A stretch of 64,000 nt of DNA from Natrinema amylolyticum (lineage in GTDB: Archaea; Halobacteriota; Halobacteria; Halobacteriales; Natrialbaceae). The stretch spans positions 620,001 to 684,000 of the forward strand of contig NZ_JAIWPJ010000002.1 of NCBI RefSeq assembly GCF_020515625.1, read 5' to 3'. The notes below the pieces were generated by a model. That model did no database searches. It had not been told where the DNA came from and saw nothing but the letters and a program-made list of their open reading frames with translations. Shown here in pieces: positions 1 to 64,000 of the stretch; the first letter of the stretch is position 1; the number at the start of each line of letters is the position of its first letter. The position numbers and the translations under genes were made by a program.

Positions 1-432
1 GTCCGACGAAGCCTCGTTCGCGTCGCTCTCGGAACGGTCGTTGACTCTGAACGCCTCGACGTGCATGGTGACGATCCCGCGCTCGCCGTCGCTGGTCTCG
101 CGTTTGTCAGTGACCGTCGACTGCGCTCGGATCGTGTCGCCGTGGAAGACCGGATTCGGGTGCTCGACGTCGTCGTAGGAGAGGTTCGCGACGATCGTCC
201 CGTCGGTCGTCTCCGGAATCGAGATTCCGACCGCGAGCGACATCGTGTAGAGGCCGTTGACCAGGCGCTCGCCGAACTCAGTGTCGGCCGCGAACTCTGC
301 GTCGAGGTGCAGCGGCTGCTGATTCATCGTCATATCACAGAAGCGCTGGTTGTCGCTCTCGGAGATCGTCCGCCGACGCTCGTGTTCGATTGTCTCGCCG
401 ACGTCGAACTCCTCGTAGTACAGTCCCGTCAT
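1..432 (-). CDS. mch: MaoC-like dehydratase, probable mesaconyl-CoA hydratase (3' part outside window)
   Basis: A hot-dog-fold MaoC dehydratase, 144 codons visible with no stop before base 1. The N-terminus begins MTGLYYEEFDVGETIEH. The region around residues 30-65 (RFCDMTMNQQPLHLDAEFA, then VNGLYTMSLAVGIS) has the family's Asp/His active-site pattern. The enzyme would hydrate mesaconyl-CoA in the cytoplasm. This assignment is inferred from the CitE-type lyase and glutamate dehydrogenase found 5-6 kb away, both partners in the haloarchaeal methylaspartate cycle. The ATG at 432 is preceded by a TATA-like TTTTGTA (minus strand, about 457-463) at leaderless spacing. A generic enoyl-CoA hydratase role cannot be excluded. 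Confidence 0.8.
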   Translation of the reverse strand, partial: MTGLYYEEFDVGETIEHERRRTISESDNQRFCDMTMNQQPLHLDAEFAADTEFGERLVNGLYTMSLAVGISIPETTDGTIVANLSYDDVEHPNPVFHGDTIRAQSTVTDKRETSDGERGIVTMHVEAFRVNDRSESDANEASSD

Positions 433-615
433 GCGTTCGAAATCACGCAGATCCTACAAAAGCATGGCGTCGTTCCGGACTCGAGACGCGCACTGGTGAC
501 TGACCTCGATCAGACTTCCCGATCCGGGAAATCGCGCGATCCGAGTCGCGCTACCGGTTTCGATTTCGGCTCGGTCGGTTACCCGCATTCTGCACCGGTA
601 GCCGCCTCGTGTTCC

Positions 616-2031
616 TCACTCGACCATCTCGGTCTCGTCGCCGGCGTCCTGCTGGACCCAGATCGTCTTCGTGTTGACGAACTCGCGGATGCCGTGCTTC
701 GAGAGTTCCCGTCCGTAGCCCGAGTCCTTCACACCGCCGAAGGGGAGTCGGGGATCGGACTTGACGAGTTCGTTGACGAACGCCAGCCCGGACTCGAACT
801 GGCGGGCGACCCGCTCGCCGCGCTCTAAGTCCTCGGTCCAGACGCTCGCGCCGAGCCCGAAGCGGGTGTCGTTGGCCTTCTCGATCGCGGCTTCCTCGTC
901 GGGTACCCGGAAGACCGTCGCGACGGGACCGAAGAGTTCCTCCTGATCGGCGGGCGCGTTTTCGGGAACGTCCGTGATCACCGTCGGCGGATAGAACGCG
1001 CCGTCGCGGTCCATCGGCTCGCCGCCGAGTTCAATCTCGCCGCCCTGATCGACCGTTTCTTCGACCTGCTCGTGGAGCTCCTCCATGAGGTCCTCGCGGG
1101 CCTGCGGGCCGATGTCGGTGCCCTCGTCCATCGGATCGCCGACGGTCTGGGCCTCCATTTCGTCGACGAACCGGTCGACGAACTCGTCGTAGACGTCGTC
1201 GACCACGATGAATCGCTTGGCCGCGATACAGGACTGGCCGTTGTTGATGAGCCGCGCCTGGACTGCCGTCTCGACCGTCTCGTCCATCGGCGCGTCCTCG
1301 AGCACGACGAACGGGTCGCTCCCGCCTAACTCGAGGACGTTCTTCTTGAGTTGGCTGCCCGCAGTCTCGGCGACGGATCGGCCCGCGCCGTCGCTGCCGG
1401 TGATAGTGACCGCGGAGATGCGCTCGTCTTCGATCACCTCGTCGATCTCGCTGGAACTGATCAGGAGGGAGGTGAACGCGCCCTCGGGGAACCCCGCCTG
1501 CTCGAAGACGTCTTCGATGGCCCGCGCACAGCCGGGCACGTTCGAAGCGTGTTTCAGCAGGCCGACGTTGCCCGCGGCGAGGTTGGGGGCCGCGAAGCGA
1601 AACACCTGCCAGAACGGGAAGTTCCAGGGCATGATCGCCAGCACCGGGCCGAGCGGCTGGTAGGCGACGACGGTACGGGCGCTCTCGTCGCTCGCGACGA
1701 CCTCGTCCTGGAGGTGTTCGGCGGCGGTCTCGGCGTAGTAGTCACAGACCCACGCGCATTTCTCGACCTCGTCGTAGGCCTGCCCGATCGGCTTCCCCAT
1801 CTCCTCGGTCATCAGGTGGGCGTAGTCGTCCTCGTTTTCCCGCAAAACGTCGGCCGCCTTCGCCAGGAGTCGCTGCCGCGTCTCGATCGGCGTCTCGCTC
1901 CACTCCGCGAAGGTCTCGGTCGCTCGCGCTATGTGTTCGTCTCGCTCCTCGTCAGACGTCTCTTCGAAGCTGTCGACCACGTCTCCCGTCGCCGGATTCG
2001 TACTCTCGATAGACACGCGGGAACCGACCAC
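616..2031 (-). CDS. NAD(P)-dependent aldehyde dehydrogenase, succinate-semialdehyde type
   Basis: A 471-aa ALDH-superfamily enzyme, full length for the family. It oxidises an aldehyde, probably succinate semialdehyde, to the acid. The cofactor-domain motif MPWNFPFWQ, the general-base motif LELGGSDPF and the catalytic-cysteine motif NNGQSCIAAKRF are all present and in order. The start at 2031 (MVGSRVSIES) could instead be the GTG at the Val of VSIES, a few codons downstream. It lies between the MaoC gene and orc1 and seems to be transcribed alone. The substrate is an inference from similarity to GabD-like enzymes. Confidence 0.87.
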   Translation of the reverse strand: MVGSRVSIESTNPATGDVVDSFEETSDEERDEHIARATETFAEWSETPIETRQRLLAKAADVLRENEDDYAHLMTEEMGKPIGQAYDEVEKCAWVCDYYAETAAEHLQDEVVASDESARTVVAYQPLGPVLAIMPWNFPFWQVFRFAAPNLAAGNVGLLKHASNVPGCARAIEDVFEQAGFPEGAFTSLLISSSEIDEVIEDERISAVTITGSDGAGRSVAETAGSQLKKNVLELGGSDPFVVLEDAPMDETVETAVQARLINNGQSCIAAKRFIVVDDVYDEFVDRFVDEMEAQTVGDPMDEGTDIGPQAREDLMEELHEQVEETVDQGGEIELGGEPMDRDGAFYPPTVITDVPENAPADQEELFGPVATVFRVPDEEAAIEKANDTRFGLGASVWTEDLERGERVARQFESGLAFVNELVKSDPRLPFGGVKDSGYGRELSKHGIREFVNTKTIWVQQDAGDETEMVE

Positions 2032-2136
2032 GACGAACCGCTTAGTACGCAGGGCTGCCAGCTAAAGGATGGGGCGGAACGTCACGGTCGTTCGTACCAC
2101 ACAACCCCTATACCCGTCGAATTCCTAGAAACGGCA

Positions 2137-2349
2137 ATGTCAGCGCATACGCATCACGACGATTCGCACCCGCCGCCAGCGCAGCGAAAAGCCGTCCTCA
2201 TCTGTCCGGAGTGTGGCCACGAGAGTCCGATCACCGGCGACTGGGAGACCGTGACGGCCGGCGACGAGCGATTGCTCGTCTGTACCGACTGTGGATCGGT
2301 CGTCGACCGACGATCCCGGCGTCGCTCTGAACTCGTCGAAGCAGCATGA
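2137..2349 (+). CDS. Small zinc-ribbon protein
   Basis: A 70-aa protein with two CxxC knuckles, CPECGH at residues 23-28 and CTDCGS at 49-54, separated by about 25 residues: a classic zinc ribbon. An N-terminal His-rich stretch (HTHHDD) and a C-terminal Arg-rich run (DRRSRRRSE) flank it. It belongs to a haloarchaea-restricted group of short zinc-ribbon proteins. Nucleic-acid or protein binding is likely, but no function is established. It is divergent from the aldehyde dehydrogenase. Confidence 0.75.
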   Translation: MSAHTHHDDSHPPPAQRKAVLICPECGHESPITGDWETVTAGDERLLVCTDCGSVVDRRSRRRSELVEAA

Positions 2350-2440
2350 GACGAAGGTAACGCGAACGCGATATTTTATCAGTCGACGCGGACGCGTCGA
2401 AACGGAACGTCTATCGGTCGGCGCTCGTCGATTCACGGGA

Positions 2441-2472
2441 CCCCCACCCCTTATTCAGAGTGAAAGCGGGGA
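2441..2472 (-). other. Origin-recognition-box-like element downstream of orc1
   Basis: A short dyad TTCAGAGTGAA (2454-2464) flanked on its left by a C-string (CCCCCACCCC, 2441-2450) and on its right by GCGGGG. The dyad plus one-sided G/C-string is the architecture of haloarchaeal ORB elements bound by Orc1/Cdc6. Close relatives lie at 4159-4169 and 5136-5347. This copy is about 240 bp beyond the 3' end of orc1. Binding is inferred. Confidence 0.55.
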
Positions 2473-2521
2473 TATGGAGGGGGCTGCCTCTCGTCGACGC
2501 CGGGGCCGACCCCGATCCTCG

Positions 2522-2666
2522 CCGATTCCGCTCTCGAGGAATAGTCCACAACGACCTTACCCGCAGGAAATGGCCCTCGTTGACTCTGCTTTCGGGGAAT
2601 GGTCTTCGTTGACCCTGCTTTCGGGGAATGGCTCTCGTCAACCCCGCTTTCGGGGAACGACCCATC
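2522..2666. repeat. 29-bp direct tandem repeat array, about five units
   Basis: Contiguous 29-bp units start at 2522 (degenerate), 2551, 2580, 2609 and 2638, each centred on a core like GCTTTCGGGGAATGG. The 2580 and 2609 units are nearly identical and the outer units diverge. There are no spacers, so it is not a CRISPR. It lies just past the 3' end of orc1, next to an ORB-like element, so an iteron-like or origin-associated role is possible. Confidence 0.75.
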
Positions 2667-2708
2667 GCTTCAGCGGCCGAGAGACGGCTGTCTCACGAAA
2701 ACACCGTG

Positions 2709-3995
2709 TCACGAAAACGAGGTGAGATCGACGTCACGGTTCCCCGTCGACGGACCGGTCTCGCGGAGCCGATCGTCCGTCGGGAGGTCCTCGAGCGAGG
2801 CGTCCCGACGGACCGCCTTGACGATGTGTTTCGGATCGGTGACGAGGCGATGCAAGAGGTAACTCCCCTGTGACCGACCGCCACCGGTCTTTTCGGACTC
2901 GATGACGCCCAAGAACGCCTGTTCCTTTAGCTGCCGATACAGCCCGTTTTCGGTGATCGGATCGGTGGCGACCAGTTCGCAGATGCCGACGTAGCGCTCG
3001 TACACCTCTCGAGTCTTGTACGTCTCTCGATCGCCGGTGATGATGCAACTCGCGAGCGCGTACAGGGCGAGCTTCGCGTGGACGGTCGCACCGCTGGTGA
3101 GTTCCTCGATGCGGTTGATTTCGGCGACCTCCTGGGCCTGCTGGATGTGGTCCTCCGAGACCGTCTCGCTGCCGGTTCGTCGAGCGAGTTCGCCGGCCTC
3201 CTTGAGGATCTCGATCGCCTTCCGCGCGTCGCCGTGTTTCTTGGCCGCGAGGGCGGCACAGAGCTCGATCGTCCCGTCCTCGAGGACGTCGGGCTGAAAG
3301 GCGTCCTCGCGGTTGCGCATGATCTCGCGAAGTTGCGAGGCGTCGTAGGGGTGGAAGAACAGCTCTCGATGGCCGAAACTGCTGTCGATGCGTTCGTCGA
3401 GCGTCTCCCGATACTGGACCTTGTTACTGATCCCGATGACGCCGATGTACGCGTCCGTTTTCTGTGCCTCGCGAGCGCGAGAGAGCTGCATCAAGATATT
3501 GCTGTTGTCCAGTTTATCGATCTCGTCCAAGATGACGACGACCGCATCGAAACAGGCCTCGAGAATGCCCCAGATGTGCTGGTAGTACTCCATGGTCCCG
3601 ACCCCCCGGAGCGGAATATTCTGCTGGTAGTCGGTCTGCTCTTTCAGATTGAGCGCTAACTGACGCGTCGTCCGGGTTTCCGTGTTCGCTTCGGAACAGT
3701 CGACGTAGAGAACGCCACAGTCAATGTCGTTGCCTCGCGCGGCGTCCTGAGCCCGCGTCGCGACGTGTCGAGAGATCAGACTCTTCCCGGTTCCGGTCTT
3801 GCCGTAGATCATTACGTTGTTCGGCGGATCGCCTCGCGTGATCGCACCGACTTCGGCGGCGACGGACTGGATCTCGTCGTCGCGTCCGACGATGCGGTCC
3901 TCGTCGGGGACGTGTCCGACGTGGAGGAGTTCCTTCCGATTGAAGATGGGGTCGTGAGATTCGAAGAGCGGGTCCCCACCCGTCTGCTCAGCCAT
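2709..3995 (-). CDS. orc1: Orc1/Cdc6 family replication initiator
   Basis: An AAA+ origin-binding ATPase with a C-terminal winged helix that recognises ORB repeats and loads MCM helicase. Visible motifs are Walker A GKTGTGKS, Walker B VVILDEIDKL, sensor 1 IGISNK, sensor 2 HGDARKAIEIL, and a C-terminal winged helix (ENGLYRQLKEQAFLGVIES). The chosen start gives 428 aa. An ATG eight codons upstream (4019) is possible, but the TATA-like TTTTATA at 4020-4026 is 28 nt before the 3995 ATG, which fits a leaderless mRNA. ORB-like repeats lie on both sides of the gene, as expected for an orc-linked origin. Confidence 0.95.
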   Translation of the reverse strand: MAEQTGGDPLFESHDPIFNRKELLHVGHVPDEDRIVGRDDEIQSVAAEVGAITRGDPPNNVMIYGKTGTGKSLISRHVATRAQDAARGNDIDCGVLYVDCSEANTETRTTRQLALNLKEQTDYQQNIPLRGVGTMEYYQHIWGILEACFDAVVVILDEIDKLDNSNILMQLSRAREAQKTDAYIGVIGISNKVQYRETLDERIDSSFGHRELFFHPYDASQLREIMRNREDAFQPDVLEDGTIELCAALAAKKHGDARKAIEILKEAGELARRTGSETVSEDHIQQAQEVAEINRIEELTSGATVHAKLALYALASCIITGDRETYKTREVYERYVGICELVATDPITENGLYRQLKEQAFLGVIESEKTGGGRSQGSYLLHRLVTDPKHIVKAVRRDASLEDLPTDDRLRETGPSTGNRDVDLTSFS

Positions 3996-4019
3996 AGTTC
4001 TGTTCTGGAAGACGCTCAT

Positions 4020-4026
4020 TATAAAA
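4020..4026 (-). promoter_or_regulatory. TATA box of orc1
   Basis: TTTTATA on the minus strand, centred 28 nt upstream of the ATG at 3995. It decides the start of orc1 in favour of the shorter form. A second TATA-like element (CTATATAGG, about 4069-4077) could serve the longer form. Confidence 0.5.
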
Positions 4027-4039
4027 CTATGGAAGGTAG

Positions 4040-4129
4040 TTCAGACTGATAAGGGTCGGGTAGAGTCCCTATATAGCCTTTCTCGTACAGATTCTCAGTA
4101 CTCGAGCGCTCTGCCGGATGCAGACTGAA
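4040..4129. other. Two degenerate ORB-like dyads in the orc1 upstream region
   Basis: TTCAGACTGAT followed by AAGGGTCGGG at 4040-4060, and GCAGACTGAAG at 4120-4130. Each matches the TTCAGACTGAA core with one or two changes. The first lies between the two candidate TATA boxes of orc1, where bound Orc1 could repress its own gene. The interval 4020-4110 is the most AT-rich of this neighbourhood and could be the unwinding element. Confidence 0.4.
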
Positions 4130-4148
4130 GTCTCGTTCGACGGCGGCT

Positions 4149-4175
4149 CCACCCCCCGTTCAGACTGAAAGGGGG
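4149..4175. other. ORB-like element with C- and G-strings
   Basis: TTCAGACTGAA at 4159-4169 with CCACCCCCCG on the left and AGGGGG on the right. The core is identical to the copy at 5207-5217. The G-strings on both sides make its orientation ambiguous. Confidence 0.6.
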
Positions 4176-4261
4176 CCGAACGAGAGGTCACCGGAACGAT
4201 TCTGCGGGCGGGAGTAAACACTCGCGAGTTCTGAACGGAAATTCGGCAATCGAGCGCGCCC

Positions 4262-4330
4262 GTTTCGTACTGCTGGGCTCATTTCGCACTCTCGGGCTCG
4301 TTTCGTTCTGTTCGGCCGTTTCGTACCGCC
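4262..4330. repeat. Imperfect 19-bp tandem repeats
   Basis: Units beginning GTTTCGTACTGCTGGGCTC occur at 4262, 4281, 4300 and 4318, each keeping a TTTCG[TC]-N-CT core; the third is one base shorter. They sit between orc1 and the HD-domain gene inside the origin-like region. Confidence 0.6.
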
Positions 4331-4384
4331 TGATGAGAAATCCACAACCGTTATGTCATCAGTCCTCTATTTTTCACGCCCCTC

Positions 4385-5050
4385 ATGACGCAGGAATTAG
4401 GTCCCCTCGCTCGAGGGTTGTCGCTACCGTATTACGACGACGCCCTCCCGGCTCACGATCGTTTCCACGCCAATCGGGTCCGTGACTTGTCGAATCGATT
4501 AGCGAACGGGTGCGAGAGAATCGTCGAGAGAGACGTGCTCACTGCGGCGGCGTGGTTACACGACATCGGTCGTCCACTGGAGCGAACAGGGGAGATCGAT
4601 GACCACGACGAATGGGGTGCGGTCGAAGCGGAAGCCCTCCTCGAGACCGAAGGGGTGGCATCCGACCGGATCGATGCCGTCAAACACTGTATTCGAACGC
4701 ACAGTATCCGTTCCAGTTCTCCGGAGCCGGAGACGCTCGAGGCGGAGTTGCTCTTCGACGCGGATAAGCTGGAAGCTATCGGAGCGGTCGGTCTCGTTCG
4801 GATGGCCTGTATCGTCGGCGAGCGGTCGGGAAGTGCAGGCGAGAAATACGCGGTGATCGATACCCCGGAAGTCGGTGGAACGGTTACGTCGGACCTGCCC
4901 GATATCACGCTCCTTCGAGAATGGGCAGAGGAACGGCTGGATGCGTTATATACGTCACCCGGACGCCGTCTCGGAACGTCTCGCTGGCGTTTTATGGACG
5001 ATTTCTTCACACAGTTCTCGAGAGAGATAGACGTTGACGCAGAGGTGTAA
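4385..5050 (+). CDS. HD-domain metal-dependent phosphohydrolase
   Basis: A 221-aa single-domain HD protein. The metal ligands are apparent: H28 (DRFHANRV), H59-D60 (AAWLHDIGRP), H105 (RTHSIR) and D126 (LLFDADKLE). These are the hallmarks of HD phosphohydrolases acting on nucleotides or nucleic-acid ends; the substrate is unknown. The ATG at 4385 has a TATA-like GTTATGT about 29 nt upstream. The gene lies inside the presumptive origin, between ORB-like elements, but no replication role is shown. Confidence 0.85.
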   Translation: MTQELGPLARGLSLPYYDDALPAHDRFHANRVRDLSNRLANGCERIVERDVLTAAAWLHDIGRPLERTGEIDDHDEWGAVEAEALLETEGVASDRIDAVKHCIRTHSIRSSSPEPETLEAELLFDADKLEAIGAVGLVRMACIVGERSGSAGEKYAVIDTPEVGGTVTSDLPDITLLREWAEERLDALYTSPGRRLGTSRWRFMDDFFTQFSREIDVDAEV

Positions 5051-5129
5051 GAAGAAAGCGGAGAGACAAAACGCTTTCAGCCCGACGAACGCCGTCTCGT
5101 CCGAGTTCATCGACCCCGGTTCCGTTCAG

Positions 5130-5360
5130 CCGCTTTTCACTCTGAATAGGGGGTGTGGGTCCCCTCGGCGACCCCACGACACCGAAGTTCGTCGGGCCGC
5201 CCCTCGTTCAGACTGAAAACGGTCCCGGACGTCGCGACTGCGTTTCAGTCTGAACGAGGGGTGGGACGCGCTCACCGAACGCGACCGATCGATCGGCAAC
5301 CCGGACATCCGAACACCCCGGTGACTCGACCGGTCTTTCACTCTGAACGAGGGGTGTCCG
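5130..5360. other. Cluster of four ORB-like repeats, candidate replication origin
   Basis: Four near-identical dyads of consensus TTCA[GC][AT]CTGAA lie at 5136-5146, 5207-5217, 5244-5254 and 5337-5347. Three have the G-string (CGAGGGGTG or TAGGGGGTG) on the right; the 5207 copy has it on the left (CCCCTCG). Mixed orientation of boxes with one-sided G-strings is typical of haloarchaeal origins. The stretch 5051-5529 has no other convincing gene. Origin function is inferred from the repeats plus the orc1 gene 1.1 kb away. Confidence 0.7.
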
Positions 5361-5529
5361 TCGCCGACCGATCACGTCCGTCTCGAGCGACGACTGGTCG
5401 ACCTGACGACGCTACAGTACCGCTGATCGGAGACGCCCCGACCGAGCGGCCGGCGACGGCTCGCTGGCACTCCGATGACGACTCGCCGTCACACTGACGA
5501 CTTTGGTTCTGGCCGTTCGAGAGATCGGT

Positions 5530-6390
5530 ATGGTCCGTAGAAGCGTGCTGTTCACTCCCGGTGACCGCCCCGAGATGTGTCGGAAAGCGCCCGATTCGGG
5601 GGCGGACGTAGTCGTCTTCGATCTCGAGGACGCGGTCGCACCCCGGCGCAAAGCCGACGCTCGCGACGCCGTTCGCGACGTACTGTCCGATCCCGGTTTC
5701 GATCCCGACTGCGAGGTCTGCGTTCGAGTTAACGCGACGGAATCGACGCTCAGGGACGATCTCGACGCTCTACTGGGGGACGGCACGGAACTTCGACTCG
5801 ATAGCGTCATGCTTCCGAAAGTCGGCTCGGCCGACGATGTCCGCGCGCTCGTCGACGAACTCGGTACGTACGAGACGGTGTTTCCCGTCTTCGCGCTGCT
5901 CGAGAGCGCCGCCGGAATACTCGCGGCACCCGAGATCGCGGCCGTGTCCGCGACCGACGCGTTGGTGTTCGGCGCGGAAGACCTCGCGGCGGACATCGGC
6001 GCGACGCGGACGGCCGAGGGGACCGAAGTGCTCTACGCGCGAGAACGCGTCGTCCTCGCGGCCGCGGCCAACGACTGTCCGGCGATCGATACCATCGTGT
6101 CCGATTTCGAGGACGAGGATGCCCTCCGCGAGGACGTCGAGTTCGCGATTCAACTCGGCTACGACGGGAAGTTGGCGATCCACCCCGCCCAAGTCGGGCC
6201 GATCAACGAGGCGTTCACCCCGTCGGCCGAGCAGATCGAGTGGGCCAGGCGCGTGCTCGACGCCAGAGACGAGGCCGATGCCGAGGGCCGAGGCGTCTTC
6301 GCGGTCGACGGCGAGATGATCGACGCGCCCCTGATCGCTCGAGCCGAGCGAATCCGTTCGCGCGCAGCGGCCGTCGGCGCGTGGGCCTAA
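5530..6390 (+). CDS. citE: HpcH/HpaI-CitE family lyase, probable beta-methylmalyl-CoA / malyl-CoA lyase
   Basis: A 286-aa TIM-barrel lyase. It shows the Mg-binding FDLEDAV motif (residues 30-36), the substrate-binding Arg in VRVNA (68), MLPKV, and GAEDLAADIGATRT. In haloarchaea CitE-like proteins cleave or form beta-methylmalyl-CoA (glyoxylate plus propionyl-CoA), the step after mesaconyl-CoA hydration in the methylaspartate cycle. The start at 5530 (MVRRSVLFTPGDRPEM) matches the family. An in-frame TTG at 5503 is less likely. The next gene on the same strand, glutamate dehydrogenase, supports the pathway assignment. Confidence 0.85.
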   Translation: MVRRSVLFTPGDRPEMCRKAPDSGADVVVFDLEDAVAPRRKADARDAVRDVLSDPGFDPDCEVCVRVNATESTLRDDLDALLGDGTELRLDSVMLPKVGSADDVRALVDELGTYETVFPVFALLESAAGILAAPEIAAVSATDALVFGAEDLAADIGATRTAEGTEVLYARERVVLAAAANDCPAIDTIVSDFEDEDALREDVEFAIQLGYDGKLAIHPAQVGPINEAFTPSAEQIEWARRVLDARDEADAEGRGVFAVDGEMIDAPLIARAERIRSRAAAVGAWA

Positions 6391-6514
6391 CGCGGCACGC
6401 GGTCGGGTACGCTCCGTTCGCCGTTCGGTCGCGTGGACTACACGTCTATCGCAATTGTCGACCCGCCGTCAGTGTCGCGATCGTCGACCCGCCGGCGGCC
6501 GCGACATCCATACA

Positions 6515-6544
6515 ATATATAACCGCGTCTGAAGACCTTATATT
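6515..6544 (+). promoter_or_regulatory. Candidate promoter elements of gdh
   Basis: Two AT-rich TATA-like stretches, ATATATAA (6515-6522) and CTTATATT (6537-6544), lie in the 218-bp gap before glutamate dehydrogenase. Either would give a 5' leader of roughly 40-65 nt before the ATG at 6609. Confidence 0.45.
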
Positions 6545-6608
6545 GTAACTTATGCACTATGGGGGACATTCGCCACGTTTATTTTCGTTTCCTCGGAAGC
6601 TACTCCCA

Positions 6609-7865
6609 ATGTCCGACGAAGCCAATCCGTTCGAAAGCCTCCAATCGCAGATCGACGAGGCCGCAAACTACCTCGATGTCGGCGGCGACGAGATCGAGCG
6701 ACTCAAACACCCCGAGCGAGTGCTCGAGACGAACCTCACGATCGAAGGCGACGACGGAGATCTCGAGCGCTTTACCGCCTTCCGCTCGCAGTTCAACGGC
6801 GATCGCGGCCCCTATAAAGGCGGTATTCGCTACCACCCGCAGGTCTCCCGCGACGAGGTCAAGGCGCTGTCGGGCTGGATGACCTACAAGACTGCGATCG
6901 TCGACATTCCCCTCGGCGGTGGCAAGGGCGGTATCGCGCTCGATCCGGACGACTACTCCGAAGCGGAACTCGAGCGACTCACCCGTTCGTTCGCCAAAGA
7001 GCTGCGTCCCCTGATCGGCGAGGACCGAGACGTTCCCGCGCCCGACGTGAACACGGGCCAGCGGGAGATGAACTGGATCAAAGACACCTACGAGACCCTC
7101 GAGAACACGACGGAACCGGGCGTCATCACGGGCAAGGCGCTCGACTCCGGCGGCAGCGAGGGCCGCGTCGAGGCGACCGGTCGCTCGACCGTCATCGCCG
7201 CGCGCGAAGCGTTCGACTACCTCGACAAGGACCTCGAGGGCGCGACCGTCGCCGTGCAGGGCTACGGCAACGCGGGCTGGATCGCCGCCAAACTGATCGA
7301 CGAGATGGGCGCGACCGTCGTCGCCGCCAGCGACTCGAGCGGCGGTATCTACAACCCCGACGGGTTCGATCCGGTCGCGGCGAAAGAACACAAGAACGAG
7401 ACGGGCAGCGTCGTCGGCTACGAGGAGAGCGACGAGGAGATCACTAACGACGAGGTCCTCACCCTCGACGTCGACCTGTTGATCCCCGCGGCGCTCGAGA
7501 ACGCGATCGACGCCGACCTCGCCGAGGACGTCGCGGCCGACGTCATCTCGGAGGCCGCGAACGGGCCGCTGACCCCCGCGGCCGACGAGGTGCTCGAGGA
7601 AACGGACGTCTTCGTCATCCCGGACATCCTCGCGAACGCGGGCGGCGTCACCGTCTCCTACTTCGAGTGGGTCCAGAACCGCCAGCGCTTCTACTGGTCC
7701 GAAGAGCGCGTCAACGAGGAGCTCGAGACGATCATCGTCGACGCCTTCGACGCGCTGGTCGAGACCTACGAGGAACACGACCTCGAGAACCCGCGAACCG
7801 CGGCCTACGTCGTCGCGATCCAGCGCGTCGCCGACGCCTTCGAGGAAGCCGGCAGCTGGCCCTGA
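6609..7865 (+). CDS. gdhA: Glutamate dehydrogenase (Glu/Leu/Phe/Val family)
   Basis: A 418-aa hexameric-type enzyme for reversible reductive amination of 2-oxoglutarate. It has the substrate-binding [10 protein letters not shown] (K70), catalytic-lysine motif PLGGGKGG (K106) and Rossmann motif VQGYGNAGW. The ATG at 6609 ([12 protein letters not shown]) is chosen; an in-frame ATG at 6552 adds residues untypical of the family. In the methylaspartate cycle it supplies glutamate for glutamate mutase, which fits with the CitE gene immediately upstream. Confidence 0.95.
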
Positions 7866-7991
7866 GTCGGGGATCGTCTCCCTTGGCCTCGAGCGGTCGG
7901 AAATCGCCACTCGAATACTGATCTCTTTTCACGTTGACAGACAGTCGCCGTTTCAACAAACACTTACCAACTGAATCGGCAGTTGTAGGAA

Positions 7992-8792
7992 ATGAATCGA
8001 CGAACCGTCATCGCGGGACTCGGAGCCGCCGGCCTCGCCGGCCTGTCGGGCTGTCTGGGGCTGCTTGGGATGGCCGAACACGAATCGTCACCCGCCGGCG
8101 TCGAAGCCGACGCTCGCGAGGAGACGGGCTACGAACAGACCGCCATCGAAGCGCTCCCCGTCGAGCGGGACGTCGGACCGACGAACGAGACCGTCACGGT
8201 CACCAACCACATGACTAAACACGAGAAGTCGGTCGACATGGGGCTGCTCGGCAGCCGCCGCGGTGCCGTCTTCAACGTGTTGACGACGCCGCAGGTGAGC
8301 ATCGTCGGCAAGGAACTCAACCCCGTCGGAGAGATGTCGACGCAGGAGCTCATGGATCTCGTCAGGAGCAACTACGACGGGATCGACAACATCTCCCACG
8401 ATGAGGACTCCGATATCACGATCCTCGAACAGTCGACGACCCAGTCGCAGTTCACCGCCGACGCGGAGTTCGACGGCGAGGACGTCCCCGTCAACATCTA
8501 CATCACCGAGGCCGTCGAGGCCGACGAGGACCTGCTCGTGACCATCGGCGTCTATCCCGAGTACGTCGAACGCCAGGAGGAACCGAACATCGCGGCGCTC
8601 ACCGAAGCGGTGACCACTGATGTGGACGAGGGGGCCTCGAGCGGGGACGGCGGATCCGACGATGGCGGGTCCGACGACGGTGGAAACGAGAGCACCGACG
8701 ACGGCGGGAACGAGAGCACGGACGGGAGCGACGACAACCAAACCGACGACGGAAGCGACAGCAACGAGAGCGACGACGGCGTTCTCGGCTGA
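7992..8792 (+). CDS. Tat-type lipoprotein of the DUF6517 kind
   Basis: A 266-aa cell-surface lipoprotein. The N-terminus has a twin-arginine MNRRTVIAG start and lipobox LSGC with the lipidated Cys at residue 21. A globular domain follows (about 60-215). The C-terminal tail of about 50 residues is almost wholly Gly/Ser/Asp/Asn with four N-glycosylation sequons (NES, NES, NQT, NES). It looks like a haloarchaeal secreted family of unknown role. The Ser/Asp/Gly tail could span the S-layer. It appears monocistronic. Confidence 0.75.
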   Translation: MNRRTVIAGLGAAGLAGLSGCLGLLGMAEHESSPAGVEADAREETGYEQTAIEALPVERDVGPTNETVTVTNHMTKHEKSVDMGLLGSRRGAVFNVLTTPQVSIVGKELNPVGEMSTQELMDLVRSNYDGIDNISHDEDSDITILEQSTTQSQFTADAEFDGEDVPVNIYITEAVEADEDLLVTIGVYPEYVERQEEPNIAALTEAVTTDVDEGASSGDGGSDDGGSDDGGNESTDDGGNESTDGSDDNQTDDGSDSNESDDGVLG

Positions 8793-8795
8793 TTT

Positions 8796-8861
8796 CGACG
8801 GTATCTGCGGCTGGTATCGACGGCATCCGCGGCAGATTTGGATGGCATCCGCGGCTGACAT
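8796..8861. repeat. Three 22-bp tandem repeats in a convergent intergenic region
   Basis: Units at 8796, 8818 and 8840 share a GACGG[TC]ATC[TC]GCGGC core. They lie between the lipoprotein stop and the acyl-CoA dehydrogenase stop (convergent genes). Confidence 0.55.
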
Positions 8862-8937
8862 CGATAGTAGTACAGCGGGTTCGGTCACGTCACGACTCAC
8901 GATTCACGGCTCGAGCGACCGCTCGCGTCTGCTCCGC

Positions 8938-10080
8938 TCAGAGTCCGAGTTCTCGGCCGATGACCAGGTGCTGAATTTCGCTGGTCCCCTCGCCGATCTC
9001 CATGAGTTTCGCGTCGCGGTAGAACCGCTGCGGAGCGAAATCGGTCGTGTAGCCGTAGCCGCCGAGCACCTGGACGGCGTCCTCGGCGACCTCGCGGGCG
9101 GCCTCGCTGGCGTCGAGTTTCGCCAGCGCCGACGCCTCGGTCACCGGCTCTCCCCGATCGTACTTCCAGGCGGCCTTGCGGGTGAGGAGTCGCGCTCGCT
9201 CGGTCTTCCGGTGCATGTCGACGACCGTGTCTCGGATCGCGTCGAACTCGGAGATCGGCTGTCCGAACTGCTCGCGTTCCGTACTGTACTCCTTGGCGTG
9301 TTCGTAGGCTCCCTGCGCGAGCCCCGTCGAGAGCGCGGCGATGGAGATGCGGCCCCCGTCGAGGGTCTTCTTCGTCTGCTCCCAGCCGTCGCCTTCCGCG
9401 CCGAGCAGGCGATCCTCGGGGAGGCGCACGTTCTCGAGAGTTATTTCGCAGGTCGGCGACGCGTTGAGTCCCATCTTGTCCCAGACGGTCGTCACCTCGA
9501 AGCCGTCGTCCGCGCGCGGGTCGACGATGAACGTCGAGATGCCGTCGTAGCCCGCGTCGGGCTCCGTGACCGCTTTCACGAGGATCGAGCCCGCTTCGGA
9601 GGCGTTCGTAATGAACTGCTTGGTGCCGTTCAGAACCCACTCGTCTCCGTCCCGCTCGGCGGTAGTATCCATATCCGACGCGTCGGACCCGCTTCCGGGT
9701 TCGGTCAGTGCCCAGCCGCCGAGATACTCGCCCTCGGCGAGCGGGCGCAGCCACCGCTCTTTCTGGGCGTCGGAGCCGAACAGTTCGATGGGTTTCGACG
9801 CGAGCGACGTGTGGGCGACGTAGGAGAGTCCGATCGCGCCGGAGACGCGGCCGAGTTCCTCGGCGACCAGCGCGTACATGAGCGTATCACCGCCGAGCCC
9901 GCCGTACGCCTCGTCGATGGGCACGCCCATCATATCGAGATCGGCGAGCTGCTCGAAGATCTCCGCGGGGAACCGATGCTCGTCCTCGATCTCCTGGGCG
10001 ATCGGCTCGATCTCCCGCTCGCAGAAGTCCCTGACGGTCTCCCGGATCATCCGGTGCTCGTCGGGCAGGTCGAACTCCAT
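8938..10080 (-). CDS. Acyl-CoA dehydrogenase
   Basis: A 380-aa FAD flavoenzyme, standard length, that introduces the alpha-beta double bond in acyl-CoAs. Motifs are ALTEPGSGSDAS (FAD/substrate loop), NGTKQFITNA, and the C-terminal IGEGTSEIQ carrying the catalytic Glu of the short-chain class. The start MEFDLPDEHRMI is canonical. No electron-transfer flavoprotein genes adjoin it. The substrate chain length cannot be read from the sequence. Confidence 0.93.
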   Translation of the reverse strand: MEFDLPDEHRMIRETVRDFCEREIEPIAQEIEDEHRFPAEIFEQLADLDMMGVPIDEAYGGLGGDTLMYALVAEELGRVSGAIGLSYVAHTSLASKPIELFGSDAQKERWLRPLAEGEYLGGWALTEPGSGSDASDMDTTAERDGDEWVLNGTKQFITNASEAGSILVKAVTEPDAGYDGISTFIVDPRADDGFEVTTVWDKMGLNASPTCEITLENVRLPEDRLLGAEGDGWEQTKKTLDGGRISIAALSTGLAQGAYEHAKEYSTEREQFGQPISEFDAIRDTVVDMHRKTERARLLTRKAAWKYDRGEPVTEASALAKLDASEAAREVAEDAVQVLGGYGYTTDFAPQRFYRDAKLMEIGEGTSEIQHLVIGRELGL

Positions 10081-10140
10081 ACGTGATACTTGCTAGCGTC
10101 CGAAATAAGCGCACCGGCGAGGGTCACGAACCGTACTCGA

Positions 10141-10168
10141 GGTCTCGGGCCCGCTCGTGCCCGAGACC
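10141..10168 (-). terminator. GC-rich stem-loop between membrane-protein gene and acyl-CoA dehydrogenase
   Basis: A perfect 10-bp inverted repeat (GGTCTCGGGC at 10141-10150, GCCCGAGACC at 10159-10168) with an 8-nt loop, about 80 bp past the stop of the membrane-protein gene. A direct repeat CCAACTCTGCCGGTG also occurs at about 10167 and 10208. No T-tract is evident, so the terminator call is tentative. Confidence 0.4.
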
Positions 10169-10246
10169 AACTCTGCCGGTGCTCGCGGGGGCGATTCCGC
10201 CCGTACTCGGGGCCCAACTCTGCCGGTGTTCGAGCCCGGGTTGCTC

Positions 10247-11488
10247 CTATCTCCAGTCGCGATCGTCGTCTTCGTCGCGGTCGGCCGTCCGATCTCGCTC
10301 GTCTCGAGACTCGGTATCGTCTCGCTCGTCGTTCCAGCCGCCGGTATCGTTCCAGCCGTTCGTGTCGTCTCGGCCGTTCGTCTCGTCCCAGTCGCTCGAG
10401 CCGTCCGAGTCGGGCTCGCGGGACCCGAATCCAGTAGGGCCGTCTCCGCCGTCGCGACCACCGCCGTCGGCCGGTCCGTCGCCGCGATCGCCGCCGTCGA
10501 TCGGTCCGCCACCGCGGACCGCCTCGCGTCGATCGGGGATGAGATCCAGGTCGCCGTCAGTATCGCCGAGGAGCAGCAGTGCGTAGTAGCGGAAGTAGGT
10601 CGCGATGGGGACGTAGAACAGCGACGCCAGGAGCAGAACGAGGACGACTCCGACGATGGCGACCAGAATCGCCAGGAGTAGTCCCGCCGTATCGAACGCG
10701 ACCACCAGCAGGACGATGACGATCACGAACGGGATCGCCAGTAGCACGCTGGCGAAGCCGATGACGAACGTGGCGGCGATGCCGACGACGAACTGGAGGA
10801 TCCAGACCAACAGGAGATAGACGCCGTAATCGGTCCAGTTCGCTTTCATCGTCGGCCAGAATCGGCCCCAGCCGTCGAGGACGCCGCGATCCGTCAGTAG
10901 CATGATCGGCGTGACGAACTCGGTGGTAAATCGCATCGTGATACTATAGAGCAGGCCTAAGACGACTGCATAGAGGAGGTAGAGCAAGAGTAGACCCGCC
11001 GAGAGGCCGTCGATTCCCGACTCCAGCGAGAGAAAGAGGGCCACGGCCGGGACGATGCCGAGAACCGCGAACAGCACTCGGAGACCGAATCGGAACAGGA
11101 ACAGCCACAGCCCCTTTCCCAGGTTCTCGGCGAAATATCGTCTCACGTGGATGTCGGACGACCGGAGCGACTCGAGGAAGGCGAACTCCATGACCGCGGC
11201 GATGAACTCGTAGACCAACCAGAGTATCAGGACGATCGCGACGATCACGAGCGCCCAGAACACCAGTTCGTCGGTCACTATCCCCTCGAGTTCCTGTGGC
11301 TGCTCCTCGACCGTCGGCCCGTCGGTGACCGTGCCGGTGTCACCGCCCGGAACCGTCGGCCCGCCCAGCCCGAGCGAGCTCACGAAGAAGACGATGAGCG
11401 CGAGCCTGAGCCAGGTCCCCGTCCGAACCGGCGTCAACCGGTTCCGAGTGACGTCGATCGCGTCGCTGAGATCGTCGATAGCATCCAT
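10247..11488 (-). CDS. Multi-pass membrane protein with acidic C-terminal tail (DUF7544-like)
   Basis: A 413-aa polytopic protein with about seven hydrophobic helices. The first is at residues 20-38; a long pair lies near 200-250 (LLLVWILQFVVGIAATFVIG and neighbours). The last about 85 residues are hydrophilic and rich in Asp, Gly, Arg and Asn with short DDTNGW/NDTGGW repeats. The start at 11488 (MDAIDDLSDAIDVTRN) fits the haloarchaeal family better than the longer upstream open frame. The function is unknown. It is divergent from the kinase-like gene 161 bp away. Confidence 0.75.
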   Translation of the reverse strand: MDAIDDLSDAIDVTRNRLTPVRTGTWLRLALIVFFVSSLGLGGPTVPGGDTGTVTDGPTVEEQPQELEGIVTDELVFWALVIVAIVLILWLVYEFIAAVMEFAFLESLRSSDIHVRRYFAENLGKGLWLFLFRFGLRVLFAVLGIVPAVALFLSLESGIDGLSAGLLLLYLLYAVVLGLLYSITMRFTTEFVTPIMLLTDRGVLDGWGRFWPTMKANWTDYGVYLLLVWILQFVVGIAATFVIGFASVLLAIPFVIVIVLLVVAFDTAGLLLAILVAIVGVVLVLLLASLFYVPIATYFRYYALLLLGDTDGDLDLIPDRREAVRGGGPIDGGDRGDGPADGGGRDGGDGPTGFGSREPDSDGSSDWDETNGRDDTNGWNDTGGWNDERDDTESRDERDRTADRDEDDDRDWR

Positions 11489-11649
11489 ACTACTCGACAA
11501 TACCCTTGGATCAGTGATAATAATACTGTTCTGACGGGCCGGTCGGATACGAGGACGGGACCGGTCGGCGACCGAACTGACCGGAACCGAATACATTCTC
11601 CCGGTAACACTTCGAGGGGCATTTAACGCCGACTGTCGACAGATCCCGT

Positions 11650-12459
11650 ATGGACATCCGCCGGCTCGCACGTGGATCGATCGAGTGGAGCCGCATCGAG
11701 CGTGTCGTCCGCACGCTGGCGGATCGCTACGATCGCGACTGTGTCCGCGTGGAGTTCCTCGAGGCCGACAACTGGCTTTCGACGCCCTGCGTGATCGACG
11801 ACCAGTGGTTCGTCAAGATCGTCTCCCGCCAGAACGCGCTGGTCCACGCGGTGTTGACGACCGGTCGGAACGTCGGCGCGTTCTCCTCGGGCACCGAGGG
11901 CTTCTTCGATCGGTTCGACACGCCCCGCGAGATGGTCGAACACGAGTACGCGGCGACCGAACGGATGCAAGAGATCGGCATCAACGCGCCCCAGCCCATC
12001 GACGCCTTCGAGGTCAACGGACTGGGCGTCCTCGTCCTCGAGTACCTCCCTGACTTCCGGTCGCTCGACGACGTCTCCGACGACGTGGTCGCCCGGCGAG
12101 CGCCCGAACTGTTCGAGATGCTCGCGACGCTGCACGAACACGGGCTGGCCCACGGCGACCTGCGTGCCGAGAACATCCTGCTCTGTGACGGCGAGTTCTA
12201 CTTCATCGACGCGACCAGCGTCCACGACGACCGCGTCGACGAGACGACGGCATACGATCTGGCCTGTGCGCTCGCCGTCCTCGAGCCCCGCATCGGCCCG
12301 CGCGAGGCCGTCGACGCGGCCGCGACCGCCTACGAGCCCTCGCATCTGCTCGCCGCGCGGGAGTTCCTCGACTTCGTCCGGCTCCGACCCGACCACGAGT
12401 TCGACTCGACGACCTTGCGCAGCGAACTCGAGAAGGCGGCCGATCTGGGCGGGGGGTGA
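11650..12459 (+). CDS. RIO/APH-like atypical protein kinase
   Basis: A 269-aa protein with a kinase-like fold. Visible elements are the ATP-lysine strand WFVKIVSR (K56), hinge VLVLEYLP (about 128-134), catalytic loop HGDLRAEN (168-175, catalytic D170 and N175) and metal-binding FIDAT (D187) in place of DFG. The HGDL rather than HRDL loop and the small size point to the RIO/aminoglycoside-kinase side of the superfamily. The substrate is unknown. It could phosphorylate a protein or a small molecule. Confidence 0.75.
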   Translation: MDIRRLARGSIEWSRIERVVRTLADRYDRDCVRVEFLEADNWLSTPCVIDDQWFVKIVSRQNALVHAVLTTGRNVGAFSSGTEGFFDRFDTPREMVEHEYAATERMQEIGINAPQPIDAFEVNGLGVLVLEYLPDFRSLDDVSDDVVARRAPELFEMLATLHEHGLAHGDLRAENILLCDGEFYFIDATSVHDDRVDETTAYDLACALAVLEPRIGPREAVDAAATAYEPSHLLAAREFLDFVRLRPDHEFDSTTLRSELEKAADLGGG

Positions 12460-12571
12460 CCCAGTCTCGGCGGCGGCCGGACCGGTCGCCGACTGACAGG
12501 CTAATGCAGCCATCGACTGACCGGCCAGTGCAGGCACCACGAGTTTTCCCCGAGTGACGCTATGCCGACGT

Positions 12572-13093
12572 ATGAGCCCACCGTTCACCGACGACGACGT
12601 CGGCAAGCGGGTCGAAACCGCGGGCGGCGACGTCCTCGGGACCGTCAAGATGACCGAGACGGAGACGGCGTACGTCGACGTGAACGACGACGCGAGGAGT
12701 ACGATCCGGGCCATCCTCGAGTGGGAGAGCGAGGAGGACATCGTTCCGATGGACGCCAGCGCCGTCAGTGAGGTCACCGGGACCGCGATCCGCCTCGCGG
12801 ACGAGCGCTCGTCGCCGGACGAACCGGCCGATTCGGGGACCGACCCCGTGATTCAGCGCGACGAGAGCACCGACGCGCGGGACGACGCTGACGAGCAGCG
12901 GACCGCAGGACCACAGCCGGGGTCGCCCGACGAGCCGGCCGCGAGCGAGGAGGGACGGACTGGTGAGGGCCTCGAGCCCTCGACAGAGGGGATGACGGAG
13001 GCGGGCGACGAGCGCCACCCCGATATGGAGGATGCGCCACCGGAGGGAGAACGGACCGTCACCGAGGAGCGCGGTGAAGAGGAGGATCGATGA
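12572..13093 (+). CDS. PRC-barrel-like protein with long acidic disordered tail
   Basis: A 173-aa protein. Residues 1-75 (FTDDDVGKRVETAGGDVLGTV onward, split here only for description) resemble the small beta-barrel of PRC-type domains. The following about 95 residues are low-complexity Glu/Asp/Pro/Ser, probably disordered. The ATG at 12572 is preferred over an in-frame GTG at 12554. Similar haloarchaeal proteins are common and uncharacterised. No operon partner is apparent. Confidence 0.65.
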   Translation: MSPPFTDDDVGKRVETAGGDVLGTVKMTETETAYVDVNDDARSTIRAILEWESEEDIVPMDASAVSEVTGTAIRLADERSSPDEPADSGTDPVIQRDESTDARDDADEQRTAGPQPGSPDEPAASEEGRTGEGLEPSTEGMTEAGDERHPDMEDAPPEGERTVTEERGEEEDR

Positions 13094-13233
13094 CGTGACC
13101 GGCGGGAGACGGAGAGCGTTCCAGGTCGACGCTGCCGGTAGCGGTCGGACCGGTCCGACGAATAACGGTGACGAAATATGCTCGGCGGGCCGCTCTTCGG
13201 CCTCCGGGTCGGGAATCGACCTGAACTGATGGC

Positions 13234-13407
13234 TTAGCGCATGTCGTCGAGCGTTCGAACGGTGTCAGACATGATCCAGGCCGTCTCGCTGTCCGGCTCC
13301 TCGAGACAGATCGCGAAAAACGAGTCACGGCCGTCGTCGACGGTGATTCGGTACCCGCGACTCGTCAGCGTTCGACCCTCGTCGGTGCGGGATTCGGGGG
13401 GTGTCAC
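13234..13407 (-). CDS. Small haloarchaeal protein (57 aa), DUF7331-like
   Basis: A 57-codon frame starting with GTG at 13407 and ending TAA at 13234. It reads MTPPESRTDEGRTLTSRGYR..., then a hydrophobic centre (SFFAICLEEPDSETAWIMSD) and ends TLDDMR. A TATA-like TTATCC at about 13430-13435 sits 26 nt upstream of the GTG, consistent with a leaderless transcript. Reading direction is supported by amino-acid composition. The function is unknown. Confidence 0.6.
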   Translation of the reverse strand: MTPPESRTDEGRTLTSRGYRITVDDGRDSFFAICLEEPDSETAWIMSDTVRTLDDMR

Positions 13408-13675
13408 ACACGTCTTCAGGGACGCCAGCGGATAACGAACGCGATTCGGAACGGGGCGACGGAGCCCGACAGAGCCGTTCGTCGGTGTTTCCGTCTCCGC
13501 GGCCCATCAGCGGTCCCGTCCCCGAGATTCGTCGGCGTTCCCGTCCCGATATCAGTCGGCACCGATCACGCTGCGGACCGCCCGACGGGAGCGGTTCGTC
13601 TCTCGAATTCCATCGTCGATCCGGGCTGTGTGAACCACCATCAGGATTTTCACTGCGCCCGTCGTTTCTTCGCGT
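13408..13675. other. Intergenic region between divergent genes
   Basis: A 268-bp gap upstream of the aldehyde dehydrogenase and of the small GTG-started gene. It contains loosely repeated TTCGTCGG[TC]GTT[TC]CCGTC segments at about 13482 and 13531. No convincing gene is seen. Confidence 0.4.
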
Positions 13676-15256
13676 ATGAGCCAGCAACTCACCGAACAGG
13701 GACGCGGCCACTACATCGGCGGCGAGTGGACCGACGGCGCGGGACGGGGTTCCGCGAGCAGTCGGACGCAGTCCGACGATGACGGGAGCGAGCGGACGTT
13801 CGAGAGCGAAAATCCCGCCACCGGCGAGACGCTGGCGACGTTCCAACGCGGGACGGCGGACGACGTCGACGCGGCCCTCGAGGCGGCCGAGGACGCCTTC
13901 GAGGAGTGGCGCTCCCTGTCCTATATCGACCGCGCGGAGTACCTCTGGGACATCTATCACGAGCTGCGAGACCGCCACGAGGAGCTCGGCGAGATCGTCT
14001 CGAAGGAGTGCGGCAAGGAGATCTCGGAGGGGAAGGCCGACGTGACCGAGGCCTGGCATATGGTCGAGTGGGCGGCGGGCAACGCGCGCCATCCTCACGG
14101 CGACGTGGTCCCCTCCGAAGTCGCTGGCAAGGACTCGTTCATGCGCCGGAAGCCGCGGGGGGTCATCGGCTGTATCACGCCGTGGAACTTCCCGGTCGCG
14201 ATCCCGTTCTGGCACATGGCCATCGCCCTCGTCGAGGGCAACACCGTCGTCTGGAAGCCTGCCGAGCAGACGCCGTGGTGCGGGCAGATCATCGCCGAGA
14301 TGATGGACGACGCCGGGGTTCCGGACGGCGTCTTCAACATGATCCAGGGCTTCGGCGACGCCGGCGCGGCGATCACCGACGACGAGCGCGTGGACACCGT
14401 CCTCTTCACCGGCTCGGCCGAAGTCGGCCACGAGATCGCCGGCAAGGTCGGCAACGAACCCGGCAAACTCGCGGCCTGCGAGATGGGCGGGAAGAACGGG
14501 ATCGTCGTCACCGAGGAAGCCGACATGGACATCGCCGTCCACTCGGCGGTCATGTCGAGTTTCAAGACAACGGGCCAGCGCTGCGTCTCGAGCGAACGCC
14601 TGATCGTCCACGAGGACGTCTACGACGAGTTCAAAGAGCACTTCGTCGATATCGCCGAGGATATCGCCGTCGGCGATCCGCTCGAGGAAGACACCTTCAT
14701 GGGCCCCGCGATCGAGGCCGACCACGTCGAAAAGATCCGCCAGTACAACGACCTCGCCCGCGAGGAGGGCGCGAACGTGTTGGTCGATCGGTTCGAACTC
14801 GAGGAGAGCGAAATTCCCGACGGTCACGAGGACGGCCACTGGGTCGGCCCCTTCGTCTACGAAATCGACTACGAGTCCGATCTGCGCTGCCTGAACGAGG
14901 AGTGTTTCGGCCCGCACGTCGCCCTGATCGAGTACTCGGGCGACGTCGCGGACGCGGTCGAGATCCACAACGACACCCCCTACGGGCTGGCGGGGGCGAT
15001 CATCTCGGAGGACTACCGACAGCTCAATTACTTCCGCGATCACGCCGATCTCGGGCTCGCGTACGCGAACCTGCCGTGTATCGGCGCGGAGGTCCAGTTA
15101 CCCTTCGGCGGCGTCAAGAAGTCGGGCAACGGCTACCCCAGCGCGCGCGAGGCCATCGAGGCCGTCACCGAGCGTACCGCGTGGACGATGAACAACGCCG
15201 ACGAGATCGAAATGGCCCAAGGGCTGTCGGCCGATATCAAAACCACCGAGGACTGA
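13676..15256 (+). CDS. Aldehyde dehydrogenase, ALDH7/2,5-dioxovalerate dehydrogenase-like
   Basis: A 526-aa NAD(P)-dependent aldehyde dehydrogenase. Motifs are CITPWNFPVAIP, FTGSAEVGHEIAGKVG, the general-base segment CEMGGKNGIVV and the catalytic-Cys loop TTGQRCVSSERL, which resembles ALDH7-type TAGQRC. A 20-25 residue Ser/Asp-rich insertion (about 22-40) near the N-terminus is a halophilic extension. Likely substrates are a semialdehyde such as 2-oxoglutarate semialdehyde or aminoadipate semialdehyde, by family resemblance only. It stands alone on its strand. Confidence 0.88.
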   Translation: MSQQLTEQGRGHYIGGEWTDGAGRGSASSRTQSDDDGSERTFESENPATGETLATFQRGTADDVDAALEAAEDAFEEWRSLSYIDRAEYLWDIYHELRDRHEELGEIVSKECGKEISEGKADVTEAWHMVEWAAGNARHPHGDVVPSEVAGKDSFMRRKPRGVIGCITPWNFPVAIPFWHMAIALVEGNTVVWKPAEQTPWCGQIIAEMMDDAGVPDGVFNMIQGFGDAGAAITDDERVDTVLFTGSAEVGHEIAGKVGNEPGKLAACEMGGKNGIVVTEEADMDIAVHSAVMSSFKTTGQRCVSSERLIVHEDVYDEFKEHFVDIAEDIAVGDPLEEDTFMGPAIEADHVEKIRQYNDLAREEGANVLVDRFELEESEIPDGHEDGHWVGPFVYEIDYESDLRCLNEECFGPHVALIEYSGDVADAVEIHNDTPYGLAGAIISEDYRQLNYFRDHADLGLAYANLPCIGAEVQLPFGGVKKSGNGYPSAREAIEAVTERTAWTMNNADEIEMAQGLSADIKTTED

Positions 15257-15402
15257 ATCTCGTGACACGGCACTGACTCTCGCGGCCCTTGTAGCGAGAC
15301 TACGACGCGTATTTCCTCCGTCAGTGCCGATGAACCGTCCGAATCTCAGTTTCTACTCGCGAACGAACCGCTTATCCGACGATTCGTGGAAGGGGTGAGT
15401 AC

Positions 15403-16593
15403 ATGAAGGCAGTCGTTCTCGCGGCGGGTCAGGGAACGCGGATGCGACCGCTGTCGGAATCGGTGCCGAAACCGATGCTGCCGGTCGCCGACCGACCGCT
15501 CGCGGCCCACACCGTCGACGCGGCGGTAGACGCCGGAGCGGACGAAATCGTCCTCGTGATCGGCTACGAAGGCGAGACGGTCCGAGACTACTTCGGCCCC
15601 GAGTATCGGGGCGTACCGGTCTCCTACGCCGTCCAGGAAGAACAGGCGGGGACCGCCGACGCCGTCGACGCCGCTCGATCCCACCTCGAGGGGCCGTTCG
15701 CCGTTCTCAACGGCGACAATCTCTACGATCCGGCGGCGATCGACCGGCTGTTCGACGCCTGTCCGGCCGTCTGCGCGATCGAGGTCGACGACCCGCGCAA
15801 TTACGGCGTTCTCAGCACCGAACGGGGCGGCGACGGCCGGGTGACCGGTATCGTCGAGAAGCCCGACGAACCGCCGACGAACCTCGCCAACGCCGGGGCC
15901 TACGCCTTCCCGGCCGAGGCCCGCGAGTGGCTCGCGGTGCCCGCGAGCGAGCGCGGGGAACACGAGATCACCGACGTCGTCGCGCGGGTGATCGACGAGT
16001 ACGACGTGACGTCGGTCACCCTCGATCGGTGGCTGGACGTCGGCCGCCCCTGGGAGCTGCTCGCGGCCAACGAGTGGAAAATCGCCGAGCTCGAGGGGCG
16101 GATCGACGGCGACGTGAGCGAGGACGCCCACCTCGAGGGCGACGTCGTTGTCGAGGCCGGCGCGACGGTCGAACCCGGCGTCGTGATCGAGGGACCGGTC
16201 GTGATCCGCGAGGGAGCGGAGATCGGGCCCAACGCCTACGTCCGCGGCGCGACGCTGATCGACCGCGACGCCGAAATCGGTCACTCCGTCGAAGTCAAGA
16301 ACAGCGTCGTCTCGCGCGGGACGTCGGTGAGCCACCTCTCGTACGTCGGTGACAGCGTCCTCGGACGGAACGTCAACTTCGGCGCCGGAACGAACGTCGC
16401 GAACCTCCGCCACGACGACGCGGACATCGAGTTCACCGTCAAGGGCGAGCGCGTCTCGACGGGCCGACGCAAGTTCGGCGTCGTCGCCGGCGACGAAGTC
16501 AAGACCGGCATCAACACGAGTCTCACGCCCGGGCTGCGACTCGAGCCCGGCGCGACCTCGATGCCCGGCGAAACCGTCGAACGGGACCGGTAG
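15403..16593 (+). CDS. GlmU-like bifunctional sugar-1-phosphate nucleotidyltransferase/acetyltransferase
   Basis: A 396-aa two-domain protein. The N-terminal nucleotidyltransferase (1-225) has LAAGQGTRMRPLSESVPKP, LNGDNLY with the metal Asp, and VEKPDEPP. The C-terminal left-handed beta-helix (about 235-390) carries hexapeptide repeats (VVVEAGATVEPGVVIEGPVV) and the archaeal Sugar-1-P acetyltransferase signature around NFGAGTNVANLRHD. It would make UDP-GlcNAc or dTDP-glucose-type precursors for surface glycans. The exact sugar cannot be read from the sequence. Confidence 0.9.
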   Translation: MKAVVLAAGQGTRMRPLSESVPKPMLPVADRPLAAHTVDAAVDAGADEIVLVIGYEGETVRDYFGPEYRGVPVSYAVQEEQAGTADAVDAARSHLEGPFAVLNGDNLYDPAAIDRLFDACPAVCAIEVDDPRNYGVLSTERGGDGRVTGIVEKPDEPPTNLANAGAYAFPAEAREWLAVPASERGEHEITDVVARVIDEYDVTSVTLDRWLDVGRPWELLAANEWKIAELEGRIDGDVSEDAHLEGDVVVEAGATVEPGVVIEGPVVIREGAEIGPNAYVRGATLIDRDAEIGHSVEVKNSVVSRGTSVSHLSYVGDSVLGRNVNFGAGTNVANLRHDDADIEFTVKGERVSTGRRKFGVVAGDEVKTGINTSLTPGLRLEPGATSMPGETVERDR

Positions 16594-16758
16594 TCCCGTC
16601 CATCGGTTCCCGTCGGTCTCACAGATTCGTTTCTCGATCGCGCGTTCGGACCGACGTCTGGAAATTGTTTCCGAGATGAAACGAGCGAAAACTCTTGGTT
16701 CCGCCTCGCTGCCGTCCAGATACGTCCCGTTCCGGTAGCTGTTGCTCGAGGAACACCA

Positions 16759-16765
16759 TTTATAT
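16759..16765 (+). promoter_or_regulatory. TATA box of the membrane-protein gene at 16789
   Basis: TTTATAT centred 27 nt before the ATG at 16789, indicating a leaderless mRNA. It favours this ATG over the in-frame TTG at 16780. Confidence 0.55.
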
Positions 16766-16788
16766 TGTATTAGTGTCATTTGCTACCC

Positions 16789-17547
16789 ATGTCGACGACG
16801 ACGGTTCGCGGAACGATCAGGGGAATGGGGGAACGGGCGAATCCGGCCTTCGCGGTGGCGGTCGTCGCGGTACCGCTGGCCGCGCTCGGCTACGCGCTGA
16901 CGGTCGCGACGGTCCAGCAACACACCTACGTGCACGTGATGGCCGGCGTGCTGTGGACGGGAATCGATCTCTTCATGGGTGCCGTGCTCGGGCCGGTCAT
17001 CGGCGGTCTCGACGACGAACAGAGTTCGGCGGTGTTCCAGCGATTGACGCCCAAGACGGCGTTTCTGCTCCCGTCGCTGGCGTTCGTCACCATTGCCGGC
17101 GGCATCACGCTGGCCCAGCGCATCGGCATCTTTCCCCACGCCGACTCGTGGCTGGCGCTGTTCACTGCGGTGAACCTGATTCCGATCCTGCTGCTCCTGG
17201 GATGGCGGCTGAACGCCTGGGACGACCGTCGCTGGCAGGTCACGTTCGCCCTCGCGACGGTCGGCTCGCTGACCTGGGTCGCCCGCACAATCGGCGACCT
17301 CGCGATGACCGAGCCCACGGTCGCCGTCGCGCTCGGCATCGTCACGATCCTCTCGGTCCAGGGCTTCGGCTTCCTGTTGCCCGGTGAGCTTCGGATGTAC
17401 AGGGAGATGCGATCGGCGAATCCCGATCCGTCGGTCATCGCCGCGATCGGCCAGCAGAACGCGATGCTCGGCGGCGTGCAGGGCTTCTTCCAGCTCCTCC
17501 TGATCCTCGATATGGTCTACCTCCGCTACGGCGGCTTTCCGTTCTGA
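16789..17547 (+). CDS. Integral membrane protein, about seven helices
   Basis: A 252-aa polytopic protein. Hydrophobic segments are at about 20-40, 47-70, 88-108, 120-140, 150-170, 182-202 and 225-245. His residues occur in QQHTYVHVMAGVLWTG, near the second helix, a pattern seen in some membrane haem or DUF2269-like proteins, but no clear family signature is certain. It is monocistronic and convergent with the nitrilase gene across a repeat-rich gap. The function is unknown. Confidence 0.75.
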   Translation: MSTTTVRGTIRGMGERANPAFAVAVVAVPLAALGYALTVATVQQHTYVHVMAGVLWTGIDLFMGAVLGPVIGGLDDEQSSAVFQRLTPKTAFLLPSLAFVTIAGGITLAQRIGIFPHADSWLALFTAVNLIPILLLLGWRLNAWDDRRWQVTFALATVGSLTWVARTIGDLAMTEPTVAVALGIVTILSVQGFGFLLPGELRMYREMRSANPDPSVIAAIGQQNAMLGGVQGFFQLLLILDMVYLRYGGFPF

Positions 17548-18175
17548 CTCGCGGGCCGCAGGACGGTTCCAACCCATTGCTACGGCAGTGCACAACCGCT
17601 CAGTGCAGCGAGTCACCGTCACACTCCGAATCGATCGGTCGGCATGCGGTGGCGCGCACTGTTGGCCGGCCGAACGAAGTGAGGTCGGCCGACAACACTG
17701 CGCGAGGGATGAGCGAGCGGAGCGAGACGCGAACATTGTGAGCGCCTCGGAACGCGAACGGTGACTAGCGGGAACCGTGAGCAGCGAGCGAATCGGTTGG
17801 GGAGGACGTGGCAATTCCCCGCTGCCACGGTAGCAGGACACTTCCGCTCACTCACGCGGACCAGAACCCTCTGTCACTTACTTTCCGAGACGGCTCTCTC
17901 GAGCGAGGCCACCGAGAGCGGAAATGAGGCGAGAGGCGAAAGGTGGGACGAGGAGACGGGTGCGGGCGTGGTCGCTCGGTTCCCGGGAACCGAGCGCGCG
18001 ACGGGCCGGAGCGACGCGCAATGCCGGTGAGACGTGAAAAGCGCCTATGCCGGCACCCGGACAAATGACTCGGCGAAATAAAAAGTCAGCGGTCGGGGCC
18101 CGACACGGCTCGCGGTCCCGTGAGGCTCATAGCCGGCTGTCCCGCACCGGTCACGACCGGTAGTCCCGCACCCGG
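17548..18175. repeat. Convergent intergenic region rich in inverted repeats
   Basis: A 628-bp stretch with no convincing gene. It contains a long imperfect stem (arms 17653-17673 and 17685-17704, 11-nt loop), a short hairpin GTGGCA/TGCCAC (17808-17828) and a perfect 24-bp palindrome (17973-17996, centre TTCCCGGGAA). About 24-bp direct repeats start at 18131 and 18155. The GAGCGAGCGGAGCGAG and CGGTTGGGGAGG strings are, as I recall, common in haloarchaeal extragenic repeats. It may contain terminators for both convergent genes. Confidence 0.6.
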
Positions 18176-19036
18176 TCACAGCCGGCGGTCTCGAAGCGCG
18201 GGGAACTCTTCGCGGACGTCCGCGACCGTTGCCGGCTCGATCTCGGTCGTGACCAGCGCCGGCTCGTCGCCGCTCGAGGCCAGCGAGACGCCCCAGGGAT
18301 CGTAGACGCTCGAGCGCCCGAGCAGTGTGGCGTCGTCGAACTCGCCGGAGCCGTTGATCGTCGCCACGTAGGCCTGGTTCTCGATCGCCCGGGCCCGCGA
18401 GAGGGTCTGCCAGTGTTCGATCCGCGGATAGGGCCACGCGCTGGGGACGAGTATCAGTTCGACGCCGTCGTCGACCAGTCGGCGATAGAGTTCGGGGAAT
18501 CGGAGGTCGTAACAGGTCGTCACGCCGACGGTAACGTCGCCGATCGCCGCCGTCTCGATGCGCTCGCCGGGGACGAGCAGGTCGGACTCCGCGGACTCGT
18601 AACCGAAGAGGTGGTGTTTCCGGTAGACCAGTCGCAGGTCACCGTCGGCGTCGAACAGCGCGGACGTGTTCGCGAGCCCCTCGTCGGCGGGGGTCTCGAC
18701 GCCCTCGGTCGCCGACAGGTCCTCGACGATGCTGCCCGCGAGGACGGCGATCCCGTGATCGGCCGCCGCCGCCCGAAGCCGGCCGAACGTCTCGCCTGCG
18801 AACGGCTCCGCGTTGCGCGCGTAGAGGTCGAACGCGAAGTACCCGACGTTGAACAGTTCCGGCAGGGCGACCAGGTCCGCGCCGCGGTCGGCGGCCCGCG
18901 ACACCGCCTCGAGCGCCCGGTCGACGTTCGCCTCGACCTCGCCGGGCTCGACGTGGATCTGTGCGAGCGCGAGCGTGAGGGAGTCCCCGCTATCGGCGTC
19001 GGAAGCGGCAACGGCGGCGTCCGTCTCGGCAGTCAT
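18176..19036 (-). CDS. Nitrilase-superfamily carbon-nitrogen hydrolase (omega-amidase-like)
   Basis: A 286-aa cytoplasmic hydrolase with the complete Glu-Lys-Cys triad: Glu in LPELFN, Lys in YRKHHLFGY, and nucleophilic Cys in TTCYDLRFPELY. The RKxHLF and CYDLRFPELYR motifs resemble the Nit2/omega-amidase branch, which hydrolyses dicarboxylic monoamides such as 2-oxoglutaramate; this substrate is inferred. The SRPBCC gene ends 27 bp upstream on the same strand, so the two may be co-transcribed. Confidence 0.9.
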   Translation of the reverse strand: MTAETDAAVAASDADSGDSLTLALAQIHVEPGEVEANVDRALEAVSRAADRGADLVALPELFNVGYFAFDLYARNAEPFAGETFGRLRAAAADHGIAVLAGSIVEDLSATEGVETPADEGLANTSALFDADGDLRLVYRKHHLFGYESAESDLLVPGERIETAAIGDVTVGVTTCYDLRFPELYRRLVDDGVELILVPSAWPYPRIEHWQTLSRARAIENQAYVATINGSGEFDDATLLGRSSVYDPWGVSLASSGDEPALVTTEIEPATVADVREEFPALRDRRL

Positions 19037-19063
19037 GGTTCCACCGTGGTCGCCCCACCACCC

Positions 19064-19498
19064 TTACTGTGTCGTCTGCAGGTCCCGCTCGAGGGCGCGC
19101 TGGAGGTTCCGGAGCTCCGAGTCGAGATTGCGCTTGAAGAACTTCTCGACGCCCGGCAGTTTGCCGTCGACGACGAAGTGATTCTCGAGGCGAGTGCCGT
19201 CCTCGGTGTCGACGATCTCGTGTTCGCCGGTGACCTCCATCACTTTGGATTTGCCGACGAATTTGACGTACTCGGGCGGCCTGCGCGTGACGTCTTCGGT
19301 GTTTACCGTCACGGTTTTCCGCACGAGCGGGATGGGAAGTTTCACCTGCCAGGTTACTCGGCGTCCGTCCGAATCGTCGACGGAGTACTCCTGGACGACG
19401 CTGATCGCCCGGGCGCGATTCGCCGGATCAGCGATGAACTCCCAAACCCGCTCGGGCGACGCCGCCACCTCGAACGACCGGTCGACCCGTACAGTCAT
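19064..19498 (-). CDS. SRPBCC/START-like ligand-binding protein
   Basis: A 144-aa single-domain protein. The N-terminal strand MTVRVDRSFEVAASPERVWE followed by FIADP is typical of polyketide cyclase/CoxG-like SRPBCC folds with a hydrophobic pocket. A long C-terminal helix (EKFFKRNLDSELRNLQRALE) closes the fold. It is the probable first gene of a two-gene unit with the nitrilase. The ligand is unknown. Confidence 0.8.
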   Translation of the reverse strand: MTVRVDRSFEVAASPERVWEFIADPANRARAISVVQEYSVDDSDGRRVTWQVKLPIPLVRKTVTVNTEDVTRRPPEYVKFVGKSKVMEVTGEHEIVDTEDGTRLENHFVVDGKLPGVEKFFKRNLDSELRNLQRALERDLQTTQ

Positions 19499-19624
19499 GC
19501 CCCTACGTGTGCGATTGTCGGATAAAAAGACCGTGGACCGCGTGCGGTTTCCGCCGCCGATTCGAGCGGTGCCATCGGGTCCCGAGTGGCTCGAGGCTGA
19601 ACAGGAGCCCTAAGTCGATGCCGG

Positions 19625-19849
19625 TCAACTGATCGTCACCTTCCAGGTGGTCGACCGTGCTCGACCCCATTTTTCGATGTCGACTTCGTCCGTCTTCTCC
19701 GCGAGATGGGGAAGGCGAGCGCCGACCTGTTTCGACGAGAGTCCGATCGCATCCGCGATATTTTTCGCCCGGAAGTACTGCTCGCCGCGGGCGGCGCTGT
19801 CGCGGAGGTACGAGATGATTCGCTGCTCTTCGTCGGAGTAATCGGTCAT
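19625..19849 (-). CDS. Small winged-helix protein (DUF7123-like)
   Basis: A 74-aa protein. YSDEEQRIISYLRDSAARGE, then RAKNIADAIGLSSKQVGARL (helix-turn-helix) and WGRARSTTWKVTIS (wing) describe a minimal winged helix. It is widespread in haloarchaea and uncharacterised. It is probably a DNA-binding regulator. Confidence 0.75.
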   Translation of the reverse strand: MTDYSDEEQRIISYLRDSAARGEQYFRAKNIADAIGLSSKQVGARLPHLAEKTDEVDIEKWGRARSTTWKVTIS

Positions 19850-19972
19850 CGTCCGTACGTCGGTATAGGTGGTCGCCGGTCTTAACTCTTAACGGCCGGT
19901 ACGGCCTCTGGTCCGACGCGGATCACGAGTGGTCCGCGGCTTCGGTCGTCGTCAGGCCGGTTCGATACCGGT

Positions 19973-20158
19973 TCAGTGCCAGTAGAGGTGGATGCCGACG
20001 ACCGCCAGCGAGCTAAAGAGAACGGCCGCAGCGAAGCCCCACGCCGCCGTCACGTCCGGCGCGCCGGTGTACATCAACAGTGCGCCGATCACCGCGAGCG
20101 CGCCCAGTGCGAGCGCCAGTCCAACGCCCTTGTCCGTCGTCTCAGTTTCCGTAGCCAT
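19973..20158 (-). CDS. Small two-helix membrane protein (DUF7525-like)
   Basis: A 61-aa protein with two hydrophobic helices (about 12-32 and 35-57) and a short acidic N-terminus MATETETTDKG. The ATG at 20158 is chosen because a start 13 codons upstream would add a charged leader not seen in relatives. The function is unknown. Confidence 0.65.
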   Translation of the reverse strand: MATETETTDKGVGLALALGALAVIGALLMYTGAPDVTAAWGFAAAVLFSSLAVVGIHLYWH

Positions 20159-20299
20159 GCCCGGGCGTTGTGTGTGGGGTCTCTTAACTTCACTCATTCC
20201 TGAGCGAGCGACGGCACCGAACGGCGGACCGTCGCTCGGCTGACCGACGCGGTCGATCGAACGGAAAGAGAGCGGATCGAGTCTCCCCGTCGCGTTCGG

Positions 20300-21331
20300 T
20301 TACTTGATCGTCGTGTGCTCGGACTCCTCGTTGAGCGCGAGGTTCGCCGCGATTTCGGCGCTTCGCATCGCGTACTGGGCGGTCTGCTGGAGACTGACCA
20401 GCACCTCGCGGACCCGAAGCAGGTCCTCGTTGTCCATCTCCGGGAGCCCGGTGAGGATCTCCTGCTCGACGTCGGAGATATCGTGGAACAGCGCCCGGAC
20501 CTCGTTGGACTTGTCGTAGTCGCGTTCGACGGCCGCCTCGACGGCCTTGGACGTGATCTCGTCGACCAGCTCGTTCAGCTCCCGGATCTCGCGCATCACC
20601 GAGCTGTCGACGTTCAGGGCGTGACCTTCGGTCTCGATGACGATGTCGGCGATGTCCTCGCCGTTGTCGGCGGTCAACTCGAGGTTCTTCGCGATCGAGC
20701 GATAGCCGATCAGCGGGAACCCGGTGTTGAGGCCGACGGCGCGCGCGAGGTTGGGGTTCTGGTAGGCCGTAAAGATCAGGCGAAGCAAGAGCACGAAGAT
20801 CTTGTTTGCCTGTCGTTCCCGGTTCAGGGCGCGCTGGGCCAGGTCGGGGTTGCCGTGGGCGAGCGCTTTGATCCCCTCACCGCGCATCGTCTGGCCGGTC
20901 CGCTCGAGGCGCTCGAGGAGGTTGTCGAGCGTGAAGTCCTCGGGATCGACCGAGCAGCGAATCGAGATGCTCTCTGGCGTCTCCTCGATGACTCCCAGTC
21001 CCATCAGCTGCGTCTCGGCCTGATAGACCGCGTTGATGTGATCGGACTCGAGCGCGCCGTCTTCGCGTTCGATGCGGATGATGCGCCGTCCGAGGACGTA
21101 CTGGGCGACGATCGCGCGCTCGACGGCGTCGGCGTCGAGATCGTCGGTGTGAATGATCGCTTCCGTCTCCTCCGAGCTGGCGGACTCGGGCATCACGGTG
21201 AGGGTCCCTTTCCCGCTGGTTCGAAGCGAGACCTCGTCACCCTTCTCGACGCCGTGTTCCGACGCCCACTCCGCGGGGAGCGTCATCGCGAGCGTCGACG
21301 GACCGAGTCGTTGCACTTTCCGCGTTTCCAT
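20300..21331 (-). CDS. phoU: PhoU-domain regulator with N-terminal AbrB/SpoVT domain
   Basis: A 343-aa protein. Residues 1-45 (METRKVQRLGPSTLAMTLPA...) form an AbrB/MazE-type DNA-binding hairpin. The rest holds two PhoU helical-bundle repeats (about 105-210 and 225-335, with E.xA...NR and D...E motifs). AbrB-PhoU fusions are the haloarchaeal form of phosphate-uptake regulators. No pst transporter genes adjoin it, so the target is unclear. The upstream gap has several TATA-like stretches. Confidence 0.9.
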   Translation of the reverse strand: METRKVQRLGPSTLAMTLPAEWASEHGVEKGDEVSLRTSGKGTLTVMPESASSEETEAIIHTDDLDADAVERAIVAQYVLGRRIIRIEREDGALESDHINAVYQAETQLMGLGVIEETPESISIRCSVDPEDFTLDNLLERLERTGQTMRGEGIKALAHGNPDLAQRALNRERQANKIFVLLLRLIFTAYQNPNLARAVGLNTGFPLIGYRSIAKNLELTADNGEDIADIVIETEGHALNVDSSVMREIRELNELVDEITSKAVEAAVERDYDKSNEVRALFHDISDVEQEILTGLPEMDNEDLLRVREVLVSLQQTAQYAMRSAEIAANLALNEESEHTTIK

Positions 21332-21505
21332 ACGACACCGTAGGAGGGACCCGACCTTAATCTTGACTATATGGTCATTATCCAGGAACGAATCGTTATA
21401 TGGTTGTTTTCAGTGACCGTTTCAACATCGACCTTATATAATTACGTCTGACGGGGACTACCCTTAGTCGCTACGGGGGTCCCCTGTAGTCATTATGGAG
21501 ACTCC
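21332..21505. promoter_or_regulatory. AT-rich divergent-side leader region between ATP-NAD kinase-like gene and phoU
   Basis: An AT-rich gap upstream of phoU and just past the stop of the ATP-NAD kinase-like gene, which is read from the other side. It has TATA-like GTTATATGG (about 21394) and CTTATATAATTA (about 21431). GGGGACTAC...GTAGTC segments (21454-21494) could pair. Which gene each TATA serves is unclear; plus-strand elements have no annotated plus-strand gene here. Confidence 0.35.
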
Positions 21506-22699
21506 CTAGACGACGTTCACGAGTCGGGTCGTAAACCGGCCGGTTCGAACCCGCAGCCAGCCGCGGAGTTCGTCGTCGAGTTCCGCGTCGTCGGTATCGA
21601 CGCGCAACGAATCGATGTCGTCGAGTTTCTCGCCGGCGGCGACGACCGCGATGTCGTCGGCCCGCCGGATCACTGCGGGCGAAATCTGGTGATTGCCTCG
21701 ACCGAAAACGAACCCCTGTCCGCCGATCGGCGAGACGACGATCGTGATCGGGTCCGCGAGGACGTCGAGAATGTCGGATTCCGCGGCGTCGCGGGCGAGT
21801 AGCTCCCCGCGCTCGGCCGCTTGATCGCCCGCGTCGCCGTCCGAGTCCTCCGTTTCGGCGGCTCGCCAGACGTCGACGCCCAGCGGTGAGGGGTCGATCC
21901 CTAACTCCGTCTCGATCGCGCCGACGGTACTGCCGGGGCCGAAGACGTAGGTTCGGCCGGGCTCGACTTCGCGCGCGAACCCCGCGGCCAGCGAGTCGAC
22001 GCTCCCGCTCGAGACCTGTTTGCCCGACTGGACGGCCGGCGCGACGGGGACCGGCACGATGGCTTTGAGCTCCGTCCGGACCTCGCCCTCGCGGTACGCG
22101 TCCTCGTCGATGTCGTTGACTTCGCGAGGCTCGACGCGGTCGAACTCGGCGGCGATCCGGCCGGCGTCGGCCGGCGTCACGCCGAAGACCGACGAGTAGA
22201 TCTTGACGCCGGCCGGCACGCCGAGCATCGGCGTGTCGTCGCTCTCGCCGCGCTCCGCCTCGAGCACTTCGGCGACGTCGACCGCGGTGCCGTCGCCGCC
22301 GACGAAGAAGACGAGATCGACATCGCGCTCGAGCAGCGCTCGAACGGCCGCCCGGGTATCGGCCGCCGTCGTCTCCGCGGTCGCTGGTTCGGTTGCGCTC
22401 GTCGAATCGCTCGGTTCGGTCGATTCGGCTCCGCGGCTTCTCTCCGCCGGATCGTAGACGATTTCGGGCTCGTAGCCGGCGTCTCTCGCCGCGCGCTCGC
22501 CCATCACACCCGCGGCCGTGTAGACGGTGAGGTCGGGCGCGCGTCGGTGCAGCGATCGCAGCGCCTCGCGCGCCCGATCCGGCGCTCGCGGCTCGGCACC
22601 GCGGCGACGCGCCTCCGCGACGTTTCCGTCGGTCCCCTTCAGCCCGACCCGGCCGCCCATCCCCGCGATCGGATTGACGACGACACCGATGGACTCCAT
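21506..22699 (-). CDS. ATP-NAD kinase family protein (AcoX-like)
   Basis: A 397-aa COG3199-type protein. It starts MESIGVVVNPIAGMGGRVGL and has the NAD-kinase nucleotide motif VGGDGTAVDV (about 133-142) and LGVPAGVKIYSSVFG. An acidic Ser/Thr/Glu-rich insertion (about 85-115) and another near 270-295 are halophile-type loops. The family phosphorylates NAD or a related diol; the activity here is unproven. It is monocistronic. Confidence 0.85.
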   Translation of the reverse strand: MESIGVVVNPIAGMGGRVGLKGTDGNVAEARRRGAEPRAPDRAREALRSLHRRAPDLTVYTAAGVMGERAARDAGYEPEIVYDPAERSRGAESTEPSDSTSATEPATAETTAADTRAAVRALLERDVDLVFFVGGDGTAVDVAEVLEAERGESDDTPMLGVPAGVKIYSSVFGVTPADAGRIAAEFDRVEPREVNDIDEDAYREGEVRTELKAIVPVPVAPAVQSGKQVSSGSVDSLAAGFAREVEPGRTYVFGPGSTVGAIETELGIDPSPLGVDVWRAAETEDSDGDAGDQAAERGELLARDAAESDILDVLADPITIVVSPIGGQGFVFGRGNHQISPAVIRRADDIAVVAAGEKLDDIDSLRVDTDDAELDDELRGWLRVRTGRFTTRLVNVV

Positions 22700-22849
22700 A
22701 GCGAGACGTGGGGACGCCAGTGGGAAAGCCGTATCGTAGGGAGACCGTCGGAGCCGCGTCTCGAGAGGACACCGTGTTCGTACTCGAGACCGTTCGGGGA
22801 TCGGCCCGGTTTCTGAAAGGTTAAGAGGGATGCGAACCGATCGCCGACC

Positions 22850-22984
22850 ATGTCTGCACTGATCGAGGCCGCCGTTCTCGCGACGGAAACGGAACCGGAG
22901 CTGCCGATGGCGATCGTCGGCTGGGGCGCGCTCGCCCTGGGCCTGCTCGTGACGATCGCCTGGATGATCTCGTTCTACCGCTAG
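22850..22984 (+). CDS. Small single-helix membrane protein (44 aa)
   Basis: A 44-codon frame, ATG 22850 to TAG 22984, in the gap between two minus-strand genes. It has an acidic N-terminus (ATETEPELP) and one strong hydrophobic helix (AIVGWGALALGLLVTIAWMI) ending SFYR. Composition and an intact start and stop support a real small gene. No family is recognised. Confidence 0.6.
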   Translation: MSALIEAAVLATETEPELPMAIVGWGALALGLLVTIAWMISFYR

Positions 22985-22999
22985 CTCCCGCCTCCGTCC

Positions 23000-23683
23000 T
23001 CACGGTGAGTCGACCCGTTCATGGAGCCACGCGGCCGCCTCCGCGACGGTCTCCTCGTCGGGCCCCTCGAGTTCGATCCGGACCGACTCGCCCGGGTAGC
23101 TGCCGACGGAGACGTCGAACCGCTCGCGGAGCGCTGCGATCCGATCGAGCAGCGCGCTCTCGGGCTCGTCGGCGACGACCGCGTCTCGATACGTCGGCGT
23201 GCCCGTGAACTCCTCGGCGATCGACTCGAACATCGCTTTCATCTCCGAGGGGACGCCGGGGAGGACGTAGACGCCCTCGAGAACCGCGCCGGGGGCGACG
23301 CCGGTCTCGTTGTGCAGCGCTCGCGCGCCCGCTGGGAGGTCCGCCGTTCCCGACGCGAGGTCGTCGCGGGTGTAGCCGTCCTCCTCGAGCCAGGCGAGGG
23401 CGACGTCGTGCTCTTCGACTGACCTGCCGAGCGCGGCCGCGACGCCGTCCATGGTGACGTCGTCGTGGGTCGGCCCGAGGCCGCCGGTAACGATGACGGC
23501 GTCGTACTCGGCGCGGTACTCGTTGACGACACGGGCGATATCGTTGACCCGATCCGGGACCGTGGTCACCCGCTCGACGGTGACGCCGCGACCGGCGAGG
23601 CGTTCGCAGAGCCACGTGGCGTTCGTGTCCGTCGTTCGTCCGGCGAGCAGTTCGTCTCCGACCGTTACGACCGCGACATTCAT
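23000..23683 (-). CDS. CinA-like molybdopterin-binding-domain protein
   Basis: A 227-aa protein made of a MoCF/CinA N-terminal domain. Motifs are VTVGDELLAGRTTDTNATWL, VTGGLGPTHDDVT and LPGVPSEMK. The C-terminal nicotinamide-nucleotide amidase domain of bacterial CinA is absent, as usual in archaeal versions. Those enzymes hydrolyse ADP-ribose or act in pyridine-nucleotide repair; the role here is inferred. The ATG at 23683 is chosen; the long upstream open frame is not coding. Confidence 0.87.
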   Translation of the reverse strand: MNVAVVTVGDELLAGRTTDTNATWLCERLAGRGVTVERVTTVPDRVNDIARVVNEYRAEYDAVIVTGGLGPTHDDVTMDGVAAALGRSVEEHDVALAWLEEDGYTRDDLASGTADLPAGARALHNETGVAPGAVLEGVYVLPGVPSEMKAMFESIAEEFTGTPTYRDAVVADEPESALLDRIAALRERFDVSVGSYPGESVRIELEGPDEETVAEAAAWLHERVDSP

Positions 23684-23864
23684 ACCGCCTCGTTCGAGCC
23701 CGCCCTTCAAATGGGTCTCGCCCTCCTTGCCGCTGTCGTCGCGGTCGAACCTTCGATCGAAGCGCGATTGCTCGCAGAGAAATACAATATATCCTGACTG
23801 TCTCATAAAGGAGTACTCTCGGTAACCATAAGATTCAATCCAGATTATTGGTAAGAGGGAGAGT

Positions 23865-24221
23865 ATGTCTCGGGGTCGAACAGAATACAACGAGGTGGAT
23901 TCGGCTGCAGTCCTCTCTGCGCTGGGGAACAAATATAGCGCAGAAATCCTCTGTGCGGCGGGAACACCGAAATCGGCACAAGCACTGAGCAAGGATATCG
24001 AGATTCCGATCGCGACCTGCTATCGTCGAATCGAAGAACTCGTCAATGCCGGGTTGTTGACCTGCGAGGGGCGCCAACTCTCCGAGGAGGGGCGACGAAC
24101 GAACATCTACCGACGAACGTTGGACGAGATCGAAATCGACTTCTCCGACGACGATCCCGCGTTCTCGCGGAAACGCCGTACTGAGGCGAAAAACCAGTTA
24201 CAGGACCAACTCGAGGACTAA
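23865..24221 (+). CDS. ArsR-like winged-helix transcriptional regulator
   Basis: A 118-aa protein. A helix-turn-helix at about 33-62 (TPKSAQALSKDIEIPIATCY) and a wing are followed by a short acidic C-terminal helix. The LSALGNKYSAEILCAAG start resembles haloarchaeal ArsR/TrmB-type repressors. It has slightly lower GC and an AT-rich upstream region. The target is unknown. Confidence 0.8.
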   Translation: MSRGRTEYNEVDSAAVLSALGNKYSAEILCAAGTPKSAQALSKDIEIPIATCYRRIEELVNAGLLTCEGRQLSEEGRRTNIYRRTLDEIEIDFSDDDPAFSRKRRTEAKNQLQDQLED

Positions 24222-24325
24222 GACCGAACGCCGCCTGCTCTCGGACGGGAGAGCGACGCATAGCGACGGGCGGAGGATCCGACTGCCGATTCGGCTTTCG
24301 AGACGCGGCGATGCGTTACCGCGTG

Positions 24326-24400
24326 TTCTATCTGCCGGCACAGCGGTGGCTTTGGGATGTCAGAACAGTGAAAGATTTGGGATGTCAGCACAGCGGACGC
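24326..24400. repeat. Degenerate 25-bp tandem repeats upstream of queD
   Basis: Units at 24326, 24351 and 24376 (the last two matching 17 of 18 bases, TTTGGGATGTCAG[AC]ACAG), with weaker CACAGCGGAC copies to about 24450. The 24222-24585 gap holds no convincing gene. A TATA-like CTTAAGTA (about 24556) precedes queD. Confidence 0.5.
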
Positions 24401-24585
24401 GTTGAACGGCCGGCACAAGCAGTTCGAACCGTCGACACAGCGGACGGCAGTCGGTCGCACGGCGGTGTCAGTTGTTCGCTCCTCAGGACCTCGGTCGGAA
24501 CTCACACCTGTCCGCGGCCACCGATGTCGTTCCCCGGCCATCGCCGTTCGGTCATCCTTAAGTATTCTCGGAGGAATACGGTGGT

Positions 24586-25077
24586 ATGACCGTACCAGTC
24601 GATGACCGCGACGCTGCATCCGATGCTGCGACGGACACTGCAACGGACGATGCAATCGTCGGGACCCATCGCGTCCTCCACGTCGGGCGAGATCGCCCCA
24701 TCCGTATCAGCGCCGGTCACCGGATACGACACCACGACGGCAAGTGTTCTCGGCCCCACGGCCACAACTACGAGGTCGCCGTCACCGTCGCGGGACGCCT
24801 GACCGAGGAGGGGTGGGTGGCGGACAAAGGAGATATTACCGACGTAATATCTGAGTGGGATCACATGTTCCTGCTCGAGGCGGGCGACCCCCTCGTCGAG
24901 GCCTTCGAAGCGGCCGGCGACGCCGACGGGGTCGTCGTCCTCGAACACCCGCCGACCGCGGAAGTGATGAGCGTGCTCTTGGAACGGAAACTCGAGGCGG
25001 CCCTGCCCGAGACGGTCACCGACGTCGCCGTTCAGGTGAACGAGACGAGCGAACTCTGCGGCGGGAGCGAGATCTGA
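24586..25077 (+). CDS. queD: 6-carboxy-5,6,7,8-tetrahydropterin synthase
   Basis: A 163-aa T-fold enzyme that converts dihydroneopterin triphosphate to CPH4, the second step toward preQ0, the archaeosine precursor in tRNA. The zinc/catalytic elements are SAGHRI (H45), C54, and HGHNYEV (H58, H60), with the substrate-anchoring Glu in VNETSEL. About 25 N-terminal Asp/Ala-rich residues are a halophilic extension. queE starts two bases after its stop. Confidence 0.93.
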   Translation: MTVPVDDRDAASDAATDTATDDAIVGTHRVLHVGRDRPIRISAGHRIRHHDGKCSRPHGHNYEVAVTVAGRLTEEGWVADKGDITDVISEWDHMFLLEAGDPLVEAFEAAGDADGVVVLEHPPTAEVMSVLLERKLEAALPETVTDVAVQVNETSELCGGSEI

Positions 25078-25078
25078 G

Positions 25079-25879
25079 ATGCCGGTATCCGATTCGGTCG
25101 ACCGCGAGTCCGACGGCGAGACCGACGTTACCGCCGAAACCGGAGACGGCGAATCGGCCGCGGGGCTCCCGATCAACGAACTGTTCTACTCCCTGCAGGG
25201 GGAGGGCACCCTCGCCGGCGTGCCGTCGGTGTTCGTCCGTACGAGCGGCTGTAACCTCCGGTGTTGGTTCTGTGACTCCTATCACACCTCCTGGGAGCCG
25301 ACCCACGCTCAGATGCATCTCGATGAGATCCTCGGCGAGATCGAGTCTCACGACGCCGATCACGTGGTCCTCACCGGCGGGGAACCGCTGCTCCACGAGG
25401 AGAGCACCGCCCTGCTCGAGGCCCTCGACGAGCGGGGGTATCACACCACCGTCGAGACCAACGGGACGATCTATCGGGACGCACCGATCGACCTCGCGTC
25501 CGTGAGCCCGAAACTCGAGAGCAGTACGCCGACGCCCGAGCGCGATCCCAAAGGGGAGGGCGAGTGGGAAGCGCGCCACGAGCGCGACCGGATCGATATG
25601 GATTCGCTCGCCCGACTCGTAGAGAGCTACGACGTTCAGTTGAAGTTCGTCGTGACCGACGCCGAGGACATGCCGGAGATCCTCGACCTCCTCGCGGACC
25701 TCCGCGACGCCGCCGACGTTCCGGTCGGCGACGACGACGTCCTCCTGATGCCCGAAGGGGCGACTCGAGAGCGACTCGCGGAGACCCGCACTCGCGTCGC
25801 GGACCTCGCGATGGAGTACGGCTTCCGTTACACGCCGCGACTGCACGTCGACCTCTGGAACGACGCGCCCGAAACATAA
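25079..25879 (+). CDS. queE: 7-carboxy-7-deazaguanine synthase (radical SAM)
   Basis: A 266-aa radical-SAM enzyme that contracts CPH4 to CDG. The cluster motif is CNLRCWFC (C58, C62, C65: CX3CX2C), preceded by FYSLQGEGTLAG, the family's signature, and followed by LTGGEPLL. An acidic loop at about 147-170 is inserted relative to bacterial enzymes. It is the middle gene of queD-queE-queC. Confidence 0.94.
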   Translation: MPVSDSVDRESDGETDVTAETGDGESAAGLPINELFYSLQGEGTLAGVPSVFVRTSGCNLRCWFCDSYHTSWEPTHAQMHLDEILGEIESHDADHVVLTGGEPLLHEESTALLEALDERGYHTTVETNGTIYRDAPIDLASVSPKLESSTPTPERDPKGEGEWEARHERDRIDMDSLARLVESYDVQLKFVVTDAEDMPEILDLLADLRDAADVPVGDDDVLLMPEGATRERLAETRTRVADLAMEYGFRYTPRLHVDLWNDAPET

Positions 25880-25898
25880 GCAGCCGATTCGAACCACC

Positions 25899-26633
25899 AT
25901 GACCGACGCGACCACTGACGCCACGACCGACGAATCGTCCGCCGACCGCGCCGTCGTCCTCCTCTCGGGCGGCATGGACAGCGCCACCGCCGCCGCCGAG
26001 GCCCGCGAGCGGGGCTACGAGATCTATTGCCTGCACACCACGTACGGCCAGCGCACCGAGGACCGCGAACTCGAGTGCGCTCGCCGACTGGCCGACGAGT
26101 TCGACGCAGCGGACTTCCTGCAGATCGAGACGGGCCACCTCTCGGCCATCGGGGACTCGAGTCTCACGGACGACGAGATGGCCGTCGCGGACGCCGACAT
26201 GGAGAGCGACGAGATCCCCACCTCGTACGTCCCCTTCCGGAACGCGAACCTGCTCGCGATGGCCGTCTCCTACGCCGAAGCGAACGACTGCGGGGCGGTC
26301 TTCATCGGCGCGCACAGCGAGGACTTCTCGGGGTACCCCGACTGCCGGCCCGAGTTCTTCGAGGCCTTCGAGCGGGTCGTCGACGTCGGGACGAAACCCG
26401 AGACCGAGATTTCGATCGAAGCGCCGTTCGTCGAGTGGTCGAAGACCGACATCGCCGAACGGGGGGTGGAACTCGAGGTCCCCTACGAGCACACCTGGAG
26501 TTGCTACCGCGAGAACGAACCCGCCTGTGGTACCTGCGATGCCTGTGCCTTCCGCCTGCAGGCGTTCCAGACCGTCGGCGTCCGCGACCCGATCGAGTAC
26601 GCCGAGCGGCCGTCGTACGTCGAGGACGCGTAG
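25899..26633 (+). CDS. queC: 7-cyano-7-deazaguanine synthase
   Basis: A 244-aa PP-loop ATPase that makes preQ0 from CDG, ammonia and ATP. The nucleotide loop is LLSGGMDS (residues 21-28) and the zinc site is C202, C210, C213, C216 (ACGTCDAC). A Thr/Asp-rich 15-residue leader precedes it. It is the last of the three preQ0 genes, in pathway order; the tRNA-guanine transglycosylase is not in the window. Confidence 0.95.
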   Translation: MTDATTDATTDESSADRAVVLLSGGMDSATAAAEARERGYEIYCLHTTYGQRTEDRELECARRLADEFDAADFLQIETGHLSAIGDSSLTDDEMAVADADMESDEIPTSYVPFRNANLLAMAVSYAEANDCGAVFIGAHSEDFSGYPDCRPEFFEAFERVVDVGTKPETEISIEAPFVEWSKTDIAERGVELEVPYEHTWSCYRENEPACGTCDACAFRLQAFQTVGVRDPIEYAERPSYVEDA

Positions 26634-26778
26634 CGGTTCGAGTCTCGAGAACGTAACGAGTCGAATCTCGTCGGATGGATTGTCGCGTCTGACCGAGAGG
26701 ACGACTCGGGGCCGAGGTCGACGAGAGGCGAACCGATTCGGGAGCACCTCTTTGCCGCTGTCGCCCGCAGCGACGACC

Positions 26779-27081
26779 GTGTTCACCCAGCGGGACGAGC
26801 AGCCGTCAGCGTCCGGTCTCGACGCTCGAACCGTCGAGCGGCGGCTCCGTCGGCGAGCCGAGGCCATCGAACGCGACGAACTCGAGGCCGCGTTCTCGGC
26901 GCTCGATGCACGGCGAGAGCTGACGACCGCCGAGCGCGAGCGGCTCGAGCGACTGGCCGACGACATCGTCGACGGGATCCTCGCACCGCCGGAAGCGGCG
27001 CTCGAGCGGGCCGCGGACCGCGACGATGAGACGGCTCGAGCCGTCGCGGAACTGTTCGATCTCGACGCCCCGTCGAACTGA
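26779..27081 (+). CDS. Free-standing glutamyl-tRNA reductase dimerisation-like domain protein
   Basis: A 100-aa helical protein. The span from VERRLRRRAEAIERDELEAA through LADDIVDGILAPPEAALERA to the terminal AVAELFDL follows the pattern of the C-terminal dimerisation domain of HemA (repeated charged helices, the LxxPPxxAL turn and the closing ELF). The catalytic and NADP domains are absent, and no frame upstream supplies them. The GTG at 26779 is the likely start; the longer open frame overlapping queC is not coding. It may pair with, or regulate, the true HemA elsewhere. Confidence 0.55.
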   Translation: MFTQRDEQPSASGLDARTVERRLRRRAEAIERDELEAAFSALDARRELTTAERERLERLADDIVDGILAPPEAALERAADRDDETARAVAELFDLDAPSN

Positions 27082-27105
27082 CCGCCGAGCGGACCGTCCC
27101 TGAGC

Positions 27106-27117
27106 CGAATATATTCG
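27106..27117 (+). promoter_or_regulatory. CGAA-N4-TTCG box (NarO-like site)
   Basis: A 12-bp perfect palindrome CGAATATATTCG, about 10 bp upstream of a TATA-like CGTATTT (27126-27132) that itself lies 27 nt before the ATG of the DUF2249 gene. The pattern matches the CGAA-N4-TTCG motif I recall for NarO-controlled denitrification promoters in haloarchaea. Binding is inferred. Confidence 0.5.
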
Positions 27118-27156
27118 CCCAATTTCGTATTTCGGTCGGGGCCCGTGTGTGTACTA

Positions 27157-28221
27157 ATGGAGTCTACTATCGACGTCTCCGACGAGTCCCCGACGGAGCG
27201 ACGAGACCGCGTCTTCGACCGCCTCGACGACGCCGCTCCCGGCGACACGGTCGTCGTCACCGCCGACGAGACCGTCGAGCCCGCCCTCTGCCAGTACCGC
27301 ATCGCGCGGGGGGCGACGCTCGAGTGGGTCACCGAGCGGTCGGGGCCCGAGACGCGGGAGGTGCGCGTGACGAAACGCGAGGCACCGTCGGACGCGGCCG
27401 TTCCGGAGTTCGACGTCCGGGAACTGCCGCCCCAACGCCGCCACGCTGTCCTCACCGAGACGTTCGAGTCGCTCGATCCGGGCGAAGGGTTCGTGTTGGT
27501 CAACGACCACGATCCGAAGCCGCTGTACCACGAACTGCGGTCGGTCCACGGCGACGTCGTCGGTTGGGAGTACGAGCGTCGCGACTCAGGAGCGTGGCGC
27601 GTCGAAATTCGGAAGACGGGCGAGAGCGACGACGACTCGGACAGCGACGTCGCGGCGACGTTCGACGTGCGCGAGATTCCGAAGGAAGACCGTCATCCGA
27701 CGATCCACCACCGGTACGGAAACCTCGAGGCGGGCCAGTCGATGGCAGTCGTCGCACCCCACGAACCGAAACCGCTGCAGCGGGAGTTCCAACAGCGGTA
27801 CGGCGACACGTTCGAGTGGACGGTCGAGGAGCGAGCGGCCGGCCGATGCCGGGTCCGCATCACTAAGGAGCCGGCGTCGACGGACGCGACCGACGAGACG
27901 GCGGCCGAACTGGACGTGACGACCGAGCTGGACGTCCGCGATCGGCCGCCCGCCGAGCGCCACGAGCGTATCTTCGAGTCGTACGCGGCTCTCGAGCCCG
28001 GCGAGGGGTTCGTGCTGGTCAACGATCACGATCCGAAGCCGCTCTATCATCAGTTCGAGGCCGAGGCTGGCCCCGAGTTCCGGTGGGAATACCGGCTGAA
28101 AGAGCCCGGCGAGTTCCGCGTCCTGATCGGGAAGACCGACGCCGGCGATGGACCCGAAGCGACGGCGACGGCCACCACCTCTGACGCCACGGCGAACGAT
28201 GGCCCGCAGGCCCCCTTCTGA
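27157..28221 (+). CDS. Tetra-DUF2249 domain protein
   Basis: A 354-aa cytoplasmic protein of four tandem DUF2249 repeats, about 70 residues each. Repeats 2 and 4 carry an intact NDHDPKPLYH motif. Repeat 3 has APHEPKPLQR. Repeat 1 (about 1-75) has lost the motif (ETVEPALCQY). Linkers are acidic. DUF2249 proteins often accompany nitrite, NO or copper metabolism in anaerobic respirers. The ATG at 27157 has TATA-like spacing for a leaderless mRNA, whereas an in-frame GTG at 27145 does not. The upstream palindrome suggests oxygen/nitrate control. Confidence 0.85.
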   Translation: MESTIDVSDESPTERRDRVFDRLDDAAPGDTVVVTADETVEPALCQYRIARGATLEWVTERSGPETREVRVTKREAPSDAAVPEFDVRELPPQRRHAVLTETFESLDPGEGFVLVNDHDPKPLYHELRSVHGDVVGWEYERRDSGAWRVEIRKTGESDDDSDSDVAATFDVREIPKEDRHPTIHHRYGNLEAGQSMAVVAPHEPKPLQREFQQRYGDTFEWTVEERAAGRCRVRITKEPASTDATDETAAELDVTTELDVRDRPPAERHERIFESYAALEPGEGFVLVNDHDPKPLYHQFEAEAGPEFRWEYRLKEPGEFRVLIGKTDAGDGPEATATATTSDATANDGPQAPF

Positions 28222-28282
28222 CCGCGACCGAAACGACAACTGATAGAAACGTTCACGGTCGCTCGCGGTGAAGCGACCGGCG

Positions 28283-28786
28283 ATGGCACGCCGAGGACGA
28301 CTCCGCGAGTGGTTCCGGGACGACGACGGGGGCTGGCAGTTCCCGGAGGGGCGTCGCGGCGAGCTCGTGACGCTAGCCATCGGCCTTCCGCTCTTGGTCG
28401 GGTTCGTTCACAGCGAGACGGGACTCCCACGGCCCGTCGAGTACTGGCCGGCGGTGCTCCTCGGCGCGTGGTCGGGATTCCTCTACGCGACTTACTATCG
28501 GACGGCGATCGTCGAGCGCGTTCCCGACTGGGTCTCCGTCGGACAGGTCATCTCCCTCCTGGCCGGCGGGTTCGGCCTCACGGTCCTCGAGATCGTCCAC
28601 CTCGCCGATCCGACGGTCCTGTTCGTCCTCGCCGCCGGCGGGACGATCCTGTCGATCTACGTCGTCAGAGCCTGCTCGCCGCTCCACCCCGGTCTCGAGC
28701 CGCCGCGACGCGGCGTCGAACCGCCGCCACCGGTCGACGCGAGAGCGAAGCGAGAGGCGGAGCCGAACGCGAGCGGCGATCGGTAA
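28283..28786 (+). CDS. Four-helix membrane protein, function unknown
   Basis: A 167-aa protein with a basic N-terminus (MARRGRLREWFRDDDGGW) and four hydrophobic segments at about 30-48, 57-75, 90-110 and 113-133. A Pro/Arg-rich hydrophilic tail follows. The ATG at 28283 is preferred over the in-frame GTG at 28268. It is convergent with the iron alcohol dehydrogenase 19 bp away. No family is recognised. Confidence 0.7.
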   Translation: MARRGRLREWFRDDDGGWQFPEGRRGELVTLAIGLPLLVGFVHSETGLPRPVEYWPAVLLGAWSGFLYATYYRTAIVERVPDWVSVGQVISLLAGGFGLTVLEIVHLADPTVLFVLAAGGTILSIYVVRACSPLHPGLEPPRRGVEPPPPVDARAKREAEPNASGDR

Positions 28787-28805
28787 CGACGATCGCGGAT
28801 CGCGG

Positions 28806-30032
28806 CTACCACGCCGCCTCGAGCACGCCCTCGATCTCGTCGACGGAGGGATCGAGCCCCGGCGGCGCGTTGGCCATGAACGGGTCCTCGAGAATCGCCT
28901 CGGCGACCGCGGTGAACTCCTCGGGTTCCGGGCCGTCGACGTCTCGCAGGCGCGACGGGAGTCCGAGCCCGTCGCGGATTTCGGTGACCGCCTCGATGAC
29001 TGCGGCCTCGTGATCGACGGCCTCGTCGACGCCGAGCGCGTTCGCGAGCATCCCCGAGCGGGCGTCCACGCCCTCCTGTCCGAAGCAGTACTCGAGGACG
29101 TGGGGGATGACGACGCCGTGTGCGGCCCCCTGCTGGACGTCGTAGGTGCGCGTGAGTCCGTGCCCGAAGGCGTGGATGATCGACGCCGTCGTCTCGCCGG
29201 GCCGCGAGATACCGTACTGGACGAGCACGATCCCCTCGAGTATCGTCTCGAAGGTCTCGATATCGCGGTCGCCGTCGCCGAACGCGCCGAGCCCGTCCTC
29301 GAGCTTCTCGAGGCCGTGTCTCGCCGTCGCGTCGGTCACCGGCGTCGCGTTGCTCGCGTAGAGCGTCTCGATTCCCTTGTCGAAGCCGTTCATCGCCGAG
29401 CCCGCCAGTATCGAGTCGGGCGTGGTCGCGACCAGTTCCGGATCGTAGAACGCGGCCGCGGGCATCAGTCCCAGATCCGAGATGCCGCCACCGATCTCCT
29501 CATCGACCAGCCCCGACTCGGGCGCGGCGGTGACGCCGGCGACCATCGAGAGGTCGGCACCGGCCAGCGTGGTGGGGACCGCGACGATCGGGACCAGTCC
29601 GTCTTCGGGGACGGTAATCGTCCCCATCTCGGCGAACTCCGCGGCCGCGTCCGTCGCCGGTCGGTCGCTCGCCGCGAGAACGCTGATCACTTTCGCGACG
29701 TCGAGGCTGCTGCCGCCGCCGAGGCTGACGAGAACGTCGGCGTCCTCGATCCGCAGTCGCTCGAGTCCGTCGACGGCCGTCGCGAGTCGTTTCTTCGGCG
29801 TCGTCTCGTCGAAGACGCCGGCCAGCCGATCGCCGAGACCGGTCCTGACCGGGTCGATGACTTCGGGCGTGCTCCCGACGGTCGAGCCGCAGACGACCAG
29901 GGCGCGCTCGAGGCCCCGCGCCTCGAGTTCGGTCGCGAGGTCGTCAGTGCAGCCGGCACCGAACCTGATCGTCGCGGGGTCGTACTCGAATCGGAACGAC
30001 GGGTCGCGGTCGCTCGAGTCGGCGCTCGTCAT
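28806..30032 (-). CDS. Iron-containing alcohol dehydrogenase family protein
   Basis: A 408-aa group III dehydrogenase. The nucleotide-binding GGGSSLDVAK, PTTLAGADLSM and the metal-binding His set in HAFGHGLTRTYDVQQGAAHG are in place. It reduces or oxidises an alcohol/aldehyde with NAD(P) in the cytoplasm; the substrate is not evident. The neighbouring dehydropantoate reductase-like gene lies 102 bp upstream on the same strand, with no clear operon link. Confidence 0.88.
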   Translation of the reverse strand: MTSADSSDRDPSFRFEYDPATIRFGAGCTDDLATELEARGLERALVVCGSTVGSTPEVIDPVRTGLGDRLAGVFDETTPKKRLATAVDGLERLRIEDADVLVSLGGGSSLDVAKVISVLAASDRPATDAAAEFAEMGTITVPEDGLVPIVAVPTTLAGADLSMVAGVTAAPESGLVDEEIGGGISDLGLMPAAAFYDPELVATTPDSILAGSAMNGFDKGIETLYASNATPVTDATARHGLEKLEDGLGAFGDGDRDIETFETILEGIVLVQYGISRPGETTASIIHAFGHGLTRTYDVQQGAAHGVVIPHVLEYCFGQEGVDARSGMLANALGVDEAVDHEAAVIEAVTEIRDGLGLPSRLRDVDGPEPEEFTAVAEAILEDPFMANAPPGLDPSVDEIEGVLEAAW

Positions 30033-30134
30033 GGGCTTCCTACGGGGCGATCGGTGTTAAAAGCGAGAGCGGCGGCCGCCCGTTCGCGGTCGCGGCCGAT
30101 ATCGAACGCTCGAGCGCCGAGCGCTCGCCGCCGA

Positions 30135-31058
30135 TTACCGCTCGTTTCGCTCGGCCCAGGGACGCAGGATCGCGTGGACCGCCTCGTTCATCGGCGTCTC
30201 GACGCCGACCTCGTCCGCGTGTCGAACGACGGAGCCGTGGAGCGCCTCGAGTTCCAGTCGCTTGTCGTGTGTCAGGTCGTAGTGCAGCGACGAGTACATG
30301 TCGGGGTCGAGCTCGCGGGCGAACTCGAGCCACTCGTCGACGGTGTCGTCGGGGAGGGCGACGCCCTCCGCGCTGCCGACGGCACAGACCTCCTCGATGA
30401 TCCGGCGGTACATCTCCCAGGAGGCGTCGGTCTCGCGGAGCTCGCCGACCGGGAGTCGAGTCGTCGCGGTCATCCCCGCCTGGGCGCAGATGAACGCGAA
30501 CTTCCGCCAGAGTTCGATGGTGACGTCCTCGGCGAGCACCGCGTCGACGCCCTCGCTCTCCGAGAGCGCGTCGTCGAGTCGCTCGATTCGGGCCGTTCGC
30601 TCGCCGTCGAGTTCGCCGTAGAGAAATCGGGCCGGACCGCCGGTGTGCTCGACGACGCCGGGCGCGCCGATGGTCGAGAAGATGTAGGCTACCCCGCCGA
30701 CGACGTGGTCCTCGCCGATCGCCTCGGCGAGCCACCGTTCGTTGTCGACGCCGTTCTGGAAGGAGACCACGGCCGTGTCGTCGCCGAGCAGCGGCTCGAG
30801 ATCGGTCGCTGCGTCTCGCGTGTCGTGGGCCTTCACGCAGAACAGGACGGCGTCACAGGGCCCGATGTCGGCCGGGTCGTCGGTCGCCGGGAGCTCGACC
30901 GACGTATCGCCGCGGATGCTCTCGACGCGCAGGCCGTCGCCACGGAGCGCAGCGAGGTGGTCGCCCCTTGCGACGAGATGGACCTCGTGGCCCGCGTCCG
31001 CCAGCCGCGCTCCGAGGTAGCCACCGATGCCGCCGGCTCCGAAGACAGCGAATTTCAT
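30135..31058 (-). CDS. 2-dehydropantoate 2-reductase family protein
   Basis: A 307-aa NADPH-dependent ketoacid reductase. An N-terminal Rossmann motif FGAGGIGGYLGARLA, a VKAHDT loop with the conserved Lys, FQNGVDN, and the C-terminal ELWRKFAFICAQA helix with the catalytic Lys give the family. It would reduce ketopantoate for coenzyme A or a related ketoacid. Haloarchaea carry several paralogues, so the pathway is uncertain. Confidence 0.88.
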   Translation of the reverse strand: MKFAVFGAGGIGGYLGARLADAGHEVHLVARGDHLAALRGDGLRVESIRGDTSVELPATDDPADIGPCDAVLFCVKAHDTRDAATDLEPLLGDDTAVVSFQNGVDNERWLAEAIGEDHVVGGVAYIFSTIGAPGVVEHTGGPARFLYGELDGERTARIERLDDALSESEGVDAVLAEDVTIELWRKFAFICAQAGMTATTRLPVGELRETDASWEMYRRIIEEVCAVGSAEGVALPDDTVDEWLEFARELDPDMYSSLHYDLTHDKRLELEALHGSVVRHADEVGVETPMNEAVHAILRPWAERNER

Positions 31059-31118
31059 ACGCTCCGTAGGGAGAGATCGGTCAAAGGGGTTGTGGCGGGC
31101 GAGTTCGGACGGATCGAG

Positions 31119-32081
31119 TCAGTCCCCGGCCGAGTCGACGTTCGGGCCGTCGAATTCGGGCAACTGCGCCTCGATCTCCTCGCGCTCGTCCTCGAGCCGC
31201 TCCGGGAGCGTGAGCCGCGAGCCGAGTTCCGCGAGGTCCTCGTCCGCAGTGAAGCCGGGGCCCGTCGTCGCCATCTCGAAGAGCACGCCGCCGGGTTCGC
31301 GGGTGTAGATCGACTGGAAGTACGTCCGGTCGATGACCTCCGAGGGGGCGAGTCCCGCGTCGGCGAAGGCCTCGCGCCAGCGCTCCTGTTCTTCGACGCT
31401 CTCGGCTTCGAACGCGACGTGGTGGACGGTTCCGACGCCCATCTGCCCGCGGCCGGCGTCGGTCTCGACGAGGTCGAGGAGCGAACCGGGGCCGCCGGTC
31501 GCGCTCCGGTAGCGGCGACGGCCGTCGGCTTCTGCCTCGAGTTCGTAGCCGAGCACGTCGGTCAGAATCGCCTCGGTGGGGCCGTAGTCGTCGACGGCCA
31601 GCGTGACGCCGTAGAAGCCTCGCAGTTGGTGGTCGGTCGGAACCGGGCCGTCCTCCCACGGCGTCGCGTCGAACTCGGCGTCTGGGGCCGTGACCAGTTC
31701 GAGTTCGATCCCGTCAGGATCCGCGAACCGGAGGACGGTCTCGTCGAACCGTTCCTCCGCCTCGAATTCGACGCCCTTCGACTCGAGGCGGTCGCGCCAG
31801 TAGTCGACCGAGTCCGCCGGAATCCCGTAGGCGGTCGTCTGCGTCTGGCCGGCACCGAACCGGCCCTGACGACCCTGCTCGGTCCACGGGAAGAAGGTGA
31901 TGTTCGTGCCGGGCGAGCCCTCGCCGTCGCCGAAGTAGAAGTGATAGGTGCCCGTATCGTCGTGGTTGACGGTCCGCTTGACGAACCGCAGTCCGAGCGT
32001 ACCGACGTAGAAGTCGGCGTTTTCCTGCGGGTCGCCGGCGATGGCCGTGACGTGGTGGAGTCCGGGCGTGTTCGGTGACAT
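31119..32081 (-). CDS. VOC-family ring-cleaving dioxygenase (MhqO-like)
   Basis: A 320-aa protein made of two vicinal-oxygen-chelate halves. The first begins TPGLHHVTAIAGDPQ (metal His) and the second GTVHHVAFEAES, with the Glu ligand in FEMAT. This is the pattern of MhqO/MhqA hydroquinone dioxygenases. It would open substituted hydroquinones or catechols, perhaps quinone detoxification. The start at 32081 (MSPNTPGLHH) is canonical. A 19-bp inverted repeat at 32125-32143 lies just upstream. Confidence 0.88.
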   Translation of the reverse strand: MSPNTPGLHHVTAIAGDPQENADFYVGTLGLRFVKRTVNHDDTGTYHFYFGDGEGSPGTNITFFPWTEQGRQGRFGAGQTQTTAYGIPADSVDYWRDRLESKGVEFEAEERFDETVLRFADPDGIELELVTAPDAEFDATPWEDGPVPTDHQLRGFYGVTLAVDDYGPTEAILTDVLGYELEAEADGRRRYRSATGGPGSLLDLVETDAGRGQMGVGTVHHVAFEAESVEEQERWREAFADAGLAPSEVIDRTYFQSIYTREPGGVLFEMATTGPGFTADEDLAELGSRLTLPERLEDEREEIEAQLPEFDGPNVDSAGD

Positions 32082-32124
32082 GATCGTCCCTAAGGACCCA
32101 CTGCTTGAATCCTTTGCTCGCGGC

Positions 32125-32143
32125 CGCGTCACCCGGTGACGCG
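32125..32143 (-). promoter_or_regulatory. Inverted repeat upstream of the dioxygenase gene
   Basis: Perfect 9-1-9 dyad: CGCGTCACC (32125-32133) and GGTGACGCG (32135-32143). It lies 44-62 nt upstream of the dioxygenase ATG, just behind its expected TATA position (minus strand AGGATTCAA, about 32108). It is a plausible operator. A second palindrome CCGACCGCGGTCGG lies at 32160-32173. Confidence 0.45.
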
Positions 32144-32256
32144 CGGGTTACCGCCCGGACCGACCGCGGTCGGCTCCGCGTTTCTGCGACTCGAGGCGCG
32201 ACTTGACCGAACGAGGCGGCAACGACTGTTAACACCCCGCGGACGTAACGAGGGGT

Positions 32257-32511
32257 ATGGGCTGTCCATACCTGGAATACAGGGACGGGTCGGACGATCC
32301 CGACCGCGATCCGTTCGACGAGGCGCGCGCATACTGCACGGCGGCCGACCGGTTCGTTCAGCCGATGCGGGCCGACATCTGCAACGACCGCTACGACCTC
32401 GTCCACGACCGCGACTGCGAGATCTACCGCGAGCACGCCGACGACGCGGAGACCGCGGGCAGCGGCGGCCGAACGGCGGACGCGGAGGGAACGGCGGGTG
32501 AGGACGCGTGA
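32257..32511 (+). CDS. Small cysteine-containing acidic protein
   Basis: An 84-aa protein with four Cys residues (MGCPYLEYRD, YCTAAD, ICNDRY, DCEIYR) spaced so that they could bind a metal, and a Gly/Ala/Glu-rich tail. Its stop overlaps the GTG start of the BKACE gene by 3 bp, so the two are co-transcribed and probably translationally coupled. The family recurs in haloarchaea but has no known function. Confidence 0.75.
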   Translation: MGCPYLEYRDGSDDPDRDPFDEARAYCTAADRFVQPMRADICNDRYDLVHDRDCEIYREHADDAETAGSGGRTADAEGTAGEDA

Positions 32512-33350
32512 CCTACCGGGAGTTCCTCGACGGCGAGCCGGTCGTCGTCACGGCGGCGCTGACCGGCGGCGTCCACGGCAAGGAGACGACCCCCCATCTC
32601 CCCGAGACGCCGGAGGAAATCGGAAAGGCGGCGGCCGAGGCGGAGGCCGCCGGGGCGTCCGTCGTCCACGTCCACGCGCGCCGGCCGAACGGTGAACGGA
32701 CGTTCGCAACCGAGCGGTTTCAGGAGATCGACGACGCCATCCGCCGGTACGCGGACGACGTGATCATCCAGCACTCCACCGGCGGAACGGGTGCGCCGGA
32801 CGAGGACCGGCATCTGCCGCTGCGAACCGATCCCGCCCCGGAGATGGCCTCGCTCGATATGGGCCCGCTGAACCGCTACGAGCACCTCACGAGCGAGAAC
32901 ACCCGCGGGCTGGTCGACTCCCTCCACGAGGAGATGGTCGAACGAGGGATCAAGCCCGAACTCGAGGTGTTCAACAACGGCCACATCAACGAGGTTCACG
33001 GACTGCTCGAGCGCCGCGACCTCGCCGAGCCGGTCTACGCGACGCTGATCTTCGGGCCCGGCACGCTGACCCCGCCGCGGCCGCGGAACTTCCTGAACGC
33101 GATCGACAACCTCCCCGAGGGAGCGCTGTTCAATACGCTCGGCTTTGGCCGTCATCAGTTGCCGTTCGCGACGATGGGACTGCTCTTCGGCGGTCACGTC
33201 CGCGTGGGGCTCGAGGACAACGTCTACTATCGGCGGGGGGAAATCGCCGAGAGCAACGCGCAACTGGTCGAACGAGTCGTCCGCACGGCCGAAGAACTGG
33301 GCCGCGAAGTCGCGACGCCGTCGCAAGCGCGAGACGTTCTCGAGCTCTGA
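32508..33350 (+). CDS. BKACE (beta-keto acid cleavage enzyme, DUF849) family protein
   Basis: A 280-aa TIM-barrel, zinc-dependent enzyme. It shows VTAALTGG, the zinc His pair in VHVHAR, QHSTGG and LFGGHVRVGLEDN. The family condenses a beta-keto acid with acetyl-CoA, as in 3-keto-5-aminohexanoate cleavage. The GTG start at 32508 overlaps the preceding stop, which supports it. The specific keto acid is unknown. Confidence 0.9.
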   Translation: MTYREFLDGEPVVVTAALTGGVHGKETTPHLPETPEEIGKAAAEAEAAGASVVHVHARRPNGERTFATERFQEIDDAIRRYADDVIIQHSTGGTGAPDEDRHLPLRTDPAPEMASLDMGPLNRYEHLTSENTRGLVDSLHEEMVERGIKPELEVFNNGHINEVHGLLERRDLAEPVYATLIFGPGTLTPPRPRNFLNAIDNLPEGALFNTLGFGRHQLPFATMGLLFGGHVRVGLEDNVYYRRGEIAESNAQLVERVVRTAEELGREVATPSQARDVLEL

Positions 33351-33393
33351 CCGGTCGGGAGTCGGCCAGATATCGGTCCGGCGGCGAAGGGCG

Positions 33394-33424
33394 GGCCGGT
33401 CCAGACCGGCCGGGCGCTTATAAG
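33394..33424 (+). promoter_or_regulatory. Dyad plus TATA box of the gene at 33447
   Basis: GGCCGGTC (33394-33401) and GACCGGCC (33404-33411) form an 8-2-8 inverted repeat directly before a TATA element CTTATAAG (33417-33424). The TATA is centred 26 nt before the ATG at 33447, giving a leaderless mRNA. The dyad may be an operator or the end of the BKACE transcript. Confidence 0.5.
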
Positions 33425-33446
33425 TCCCGAACTGTGGCGTGCTAGT

Positions 33447-33779
33447 ATGGACCTTCGGACCGGCGACCTGGTGGACCTCGAGGGGCGCCTCCAGACGGCG
33501 GTAGCCCGAATCGGGACGCTACAAGCGGGGACGCGGGTGAGATCGGACGACTTCTTCTCCGAATCGTTCATGCGCGACCACACGCAGTTCGACTCGTTTA
33601 CCGCGTTTTGCGAGGCGAGTCCGTGGTCGCTCGAGGACTCGCGGAACATCCGGCACGTGCGCGGCCGGCGACTCGATACCTACGTCGCGGACATGACGGA
33701 CTTCGAGGACTGGGAGGCGATGAAGACCCAGGCCGCCGAAGAGGAGATCGTCGATTACGCCGCCTCGAGCGTGGCGTGA
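33447..33779 (+). CDS. Conserved haloarchaeal protein, function unknown
   Basis: A 110-aa soluble acidic protein, MDLRTGDLVDLEGRL..., with aromatic-rich centre (DDFFSESFMRDHTQFDSFTA) and a C-terminal helical stretch containing DWEAMKTQAAEEEIVDYA. No catalytic motif is visible. Leaderless start spacing supports the chosen ATG. Confidence 0.75.
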   Translation: MDLRTGDLVDLEGRLQTAVARIGTLQAGTRVRSDDFFSESFMRDHTQFDSFTAFCEASPWSLEDSRNIRHVRGRRLDTYVADMTDFEDWEAMKTQAAEEEIVDYAASSVA

Positions 33780-33789
33780 GTGACGCGGT

Positions 33790-33825
33790 CCCCGGGACGG
33801 TATGCAGACGTTATAGCGTCCGGGG
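33790..33825 (+). terminator. Candidate terminator hairpin
   Basis: CCCCGGGACG (33790-33799) pairs with CGTCCGGGG (33817-33825) with one bulged base. It lies 10 bp after the stop of the 110-aa protein gene, and downstream sequence has a short T-rich patch (GATTCTGTT). Confidence 0.4.
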
Positions 33826-33943
33826 CTGCTGATTCTGTTCCCGACCGCGGATCCGACCCCCGATCCGACCGCGGAGTCGATGCGTCCGTCTCCGCCGTAT
33901 CTCCGTTTCTCTCCCGAGAGTCGCCGTAACCGACGGCCGACCG

Positions 33944-34576
33944 TTACTCGAGTCGCTCGACTGCCGCCTCGAATTCCTCGCGGGTATTGACGTTCTCGAA
34001 GGTCTCGAGGGCCGCGTACTCGCGAATTTCGTCCTCGTCGAGGACGACGTAGTCGAGGTCCAGCAGGGGCTCGACGATCCGCCTCTCGTCGCGCTCGAGA
34101 GCGCGCTCACAGGCGTCGATCATCGGCGCAGCCCGGTAGACGGCCTGGGTGGTCTGGAACCACTGGTCGTCGAGCCGCGGGACCGCGGCCTCGTGGCCCG
34201 ATGCTCGGTCGAAGAGGTGATCGACGAGGTCGGGGTCGACGAAGGGCATGTCGCAGGCGACGACGAGGGCGTACTCGCCCGCGGCCGCTCGAAGCCCGGT
34301 CATGATCCCCGCCATCGGCCCGCGGTCGGGGATCGGATCGACCGCGAACGAGGCGTCGGATCCGCCCTCGAGTGCCTCGCGGATCGTCGGGACCTGCGCT
34401 TCGCGGCAGTTGACGACCAGGTCGTCGACGACGGGCTCGATCCGGTCGGCGACGCGGCGGATCATCGGTGTCCCGGCGAGGTCGGCGACGGCCTTGTCGT
34501 CATCGCCGAAGCGGGTCGAGTGACCGCCTGCGAGGACGACGCCCGTGCGCCCGTCTCGGCCGTTTTCGCGGTTCAT
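33944..34576 (-). CDS. mobA: Molybdenum cofactor guanylyltransferase
   Basis: A 210-aa nucleotidyltransferase that attaches GMP to molybdopterin to make the guanine-dinucleotide cofactor. It carries VVLAGGHSTRFGDDDKAVAD (GTP loop with the catalytic Lys), GPMAGIMTGL and VVACDMPFVDPDL. The start at 34576 is chosen by homology to the family's first strand. It lies close to a formate dehydrogenase-type molybdoenzyme, a likely recipient of the cofactor. Confidence 0.9.
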   Translation of the reverse strand: MNRENGRDGRTGVVLAGGHSTRFGDDDKAVADLAGTPMIRRVADRIEPVVDDLVVNCREAQVPTIREALEGGSDASFAVDPIPDRGPMAGIMTGLRAAAGEYALVVACDMPFVDPDLVDHLFDRASGHEAAVPRLDDQWFQTTQAVYRAAPMIDACERALERDERRIVEPLLDLDYVVLDEDEIREYAALETFENVNTREEFEAAVERLE

Positions 34577-34634
34577 GGTCGACCGTTCGTCCAGCGATAC
34601 CAAAAACTTCTGGTCGAACACTCGAGTCGTGGCC

Positions 34635-35201
34635 CTACTCGGTCGCGTATTCCGATAGCCGCCAGAGCGCCCGATACACCGTCCACAGATCGCAGTCGAA
34701 GCGGGCTGCGAGCGAACGGCAGCGCTCCAGATAGGTTTCGTACTGCGAAATCGACGGCGGATCCGGGTATGATTGAGTGGGGTCGTCCGATTCCCGGAGC
34801 GTCGACCACTCGCGGGGACCGACGACGACGTACTCCTCGGGGTCGATGAACATGAGAAACGCCGAAGCGACGGGGACATCGACGGCCCGGAGGTCAGTCA
34901 GGCGGTCGATTCCCGCAGCGGCGTCGCTCGCGTCGACGGCGTCGGCGACGGCGTTTCGGACGGCCTCGAAATCGTTGCTCCGAAAACGCTCCTCGGCCTC
35001 CCGTCGCTCGTCGTCGGGATACTCCCCGAGGAATCGCCGATAGTACCACCTGACGACCCAGGCCGCGTCACGGCGGCCGTACTCGCCCGTTTCGAACACT
35101 GTCGGGAGCGTCTCGAGCTGTTCCCGCTCGACGGGGTACAGGGGTTCTCGCTCCCGATACTCGCTCGCCCGTGATTCCACGAGCGATCGCGTGAGCTCCA
35201 T
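34635..35201 (-). CDS. Conserved haloarchaeal protein, function unknown
   Basis: A 188-aa soluble protein. It has a basic-acidic helical N-terminal half (WVVRWYYRRFLGEYPDDERR) and a segment VASAFLMFIDPEEYVVVGPR typical of a family I recognise only as uncharacterised. The start at 35201 (MELTRSLVESR) fits better than the upstream ATG. It reads toward mobA and may share its transcript (58-bp gap). Confidence 0.7.
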   Translation of the reverse strand: MELTRSLVESRASEYREREPLYPVEREQLETLPTVFETGEYGRRDAAWVVRWYYRRFLGEYPDDERREAEERFRSNDFEAVRNAVADAVDASDAAAGIDRLTDLRAVDVPVASAFLMFIDPEEYVVVGPREWSTLRESDDPTQSYPDPPSISQYETYLERCRSLAARFDCDLWTVYRALWRLSEYATE

Positions 35202-35391
35202 CGTGTGAATTGTACGCACGAATAGCCGTCAGCGTTTCCCCGACGGCGAACTCGCACCGGCGACGCCGGCAGCGCCGGGTGGGGCGTCGATCCGTCGCTC
35301 GCAACGACATACCGTTCCATGGTAGAAAACCTCATGCATGCACAGGTAGTTGTTTTCGCCTAACGGGTACAGAACCTGGAGGCACTAGACA

Positions 35392-37536
35392 ATGTCCAGC
35401 GATCAACAAGATCCAGTCAAGACGATCTGTCCGTACTGTGGCGTCGGGTGTGGAATCACGGTGCAACCGGGCGAGGAGCCCGGCGACGTCCGGTTCATGC
35501 CCTGGGGCGATGCGCCGGTCAACGAGGGACGCATCTGCATCAAAGGCGGGGCCGCGACGGAAGTGGTCGATCACGAGGACCGACTCACGGATCCCCTGAT
35601 CAAAGAAGACGGGGAATTCCGCGAGGCATCCTGGGAAGAGGCCTACGACTACATCGTCGGCGAACTCGAGCGGATTCGCGACGAGTACGGTCCGGACGCG
35701 ATGGGCTTTTTCGGCTCCTCGAAGGTGATGAACGAGGAAAACTACCTCCTCCAGAAGCTGGCTCGGCGCTACGGCACCAACAACGTCGACAACTGCACGC
35801 GGATGTGTCACGCCTCGACAGTCTGGGCGCTGCGGACGAGTCTCGGCGCGGGGGCGATGACCAACAGCATGCGAGACCTCCGCGAGGAGGCCGACGTGTT
35901 CTGGATTCAGGGGGCGAATCCGGGCGAGCAACATCCCATCGCGAACAGTCAGTACTTCCGGCAGGCCGTCCTCGAGGGTGCGACCGTCATCCAAGTCGAC
36001 CCGCACGCGAACAAGACGACGCGGTCGTTCCAGATCGACGATACCGATCGTCATCAGCACCTGCAGTTGAATCCGGGAACCGATATTCCGCTCCTCAATA
36101 TCGTCCTCAAGACGATCCTCGAGAACCACGAGGAAAACCCCGACGAGGGCTGGATCGACGAAGAGTTCATCGAGGAGCGCACGGAGGGGTTCGACCACCT
36201 GAAGGAGACGCTCGAGGACTTCGATAAAGAAGCGGCCGCCGAGGAGTGTGGCGTCCCGCTCGAGGAGATCGAACTGGCGGCGGAGAAGTACGCGATGGCG
36301 AACAACGCGGCCATCTTCACCGGGATGGGGATGAGCCAGCACGCCTGCGGCGTCGACAACGTACAAAACGAGATCAACCTGGCGCTGATCACGGGCAACC
36401 TCGGGCGACCCGGGACGGGCGTCAACCCGCTTCGCGGGCAGAACAACGTCCAGGGGACCTGCGACGTCGGTGCGATGCCGAACGTCCTGCCAGGCTACCA
36501 GCTCGTCGATGACGACGAGGCCCGCGAGTCGGTCGAAGAGGTCTGGGGCTTCGAAATCCCGGACGAACCCGGACTCACGAACGTCGAGATCTCCTACGAG
36601 GCCGGCGACTCGATCAAGGGACTCTACATCATGGGCGAGAACCCGGTGATGAGCGAACCCGACGCCAACGCCGTCGCCGAACGGCTCGCGGACCTCGAGT
36701 TCACGGTCGTGCAAGATATCTTCCCGACGGAGACGGCGGAGTACGCCGACGTCATTCTGCCGGCGACGACCTGGGCCGAGCGCGGCGGCACCGTCACCAA
36801 CACCGATCGACGCGTCCAGCGGATGCGCGGCGTGGAGAAAGTCCACGAAAACACCAAACACGACCGGGAGATACTGAGCGAGATCGGAACGCGTCTGTTT
36901 GGCCCCGGTGGTTTCGACTTCGAGGACCCCGAGGAGATCTTCGAAGAGCTCCGGCAGGTCTGTCCGAGCTACCACGGAATGACCTACGACCTGCTCGGTG
37001 AGGAAGGACTCCACTGGCCCTGCTACGAACCCGGCGACGAGGGCGACCCGTTCCTCTACGAGCACGAGTTCGACACCGAGAGCGGCCTCGGCCAGATCGA
37101 GGGCGTCGCCCACCAGCCGCCGGCCGAGACGCCCGACGACGAGTACCCGCTGATCCTCACGACCGCGCGGCTCGAGGAACACTACAACACCGGGACGATG
37201 AGCACGCGATCGCCGACGCTCAACAAGCAGACGCCGGAGAACTTCGTCGACGTCCACCCCGCCGACGCCGAGCGCTACGGCATCGAGGACGGCGAGTACG
37301 TCCGGCTCCGCTCGCGGCGCGGGGAGATCACGCTCGAGGCCCACGTGACCGAGGACACCAAGGAGGGCGTCGTCTGGACGACGCCGCACTTCGCGGCCGC
37401 CTCGGCGAACAAGCTCACGAATCACGTCCTCGACGAGCGGTCGAAGATCCCCGAGTACAAGGCCGCCGCCGCGGAGATCGACGTCGATATCGAATCCCTC
37501 GGCGAGACCGCCGATCCGGCGGCCGGCGACGACTGA
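35392..37536 (+). CDS. fdhA: Formate dehydrogenase alpha-subunit-type molybdopterin oxidoreductase
   Basis: A 714-aa DMSO-reductase-family enzyme. Its N-terminal 4Fe-4S site is C13, C16, C20 and C49 (CPYCGVGC ... GRICIKG). The metal-ligand Cys-His pair C139-H140 in TRMCHASTV is the FDH signature. Further motifs are NPLRGQNNVQGTCDVGAMPN and a C-terminal dinucleotide domain (RSPTLNKQTPENFVDVHP). It lacks a Tat signal, so it acts in the cytoplasm, oxidising formate. No beta or gamma subunit adjoins. mobA is 0.8 kb upstream on the other strand. Confidence 0.9.
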   Translation: MSSDQQDPVKTICPYCGVGCGITVQPGEEPGDVRFMPWGDAPVNEGRICIKGGAATEVVDHEDRLTDPLIKEDGEFREASWEEAYDYIVGELERIRDEYGPDAMGFFGSSKVMNEENYLLQKLARRYGTNNVDNCTRMCHASTVWALRTSLGAGAMTNSMRDLREEADVFWIQGANPGEQHPIANSQYFRQAVLEGATVIQVDPHANKTTRSFQIDDTDRHQHLQLNPGTDIPLLNIVLKTILENHEENPDEGWIDEEFIEERTEGFDHLKETLEDFDKEAAAEECGVPLEEIELAAEKYAMANNAAIFTGMGMSQHACGVDNVQNEINLALITGNLGRPGTGVNPLRGQNNVQGTCDVGAMPNVLPGYQLVDDDEARESVEEVWGFEIPDEPGLTNVEISYEAGDSIKGLYIMGENPVMSEPDANAVAERLADLEFTVVQDIFPTETAEYADVILPATTWAERGGTVTNTDRRVQRMRGVEKVHENTKHDREILSEIGTRLFGPGGFDFEDPEEIFEELRQVCPSYHGMTYDLLGEEGLHWPCYEPGDEGDPFLYEHEFDTESGLGQIEGVAHQPPAETPDDEYPLILTTARLEEHYNTGTMSTRSPTLNKQTPENFVDVHPADAERYGIEDGEYVRLRSRRGEITLEAHVTEDTKEGVVWTTPHFAAASANKLTNHVLDERSKIPEYKAAAAEIDVDIESLGETADPAAGDD

Positions 37537-37546
37537 AGCGGGCCGT

Positions 37547-38401
37547 CTACGGTTTCGAGGCCGGATCCGCCGCCGTCACGCCGGCCAGTTCGAGCCACGG
37601 GTCGGCGCTCGACTCGGACGCGACGAGTTCGACCAGCGGCCGATCGCAGCCGTCACAGACGGATTGAACCCCGACCCGGGGCCGCCGACAACAGTGCTCG
37701 AGGCGCTCTGCAGTCGTCGTCACCCGGTCGCCACAGATCGGACAGCGGTCACGTACCAGTCGCAGTCCCGTCAGGAGGTCGCATCGCTCGTCGGCCTCGA
37801 GTTCGGTCCAGCCGTCGAGCTGCGTCCGGAGTTCGGGCGCTGCGGCCGCGTCCGCTGCGAGCGCTGCGGACGATTCCCAGTGAACCCGCTTCTGCCCGTC
37901 GAGGACGAACGACGTCTCGTCGAGGCGGTCGACCTCGGTCGCGCCGAGCATCGATCCGACCGCATCCGTGCTCGGTTCCGCCGTGCCGTCGCTCGCGAGT
38001 CGATCGTCCCACCGCGTTTCGAAGGCAGTGCTCAGTCGGATCTCGTCTCCTTGGTCGGTCAGGACACCGGCGGCGGCCAGGACGCTCGTCAGTTCCGCCG
38101 GTGAGACCGTTTCGATCGTCGGGCCCGTCTCCGTCGATTTGCCGACGGCCTCGAGCACGCGCTCGGGAAGGTATCGACGGGTGATCGTCGGCGTGCCCGG
38201 AATCAGGTAGCCCCGGATGCCGATGAGCGCCAGCGAGGCTGCGAACGCCAGCGCGCCGGCGAGAGCCGAGACCGCGACGCCGAGCGCGGCCGCGAGAGCG
38301 AGCGCGATGACGACGTTTACTGCCGTACACGGGAGACACCGGTTCTCTCCGGTGTACTCCGGTTGCTCGAGCCGTGCGAGCGCGTCGGGAATGTCGATCA
38401 C
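37547..38401 (-). CDS. Haloarchaeal protein with membrane helices and C-terminal zinc-finger-like Cys clusters
   Basis: A 284-aa protein. The N-terminus IDIPDALARLEQPEYTGENR precedes CLPCTAVN and two hydrophobic segments (about 25-65). The C-terminal part has CPICGD, CC (HCCRRP) and CDGCDRP clusters that could bind zinc. A GTG at 38401 is the likely start; an in-frame ATG at 38458 is possible. It is convergent with the formate dehydrogenase gene (10-bp gap). Its function is unknown. Confidence 0.7.
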   Translation of the reverse strand: MIDIPDALARLEQPEYTGENRCLPCTAVNVVIALALAAALGVAVSALAGALAFAASLALIGIRGYLIPGTPTITRRYLPERVLEAVGKSTETGPTIETVSPAELTSVLAAAGVLTDQGDEIRLSTAFETRWDDRLASDGTAEPSTDAVGSMLGATEVDRLDETSFVLDGQKRVHWESSAALAADAAAAPELRTQLDGWTELEADERCDLLTGLRLVRDRCPICGDRVTTTAERLEHCCRRPRVGVQSVCDGCDRPLVELVASESSADPWLELAGVTAADPASKP

Positions 38402-38677
38402 CGGCGATCGCTGTGACGGTACGCTCCGGACGGTGAAAAAACGTCCTCGCTCGCGCATGCTCGTCGACCCGGTAGCCCGATCACGCCCCTTATCAGCCAT
38501 CCGAACCGAGTCCCGTGTCGCAGACCGTCCGGCTGGGTCCGTTTCCTCATTCGTGACTCTGTATAGTCAAACGAATCGCAGAAACGTAGAAACGATAGTG
38601 AACGAAATGGTCGCTCATTATTGGTTTGTGGTAACAATTAACATAACTCGCCGTCAAGAGTCCGAGTTAGAGGAACC

Positions 38678-40606
38678 ATGACTGAACTCGGCGGTTTCCA
38701 GGACCGCGTCGCACGAATCGATCTCAGCGATGGGGAGGTCGCGTACGAGTCGATCGACGACGAAGACGCGAAGAAATATATCGGCGCGCGGGGACTCGGG
38801 GTGAAGTACGTCTTCGATCAGGGGCCTGACGTCGATCCGCTCGGACCCGACAACCTGCTCGCCTTCATGAACGGCCCGCTGTCGGGAACGCAGGTGACGA
38901 TGAGCGGCCGAATCGCGATCTGCACCAAGTCGCCGCTGACCGGGACCGTCACCGACAGCCACCACGGCGGCTGGTCCGGTGCCCGGCTCAAGTGGGCCGG
39001 CTTCGACGGGCTGCTGTTCGAGGGGCAGGCCGACGAACCGGTCTACGCCTACGTCGAGGACGGGGAGGTCGAACTCCGGGACGCCTCCCACCTCTGGGGC
39101 ATGGGCTTCCACGAGACGCGAGACACCATCGAAGAGGAGGTCGAGGGCTCCTACGGCAAGAACCTCAGCATCATGGGAATCGGGACGGCGGGCGAGAACC
39201 TCGTCCGATACGGCAACATCATGAACGAAGACGACCGCGCCTCCGGGCGCGGCGGCACGGGCTGTGTCGCCGGGTCGAAGAAGCTCAAGGCGGTCGTCGT
39301 CAAATCGGGAACGAGGATGCCGAAGCCGGCCGATTCGGAGACCTTCAAGGAGGGCCACCAGCAGGCGATGCAGGCCATCCAGGAGTCGGAAGTCACCGCG
39401 CCCAACGAGGGCGGTCTCTCGATGTACGGGACGAACGTCCTCATGAACATCACCGAGGAGATGGACGGTCACCCGACGAAAAACGGCGTCTATACCTCGG
39501 GGGACTCGTACAACGAGGGCGAAGCGGACCGACCGCACGACCTCGACGCCGAGCGCATCAGCGGCGAGAACGTCCGCGAGAACATCCTCGTCGACGAACC
39601 GACCTGTCACTCCTGTCCGGTCGCCTGCAAGAAGGAGGTCGAGGTCGACGTGATGCACAAAGGCGAGGAGATGAACGTCCGGATGGAGTCCTACGAGTAC
39701 GAGTCCGCCTGGGCGCTCGGCACCAACTCGGCCAACGACGATCGCGACAAGATCGCGGTCATGATCGATCGGTGTAACGACTTCGGCATGGACACCATCG
39801 ATACGGGTAATATCCTCGCGATGGCCATGGAGATGAGCGAGAAGGGGTACATCGACGAAGACATCGACTGGGGCGACCCCGACCAAATGATCGACATGAT
39901 CGAGCGGATCGCCCACCGCGAGGACGATCTCGCCCACACGCTGGGCGAGGGCGCGGAACGGATCGGCGAAGCGTTCGACGCGCACGACTCCCGACTGGAC
40001 GTGAAAGGCGAGACCATCGCCGCCTACGATCCCCGTTGCATGAAGGGGATGGGCATCGGTTACGCCACCTCGAACCGCGGGGCCTGCCACCTTCGTGGCT
40101 ACACCCCTGCCGCGGAGATCCTCGGCATCCCGGAGAAGGTCGATCCCTACGAGTGGGAAGGAAAAGGCGAACTCACCGCCCAGTTCCAGGATCTCCACGC
40201 GATCTCGGACTCGTTCGATATCTGCAAGTTCAACGCATTCGCCGAAGGCATCGAGGAATACGTCGCCCAGTACAACGGCATGACCGGCCGCGACGTCACC
40301 GAGGACGAACTCCTCGAGGCCGGCGAGCGGGTCTACAACCTCGAGCGCTACTACAACAACCTCAACGGCTTCGACGGCAGCGACGACTCGCTGCCAGAGC
40401 GCTTCCTCGAGGACGGCATCCGCGGCCAGGGTGCCAGCGAGGGCGAGTACTGCGAACTCGAGGAGATGAAAGAAGAGTACTACGACTACCGCGGCTGGGT
40501 CGACGGCGTCGTCCCCGACGAGAAACTCGACGAACTCGGGATCGAGGTCGGCCCCGGCACCGGCGTCAGCAGCGAGGGCGGCGTGGCCGCGTCGGGCGAC
40601 GACTGA
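38678..40606 (+). CDS. aor: Aldehyde:ferredoxin oxidoreductase family tungstoenzyme
   Basis: A 642-aa enzyme oxidising aldehydes to acids with ferredoxin as acceptor, in the cytoplasm. The 4Fe-4S ligands are C310, C313, C317 (CHSCPVAC) and C516 (DICKF). Pterin motifs around 90-110 (SHHGGWSGARLKWAGFDG) and 450-470 (DPRCMKGMGIGYATSNRGAC) are present. The length is normal. Tungsten is expected from family knowledge. An AT-rich upstream (TTATTGGTTTGTGG) likely contains its promoter. Confidence 0.93.
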   Translation: MTELGGFQDRVARIDLSDGEVAYESIDDEDAKKYIGARGLGVKYVFDQGPDVDPLGPDNLLAFMNGPLSGTQVTMSGRIAICTKSPLTGTVTDSHHGGWSGARLKWAGFDGLLFEGQADEPVYAYVEDGEVELRDASHLWGMGFHETRDTIEEEVEGSYGKNLSIMGIGTAGENLVRYGNIMNEDDRASGRGGTGCVAGSKKLKAVVVKSGTRMPKPADSETFKEGHQQAMQAIQESEVTAPNEGGLSMYGTNVLMNITEEMDGHPTKNGVYTSGDSYNEGEADRPHDLDAERISGENVRENILVDEPTCHSCPVACKKEVEVDVMHKGEEMNVRMESYEYESAWALGTNSANDDRDKIAVMIDRCNDFGMDTIDTGNILAMAMEMSEKGYIDEDIDWGDPDQMIDMIERIAHREDDLAHTLGEGAERIGEAFDAHDSRLDVKGETIAAYDPRCMKGMGIGYATSNRGACHLRGYTPAAEILGIPEKVDPYEWEGKGELTAQFQDLHAISDSFDICKFNAFAEGIEEYVAQYNGMTGRDVTEDELLEAGERVYNLERYYNNLNGFDGSDDSLPERFLEDGIRGQGASEGEYCELEEMKEEYYDYRGWVDGVVPDEKLDELGIEVGPGTGVSSEGGVAASGDD

Positions 40607-40734
40607 TACGGTCTGCTGTAACGATTTACCGGTGCGACCGCAGGCTGGATCGCGGTCGCGCCGGAAATGACTGACAGCGGACCGTATGACGGCACGGTCG
40701 TCCCGCTCCTCGCGTCTCGATTCGGTTCCGGTTC

Positions 40735-41523
40735 GTGACTCGTGACCGATCGCTCCCCTCGCCGCGATTCGATTTCGGAATCTACCACTGGCGGCGACGA
40801 TTCCGATCGATAGCTGTCTGGCTCTTCGTAGCCGTCCTCGCTGCCGTCTCTCGGCGGCGGACCGACGATCCCCGTCGTCGACTCCTCGCTGATGGAGCGA
40901 CGATCGGCGCGAGCGTCCGCGTGGCCGGGGTACTACGCGGGCTGCTCTCTCCCCCGCCGTGGGCGCTCGAGCGCGCCAAGTACGACGCGCTCGCGGTTCG
41001 GTTGCCGCTCGCCGGTGCGGATCGAATCCTCGACGTCGGCTGCGGCACCGGCCGCTCGCTCGTGGGACTGGCGCGGCACGTGCCGCCCGGATCGACGGTG
41101 ATCGGTCTCGACGTCTTCGACGATCGAATCATCCTCGGGAACGGGCCGGCGCTCGCGCGGCGCAACGGGGCCCGCGCCGGCCTCGCCGTGAGTCCGATCA
41201 TCGGCGACGCGACAGCGTTGCCGTTCGCGACCGGTTCGATCCCCGTCGTCACCGCCTGTCGGGTCCTCCACGACCTCGAGCGGCCGGCCGTGGACCGGAC
41301 GCTTCGCGAAATCCATCGCGTCTGCGAACCGAACGGAACGGTCGGCGTCCTCGAACTCCCGCTGGTTCCGGCGGGCGTCTCGGCCGATCCGGAACGGTAC
41401 TGGCGAGACCGGATTTCCGCGGCGGGGTTTCGGATCGACGTCTCCGAGCGGATCGAACGCGACGGCGTCGGCCCATATCTCGTAATCGTCGCGACAGCCA
41501 CCGCCGAGAGTCCCGACGGCTGA
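40735..41523 (+). CDS. SAM-dependent methyltransferase with N-terminal membrane anchor
   Basis: A 262-aa class I methyltransferase. Motif I is ILDVGCGTGRSLVGL (about 97-111), followed by GLDVFDDR and IIGDATALPFATGS. A single hydrophobic helix at about 25-40 (IAVWLFVAVLAAV) precedes it, suggesting attachment to the cytoplasmic membrane. The GTG start at 40735 is the most 5' option. A lipid or quinone substrate is possible but unproven. Confidence 0.8.
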   Translation: MTRDRSLPSPRFDFGIYHWRRRFRSIAVWLFVAVLAAVSRRRTDDPRRRLLADGATIGASVRVAGVLRGLLSPPPWALERAKYDALAVRLPLAGADRILDVGCGTGRSLVGLARHVPPGSTVIGLDVFDDRIILGNGPALARRNGARAGLAVSPIIGDATALPFATGSIPVVTACRVLHDLERPAVDRTLREIHRVCEPNGTVGVLELPLVPAGVSADPERYWRDRISAAGFRIDVSERIERDGVGPYLVIVATATAESPDG

Positions 41524-41650
41524 ACCGATTCTCGCCGGCCGGCCGCCCCGATAACGTGTCGTCCGAAGACGGTCGTCCGAGACTGACTACTTAACCGAAC
41601 GTACAATCCCTTTATTTCGGCGTCGGTGGAAGGCCGGCCCGTGGGATCCA

Positions 41651-42718
41651 ATGGCAAGCGATCACTGCACCCGGCGTCGGTTCCTCGCGCTCGCGGGTAC
41701 CGGAACCGTCGCGGGTTGCGTCGGCGGCCCCGGTGCGAGCGGGGGAGCCAGCGACGGTGGACCGGCGGTCGACAACGTCACCCTGTTGCTCAACTGGCGA
41801 ATCAGCGGGCTGCACGCGCCGTACGTCGCGGCTCGAGAGAACGGTTTCTACGAGGAGGAGGGGTTCGACGACGTCACGATCGAGAGCGGCGACGGCGCCG
41901 ACTTCGCCGCGAATCAGGTCGCCCTCGGTAACGTCGAGTTCGCCGTCTCGAGCGCCGACCAGCTGCTCAACGTCAACAGTCGCGGGCTCTCGCCCCGCTG
42001 TGCGGCGGTCGTCATGCAGCGAAACCCGACCGTCGTCTTCGCCGATCGGGACGAGTTCGGCGAACTGACCGACCCCGAACAGCTCGAGGGGGCGACCGTC
42101 GGCAGCGGTCCCGGCATGGTCCGCGAGATGACGCGGGCGTATCTCGCCCGTCACGGCGTCCTCGAGAGCGTCGAATACGTCGACGCCGGCTTCGACACCG
42201 TCCAGCAGTTGCTCGCGGGCGATCTCGACGCCGCCGGTGGGGTCTTCGGTGACGTCGTCGACGCCGAACAGCAGGGTGCCGAGATCGACGTCCTGTCGAT
42301 CGACGAGACGATCCGATCGTACGGCCACCTCGTGGCCGTCGACGAGGGGTTCGCCGGGGAGAACGAGACCGCCGTCCGGTCGTTCCTCCGCGCGACGGCC
42401 AGGGGTGCGGTCTGGGCGAGCGACAATCCCGCGGACGCGATCGACGCGCTCGTCTCGGTCCAGCCGGAACTCGAGGAGGTCCGGGCGAACCAGCTCGAGA
42501 AGTGGGACCGGATGTCCACCGAGTACATGCTCTCGGACGCCGTGCGCGACCGCGGCTGGGGGGCGAGCGAGTCGGAACCGTGGGCGGAGACGTACGAGAC
42601 GCTCGCGGCGGCCGACGTCTTCGAAAACGACGTCGATCCGGCGTCGGTGTGGACGAACGAGTACCTCGACGATGAGTCCGAGTACATCGCTGACTACGCC
42701 GATCTCGTCGGGGCGTAA
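41651..42718 (+). CDS. ABC transporter substrate-binding lipoprotein, NMT1/ThiY-like
   Basis: A 355-aa extracytoplasmic binding protein. It has the Tat motif TRRRFLALAG and lipobox VAGC (Cys23). The NMT1/THI5-like fold begins LLLNWRISGLHAPYVAAREN and NGFYEEEGFDDVTIESGDG, and ends with GWGASESEPWAETYETLAAADVF. NMT1-type binding proteins take thiamine precursors, pyrimidines, nitrate, sulfonates or flavins; the ligand is not determinable. It is followed 84 bp later by a permease on the same strand; the ATPase is encoded on the other strand. Confidence 0.88.
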   Translation: MASDHCTRRRFLALAGTGTVAGCVGGPGASGGASDGGPAVDNVTLLLNWRISGLHAPYVAARENGFYEEEGFDDVTIESGDGADFAANQVALGNVEFAVSSADQLLNVNSRGLSPRCAAVVMQRNPTVVFADRDEFGELTDPEQLEGATVGSGPGMVREMTRAYLARHGVLESVEYVDAGFDTVQQLLAGDLDAAGGVFGDVVDAEQQGAEIDVLSIDETIRSYGHLVAVDEGFAGENETAVRSFLRATARGAVWASDNPADAIDALVSVQPELEEVRANQLEKWDRMSTEYMLSDAVRDRGWGASESEPWAETYETLAAADVFENDVDPASVWTNEYLDDESEYIADYADLVGA

Positions 42719-42802
42719 TCGCCCTCGAGCGGCGTGTCGTGACGAGCGCACGCGGGTGAGCCACGGACCCGGTGGGACCGAAACCAGGACGGAGCGCGAT
42801 CG

Positions 42803-43633
42803 ATGACCGACGGGCAGCGCGATTCACATCGTCGGCTCCGGACGTCCTCGGCCGTGCCCTGGCGGGCGGTTTACGATCGGACCCTCACCGTGGGCAAGCG
42901 AGCGGTGCCACCGGCCACCGTCTTCGCAGTCCTGCTTGTCGCGTGGCACGCGACCATCGTCGTCACCGACGTGCCGACGCTGATTCTCCCGTCGCCGATC
43001 GACGTCGCGACGGCGCTGGCCGAGACGTACCCGCTGTTGCTCGACGACGCGCTCGTCACCGGGATCACCGCCGCGGCGGGGCTGGTCGCCGGCGGCGGCG
43101 TCGGCGTCGCGCTCGCGTTCGCGATGACGTGGTCGCGGACGGCGACGCGGACGCTGCTCCCCTACGTCGTCGCGTTGCGGATCGCCCCGTTGATCGCCGT
43201 CGCGCCGCTGTTGTTCCTCTGGCTCGGTCGCGGCGTCCCCGCTCGAGCGACGCTCGTCGCGACGCTGACGGTGTTTCCGATGACGATCGCGACGCTCGAC
43301 GGGCTCCGGACCACACCGACGGCGTATCTCGACCTCGCTGCGTCAGTCGGGGCGACGCGTGTGGAGACATTTCTCCGGATACGCGTCCCAGCGGCCGCCC
43401 CGAGCGTCGTCGCGGGGACCAAGATCGCGGCGACGCTCAGCGTCGTCGGGAGCGTCGTCGCCGAGTTCGTCACGTACGACGCCGGGCTCGGGTACCGCGT
43501 GTTCGAGACCGCGACGTACCTGCGAACGGCCGAGCTATACGCCGCCCTCATCGTCCTCTCCGGGCTCGGGATCGGATTCTACCTCGTTCCGGTCGCCGTC
43601 GAACGGCTGCTCTGGGCGGCACCGGACCCGTGA
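42803..43633 (+). CDS. ABC transporter permease (SsuC/ThiX type), plus-strand half
   Basis: A 276-aa membrane protein with about six helices. The EAA-type coupling loop SVGATRVETFLRIRVPAAAP is at about 190-210. Relatives pair with NMT1-type binding proteins. It follows the binding protein gene and ends 35 bp before the convergent second permease. With that permease it may form a heterodimeric channel. Confidence 0.87.
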   Translation: MTDGQRDSHRRLRTSSAVPWRAVYDRTLTVGKRAVPPATVFAVLLVAWHATIVVTDVPTLILPSPIDVATALAETYPLLLDDALVTGITAAAGLVAGGGVGVALAFAMTWSRTATRTLLPYVVALRIAPLIAVAPLLFLWLGRGVPARATLVATLTVFPMTIATLDGLRTTPTAYLDLAASVGATRVETFLRIRVPAAAPSVVAGTKIAATLSVVGSVVAEFVTYDAGLGYRVFETATYLRTAELYAALIVLSGLGIGFYLVPVAVERLLWAAPDP

Positions 43634-43668
43634 CCGCCGGCGTCGCCTCGGCGGACTGTCTCGCGCAG

Positions 43669-44451
43669 TCATCGGCCGGCCGTCGATCCCAGTCCCAGCC
43701 ACCGGTACGCCCATCGCTGGAGGAGAACGACGACGCCGTAGAGGACCAGTCCCTCGAGCAACAAGACGGCGAGCGCCGCGAGCATCACGTCCGGTCGGAC
43801 GTTCTCCGACCCCATCAACACCAGAAAGCCCAGTCCGTCGTCGGCGATCACCCACTCCGCGACGACGCTCCCGACGACTGCGAGGGTCACCGATTGCTTG
43901 AGCCCCGCGAACACGTCCGGGAGCGCGTACGGGAGATCGACGAAGACGATCCGCTCGAGCGTCCCGGCGTCGACGGAGCGCAGCAGTTCGCGGTGCGCCG
44001 TCGGCGCGCGGTCGAGTCCCGCCGCCGTGTTCAGGACCAGCGGGAAGAACGCGATGAGGGCGACGAAGACGACCGCAGTCGCCGTCCCCGTGCCGAGATA
44101 GATCAGTAGCAGGGGCGCGACGGCGATCGTCGGCACCACTCTGACGGCGACGAGATACGGGTACACCGCGGTGCGAACCCGCGGCAGGTACGCGACGAGC
44201 ACCGCCAGGAGGAAGCCGCCGACGATACCGGCGCTTCCGCCGCAGACCACCTTCTCGAGCGTGTACGCGGCGTTCCGAGCGTACAGCGTCGGGTTCCCCA
44301 GCAGCCGGGCGGCGACGGCAGTGGGCGGGGGCAACACGAACGAGGGCACGTCGCCGACGGCCGTCACGCCCCACCAGCACAGCGTTCCGACGACGAGGGC
44401 CAAGAGGGGATAGAACGCGTCACCCGCGAGGGTCCGAACGCTCGTCGTCAT
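43669..44451 (-). CDS. ABC transporter permease (SsuC/ThiX type), minus-strand half
   Basis: A 260-aa protein with about six helices and the coupling loop RSVDAGTLERIVFVDLPYAL followed by PDVFAGLKQSVTLAVVGSVV. It is homologous to, but distinct from, the plus-strand permease. Its start overlaps the ATPase stop by 4 bp, so the minus-strand genes form a tight regulator-ATPase-permease operon. Confidence 0.87.
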   Translation of the reverse strand: MTTSVRTLAGDAFYPLLALVVGTLCWWGVTAVGDVPSFVLPPPTAVAARLLGNPTLYARNAAYTLEKVVCGGSAGIVGGFLLAVLVAYLPRVRTAVYPYLVAVRVVPTIAVAPLLLIYLGTGTATAVVFVALIAFFPLVLNTAAGLDRAPTAHRELLRSVDAGTLERIVFVDLPYALPDVFAGLKQSVTLAVVGSVVAEWVIADDGLGFLVLMGSENVRPDVMLAALAVLLLEGLVLYGVVVLLQRWAYRWLGLGSTAGR

Positions 44452-45194
44452 CGGTCGTGCGCCTCGTGGAGGGTCCGCCGGACGGCCGCGACCTGCGTTT
44501 GAAACGATTGCGAGCCGAACACGTCCGCGTCGCGCGGGTCGGGTAACTCGACGTCGAAGCGCGCCTCGATCCGGCCCGGCTGGCCGCAGACGACGAGACA
44601 GCGGTCGGCGAGGAACACCGCTTCGGGCACGCTGTGGGTGACGAAGACGATCGTCTTCCGCTCGCGACGCCAGAGATCACGGATCTCGACGCCGAGTTCG
44701 TCGCGCGTGATTTCGTCGAGTTCCCCGAACGGTTCGTCCATCAGGAGGACGTCCGCACCGAGGTGCAGCGCTCGAGCGATGGCGACCCGCTGTTTCATCC
44801 CGCCGGAGAGCGCTTCGGGGCGCGCGTCTTCGAACCCCTCGAGCCCCATCGACCGCAGCAGTTCCCGTGCGTCCGCCTCGTTCGGCGCGTCTCCGGCCAG
44901 CTTCCGGAGGAACGTGACGTTCTCGAGCGCGCTCTTCCAGGGGAACAGCGCGTGCTGTTGGAAGACGAAGCCGACGTCGGCGGCCGCTTGCGCGACCGGC
45001 GGCGGTCGCCCGTCGATGCGAACGCGGCCGGTCGTCGGTTCCTGCAGTCCGCCGATCGTCCGCAACAGCGTCGTCTTCCCACAGCCCGACGGACCGACGA
45101 CCGTGACGAACTCGCCGTCCTCGATCCGGAGATCGACGTCCGCGAGCGCGGTGAAATCGTCGAACGCCACCGAGACGTTTTCGAGCTCGATCAC
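44448..45194 (-). CDS. ABC transporter ATP-binding protein
   Basis: A 248-aa nucleotide-binding domain with Walker A GPSGCGKTT, Q-loop FVFQQHALFPW, signature LSGGMKQRVAIARAL, Walker B VLLMDEPFGELD and switch His in FVTHSVPEA. It is of the nitrate/sulfonate/taurine (SsuB/TauB) group. It overlaps the upstream regulator by 4 bp and the downstream permease by 4 bp. It is the only ATPase for both permeases here. Confidence 0.94.
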   Translation of the reverse strand: MIELENVSVAFDDFTALADVDLRIEDGEFVTVVGPSGCGKTTLLRTIGGLQEPTTGRVRIDGRPPPVAQAAADVGFVFQQHALFPWKSALENVTFLRKLAGDAPNEADARELLRSMGLEGFEDARPEALSGGMKQRVAIARALHLGADVLLMDEPFGELDEITRDELGVEIRDLWRRERKTIVFVTHSVPEAVFLADRCLVVCGQPGRIEARFDVELPDPRDADVFGSQSFQTQVAAVRRTLHEAHDR

Positions 45195-46471
45195 GCGGTA
45201 TCACGGAGCAACGCTCCCTGCTCGAGGGCCGTCCGGAGGCGATCCCACATCTCCGGCCGGTGCCAGCCCCATCCCTGTTCGCGGACGGCGTCGCGCTCAC
45301 CGAACTCCGCCGCGGCCCGTTCGAAGGTCCGTCGGATCCGATCCGGCGGCTCGTCGCGCTCCGCCGCGATTCGCTCGGCCGCCGGTCCGGGATCGAGACG
45401 CGCCTCGGCCCAGCCGCCGGTCGTGCCCGCCAGAACGCCCCTGAGCGCCGACGACTGCGCCTCGAGCGTTCGTTCGTGAACGACGATCGTCGGCCCGTAG
45501 ATCGGAAAGTGATCGGTGAGCGCCATGACGTCGACGGTCAGCCCCTGGCGTTCCAACTCCAGTGGGTCCGCGAACGATCCGGTTACCACGTCGGCGTCAC
45601 CCTCTCGGAGTGCGGTTCGCTCTTCGCCGTTCGTGTCGACGATCCGGCTGTCGTCGGCGAACGTCGTCTGAGAGAGGAAGAGCTGCCCGAGCAGCCGCGT
45701 CTCGGAGTCGGGCGGCATACCGATCCGGCGGCCCTCGAGCTGCTCGACGCTCCGCAGCGGCTCGCCGAACACCTCGCGGACGGTGTAGAGGACGGTCATC
45801 GCCCGCTGGTAGCACACCGCGACCGGGACGACCGGCTCGTCCGCGGCCCGCGCGCGGACGACCGTCGCGGCACCGACGACAGCGAGATCCGCCGACCCCG
45901 ACGCGACGCGCTCGAGCGCGCGTCGCGACCCGTCACAGTGACTGAGCCGGACGTCTACGTCGAACGCGTCGTACCACGCCGCCGCGATCGCCGCGTGGAA
46001 CGGCAGGTGAAGGGCGTTCGACCGCCAACTCAGGGCGACCTCGAGCGGCGGGGACGGCGACGAGCCGGTACTTCGCGCTCGTTGCCCCGTCGACTCGGGT
46101 TCCCGGAGCGCGTCGGCGAGATCGAGCAACGCCTCGGCGTGTCCGTCGTACGTTTCCTCGAGCGTCCCTCGGATGTCGGCGGTCGGCAGCCACGCCGTTC
46201 GCGGCCGCCCGCCGTCGGAACCCGCCGGTCGAACGGTCGTCCGTTCGACCAGATCGCGGTCCTCGAGTCGCGTCACCGCCTCGTTGACCGTCGTTCGATC
46301 CACTCCCGTGCCGATCTGGAGATGGACGCTCGTCGTCGGATCGTCCTCGCGATCAGTCCGCAACAGCAGGTACGCGAGGAGTCGTGCCGGCGTCCGGCCG
46401 AGTCCGGCCGCGAGCCGACGGACGAGCGGGTCGTCCTCCTCGTCGAGTACCCAGAGGGACCGCGAGCGCAT
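45191..46471 (-). CDS. Fusion of a winged-helix DNA-binding domain with an ABC solute-binding-protein domain
   Basis: A 426-aa protein. Residues 1-100 form a winged helix: ARLLAYLLLRTDRED, TGVDRTTVNEAVTRLEDRDL (recognition helix) and a basic wing (VRPAGSDGGRPR). A Ser/Pro linker (about 125-142) leads to an NMT1/ThiY-like domain (143-425). That domain resembles the neighbouring lipoprotein (VALSWRSNALHLPFHAA; GWGWHRPEMWDRLRTALEQG). It has no signal peptide, so it should bind the imported ligand in the cytoplasm and control transcription. It is the first gene of the regulator-ATPase-permease operon. Confidence 0.85.
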   Translation of the reverse strand: MRSRSLWVLDEEDDPLVRRLAAGLGRTPARLLAYLLLRTDREDDPTTSVHLQIGTGVDRTTVNEAVTRLEDRDLVERTTVRPAGSDGGRPRTAWLPTADIRGTLEETYDGHAEALLDLADALREPESTGQRARSTGSSPSPPLEVALSWRSNALHLPFHAAIAAAWYDAFDVDVRLSHCDGSRRALERVASGSADLAVVGAATVVRARAADEPVVPVAVCYQRAMTVLYTVREVFGEPLRSVEQLEGRRIGMPPDSETRLLGQLFLSQTTFADDSRIVDTNGEERTALREGDADVVTGSFADPLELERQGLTVDVMALTDHFPIYGPTIVVHERTLEAQSSALRGVLAGTTGGWAEARLDPGPAAERIAAERDEPPDRIRRTFERAAAEFGERDAVREQGWGWHRPEMWDRLRTALEQGALLRDTA

Positions 46472-46660
46472 TGTGTGTCGTGTTACCTATCGACGCCATT
46501 GGTCATAAGGGTACCACTACGGTCGGGTAGTCGGTTTAAAACGGACGACGGACCTGAGTATCGGGTCCGCGAGACGGACTGCACTATGCGAACGTTACAT
46601 TCTCCTACTTCTGATCGATAGTGGGTAGACATTCATTTATACTTTACCCAATTACATTTA

Positions 46661-46703
46661 GATATTACGTATATCCCCGGATATCATTGATAAGCATTAT
46701 CAA
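46661..46703 (+). promoter_or_regulatory. AT-rich promoter with inverted repeats for the quinoprotein operon
   Basis: A perfect dyad TTGATAAGCATTATCAA (46687-46703) contains the probable TATA (ATTATC, 27 nt before the ATG at 46722), so a bound regulator would block or shape initiation. A second dyad GATAT-N5-ATATC lies at 46661-46675 and TGGGTA/TACCCA at 46622-46650. The whole 46630-46705 stretch is markedly AT-rich. No other gene is seen in the 250-bp divergent gap. Confidence 0.6.
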
Positions 46704-46721
46704 ATGCGATAGTGGCGTACT

Positions 46722-47639
46722 ATGCGTGGTGTCAACATGGATCAAACACTCACCATATCGAACACGACGGTCGCGGACCACCGCGATCTGGCGACAACGC
46801 TCGGCGTCGATGCGCCGGACGGCGGGGAGGTAACGTGGGAGCTACTCGCAGGCCAGATCGAACCGCGGACCGAATCGAGATTCGCCTCGAGGGGCGAAGC
46901 GATTCGGACCGATCTGGCCGGACAGCTCGATCACGACTTGCTCGAGCGGGAACGCGAGAACGTCGCGGCCGAAATCGGTCGCTTGCCGACCGTTCGCGAT
47001 GCCGGCGTCCCCGACGGGGAAACGGGACCGTATACAGCGGCTGCAGCGCCGGGCTGGCGGCTCTATAACCACTTACTCGAGGTCGGGTTCTTCGAGAGTC
47101 TCGACGAGAACCTGCCGCGGTTCACGGCGGACCACATCGAGACGACGACGCGCGAACTGGTTTTGGCGGATCCGCTGTCGTCGGCGCTCGATGACGTCGG
47201 TTTCGAGGAATCGGAGAAGACGTCGTTACTGATCGACGTCGCGAACAACGACGAGCGACTCGCTCGATGGGTTCCGTCGAATCAGATCCCCGATGGCGTC
47301 GAGTTCGACACGGCGAACGTCCCGCCGCTCCACCAGCGCGCGATGGGCGGGGCACTGCTGTGGATTCAGGGACTCGATAGGCACCTCTGGCAAAACGAAG
47401 TGATGATCACCGACGAGATCCTCGACGACGCGGTCAGGTACGTCAAGGCGATGCTGGGCGGTCTCTTCGTCTCGGCGACCGCCGCCTGCGATCTCGCCGG
47501 CGACGGACAGCTGACGGACGAACAACTGACAGCGGCGCTCACTGCGGGCTCGGCCGTCCAGATCGTCAGCCAGGAGGAACTGCTCCACTCCGTGTTCTAC
47601 ATTACTGACGAGATGCGCGCGCCGAGCGAACTGAGGTGA
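46722..47639 (+). CDS. Unrecognised helical protein, first gene of the quinoprotein operon
   Basis: A 305-aa soluble acidic protein, no signal peptide, predicted mostly helical. A C-terminal half rich in helices (ILDDAVRYVKAMLGGLFVSA; QIVSQEELLHSVFYITDEMR) contains DLAGDGQLTDEQ (257-268), which faintly resembles an EF-hand loop. It ends 6 bp before the quinoprotein gene and so is almost surely co-expressed. It may be a maturation or assembly partner, or an accessory subunit. An alternative start is the Met at residue 6 (46737). I do not recognise a family. Confidence 0.8.
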   Translation: MRGVNMDQTLTISNTTVADHRDLATTLGVDAPDGGEVTWELLAGQIEPRTESRFASRGEAIRTDLAGQLDHDLLERERENVAAEIGRLPTVRDAGVPDGETGPYTAAAAPGWRLYNHLLEVGFFESLDENLPRFTADHIETTTRELVLADPLSSALDDVGFEESEKTSLLIDVANNDERLARWVPSNQIPDGVEFDTANVPPLHQRAMGGALLWIQGLDRHLWQNEVMITDEILDDAVRYVKAMLGGLFVSATAACDLAGDGQLTDEQLTAALTAGSAVQIVSQEELLHSVFYITDEMRAPSELR

Positions 47640-47645
47640 TCACGC

Positions 47646-49355
47646 ATGGCACTACGCAACGACAAGGCCGTTCAGGCCGCACGAGACATCGAACTCAGAG
47701 AGATCGAAGACGGCTATACGCTAGTCGGCGGGCCAGAGGAATCGATCACCGAACAGCACGACACCGACCGGATTCCGGAAGGCGATGTCGACCAGGAGAT
47801 GCTGAGCAACACTGGGGACGATCCCGAGTCGTGGCTCATGTACGGCGGGAACTACGAACAACACCGGGCCACGACCGCCGACGTCATCACCCCCGAGAAC
47901 GTCTCCGACCTCGATCTCGAGTACGAGATGTCGGTCGGGACGGGCTCGAGCATGGAGGGGACGCCGATCGTGATTCCGGGCGACCCGCCGGTCATGTACC
48001 AGACGAACGGACCGAACCACATGAAGGCGATCGACCCCCGCGAGGGGGAGGTCCTCTGGAGCTACACCTATGCGGTCCCGATGGGGGTCGAACTGTGTTG
48101 CGACGACAACAATCGCGGGGCCGCCGTCTACGGTGACAAGGTGTATATGACGACGCTCGACTCGGGCGTCGTCGCGCTGGACCGGTACACCGGCGAGGAG
48201 GTCTGGTACACGAGCACGGCCGACCACGAGGTCGGCTACTCGGCGACGTGGGCACCGGTAATCCGGGACGGCACGATATATACGGGCAGCGCCGGCGGCG
48301 AGTACGGCGTCCTCGGATTCGTCACCGCGCTCGACGCGGAGAGCGGCGAGATGCAGTGGAAAACTGATACGCTCCCGGAAGACGAGTGGGTCGGTGCGAG
48401 TCGCGAGCACGGCTGTGGCACGACCTGGATGACACCCACGATCGACGAGGAGCGGGAAGTCCTCTACACGGCGGTCGCGAACCCCGGACCGGACTTCGAC
48501 GGGACGGTGCGGCCGGGGCCGAACTTCCCGACCTGCGGTACGATCTCGCTCGACCTCGAGAGCGGCGAGTTCCAGTGGGGCTTCCAGAGCAGTCCCCACG
48601 ATGTCTGGGACTACGACGCGGTCGCGCCGCGTGTGCTGCTGCGCGACGTAGACGTCGACGACGGGCCGTCGGAGATGGTCGTCGGCTCCGACAAGACCGG
48701 CTGGGTCTACATGATGGACGCCGAGTCCGGCCAACTCCACGAGCGCAGCGAGGAAATCTGCCAGCACATCAATATGTGGGAGATGATCCCCCACATCAGC
48801 GCCGACGAGCGGATCCCGTTCGTTCCCGGTGCGCCGGGTGGCAACGACTGGCAGCCGCCGTCGTACAATCCCGAGACCGGGTACGTCTACGTCGTCCACC
48901 AGAACTTCCCGCAGGACCTCTACTGGCGGTACGAGGAGTACAGCGAGGGCAACCCCTACTGGGGCGGCGGGCTGGACGATCCGGCCTCGGAGATGCCCGA
49001 CGAGTGGAACGAGAACATCACCGCCTTCGCCGCCGTCGATCCCGCGACGGGCGAGCGCGTCTGGCGCGAGTGGATCGAGAGCGAGGACGAGTTCTACATG
49101 TGGGGCGGCTCGATGTCGACGGCGACCGGACTGGTCTTCAACGGGACCCAGAACGGGAACCTCGTCGCGTACGACGGCGAGAGCGGCGAGCGCCTCTGGG
49201 AGTACGAGTTCGACGTCCCGATCAGCGCCTCGCCGATGAGCTGGTACGACCCTGGCGAGGAGAAGCAGTACGTCGCCGTGCAGGTCGGCGGCAGCGGCTG
49301 GCTCCGACAGGGAACCCGCGGCGACACGCTCGCCGTGTTCTCGATGGAAGCCTGA
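47646..49355 (+). CDS. PQQ-type alcohol dehydrogenase (quinoprotein) with lanthanide-type active site
   Basis: A 569-aa eight-bladed propeller quinoprotein. It has the vicinal disulfide pair C151-C152 in VELCCDDNNRG, metal ligands E219 (GGEYGVLG) and N279 (VANPGP), catalytic Asp D322 in HDVWDYDAV, and Lys350 (GSDKTGW). The residue two after the catalytic Asp is D324, the position that distinguishes rare-earth-dependent enzymes (XoxF, PedH) from calcium enzymes, which have Ala or Ser. No Tat or Sec signal is visible at the N-terminus, unusual for this exported family. The cupredoxin gene 24 bp downstream is the likely electron acceptor. Confidence 0.87.
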   Translation: MALRNDKAVQAARDIELREIEDGYTLVGGPEESITEQHDTDRIPEGDVDQEMLSNTGDDPESWLMYGGNYEQHRATTADVITPENVSDLDLEYEMSVGTGSSMEGTPIVIPGDPPVMYQTNGPNHMKAIDPREGEVLWSYTYAVPMGVELCCDDNNRGAAVYGDKVYMTTLDSGVVALDRYTGEEVWYTSTADHEVGYSATWAPVIRDGTIYTGSAGGEYGVLGFVTALDAESGEMQWKTDTLPEDEWVGASREHGCGTTWMTPTIDEEREVLYTAVANPGPDFDGTVRPGPNFPTCGTISLDLESGEFQWGFQSSPHDVWDYDAVAPRVLLRDVDVDDGPSEMVVGSDKTGWVYMMDAESGQLHERSEEICQHINMWEMIPHISADERIPFVPGAPGGNDWQPPSYNPETGYVYVVHQNFPQDLYWRYEEYSEGNPYWGGGLDDPASEMPDEWNENITAFAAVDPATGERVWREWIESEDEFYMWGGSMSTATGLVFNGTQNGNLVAYDGESGERLWEYEFDVPISASPMSWYDPGEEKQYVAVQVGGSGWLRQGTRGDTLAVFSMEA

Positions 49356-49379
49356 ACCAACCACAGCACCAATCCAACC

Positions 49380-50885
49380 ATGTCCAACGAACACGACTCA
49401 TCCGACGACGTTTCCCGTCGCGGCGTGCTGAAGGGAACAGCGGCGCTCACGAGCATAGCCGCGATCTCCGGCGAGGCGGGCGCCTATCGCGACGCGTTCG
49501 ACTTCCCGATGCCCGTCTCCCAGAACGACGAGGCGGCCAGAACGCTCACGCTAACCGGTATCGTCGGCGGCTGGCTCGGTATCGCACCGCACGAAATCGA
49601 CGGCAAGTCCAACCCGCCGCTGCAGCTGGTCGAAGGCGAAATGCACGAGGTAGTCTGGATCAACGGGGACGGCTCGACCCACAACTTCAACATCACCGCC
49701 GGCAACTCCCTCGACGACGACGTCGAGGTGCTCGAGGCCACGGAGACAGTGACCGAACAGGGCGAGTTCACTACCCTCCAGTTTACCGCCACCGAGGAGA
49801 TGCAGGAGTACTTCTGCATGCCTCACCCGGCCCAGATGCGCGGTCCGATCGAACTGATCGACCCCGGCGACGTCAGGGAACTCGTCGTGCACGTCGAAGA
49901 CGAGAACGGTGAACCGCTCGGCGCCGAGGTCTACCTCGACGACATGCACTCGTACTCGAATCTCGCCGGCCGGCCGGATCCGTTCGCGGAGGAGGGACAG
50001 AGTCAAGAGTCGGAATCGCAGGAACCGGGTAACGCCACCGACGGCAACGCCACCGACGGTAACGCAACTGACGGCAACGCAAGCGACGGCGATGTTGAAG
50101 GCCAACAGACGCAGCCGCCCGCGATCGCCCGCTTCGATCTGCTCGAGGACGGCGAGTACGACCTCGAAGTCTGGACGTACGGCTACGAGCGGGTCACCGA
50201 CACGGTCGAGATCGACGGCGAGGACCGGGAGCTCACTGTCACGCTGTCCCCCGTCGAACCGGGCGACCCGGCCGAGACCTTCTCGATGCGCCTCGAGGAT
50301 GGCCAGTGGGTCGGACAGGAGCCCGACGCGATCGCCGACGAGACGAATCCGACCCTCGAACTCGAAGCGGACGAATCCTACGCGATCGAGTGGGAGAACG
50401 CGATCGGGCGCCTCCAGCCCGAGGGAGAGAACCGAGTCTACGAACCACTGCCCGGTCACAACCTCGCGATCGCCAGTAGCGGCGACACCAACGAGTGGAA
50501 CACGTACGTCCGCTCGGACTTCCTCAGCGAGGAGGGCGAAACCCAGACCGTCGAGTTCGTCGCGAACGAGCGGATGGGCGTCTACTTGGACCAGTCGCAA
50601 CTCGATGCAGTCGGGGAGATCGCCATCGGCGGCGCGGCCGACGGCGATGCGGCCCCCGTTGGCGACGAGACGAGCGATATGGGCGGCAACGAGACGGCCG
50701 AGATGGACGGCAACGAAACGGCTGACGTGGCGGGGAACGAGACGGCCGAGACGGAGGGCAACGAGACGTTCGAAGCGGCCGGGAACGAGACGGAGGGCAA
50801 CGAGACGTTCGAGACGACCGACAACGAGACGGACGGCAACGAGACGCTCGAGGCCCCCGGCAACGAGACGGGCGACGACGACTGA
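49380..50885 (+). CDS. Tat-exported cupredoxin with N-glycosylation-rich tail
   Basis: A 501-aa exported protein. The twin-arginine signal is SRRGVLKGTAALTSIAAISG. The type-1 copper site is H101 (GSTHNFNI), C146, H149 and M153 (FCMPHPAQMRG). A linker with four NA[TS] sequons (218-235) is followed by a beta-rich module resembling carboxypeptidase-regulatory or cupredoxin-like folds without copper ligands (about 245-415). The last 65 residues hold nine NET sequons (437-497). It probably carries electrons from the quinoprotein at the cell surface. Confidence 0.88.
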   Translation: MSNEHDSSDDVSRRGVLKGTAALTSIAAISGEAGAYRDAFDFPMPVSQNDEAARTLTLTGIVGGWLGIAPHEIDGKSNPPLQLVEGEMHEVVWINGDGSTHNFNITAGNSLDDDVEVLEATETVTEQGEFTTLQFTATEEMQEYFCMPHPAQMRGPIELIDPGDVRELVVHVEDENGEPLGAEVYLDDMHSYSNLAGRPDPFAEEGQSQESESQEPGNATDGNATDGNATDGNASDGDVEGQQTQPPAIARFDLLEDGEYDLEVWTYGYERVTDTVEIDGEDRELTVTLSPVEPGDPAETFSMRLEDGQWVGQEPDAIADETNPTLELEADESYAIEWENAIGRLQPEGENRVYEPLPGHNLAIASSGDTNEWNTYVRSDFLSEEGETQTVEFVANERMGVYLDQSQLDAVGEIAIGGAADGDAAPVGDETSDMGGNETAEMDGNETADVAGNETAETEGNETFEAAGNETEGNETFETTDNETDGNETLEAPGNETGDDD

Positions 50886-50978
50886 CGCCGATCCGCCGTC
50901 CGACGCCGTTCCGTTTTTTCGGCGTGACTCCGGTGCGCACAGCGCGTCCGCTGATTCGCGAGCGGAAGCCGGACTCCG

Positions 50979-52109
50979 TTACACGTAATTCGCGATCCAG
51001 TACCCGACGTACAGCACGATCAGCGCCGCGCCGCCTGCGCGCGTCACGCGACCGCGAGCGAGCATTCCGGCGACGACGAGCAGGCACGCGGCGAGAAACG
51101 GCCAGTGGACCGTCATCACCGCACCCGCGGTATCGACGGGGCGCAGCAGCGCGATGAGGCCGACGTTGGCCGTCACGTAGAACACCGTGCTCCCGACGAC
51201 GTTCCCCACGGCGAGGTGTGCCCGGCCCCGTCGGACCGGTTCGACGGTGAGCGCCAGTTCCTCGATCGAAGCGATGAACGAGAGCACCGTCGCGCCGAAC
51301 GCGAGCCCCGAGATGCCCAGCGTCACGAAGATCCCCTCAGCGCTCACCACGGTGAGACCGGAGCCGACCGTCATGCCGACGATCGCGAGGACGGCGACGG
51401 CGAGGCTGAACCGGCCGCTCTTCCCCTCGAGATCGGGGACGAACTCGTCGAGGTCCAGATCGAAATCGACGTCGCGGTCGGGATGCGCGCGGCGGTCGGC
51501 GGCGCGTTCGGGGCCGGGTGCGGGCGCTCGATCGCCGCCGTTGGGTTCCGCGTCCGCATCCGCGTTTGCCACCGATCTCACCGCTCCGTCCGTCTTCCCA
51601 TCCGCCTCGAGATCGACGACCTCCTCGACCTCGCCCGAGAGCAGGAACGTCGTCTCCGACCGTCGCTCGTGCCAGAAGATGCCGGCGAGCAGCGGGACGA
51701 ACAGAACCGTCAGGATCGCGCCGTCCGTCCAGTCGAGCGTTCCGTCGATCGAGAGCGCGAACGCCGGGAGGGGGACGAGGACGAGTAGCAAGAGGTAGAT
51801 TCGAGGGACGGCCATCCGAAACGGGACGGCCAGTCCCGCGACGCCGACGGCGACCGCGAGGACGAACAGCGACTCGCCGAACACCGTCCCGAGCGCGAGG
51901 GTCGGGAGGTCGACGAACGCCGCCGTGACGCCGAGGATCGCGTTCTCGAGGTCGATCCCGGCGAGGACGACTGCGAGGAAAAACCCCGAGATACCGAGCG
52001 AGACGGCGCTCCGGGCGACGGCCTCGATGAAGATCTCGACGCACCAAATGACGAGCACGACGCCCGTCAGGAACAGGGCGGCGAGACCGACGAGTTCCAC
52101 GGCGCTCAT
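50979..52109 (-). CDS. Sodium/calcium exchanger-family membrane protein (I)
   Basis: A 376-aa CaCA-superfamily antiporter with two sets of about five helices. The alpha-repeats are around GIDLENAILGVTAAFVDLPT and TVLSFIASIEELALTVEPVR followed by NVVGSTVFYVTANVG. A large acidic cytoplasmic loop (about 155-225) separates them. It exchanges cations such as Ca2+ for Na+ or H+; the ion is not determinable. A second homologue is encoded 93 bp upstream on the same strand, so the pair is likely co-regulated. The last gene of that unit. Confidence 0.85.
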   Translation of the reverse strand: MSAVELVGLAALFLTGVVLVIWCVEIFIEAVARSAVSLGISGFFLAVVLAGIDLENAILGVTAAFVDLPTLALGTVFGESLFVLAVAVGVAGLAVPFRMAVPRIYLLLLVLVPLPAFALSIDGTLDWTDGAILTVLFVPLLAGIFWHERRSETTFLLSGEVEEVVDLEADGKTDGAVRSVANADADAEPNGGDRAPAPGPERAADRRAHPDRDVDFDLDLDEFVPDLEGKSGRFSLAVAVLAIVGMTVGSGLTVVSAEGIFVTLGISGLAFGATVLSFIASIEELALTVEPVRRGRAHLAVGNVVGSTVFYVTANVGLIALLRPVDTAGAVMTVHWPFLAACLLVVAGMLARGRVTRAGGAALIVLYVGYWIANYV

Positions 52110-52202
52110 ACGGTGGCCGAACGGTGCCAGCGAACTTAATCCCCGAAGCCGCGTTCGGCGCTGTGAGACGACCGCCTCGCAACGGTCGTCGGCGACCCGA
52201 AC

Positions 52203-53300
52203 TCAGTCCGGAATCGGGACGCCACCGAAGACGAGGAGCGCGATGATCCAGTACGCGACGTACAGTCCGACCAGTAGGTAGCCGTGTCTCCGCCGGAGAC
52301 GCCCGGTGGAGATGGCGGCGGCGGCGACGGCGGTCAGGAGGATCACCGCGGGAAGGTGGAAGACGAGTACGGACGGCGGAATCACGACGTCCGCGACGAA
52401 CGCGATCACGCCGACGTTCGCCGTGACGGAGAAGATCACGCTGCCGACGACGTGCCCGATCCCGATCTCGGGGATTCCACGCCGGACCGGTTCGATCGTC
52501 AACAGCAGGTTTTCCACCGTCAGGACCAGCGTGAGAACCGTCGCTCCGAAGACCGTCTCCTCGATCCCCCACGAGGCGACGATGGCCTGCGAACTCGCCT
52601 CGAGCAGGAGCGCGCCCGCGGCGACTCCGACGAGCGCGAGGAGCGACAGTCCGAGCCAGAAGGCCCCTTCGTGGCGCGACCCGGTGACGAACCGGTCCTC
52701 GGGAATCTCCTCGAGCACCGCTCTCCGTTCGATGTCCGCGAGATCGAGTCGGTCGATCGGAACGCCGCCGTCGGCCTCGATGCGGTCCGCGATCTCCGAG
52801 TCCCTGAACACGGGCACGTCGCGCTGGTACTCCCGGCCGACGACGTAGCCGAGGAGCACGACGAACACCGCCACGAGGACGAGCCCGTGGACGGTGCCGA
52901 GCGTGCCCGCGAGGACGAACGGAACCAGGAGAAACGGCGAGAGGACGAACATCAGCAGGTAATCGCGCGGGACTTCGACGGGAAACGGCCGAACGATCGC
53001 CGCTACCGCCAGCGTGATCCCGGTGATCGCGAGCGCGGTACCGAACGCCGTTCCGAGCGCGACTCGCTCGAGATCGCCCGCACCGAACACCAGTGCGACG
53101 ACGGTGTCGTCGAATTCGAAGCCCGTGAAGATGATCGCGAGCGTGAAGATCGAGACGCCGAGGCCGATCGCGGATCGGGTGAGATAGCTGATGAGTTTCT
53201 CGACGCTGTAAGTGAGCACGATCGCGCCGACGACGAGGACGACGTACGCGAACCACGGCCCCTGGCCGTCGATGGCGCTCTCGAGAAGATCTTCCACCAT
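52203..53300 (-). CDS. Sodium/calcium exchanger-family membrane protein (II)
   Basis: A 365-aa CaCA-type antiporter similar to the adjacent one. It has the alpha-repeat segments FTGFEFDDTVVALVFGAGDL and TVLTLVLTVENLLLTIEPVR followed by HVVGSVIFSVTANVG, and a shorter central loop. The Met at 53300 is chosen: it lies 27 nt after a TATA (CTATATG on the minus strand, within 53320-53333), whereas the in-frame upstream ATGs at 53372, 53327 and 53312 do not. Pairing suggests a heterodimer or two ions. Not counted as orthologous to a named exchanger. Confidence 0.83.
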   Translation of the reverse strand: MVEDLLESAIDGQGPWFAYVVLVVGAIVLTYSVEKLISYLTRSAIGLGVSIFTLAIIFTGFEFDDTVVALVFGAGDLERVALGTAFGTALAITGITLAVAAIVRPFPVEVPRDYLLMFVLSPFLLVPFVLAGTLGTVHGLVLVAVFVVLLGYVVGREYQRDVPVFRDSEIADRIEADGGVPIDRLDLADIERRAVLEEIPEDRFVTGSRHEGAFWLGLSLLALVGVAAGALLLEASSQAIVASWGIEETVFGATVLTLVLTVENLLLTIEPVRRGIPEIGIGHVVGSVIFSVTANVGVIAFVADVVIPPSVLVFHLPAVILLTAVAAAAISTGRLRRRHGYLLVGLYVAYWIIALLVFGGVPIPD

Positions 53301-53310
53301 GGCCCACTGC

Positions 53311-53338
53311 ATGTTAGCTGCCAACATATAGCTAACAT
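53311..53338 (-). promoter_or_regulatory. 9-bp inverted repeat around the TATA box of the exchanger operon
   Basis: ATGTTAGCT (53311-53319) and AGCTAACAT (53330-53338) form a perfect dyad with a 10-nt spacer (GCCAACATAT) that contains the TATA element. It is a strong operator candidate, for instance for a metal- or ion-responsive repressor. It has no copy elsewhere that I noticed in the window. Confidence 0.6.
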
Positions 53339-53509
53339 CCCGGAGAGGGAATTTCAGTGGAAATCTATACACGCTTTACGGACCGAACGGCGAAGCGATC
53401 GTCATCGCGCGGACTGTCCCGTCGCGAGGAAGGTGAGCCCTGTCCGTTTTCGAACCGAAAAGCCGCTATTCGAGTCGGAGAGTGACGGACGGCGAACGCC
53501 GACGGCTCG

Positions 53510-53929
53510 TTACGGCGAGTGCGCTTCGAATCTGTCGACTCCCGACTCCGCGACGTCCATGTCCTGCTCGACCGCGCCGCCGCTGACGCCGATCGCTCCG
53601 ACAATGTCACCGTCTCGCATCAGCGGGTATCCGCCGCCGAAGATGACCATCCGTCCCTGGTTGGTATTCTGCAGACCGTACAGCGACTCGCCCGGCCGGG
53701 TCGGATCGGCCAGTTCGTGCGTCGGCATATCCAGTGCGGCCGCCGTGTAGGCCTTGTTCCGCGAGATATCGACCGACGCGAGCCACGCGCCGTCCATCCG
53801 GTGTTGGGCGACGAGGTTACCCTCCGAGTTCGCGACCGCGATCACCATCGGATTGTCGATCTCTTCCGCTCGCTGCTCTGCCGCGTCGATGACTTCCTTC
53901 GCCGTGTCGAGCTGTACTGAATCGACCAT
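53510..53929 (-). CDS. GlcG/HbpS-family protein
   Basis: A 139-aa protein of the GlcG/HbpS (DUF336) fold. Motifs are VAQHRMDGAWLASVDISRNKAYTA and FGGGYPLMRDGDIVGAIGVSGG. HbpS-type members bind haem or act in diol/glycolate metabolism; the role here is open. No signal peptide is seen. It is divergent from the formaldehyde dehydrogenase-like gene and may belong functionally to the alcohol oxidation locus. Confidence 0.87.
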   Translation of the reverse strand: MVDSVQLDTAKEVIDAAEQRAEEIDNPMVIAVANSEGNLVAQHRMDGAWLASVDISRNKAYTAAALDMPTHELADPTRPGESLYGLQNTNQGRMVIFGGGYPLMRDGDIVGAIGVSGGAVEQDMDVAESGVDRFEAHSP

Positions 53930-54271
53930 GCGATAGAGTGCCACACCACGGAGAGTGATAAATACCTTCTGCGAAAATACAACCATATACCATCTCTGAT
54001 AGGTGCGAAATCAATCGGCTGAACTGTCGCTCTCGCCGGCAGTTGTTCGTTTCCCCTCGCGAGATGCGGGACCGTCTCGTGACGGCAGTCGTGCGCCGCC
54101 GGCGAACGAGACTGGACGGTCGATCGGACGCTCCAGTCGAATCCAGAATCGTCCGTTCCGGTACGTTTTCCACTCGGAACAAACGGGTGTTAAATGATCG
54201 TACTCGAGCGCGCCGACCACGCGAAGGTTTACATCGAAGTTCGTGGTCCGTTCATCGAGGTGTGATACTTA

Positions 54272-55438
54272 ATGTCAATGGACGCCGTCGTCTACCAGGG
54301 ACCGCACGACGTAGCCGTCGAGGAGGTCGACGAGCCCGAGATCGAACACGAGAACGACATCATCGTCGATATCACGACGACGTGTATCTGTGGATCGGAC
54401 CTCCACATGTACGAGGGGCGAACCTCGGCCGATCCGGGGATCGTCTTCGGTCACGAGAACATGGGCAACGTGATCGAGACCGGCGACGCCGTCACGTCGC
54501 TCGAGGAGGGCGACCGCGTCGTGATGCCGTTCAACGTTGCCTGCGGGTTCTGCCGGAACTGCGAGAACGGCTATACCGGGTTCTGTACCAACGTCAATCC
54601 CGGCTTCGCCGGCGGCGCGTACGGATACGTCGCGATGGGGCCGTACAAGGGTGGCCAGGCCGAGAAACTCCGGGTACCCTATGCCGACTTCAACGCGCTG
54701 AAGCTGCCGGAGGGTGACGAACACGAGGACGCCTTCGCCCTCCTCGCGGACATCTTCCCGACGGGGTGGCACGGGACCCGACTGGCGAACCTGCAGCCCG
54801 GCGAATCGATCGCGATCTTCGGGGCCGGTCCCGTCGGCCTCATGGCCGCCTACAGCGCCAAGATCCAGGGCGCGTCGGAGATCTACATCGTCGACCGGGT
54901 GGAGAGCCGTCTCGAGCTGGCCGAGGACCACTGTGACGCGCGTCCGATCAACTTCGAGGAGAGCGATCCCGTCGAACAGATCAAAGACCTGCACGGCGGG
55001 GGCGTCGACAACGGCGTCGACGCGGTCGGTTATCAAGCGATCGACCCCGAGACGGATCCGACCGACGACGCCTACGACCCGGCCCGGGAAAACCCGGCAG
55101 TCGTGATCAACCAGCTCATCCAAACCGTTCGGCCGACCGGCGAGCTCGGTATCCCGGGACTGTACGTCCCGTCGGACCCCGGCGCGCCCGACGAGATGGC
55201 GGCCCAGGGACGACTCGGTATCGACTTCGGCAAGCTCTTCGAGAAGGGACAGAAGCTGGGTACCGGCCAGACGAACGTCAAGGAGTACAATCGACAGCTG
55301 CGCGACATGATCATCGAGGGACGCGCCGACCCCAGTTGGGTCGTCTCCCACCGCGTCGACCTCGATCGCGCCCCGGAGATGTACGAGAAGTTCGACGAAC
55401 GCGAGGAAGGCGTCATCAAGGTTCTGCTCGAGCCGTAG
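54272..55438 (+). CDS. Zinc-dependent alcohol dehydrogenase, glutathione-independent formaldehyde dehydrogenase type
   Basis: A 388-aa medium-chain dehydrogenase. Catalytic-zinc residues appear in CICGSDLHMYEGR (C40) and VFGHENMG (H61); the structural-zinc lobe is C91, C94, C97, C105. The nucleotide motif is FGAGPVG, and the IVDRVESRLELAEDHCDAR strand suggests NAD preference. A PFNVACGFCRNC region and the long C-terminal half match the formaldehyde dismutase / formaldehyde dehydrogenase branch. It would oxidise formaldehyde or another aldehyde/alcohol. Functionally linked by inference to the quinoprotein and formate dehydrogenase. Confidence 0.87.
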   Translation: MSMDAVVYQGPHDVAVEEVDEPEIEHENDIIVDITTTCICGSDLHMYEGRTSADPGIVFGHENMGNVIETGDAVTSLEEGDRVVMPFNVACGFCRNCENGYTGFCTNVNPGFAGGAYGYVAMGPYKGGQAEKLRVPYADFNALKLPEGDEHEDAFALLADIFPTGWHGTRLANLQPGESIAIFGAGPVGLMAAYSAKIQGASEIYIVDRVESRLELAEDHCDARPINFEESDPVEQIKDLHGGGVDNGVDAVGYQAIDPETDPTDDAYDPARENPAVVINQLIQTVRPTGELGIPGLYVPSDPGAPDEMAAQGRLGIDFGKLFEKGQKLGTGQTNVKEYNRQLRDMIIEGRADPSWVVSHRVDLDRAPEMYEKFDEREEGVIKVLLEP

Positions 55439-55524
55439 CCCTCGCGCCGTCGGGTTCGGTCGGTCGCCGCGGTCTCGACCGACCGAGCCGCGCCTGCGCC
55501 GCGGTCAGCGCTCGCGTCCCGCCG

Positions 55525-55692
55525 TCAGCTCCGCACCCACGCCATCGGGTGTTCGTCGCGGAGGTGATCCTGATACCGTTCGATCAGTGTCGGGTAGGAG
55601 TCCGCGACCGCGTGCCACTCACAGTGCTCGCACTCCCGTTCGACCGTCTCGGACGCGCTACGGACGTATCCGCCCTTCCGATTCGTGCTCAT
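55525..55692 (-). CDS. Small zinc-finger protein (55 aa)
   Basis: A 55-codon frame, ATG at 55692 to TGA at 55525, on the minus strand. It has CEHCEWH (C21, C24) and DHLRDEHP (H43, H48), a CX2C-X18-HX4H pattern matching a small zinc finger of a kind common in haloarchaea. The N-terminus is MSTNRKGGYVRSAS. It is probably nucleic-acid-binding, but no target is known. Confidence 0.7.
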   Translation of the reverse strand: MSTNRKGGYVRSASETVERECEHCEWHAVADSYPTLIERYQDHLRDEHPMAWVRS

Positions 55693-55817
55693 CGTCGTTC
55701 CCTCGTGACCGCATCGCGCTGTCGGCTCCGCCGGCGGTCACTCGCGTTCGATGCCGCCGCGACTTCGCCCTGTCGCTTGCGACCGATTCGAGTGAATATC
55801 GATCGCCGACCGGGACG

Positions 55818-56042
55818 ATGGACCGAGCCTCGAACGGAGAAACGGATATCCCGTCGACCGACGTAGTCCGATACATGTGCCAGTACTGCAGCTACTCCCT
55901 GCACGACGGCTGGACGCGGCTGCTCGAGTACGACGACGTCTATCAGGACGCCCTTCCCGACCGGACGACGGATCGGTCGACCCACGGCTTTCACGAGTCC
56001 TGGGACGAACTCAGTGAGCAACTGGAGCCGTCGGAACCGTAG
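55818..56042 (+). CDS. Small Cys/His-containing acidic protein (about 74 aa)
   Basis: A 74-codon frame. It contains MCQYCSYSLHDGWTRLLEYD (a CxxC), then a charged acidic C-terminus (HESWDELSEQLEPSEP). The ATG at 55818 is listed, but the Met of MCQYC at 55875 with a TATA-like GGATATCC 26 nt upstream is an equally good start (55 aa). It ends 3 bp from the CobW stop, convergent. A zinc-binding role is a guess. Confidence 0.5.
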   Translation: MDRASNGETDIPSTDVVRYMCQYCSYSLHDGWTRLLEYDDVYQDALPDRTTDRSTHGFHESWDELSEQLEPSEP

Positions 56043-56045
56043 CGG

Positions 56046-57167
56046 CTACAGCGGGAACGGATCGCCCATCGCGTCCGTCTCCGCCGCTCCCTCATCCGCG
56101 ACCAGACATGCCTCGAGTTCCTCGCGAATTCGCTCCTCGTTCATCTCTCGGCCGATGAACACGAGCTGCGTGCGACGGTCGTCGTCGGGCCGCCACTCGC
56201 CGATCGGGCCGGCCCTGACGGACGGACCGGCCTGGCTGATGCCGATCACCTCGTCGCGGTTCGCGACGTAGCAGACGCCCTTGGCGCGGACGATCGCGCC
56301 GTCCCAGTCCTCGAGCCAGGCGGCGAGTCGCTCTGGGTGGACCGGTCGATCGGACCGGAAGACGAACGACGAGACGCCGTGCATTTCGGCGGCACTCCGT
56401 CCCGCGTCGGGGGCGTGCGTCTGGTCTCCGTGATCGTGTCCCGCCTCGCGAAGGTGACGTTTCCACCCCTGAGACCGCTTCGCCGTCTCGAGGTCGAACC
56501 GACCGGTGTCGAGGACGACGTCCGGATCCACCTCACAGTAGGTCGTTCGGAGTCGTTTCGCCCGCGGCTGGAGGGTCTCGACGACGGCTTCGATCTCCTC
56601 GAGGACGTCCTCGGGGACCATATCGGACTTATTGAGCAGTAAGACGTCGCAGAACTCGATCCCCTCCACGAGGACCTCGCTCAGCGGTCGGTCGGTATCG
56701 GGCTGGGCGCCCTCAGGAAGGTGCTCCCCGGCGTCGAACTCCTTCCAGAACCCGTACGTGTCGAGCACGGTCACCATCGTGTCCAGCCGAAACAGGGTCG
56801 TCGGATCCACGTCGCTCTCGTCCGTCCCGTCGGTGAACACCTGCGCGACGGGAATCGGCTCGCTGATCCCCGAGGACTCGACCAGCAGGTAGTCGAACGC
56901 GCGGCTGTCCGCCAGCCGTGCCGCTTCGTCGAGGAGATCCCCCTGTAACCGACAACAGATACAGCCGTTCGAGAGGTCCACGATCCCCTCGTCGTCGTTT
57001 TCTCGCGCGATGAGTTCCGCGTCGACGTTTATCTCGCCCATGTCGTTGACGATCACCGCTACCCGCCGGTCTCCCGGATTCGACAGCACGTGATTGATCA
57101 GCGTCGTCTTTCCCGCGCCGAGGTAGCCGCTGACGACGGTGACGGGGATTGCGCCGTTTCGTGACAT
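56046..57167 (-). CDS. COG0523 (CobW/ZigA-like) GTPase
   Basis: A 373-aa G3E GTPase and metallochaperone. It has Walker A GYLGAGKTT (14-22), the CxCC metal-binding motif CICC (69-72), ESSGISEP and NKSD. A His-rich segment (HDHGDQTHAP, about 244-253) lies before the C-terminal CobW domain. Such proteins deliver zinc, cobalt or iron to apoenzymes. Given its neighbours, it could supply a metalloenzyme nearby, but that is unproven. Confidence 0.93.
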   Translation of the reverse strand: MSRNGAIPVTVVSGYLGAGKTTLINHVLSNPGDRRVAVIVNDMGEINVDAELIARENDDEGIVDLSNGCICCRLQGDLLDEAARLADSRAFDYLLVESSGISEPIPVAQVFTDGTDESDVDPTTLFRLDTMVTVLDTYGFWKEFDAGEHLPEGAQPDTDRPLSEVLVEGIEFCDVLLLNKSDMVPEDVLEEIEAVVETLQPRAKRLRTTYCEVDPDVVLDTGRFDLETAKRSQGWKRHLREAGHDHGDQTHAPDAGRSAAEMHGVSSFVFRSDRPVHPERLAAWLEDWDGAIVRAKGVCYVANRDEVIGISQAGPSVRAGPIGEWRPDDDRRTQLVFIGREMNEERIREELEACLVADEGAAETDAMGDPFPL

Positions 57168-57380
57168 ACGATACCAGCTATCACGGTCGGCGTCATACTA
57201 AGTAACCGGTCGGATCTCGCCGACAGTAGCGAGCGTGAGACGGTTCCGTATCGATCGGGGAGCACTCTCGAAGCGCTGCCAGTCGCGAAAGTGCGCACCT
57301 GAACGGTCATCGAGCCACCCCGGCGCGGCGGTGACGGTCTCGGCCGCTACAGTTCACCGGCTACCGGTCTCCGGAATCGT

Positions 57381-57674
57381 TCACCGATCCGTCGTATCCG
57401 ACGCGTCGACCTCGTCAGCCTGAAGCACGAACTGCCGTTCCGGCGGCGGCGCGATTCGCAACTCGAGGGCGCTGGTGAGTCGATAGTATTTGCGGTTACC
57501 CCGCATGTACCACTCGACCAGTTCGGCGTCCTCGAGCGTCGATAGGTGGTGGACGGCACTCTTCCCGTCCATCCCGACTCTCTCGGCGAGTTCGGAGACG
57601 TACTTCGGCCCCCGCGAGAGTTCGCGAAGGATCTCGAGTCGCGTTCCGTTCCCCAGCACCTCGATCAGTGACAT
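57381..57674 (-). CDS. ArsR-family transcriptional regulator
   Basis: A 97-aa winged helix. MSLIEVLGNGTRLEILRELS begins the ArsR fold, with helix-turn-helix KYVSELAERVGMDGKSAVHH and a wing (MRGNRKYYRLTS). Its last 30 residues are specific. No metal-binding Cys pair is visible, so it may be a haloarchaeal non-metal regulator. The ATG at 57674 is chosen; a GTG at 57680 is the alternative. Lies upstream of CobW on the same strand. Confidence 0.85.
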   Translation of the reverse strand: MSLIEVLGNGTRLEILRELSRGPKYVSELAERVGMDGKSAVHHLSTLEDAELVEWYMRGNRKYYRLTSALELRIAPPPERQFVLQADEVDASDTTDR

Positions 57675-57788
57675 GTACACACAGTGGGCGGCCGGAGGGA
57701 GAAGGATTTCGCAGGTACGGTCCCCTTACATACAGTCTCTGAAGGAGGTTGGTCCAGATTTATGCCGCCGCTCGTGGTATTCGATACC

Positions 57789-58091
57789 ATGTCTGATCGA
57801 GTGACGCTCCCCGAGGACCGCGATCGCGAACGACGAACGATCACGGACGGTTTCTTCGAACGCGAAGTATACCTCTCACGGGAGGAAACGGCCTCGTTTC
57901 TCCGGGAACTCGCCGATCAGCTCGAGGCCGAGACGACGGTGACGGTCGCGGGATCGACGTGGGAGATCCCCTTCGAGTACCGGACCCCGATCGAGGTCGA
58001 GATCGAATTCACGGGCCAGCGCGACCGCGAACTCGAAATCGAACTCGAGTTCTCCGAGCAACGCGGCGGATCGGATCTCTCCGTTCGGTAA
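57789..58091 (+). CDS. Amphi-Trp domain protein
   Basis: A 100-aa acidic protein. Residues 20-60 (FEREVYLSREETASFLRELA, ADQLEAETTVTVAGSTWEIP) are followed by EVEIEF and ELEIELEF amphipathic strands with the domain's Trp replaced in the last strand. This is a small halophile-enriched family of unknown function. The ATG at 57789 (MSDRVTLPEDR) is favoured over a frame extending 105 bp upstream. Confidence 0.75.
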   Translation: MSDRVTLPEDRDRERRTITDGFFEREVYLSREETASFLRELADQLEAETTVTVAGSTWEIPFEYRTPIEVEIEFTGQRDRELEIELEFSEQRGGSDLSVR

Positions 58092-58328
58092 GCGGACGAG
58101 TTCGAGAGGCAGATACTTCCACGTTCGATAGCGCGATGGGGACTCTATCCAGAGACGCTAACACGTGCGATACGACGTCACACGCCACAGCCGAACCCGG
58201 TAGCCGAGAACCGGTCCCGGCTACCCCCGGTCGCGATGGACGGCGACGTCCGATCGTCCGTCCCCACGGCGCGAGGCGGTCGGCGAGTTCACCGTCGAGT
58301 CGTGCACTCGGGGACTCGTCACACGCCG

Positions 58329-58628
58329 TTACTCGCCCTCAAGGGGCTCGCCGCGCCGATCGATCCGTGTCGCAGGGAGGCCGGCGCGCTCGGCGTGTTC
58401 GCGGATCGTCTCCTCGCCGTCGGCGCGGTAGTGACAGAACGTCCCCGTCACCTGTCCCTCCTCGTTCGTCATGACTTCGGATTCGACCCAGCGGATTCCG
58501 GCCCCCTCGTCGCGTAATTCTCGGAGGGCCTCGCCGGACTGCTCGCCCGCGTCCTCGAGTTCGTTCTGCGTGATCGGTTCGTCGAGCGCTCGCAGTATCA
58601 GGAAGTCCGTCAGCTCCTGGTTGTCCAT
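58329..58628 (-). CDS. DUF4242 (SCO4226-like nickel-binding) family protein
   Basis: A 99-aa ferredoxin-like-fold protein. It has FLILRALDEPITQNELEDAG, the core GIRWVESEVM and the C-terminal FCHYRADGEETIREHAERAG, which match the DUF4242 pattern. A relative in Streptomyces binds nickel; function here is unknown. The ATG at 58628 (MDNQELTD) is chosen. The 58092-58328 gap upstream of its stop has no gene. Confidence 0.8.
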   Translation of the reverse strand: MDNQELTDFLILRALDEPITQNELEDAGEQSGEALRELRDEGAGIRWVESEVMTNEEGQVTGTFCHYRADGEETIREHAERAGLPATRIDRRGEPLEGE

Positions 58629-58729
58629 TGGCACCGTGTCACACTTCAATTTCGTCCGTAATCAAAGTGGGACGAATATCCACGGTCACTGTCACGAACC
58701 GTCCGCTATCTGTCGACGCCCGAGCGAGT

Positions 58730-59635
58730 TCAGCGGTCCCTCGGTTCGTCACTGCGCTCTCGCTCGAGCGTCGTCACGGCGACCCCCGCGATCACGACGA
58801 CGCCGCCGACGACCGTGATCGCGTCGGGGACCTCCGCGAGCAGGACGAACGCGAGCAGGGTCGCACCCACCGGCTCGCCCAGCCAGGCCACGCTGACGAC
58901 GACCGACTCGAGGTGCTCGAGGACCCAGTTGCTCACCGTGTGGCCGAGGACGCCCGGACCGACGGCCAGCCCGAGAAAGAGCAGCCACTCGCGGGCGGGG
59001 TAGCCGACGTAGGGGTGGCCCTGCGCGCCGACGAGGAGGAACAGGACGATCACGCAGGCACCGTAGACGACGGTCACGTAGGGAAACAGCGGGACGCGCT
59101 GGCGGATCGAGCGGCCGGCCAGCACGTAGCCGGCGACGGTCACCGCGCCCAGTACGGCGAGGGCGTTCCCGTACAGCGTTCCGTCGGAGAGCGCCGCGGG
59201 CCCGGTACTCCCGAGCGACATCGCGGCTGCGCCGCCGATCGCGACGGCGATTCCCGCCACCGTCGCGCGGCCGATCCGCTCGCCTAAGAGGAGGCCCGCG
59301 CCGAGCGCCACGAATATCGGTTGGCTCTGGACGAGCGTCACGCTCGCGGCGACGCTCGTGTGATCGAGGCTCTCGAACCAGGCCGCGAAGTGGACCGCCA
59401 GCGCGACGCCGGCGACGACGGCGCCCGCGAGGTCGCGACGCGAGAGCCGTGCGAAGGCCGCGCGGTGACGGGTTACGGCGATCGGTGTGACCAGTACGGT
59501 CGTGAAGAGCACCCGGTAGAAGGCCGCGACGGAACTCGGGGCCGCGCTCCACCGAACTAGGATCGCGCTGGTGCTCGTCGCGAACACCGCGACGGCGAGC
59601 GCGACCAGCGGCGCGGCCTCGAGGTCGACGGTCAC
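58730..59635 (-). CDS. DMT-superfamily transporter (EamA type)
   Basis: A 301-aa protein of about ten helices in two EamA repeats (about 10-140 and 155-290). The end of repeat 1 reads SVTLVQSQPIFVALGAGLLL and the end of repeat 2 SVAWLGEPVGATLLAFVLLA, the conserved helix pattern. It exports a small metabolite, perhaps an amino acid; the substrate is not predicted. It is flanked by NosL and the DUF4242 gene on the same strand. Confidence 0.87.
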   Translation of the reverse strand: MTVDLEAAPLVALAVAVFATSTSAILVRWSAAPSSVAAFYRVLFTTVLVTPIAVTRHRAAFARLSRRDLAGAVVAGVALAVHFAAWFESLDHTSVAASVTLVQSQPIFVALGAGLLLGERIGRATVAGIAVAIGGAAAMSLGSTGPAALSDGTLYGNALAVLGAVTVAGYVLAGRSIRQRVPLFPYVTVVYGACVIVLFLLVGAQGHPYVGYPAREWLLFLGLAVGPGVLGHTVSNWVLEHLESVVVSVAWLGEPVGATLLAFVLLAEVPDAITVVGGVVVIAGVAVTTLERERSDEPRDR

Positions 59636-59688
59636 GTCGTCTCACATTCGTCCGCTGAGGCAAACGGGTACCGAAAGCGGCCGGAACG

Positions 59689-60300
59689 TTACTCCGGCGG
59701 CTCGTCGGGAAGCCGCGTGCCGCGGTAGATCGACACCAACTCGAGGTCGACGTCGTCTAATCCGACGATGATGTCCTCGTCCGGCGATAGGTCTTCGGCC
59801 TCCCATCCCTCGAGGAAGGCGACGGCGTGCTCGCGGTCGGCGTAGGGGCGTGGATCGATGCCCATCGGGTCCTCGGCGGCCTCCTTGTCGGTGATGAGGA
59901 CGAAGTGAGCCTCGGTCGCGTCGATGAGGTCCGCGGTCTCGTAGTCGGTCGTCCAGGCACCGGCGACCGGTGAGTCAGGCGTCGACGAGACGGTGTAGGC
60001 GAACAGACAGCCCGGGGAGTCGAAGACCGCCGCCAGCCCGTTTTCGTGGACGAGTTGTCCCTTTCCGAAGTACTTGGTCGCCGGCATGCCACAGACGGCA
60101 CAGCGGTGCCCCTCGGGGAACTCGAACGGCCCGTCCGGGACGTCCTCGAGCGAGGGCTCGTACACCTGCGCCGGAGGGTCGTCGTTGTCGTTCCCGCTGT
60201 CGCCGGGTTGGCCGCCGAGACAGCCCGCGATGCCCGCGGCCGCGCCCGCCCCGAGCGCACCCAAAAGTCCCCGTCGGTCGACCCCCTCGCGTTCAGTCAC
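59689..60300 (-). CDS. nosL: NosL-family copper lipoprotein
   Basis: A 203-aa lipoprotein. A twin-arginine-like DRRGLLGALGAG and lipobox IAGC precede the NosL core HRCAVCGMPATKYFGKGQLV, then a Phe/Gly-rich strand (FDSPGCLFAYTV). NosL delivers Cu(I) to nitrous-oxide reductase outside the membrane. No nosZ, nosD or nosF gene is in the window. A GTG at 60300 is the likely start. Confidence 0.88.
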   Translation of the reverse strand: MTEREGVDRRGLLGALGAGAAAGIAGCLGGQPGDSGNDNDDPPAQVYEPSLEDVPDGPFEFPEGHRCAVCGMPATKYFGKGQLVHENGLAAVFDSPGCLFAYTVSSTPDSPVAGAWTTDYETADLIDATEAHFVLITDKEAAEDPMGIDPRPYADREHAVAFLEGWEAEDLSPDEDIIVGLDDVDLELVSIYRGTRLPDEPPE

Positions 60301-60393
60301 GGCCGATACTACCGCCCGAACCGGCAAAACGAGCGTGGTACACCTCTCGAATCCGACCGGGCCGGCTCGGAGTCTCGGCCGCGGAACTGCCGG

Positions 60394-60873
60394 TCATTCC
60401 AACTGCGCTTTCGCCAGCCGATGACGCGCCCGGAACATGGCCTCGAAACCGAGCCGCGAGAGCGGCGCGATCGCGTCGCCGAGTCCGCCCAGGGGGAGTT
60501 CGTATTCCACGTGATCCCGAACGATCGTCCGCGTCCCGTCGGCGAAGAAGGAATGCGTGTGTTCCCAGTGGTCGAACGGCCCGTGTACCATCTCGTCGCG
60601 AAAGTACGCCGATCCCTCGTCGCGCTCCCGCGCCGTGATCACCGACGTCCAGTGCTGACGGGGCCCCACTCCGAACGGGCGCATCGACAGCGCGATCTCC
60701 GAACCGGGCTCGAGCACGTTCGGATCCGGCTCCCCGTCCGGGCCGATCACGCGCTCGACGCGCAGGTGCAGCCAGTCTGGCGTCACCGCCTCGAGCCCGG
60801 AGATCCGTGAATTGAACGCCCAGACGTCCTCGAACGGCGAGTCGACGGTCGTTTCGCGGTCGTACGTCTGCAT
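60394..60873 (-). CDS. SRPBCC-family protein
   Basis: A 159-aa START/cyclase-like fold starting MQTYDRETTVDSPFEDVWAF. A long beta-sheet (TSVITARERDEGSAYFRDEM; VEYELPLGGLGDAI) and a C-terminal helix (FEAMFRARHRLAKAQ) complete it. The pocket ligand is unknown. Paralogous in type to the SRPBCC gene at 19 kb, but only distantly. Confidence 0.8.
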   Translation of the reverse strand: MQTYDRETTVDSPFEDVWAFNSRISGLEAVTPDWLHLRVERVIGPDGEPDPNVLEPGSEIALSMRPFGVGPRQHWTSVITARERDEGSAYFRDEMVHGPFDHWEHTHSFFADGTRTIVRDHVEYELPLGGLGDAIAPLSRLGFEAMFRARHRLAKAQLE

Positions 60874-60954
60874 GAACTGCCCGCGTCTACGACGGCCAGC
60901 GTGAAAACGTAAATCCCGACGGCTACCAGGGACGACGGATCGATAGCCAGGCAG

Positions 60955-61383
60955 TTACTTCAGTCGCTCCTGTAGGAAAGAGGGATGGGCCGCGGTGACG
61001 CCGTCGATCTCGAGTAGTTCTTCGGAGATAATTTCGCCGAGCGCGTCGCCGTCTTCGGCGCGTACTTCGGCCATCAGCATGTGGTCGCCGCTGGAACTGT
61101 ATAGCGCTTCGACTTCCTCGAGGTTCTTGATCGCCTGCGTCGCCTCGACGTAGCGTTCGCTCGCGACGTCGAGTCCGACCAGTGCGATGGTCTTGCTCGA
61201 GAGTTTCTTCGGGTCGATGTCGGCCGAGTAACCGACGATGACGCCCTCCTCCTCGAGTTGGTTGATATACTTTCGTACGGTCGGTTTCGAGACGTTCGCC
61301 CGATCGGCGATCTCGGCGTAGGACGCTTGGGCGTCCTCCTCGAGAACTTCGAGGATACGATCTTCCGTCGCCTGAGTGCTCAT
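60955..61383 (-). CDS. Lrp/AsnC-family transcriptional regulator
   Basis: A 142-aa regulator with N-terminal helix-turn-helix (ASYAEIADRANVSKPTVRKY, about 20-40) and C-terminal RAM/ligand domain (ETTV-like strand KTIALVGLDVASERYV; SGDHMLMAEV). It binds amino acids or related effectors and controls metabolism. Two GTATAC-containing sites lie in its own promoter (61385-61433), suggesting autoregulation. Confidence 0.93.
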   Translation of the reverse strand: MSTQATEDRILEVLEEDAQASYAEIADRANVSKPTVRKYINQLEEEGVIVGYSADIDPKKLSSKTIALVGLDVASERYVEATQAIKNLEEVEALYSSSGDHMLMAEVRAEDGDALGEIISEELLEIDGVTAAHPSFLQERLK

Positions 61384-61384
61384 G

Positions 61385-61433
61385 CGTATACGTTTTGCTC
61401 CGGCGGAAAAATATCTTTTGTATACGAAAACGA
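61385..61433 (-). promoter_or_regulatory. Promoter with two GTATACG sites for the Lrp gene
   Basis: CGTATACG palindrome at 61385-61392 followed by TTTTG, and GTATACGAAAACG at about 61421-61433. An AT-rich run (GGAAAAATATC, about 61406-61416) between them can hold the TATA of this minus-strand gene. Paired sites in the regulator's own promoter are typical of Lrp feedback control. Confidence 0.5.
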
Positions 61434-61536
61434 CGGATATCCGAACGGAAGACGGCGTACGGACGGTCGTGAGGGCGGACGGTCGGATCGGTAATCGGCG
61501 GACTTATTCGCCCGCTGGGCGCAGGGCCGATACGGA

Positions 61537-61851
61537 ATGGTCGATCCGAATCTCGTCAGCGGCGCCGTCTGGGTCCTCTGCGGGCTCGCGATTCTGGGTC
61601 TCGGCTCGCTCATCGCCTTTCGGGGCCGGGTCGAGCTGCACGCGAACTACGACGAGTCGGTCGACCCGGCACACGTATCCCGGTGGGCGGGCGGGACGGC
61701 CCTGCTGATGGGAGCGCTCGTCGTGGCCTACGGCGTTCGCGAGATCCGGTACGGGTTTCAGCCCCGCTTGCTCGCCGGACTGGTCGTCGCCCTGCTCGTC
61801 CTCAGTTACCTCTCGAAGCTGTTCGCCGGCGGGTTCGGGGCCGGCGAGTAA
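61537..61851 (+). CDS. DUF3784-like small membrane protein
   Basis: A 104-aa protein with three hydrophobic helices (about 7-27, 51-69 and 76-96) and a hydrophilic loop (RVELHANYDESVDPAHVSRW) of the DUF3784 type. Its function is unknown. It is divergent from the Lrp gene and followed 95 bp later by a lipoprotein gene. Confidence 0.75.
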   Translation: MVDPNLVSGAVWVLCGLAILGLGSLIAFRGRVELHANYDESVDPAHVSRWAGGTALLMGALVVAYGVREIRYGFQPRLLAGLVVALLVLSYLSKLFAGGFGAGE

Positions 61852-61946
61852 TCGATCGGCGCGTCTCCGTTCGGTCCCACCCGATAGCCGAAGCGATATC
61901 GGCCGGACCGACGAGTTAATAACGGTATACGAGTTACGTGACTAAC

Positions 61947-63119
61947 ATGTTGGCCAGCGATACCGTTCCCTCCCTTGCCCTCCCCGCCCTGGCGCTGGCG
62001 CTCCTCTTACTGATGGCGGGGTGTGTCACGCTGCCGAATAGCGGCCCCACGCTGTCGGACCTCGAGCGAGAGATCACCGCGGCCGAGCCGCCCGACGAAA
62101 TCTCTGCGACGGTCGAGGATCGTCGGACGGTCGACGGCGAGACGACCCGGTACACCGAAACCGTCTGGCTCCGAGCCGACGGCGCGAGCCGGGTCGAAAC
62201 CAGTCCCACCGACCGCGACGCCGGCACCGTCATCGTCGACGACGGCGATCGACGCTGGCACTACGACGCTGCCCACGACTGGGCGACGCGTCTCGAGACC
62301 GACCCGGACGCAACGCCGTATCTCGAGGGGCTGTACGCACAGCAGGCACGGTATTTCGAGGCCTACGAGATCGCGGCGGTCGAAGAGGCGACCGTCGACG
62401 GCCGAGTGACCTACCACGTCACGTTCGATCCGCCGGCCAACGAGACTATCGAGCGGTCGATCAGCGTCCTGATCGAGGACACCGAGTACGTCGTTCCGCT
62501 GGCGACCAGCGAGCGCGAAGCCGCCGACCGCAGCGCCGACCGCATCGAGGTCTGGTACGATCAGGAGACGCTGTTCCCGGTCAAACAGGCTATCGAGGGC
62601 GACGGCGTGACGCTCGAGCGGACCTACCGAAACGTCTCGGTCGACGGTGAGATCGACGACGAGCGCTTCGCGTTCGACCCAGCGACGGACGGGAACGGAA
62701 CCGACGTCGAGAGCGTTACACTGCCGTCGATCGACTCGTACGAGAGCGTCGAGGCAGCCGATGAGAGCGTGCCGTTCGCGGTCGCCGAACCGCCGGCCGA
62801 CGCGGTGCCCGAGTCGGTCGAACGCGACTCGATCACGAGGTACGAGTTCCCCGACGAAAACCGAACGCAGGTGTCGATCCGGTATCGGACGCCGACCGAC
62901 GAGACGGTCTCGGTCACGACGAGCGACGGGCCGCGGCGGTTCGCGACCGGCGGCGACGCGGTCGCGGTCGGAAACACGACGGGGACCATCGCCGAGACCG
63001 ACGAGGGGACGGAACTGCAGTGGTCGTGTGGGGACCGCTACTATTCGGTGTTCGCCGGGCACGCCCTCGACGACGGGACCGCACTGCGAATCGGCGAATC
63101 GCTCTCGACAGGCTGTTAA
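61947..63119 (+). CDS. LolA-like surface lipoprotein (I)
   Basis: A 390-aa exported lipoprotein. The signal is hydrophobic (LALPALALALLLLMAGC, Cys26). The body has an all-beta LolA/RseB-type sheet (WLRADGASRVETSPT, YHVTFDPPANE, EVWYDQETLFPVKQAIEGDG). It lies at the outer face of the membrane; it may bind lipids, but this is inferred. The ATG at 61947 has a TATA-like GTTAATA 27 nt upstream; an in-frame GTG at 61938 is less well placed. A paralogue follows directly. Confidence 0.8.
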   Translation: MLASDTVPSLALPALALALLLLMAGCVTLPNSGPTLSDLEREITAAEPPDEISATVEDRRTVDGETTRYTETVWLRADGASRVETSPTDRDAGTVIVDDGDRRWHYDAAHDWATRLETDPDATPYLEGLYAQQARYFEAYEIAAVEEATVDGRVTYHVTFDPPANETIERSISVLIEDTEYVVPLATSEREAADRSADRIEVWYDQETLFPVKQAIEGDGVTLERTYRNVSVDGEIDDERFAFDPATDGNGTDVESVTLPSIDSYESVEAADESVPFAVAEPPADAVPESVERDSITRYEFPDENRTQVSIRYRTPTDETVSVTTSDGPRRFATGGDAVAVGNTTGTIAETDEGTELQWSCGDRYYSVFAGHALDDGTALRIGESLSTGC

Positions 63120-63140
63120 TGCCGTCCGGAACCCGACACA

Positions 63141-63150
63141 ATAATACATA
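63141..63150 (+). promoter_or_regulatory. TATA box of the second lipoprotein gene
   Basis: ATAATACATA, centred 27 nt before the ATG at 63172, giving a leaderless mRNA and showing the two lipoprotein genes have separate promoters. Confidence 0.55.
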
Positions 63151-63171
63151 CCGGTGAGAGACACTCGAAAG

Positions 63172-64000
63172 ATGACACGACTGGGTCCGGCGCTGGGGCT
63201 CGCCGTCCTCGTCGTTCTGGCGGCGGGCTGTGTCACGCTTCCGGGCGGCGAGCGCGGTTCGACGCCGACCGCGGCGGAACTCGAAGCGCAGATCGACGAC
63301 GTCGACCCGCCGAGCGCTGCCACTGCGACGCTGGTGTCCGAGCGCGGTGATACCGTCGCGTACACCGAGGAGATGTGGCTGCGAGACGACGGTGCCACCA
63401 GGACGGAAACGACCGACGGTCGGTTCCGCAACGTCAACGACGGCGAGTGGGCCTGGTTCTACGACGTCGGTGCCGACCGAGTGACGGTGATCGACGCGAA
63501 CCGAACGCCGGACAGTCACTTCGCGTATCTCTACGACACGCAACGGACGTACTTCGACGAACTGGACGTCACCGCCATCGAGGAGGCGACGATCGACGGC
63601 CGTGAGACCTACCACGTCACGTTCGAGCCCCCTCGAGACGAGACCGTCGATACCGACATCACCGTCCTCGTCGGTGACACGGAGTTCGTGATTCCGCTCG
63701 AGACGAGCGAGACCGACGAATCCGCTGCTCCCGTCGCGGACCGGGTCGACGTCTGGATGGATCAGGAGACGCTGTTCCCGGTCAAACAGGAACTCGAGGG
63801 CGAGGGGATCGACCGAACGTGGACCTACACGGACCTCTCGTTCGGTGACGATATCGACGACGACCGCTTCGCGTTCGAACCTCCCGAAGACGCCGTCGTC
63901 GTCCAGAACGTGCATCCGTACGGCCGCTCGGTCGATTCGATCGCCGCCGCCGAGTCCGAGACGAACCTCACGGTCACCGAGCCGGCCCACCTCCCCGCGG
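63172..64000 (+). CDS. LolA-like surface lipoprotein (II), 3' end outside window
   Basis: At least 276 codons of a lipoprotein, open at the window edge. Signal peptide MTRLGPALGLAVLVVLAAGC has its lipobox Cys at 20. It is a paralogue of the preceding gene: WLRDDGATRTETTD, YHVTFEPPRDE and VDVWMDQETLFPVKQELEGE align in order. The tandem copy with its own TATA suggests duplication and divergence. Role unknown. Confidence 0.8.
   Translation, partial: MTRLGPALGLAVLVVLAAGCVTLPGGERGSTPTAAELEAQIDDVDPPSAATATLVSERGDTVAYTEEMWLRDDGATRTETTDGRFRNVNDGEWAWFYDVGADRVTVIDANRTPDSHFAYLYDTQRTYFDELDVTAIEEATIDGRETYHVTFEPPRDETVDTDITVLVGDTEFVIPLETSETDESAAPVADRVDVWMDQETLFPVKQELEGEGIDRTWTYTDLSFGDDIDDDRFAFEPPEDAVVVQNVHPYGRSVDSIAAAESETNLTVTEPAHLPA

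Follow-up and report, generated by a model that had tools for sequence, protein, structure and literature searches.

The question raised by this locus is whether a haloarchaeal quinoprotein dehydrogenase, which a preliminary description had singled out for its rare-earth type of active site, uses a lanthanide, and with which cofactor and which other proteins it would work. The window analysed is a stretch of 64,000 nucleotides from Natrinema amylolyticum (GCF_020515625.1, NZ_JAIWPJ010000002.1, positions 620,001-684,000, forward strand). The propeller reading frame had been delimited correctly in the preliminary description, which missed an obligate partner gene and a cupredoxin gene. The relevant features, in window positions, are:

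38678-40606, forward strand: aldehyde ferredoxin oxidoreductase (PF01314, E=5e-118)
40735-41523, forward strand: SAM-dependent methyltransferase, a conserved neighbour
41651-42718, forward strand: second NMT1/THI5-like substrate-binding protein (PF09084, E=9e-32)
43669-44451, reverse strand: ABC transporter permease
44448-45194, reverse strand: ABC transporter ATPase
45191-46471, reverse strand: NMT1/THI5-like ABC substrate-binding protein, a conserved neighbour
46722-47639, forward strand: obligate partner, 305 amino acids, predicted all-helical; Tat motif lost here (ADHRDLATTLGV) and present in relatives from other clades
47646-49355, forward strand: quinoprotein propeller, 569 amino acids, stop-free; C151-C152, R157, E219, W261, N279, D322, D324, K350
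49380-50885, forward strand: cupredoxin (halocyanin-like), 501 amino acids (Pfam Copper-bind, E=1.5e-9)
50979-52109, reverse strand: Na+/Ca2+ exchanger family protein 1 (PF01699)
52203-53372, reverse strand: Na+/Ca2+ exchanger family protein 2 (PF01699)

The propeller, which has no signal peptide, matches PF01011 in Pfam (E=3e-51) and the NCBIfam model TIGR03075 for methanol/ethanol PQQ dehydrogenases (E=1e-111); its score of 374.1 bits is below the curated cut-off of 480 bits, so that it is a relative standing outside the curated family. 'Alcohol dehydrogenase' should be read here as a family name only. Its best match in the PDB is the lanthanide-dependent PedH (6zcv/6zcw; E=1e-64 with the single sequence, 1e-95 with a profile). 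An AlphaFold2 model built from 31 homologues (pLDDT 84, pTM 0.89) has the quinoprotein propeller fold and again retrieved PedH first with Foldseek (6zcv, E=2e-40, TM 0.78), so that sequence and fold agree on PedH as the nearest solved structure. XoxF and calcium-type enzymes follow close behind in the same ranking, and the fold therefore cannot decide the metal. The N. amylolyticum genome holds 32 PQQ_2 domain matches, yet a single protein matching P0001 at E<1e-20. The propeller is present in 70 of the 391 Halobacteria genomes searched, and a search of open-licence papers for work linking haloarchaea to lanthanides or PQQ turned up nothing on these proteins.

The residues named in the preliminary description (C151-C152, E219, N279, D322 and D324 in the motif WDYD) all stand at those positions in the 569-amino-acid translation. 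E219, N279, D322 and D324 align on Glu199, Asn281, Asp323 and Asp325 of PedH, according to an alignment of the window propeller with 6zcw in which the mature chain index and the full-length PedH numbering are offset by 26 residues; these four PedH residues are the Pr3+ ligands in 6ZCW (PMC11845868). The residue preceding the glutamate (G218) is glycine, as in PedH and XoxF5, while 1kb0 and 1flg have Ala or Asp. Judged from the alignment, the propeller carries the full PedH-type set of metal ligands (Glu, Asn, Asp, Asp). Among 89 distinct haloarchaeal relatives, D322, D324, N279, W261 and K350 are invariant, and E219 is kept in 84 (Asp in three, Tyr in two). The two propellers with Tyr in place of the ligand Glu (L092:9259-11148, forward strand; L101:8944-10860, reverse strand) retain the D-x-D. 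All 62 propellers of the four nearer clades have the Cys pair, which every one of the 27 in the divergent clade lacks.

The preliminary description had proposed a phylogeny against XoxF and PedH as a check, and its outcome was unfavourable. A maximum-likelihood tree of 48 proteins (35 haloarchaeal, 13 bacterial; unrooted, drawn with midpoint rooting), whose PDB rows were taken from profile-search alignments and in which a short internal segment is missing from 1flg and XoxF5, separates all 35 haloarchaeal rows, by a branch with support 100/99, from XoxF5, PedH, the calcium-type QEDH and ADH-IIB. The window propeller thus lies outside both the XoxF and the PedH clades, and since the haloarchaeal propellers form a separate group, reading a lanthanide from the second Asp carries the metal rule beyond the clades in which it was tested. 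The clades referred to below (W, containing the window; M, its sister; T, C and D) were defined by sequence identity to the window propeller and are consistent with the tree as far as its rows go.

The stop codon of the partner gene is 6 bases before the propeller start. The partner has no match in Pfam or NCBIfam and no significant one in the PDB; it is predicted to be all-helical with high confidence (pLDDT 92), and comparison of its model with solved structures gave a best Foldseek E-value of 0.39 and, with VIA-align, a best Z of 8.0, to assorted helical bundles. Neither profile nor fold searches supported the idea that it might be a PqqC/TenA-like cofactor enzyme. Partner and propeller occur in the identical 70 of 391 Halobacteria genomes, and 98 out of 100 propeller ORFs have the partner directly upstream; the other two appear to result from a mis-called start and a split frame. 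No stretch of a diverse partner alignment was conserved enough for scanning a collection of 84,980 species, and the scan relied on two peptide patterns from a six-sequence alignment, which may miss distant relatives elsewhere: all 55 partner loci found are in Halobacteria, with a propeller downstream in 54, the remaining one (L114) being apparently cut by a contig end. Plasmid searches for the partner likewise returned haloarchaea only. On these patterns of sequence and occurrence, the partner appears to be a previously undescribed protein family, co-inherited with the propeller, and it seems indispensable for the enzyme. In Natrinema salinisoli and Halomarina sp. BCD28 (L161, L159), two divergent partner-propeller modules lie a few kilobases apart on one plasmid.

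The distribution of Tat signals suggests what the partner might do. A signal-like N-terminus is found on none of the 89 distinct haloarchaeal propellers. Our own regular expression and hydropathy threshold detect an RRxFLK-type motif with a hydrophobic stretch behind it on the partner in 3/3 modules of clade T, 8/8 of clade C and 21/26 of clade D (32 modules), and on no partner among the 22 modules of the window clade or the 28 of its sister; HMMER Tat-signal models detect 12-15 of 38 partners. A single loss of the motif, on the stem shared by the window clade and its sister, would fit the tree. In two loci, L088 and L094, a cupredoxin domain is fused to the N-terminus of the propeller (L088:8607-10703, reverse strand; L094:8548-10845, forward strand); these fusions have Asp for E219, no Cys pair and no Tat motif of their own, and their partners keep Tat. 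Tat motifs on partners of signal-less propellers and fusions favour the view that, in the clades with a partner Tat motif, the partner may act as Tat escort of a hitchhiking propeller.

The cupredoxin encoded downstream carries a Tat signal (SRRGVLKG) and, in its first domain, the type-1 copper ligands (HNF...CMPHPAQM); it is likely to be the electron acceptor of the propeller. Its second domain lacks copper ligands, and its C-terminus is a run of Asn-Glu-Thr sequons. A cupredoxin gene is found near all 22 modules of the window clade and near 23 out of 27 modules of the divergent clade; these and the other neighbour counts come from stretches of up to about 20 kb, some of them cut by contig ends, and from related genera that are not independent. 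NMT1/THI5-like ABC importers, the methyltransferase and the aldehyde ferredoxin oxidoreductase, all present in the window, recur near modules elsewhere. The nearby oxidoreductase and importer suggest a catabolic cluster, in which the aldehyde ferredoxin oxidoreductase (38678-40606) would be a possible second oxidation step.

The search for pqq genes, also put forward in the preliminary description, gave a negative result. The N. amylolyticum genome has no PqqC, and in none of the 391 haloarchaeal genomes searched, the 70 with the propeller among them, does any match exceed the PqqC cut-off. In the genomes tested, N. amylolyticum included, PqqD is missing and the PqqB and PqqE models gave only weak generic matches. 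The same searches, which covered PqqB, C, D and E and left out PqqA as too short, readily detected the genes of the positive control, a Sinorhizobium plasmid (PqqC 429, PqqE 607, PqqB 389 and PqqD 53 bits). A PqqC match of 19.4 bits in one genome (G059) was dismissed as chance or a generic relative; so were PqqE-like matches of at most 110 bits (cut-off 381), as chance or generic radical-SAM relatives, and PqqB-like matches of at most 43 bits (cut-off 245), as chance or generic metallo-beta-lactamase relatives. With no PqqB, C, D or E in the genome, PQQ, if used, would have to come from outside, or a related quinone would take its place.

The explanation that we prefer, and which we think could equally well turn out right or wrong, is that of a haloarchaeal quinoprotein dehydrogenase module made of a rare-earth-capable propeller, a partner serving as assembly or export escort and a cupredoxin as acceptor; we infer its metal, cofactor, substrate and compartment. 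The propeller would bind PQQ, or a quinone much like it, acquired from the surroundings, and a rare-earth ion or, failing that, calcium would occupy its metal site. It would oxidise an alcohol or aldehyde and pass the electrons to the cupredoxin. The partner would fold the propeller or act as its escort, and the two would originally have passed the Tat pore together as a hitchhiker complex; in the window clade, where the partner Tat motif is gone, the complex might ride on the Tat signal of the cupredoxin or work inside the cell.

How strongly the second Asp speaks for a lanthanide depends on where else it occurs. The preliminary description took Ala or Ser two positions after the catalytic Asp as the mark of calcium enzymes, which is right for MxaF and PedE and does not extend to the quinohaemoprotein 1kb0, with Thr there. 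No second Asp is present in the characterised calcium enzymes of the methanol/ethanol family (MxaF, PedE/QEDH), and this, together with the match of all four ligands and G218 to PedH, argues against a calcium (or magnesium) quinoprotein in which D-x-D would be ancestral to the superfamily and no sign of lanthanide dependence here. What lends that alternative weight is that D-x-D is present in 11 of the 13 bacterial rows of the tree, including those of Deinococcus and Streptomyces, from which the Glu ligand is absent; that E. coli mGDH, regarded as a Ca/Mg enzyme, has it too (PMC11996626); and that some divergent haloarchaeal members keep it with Tyr or Asp instead of E219, so that it may be conserved for another reason. 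D324 could sit next to Ca2+. Na+/Ca2+ exchanger genes, of which the N. amylolyticum genome has eight, two of them at this locus, moreover lie no more than 8.5 kb from roughly one module in three (~30 of 89); the exchangers could handle calcium or rare-earth ions. We consider the Ca/Mg alternative a serious one, somewhat short of an even chance. Given its occurrence in Glu-less members, most bacterial rows and mGDH, D-x-D is compatible with lanthanide use and is not proof of it. The rare-earth reading of the preliminary description is therefore kept in part: the residues are exact and PedH is nearest by sequence and fold, but the protein falls outside the clades that would have supported it, and its marker is widespread. 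Lanthanide dependence of the window enzyme is a prediction with about even chances, which makes the enzyme a good candidate for archaeal rare-earth use and not proof.

The remaining alternatives concern the cofactor and the compartment. The lack of PqqB, C, D and E in the genome, and of PqqC over its cut-off in 391 haloarchaea, would also be expected of a propeller working without PQQ, an empty or differently loaded quinoprotein fold of the kind evoked by the NCBI group name 'acido-empty-quinoprotein'; the second-best NCBIfam match of the window propeller, at 278 bits, is indeed TIGR04528 acido_non_PQQ. We find this improbable, because R157, W261, K350, D322 and N279 are kept by the 89 relatives with few or no exceptions, and such conservation of core PQQ-site residues makes the absence of any cofactor unlikely; besides, salvage of PQQ from the surroundings is known in many bacteria (PMC12124388). 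As for the compartment, the module could be cytoplasmic in the window clade and its sister, both devoid of Tat signals on partner and propeller, with the electrons of the sister going to a ferredoxin and not to a cupredoxin: among 29 sister-clade modules none has a cupredoxin nearby, and the neighbours are a 2Fe-2S ferredoxin (25/29), a coiled-coil protein (26/29) and a CDC48-type AAA ATPase (23/29). The coiled-coil-like protein, of about 165-175 amino acids, adjoins the propeller in L159:16751-17275 and L161:15353-15850. PQQ and a low-potential ferredoxin go poorly together, however, and in the window clade a Tat-borne cupredoxin gene begins only about 8-54 bases past nearly every propeller. 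We consider this alternative less likely than not.

The known systems closest to this locus each differ from it in some respects. With PedH/ExaF, the lanthanide-dependent ethanol dehydrogenase of 6ZCW, the propeller shares the fold, the four metal ligands, the Cys-Cys pair and the Gly before the Glu, but identity in the structural alignment is 26%, the clade is separate, and Lys (K350) stands where PedH has Arg; the window enzyme further lacks a signal peptide and pqq genes, and has an obligate helical partner and an adjoining cupredoxin gene. XoxF methanol dehydrogenases have the same D-x-D, Cys-Cys and Trp-Asn-Glu site; they form a separate clade and carry Thr at the position three after the Asn, which is Pro282 in the window protein. 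Instead of the cytochrome and solute-binding genes of a bacterial xoxF-like locus, the window has the helical partner and the cupredoxin. That lanthanide enzymology is little documented in archaea, as the preliminary description stated, is fair, except that quinoproteins with DYD were already known from heterotrophic marine Thaumarchaeota (PMC7300363). These are archaeal, have DYD in some cases, and have a blue copper protein as proposed acceptor; they differ in lacking Cys-Cys, in having signal peptides in 15 out of 21 cases and in that the genomes are said to encode PQQ synthase (PMC7300363). Bacteria whose quinoproteins depend on scavenged PQQ, such as E. coli, resemble N. amylolyticum in having a quinoprotein and no PQQ biosynthesis in the genome, but their importer PqqU is an outer-membrane TonB-dependent protein of Gram-negatives (PMC12124388).

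As new facts, the obligate partner and the lack of PQQ genes carry more weight than the lanthanide reading. A cofactor puzzle results: the PQQ pocket of these quinoproteins is intact, yet the class has no recognisable PqqC. At its broadest, the finding might mean that haloarchaea possess a distinct lineage of rare-earth-dependent quinoprotein dehydrogenases, which would use salvaged PQQ or a quinone made by an unknown route, depend on a haloarchaea-specific helical maturation or escort subunit and deliver electrons to blue copper proteins, one branch having moved to the cytoplasm; we put this forward tentatively, as a picture that is unlikely to hold in every part. With these genes, lanthanide use in archaea becomes directly testable in culturable strains of Natrinema, Natrialba and Halorubrum.
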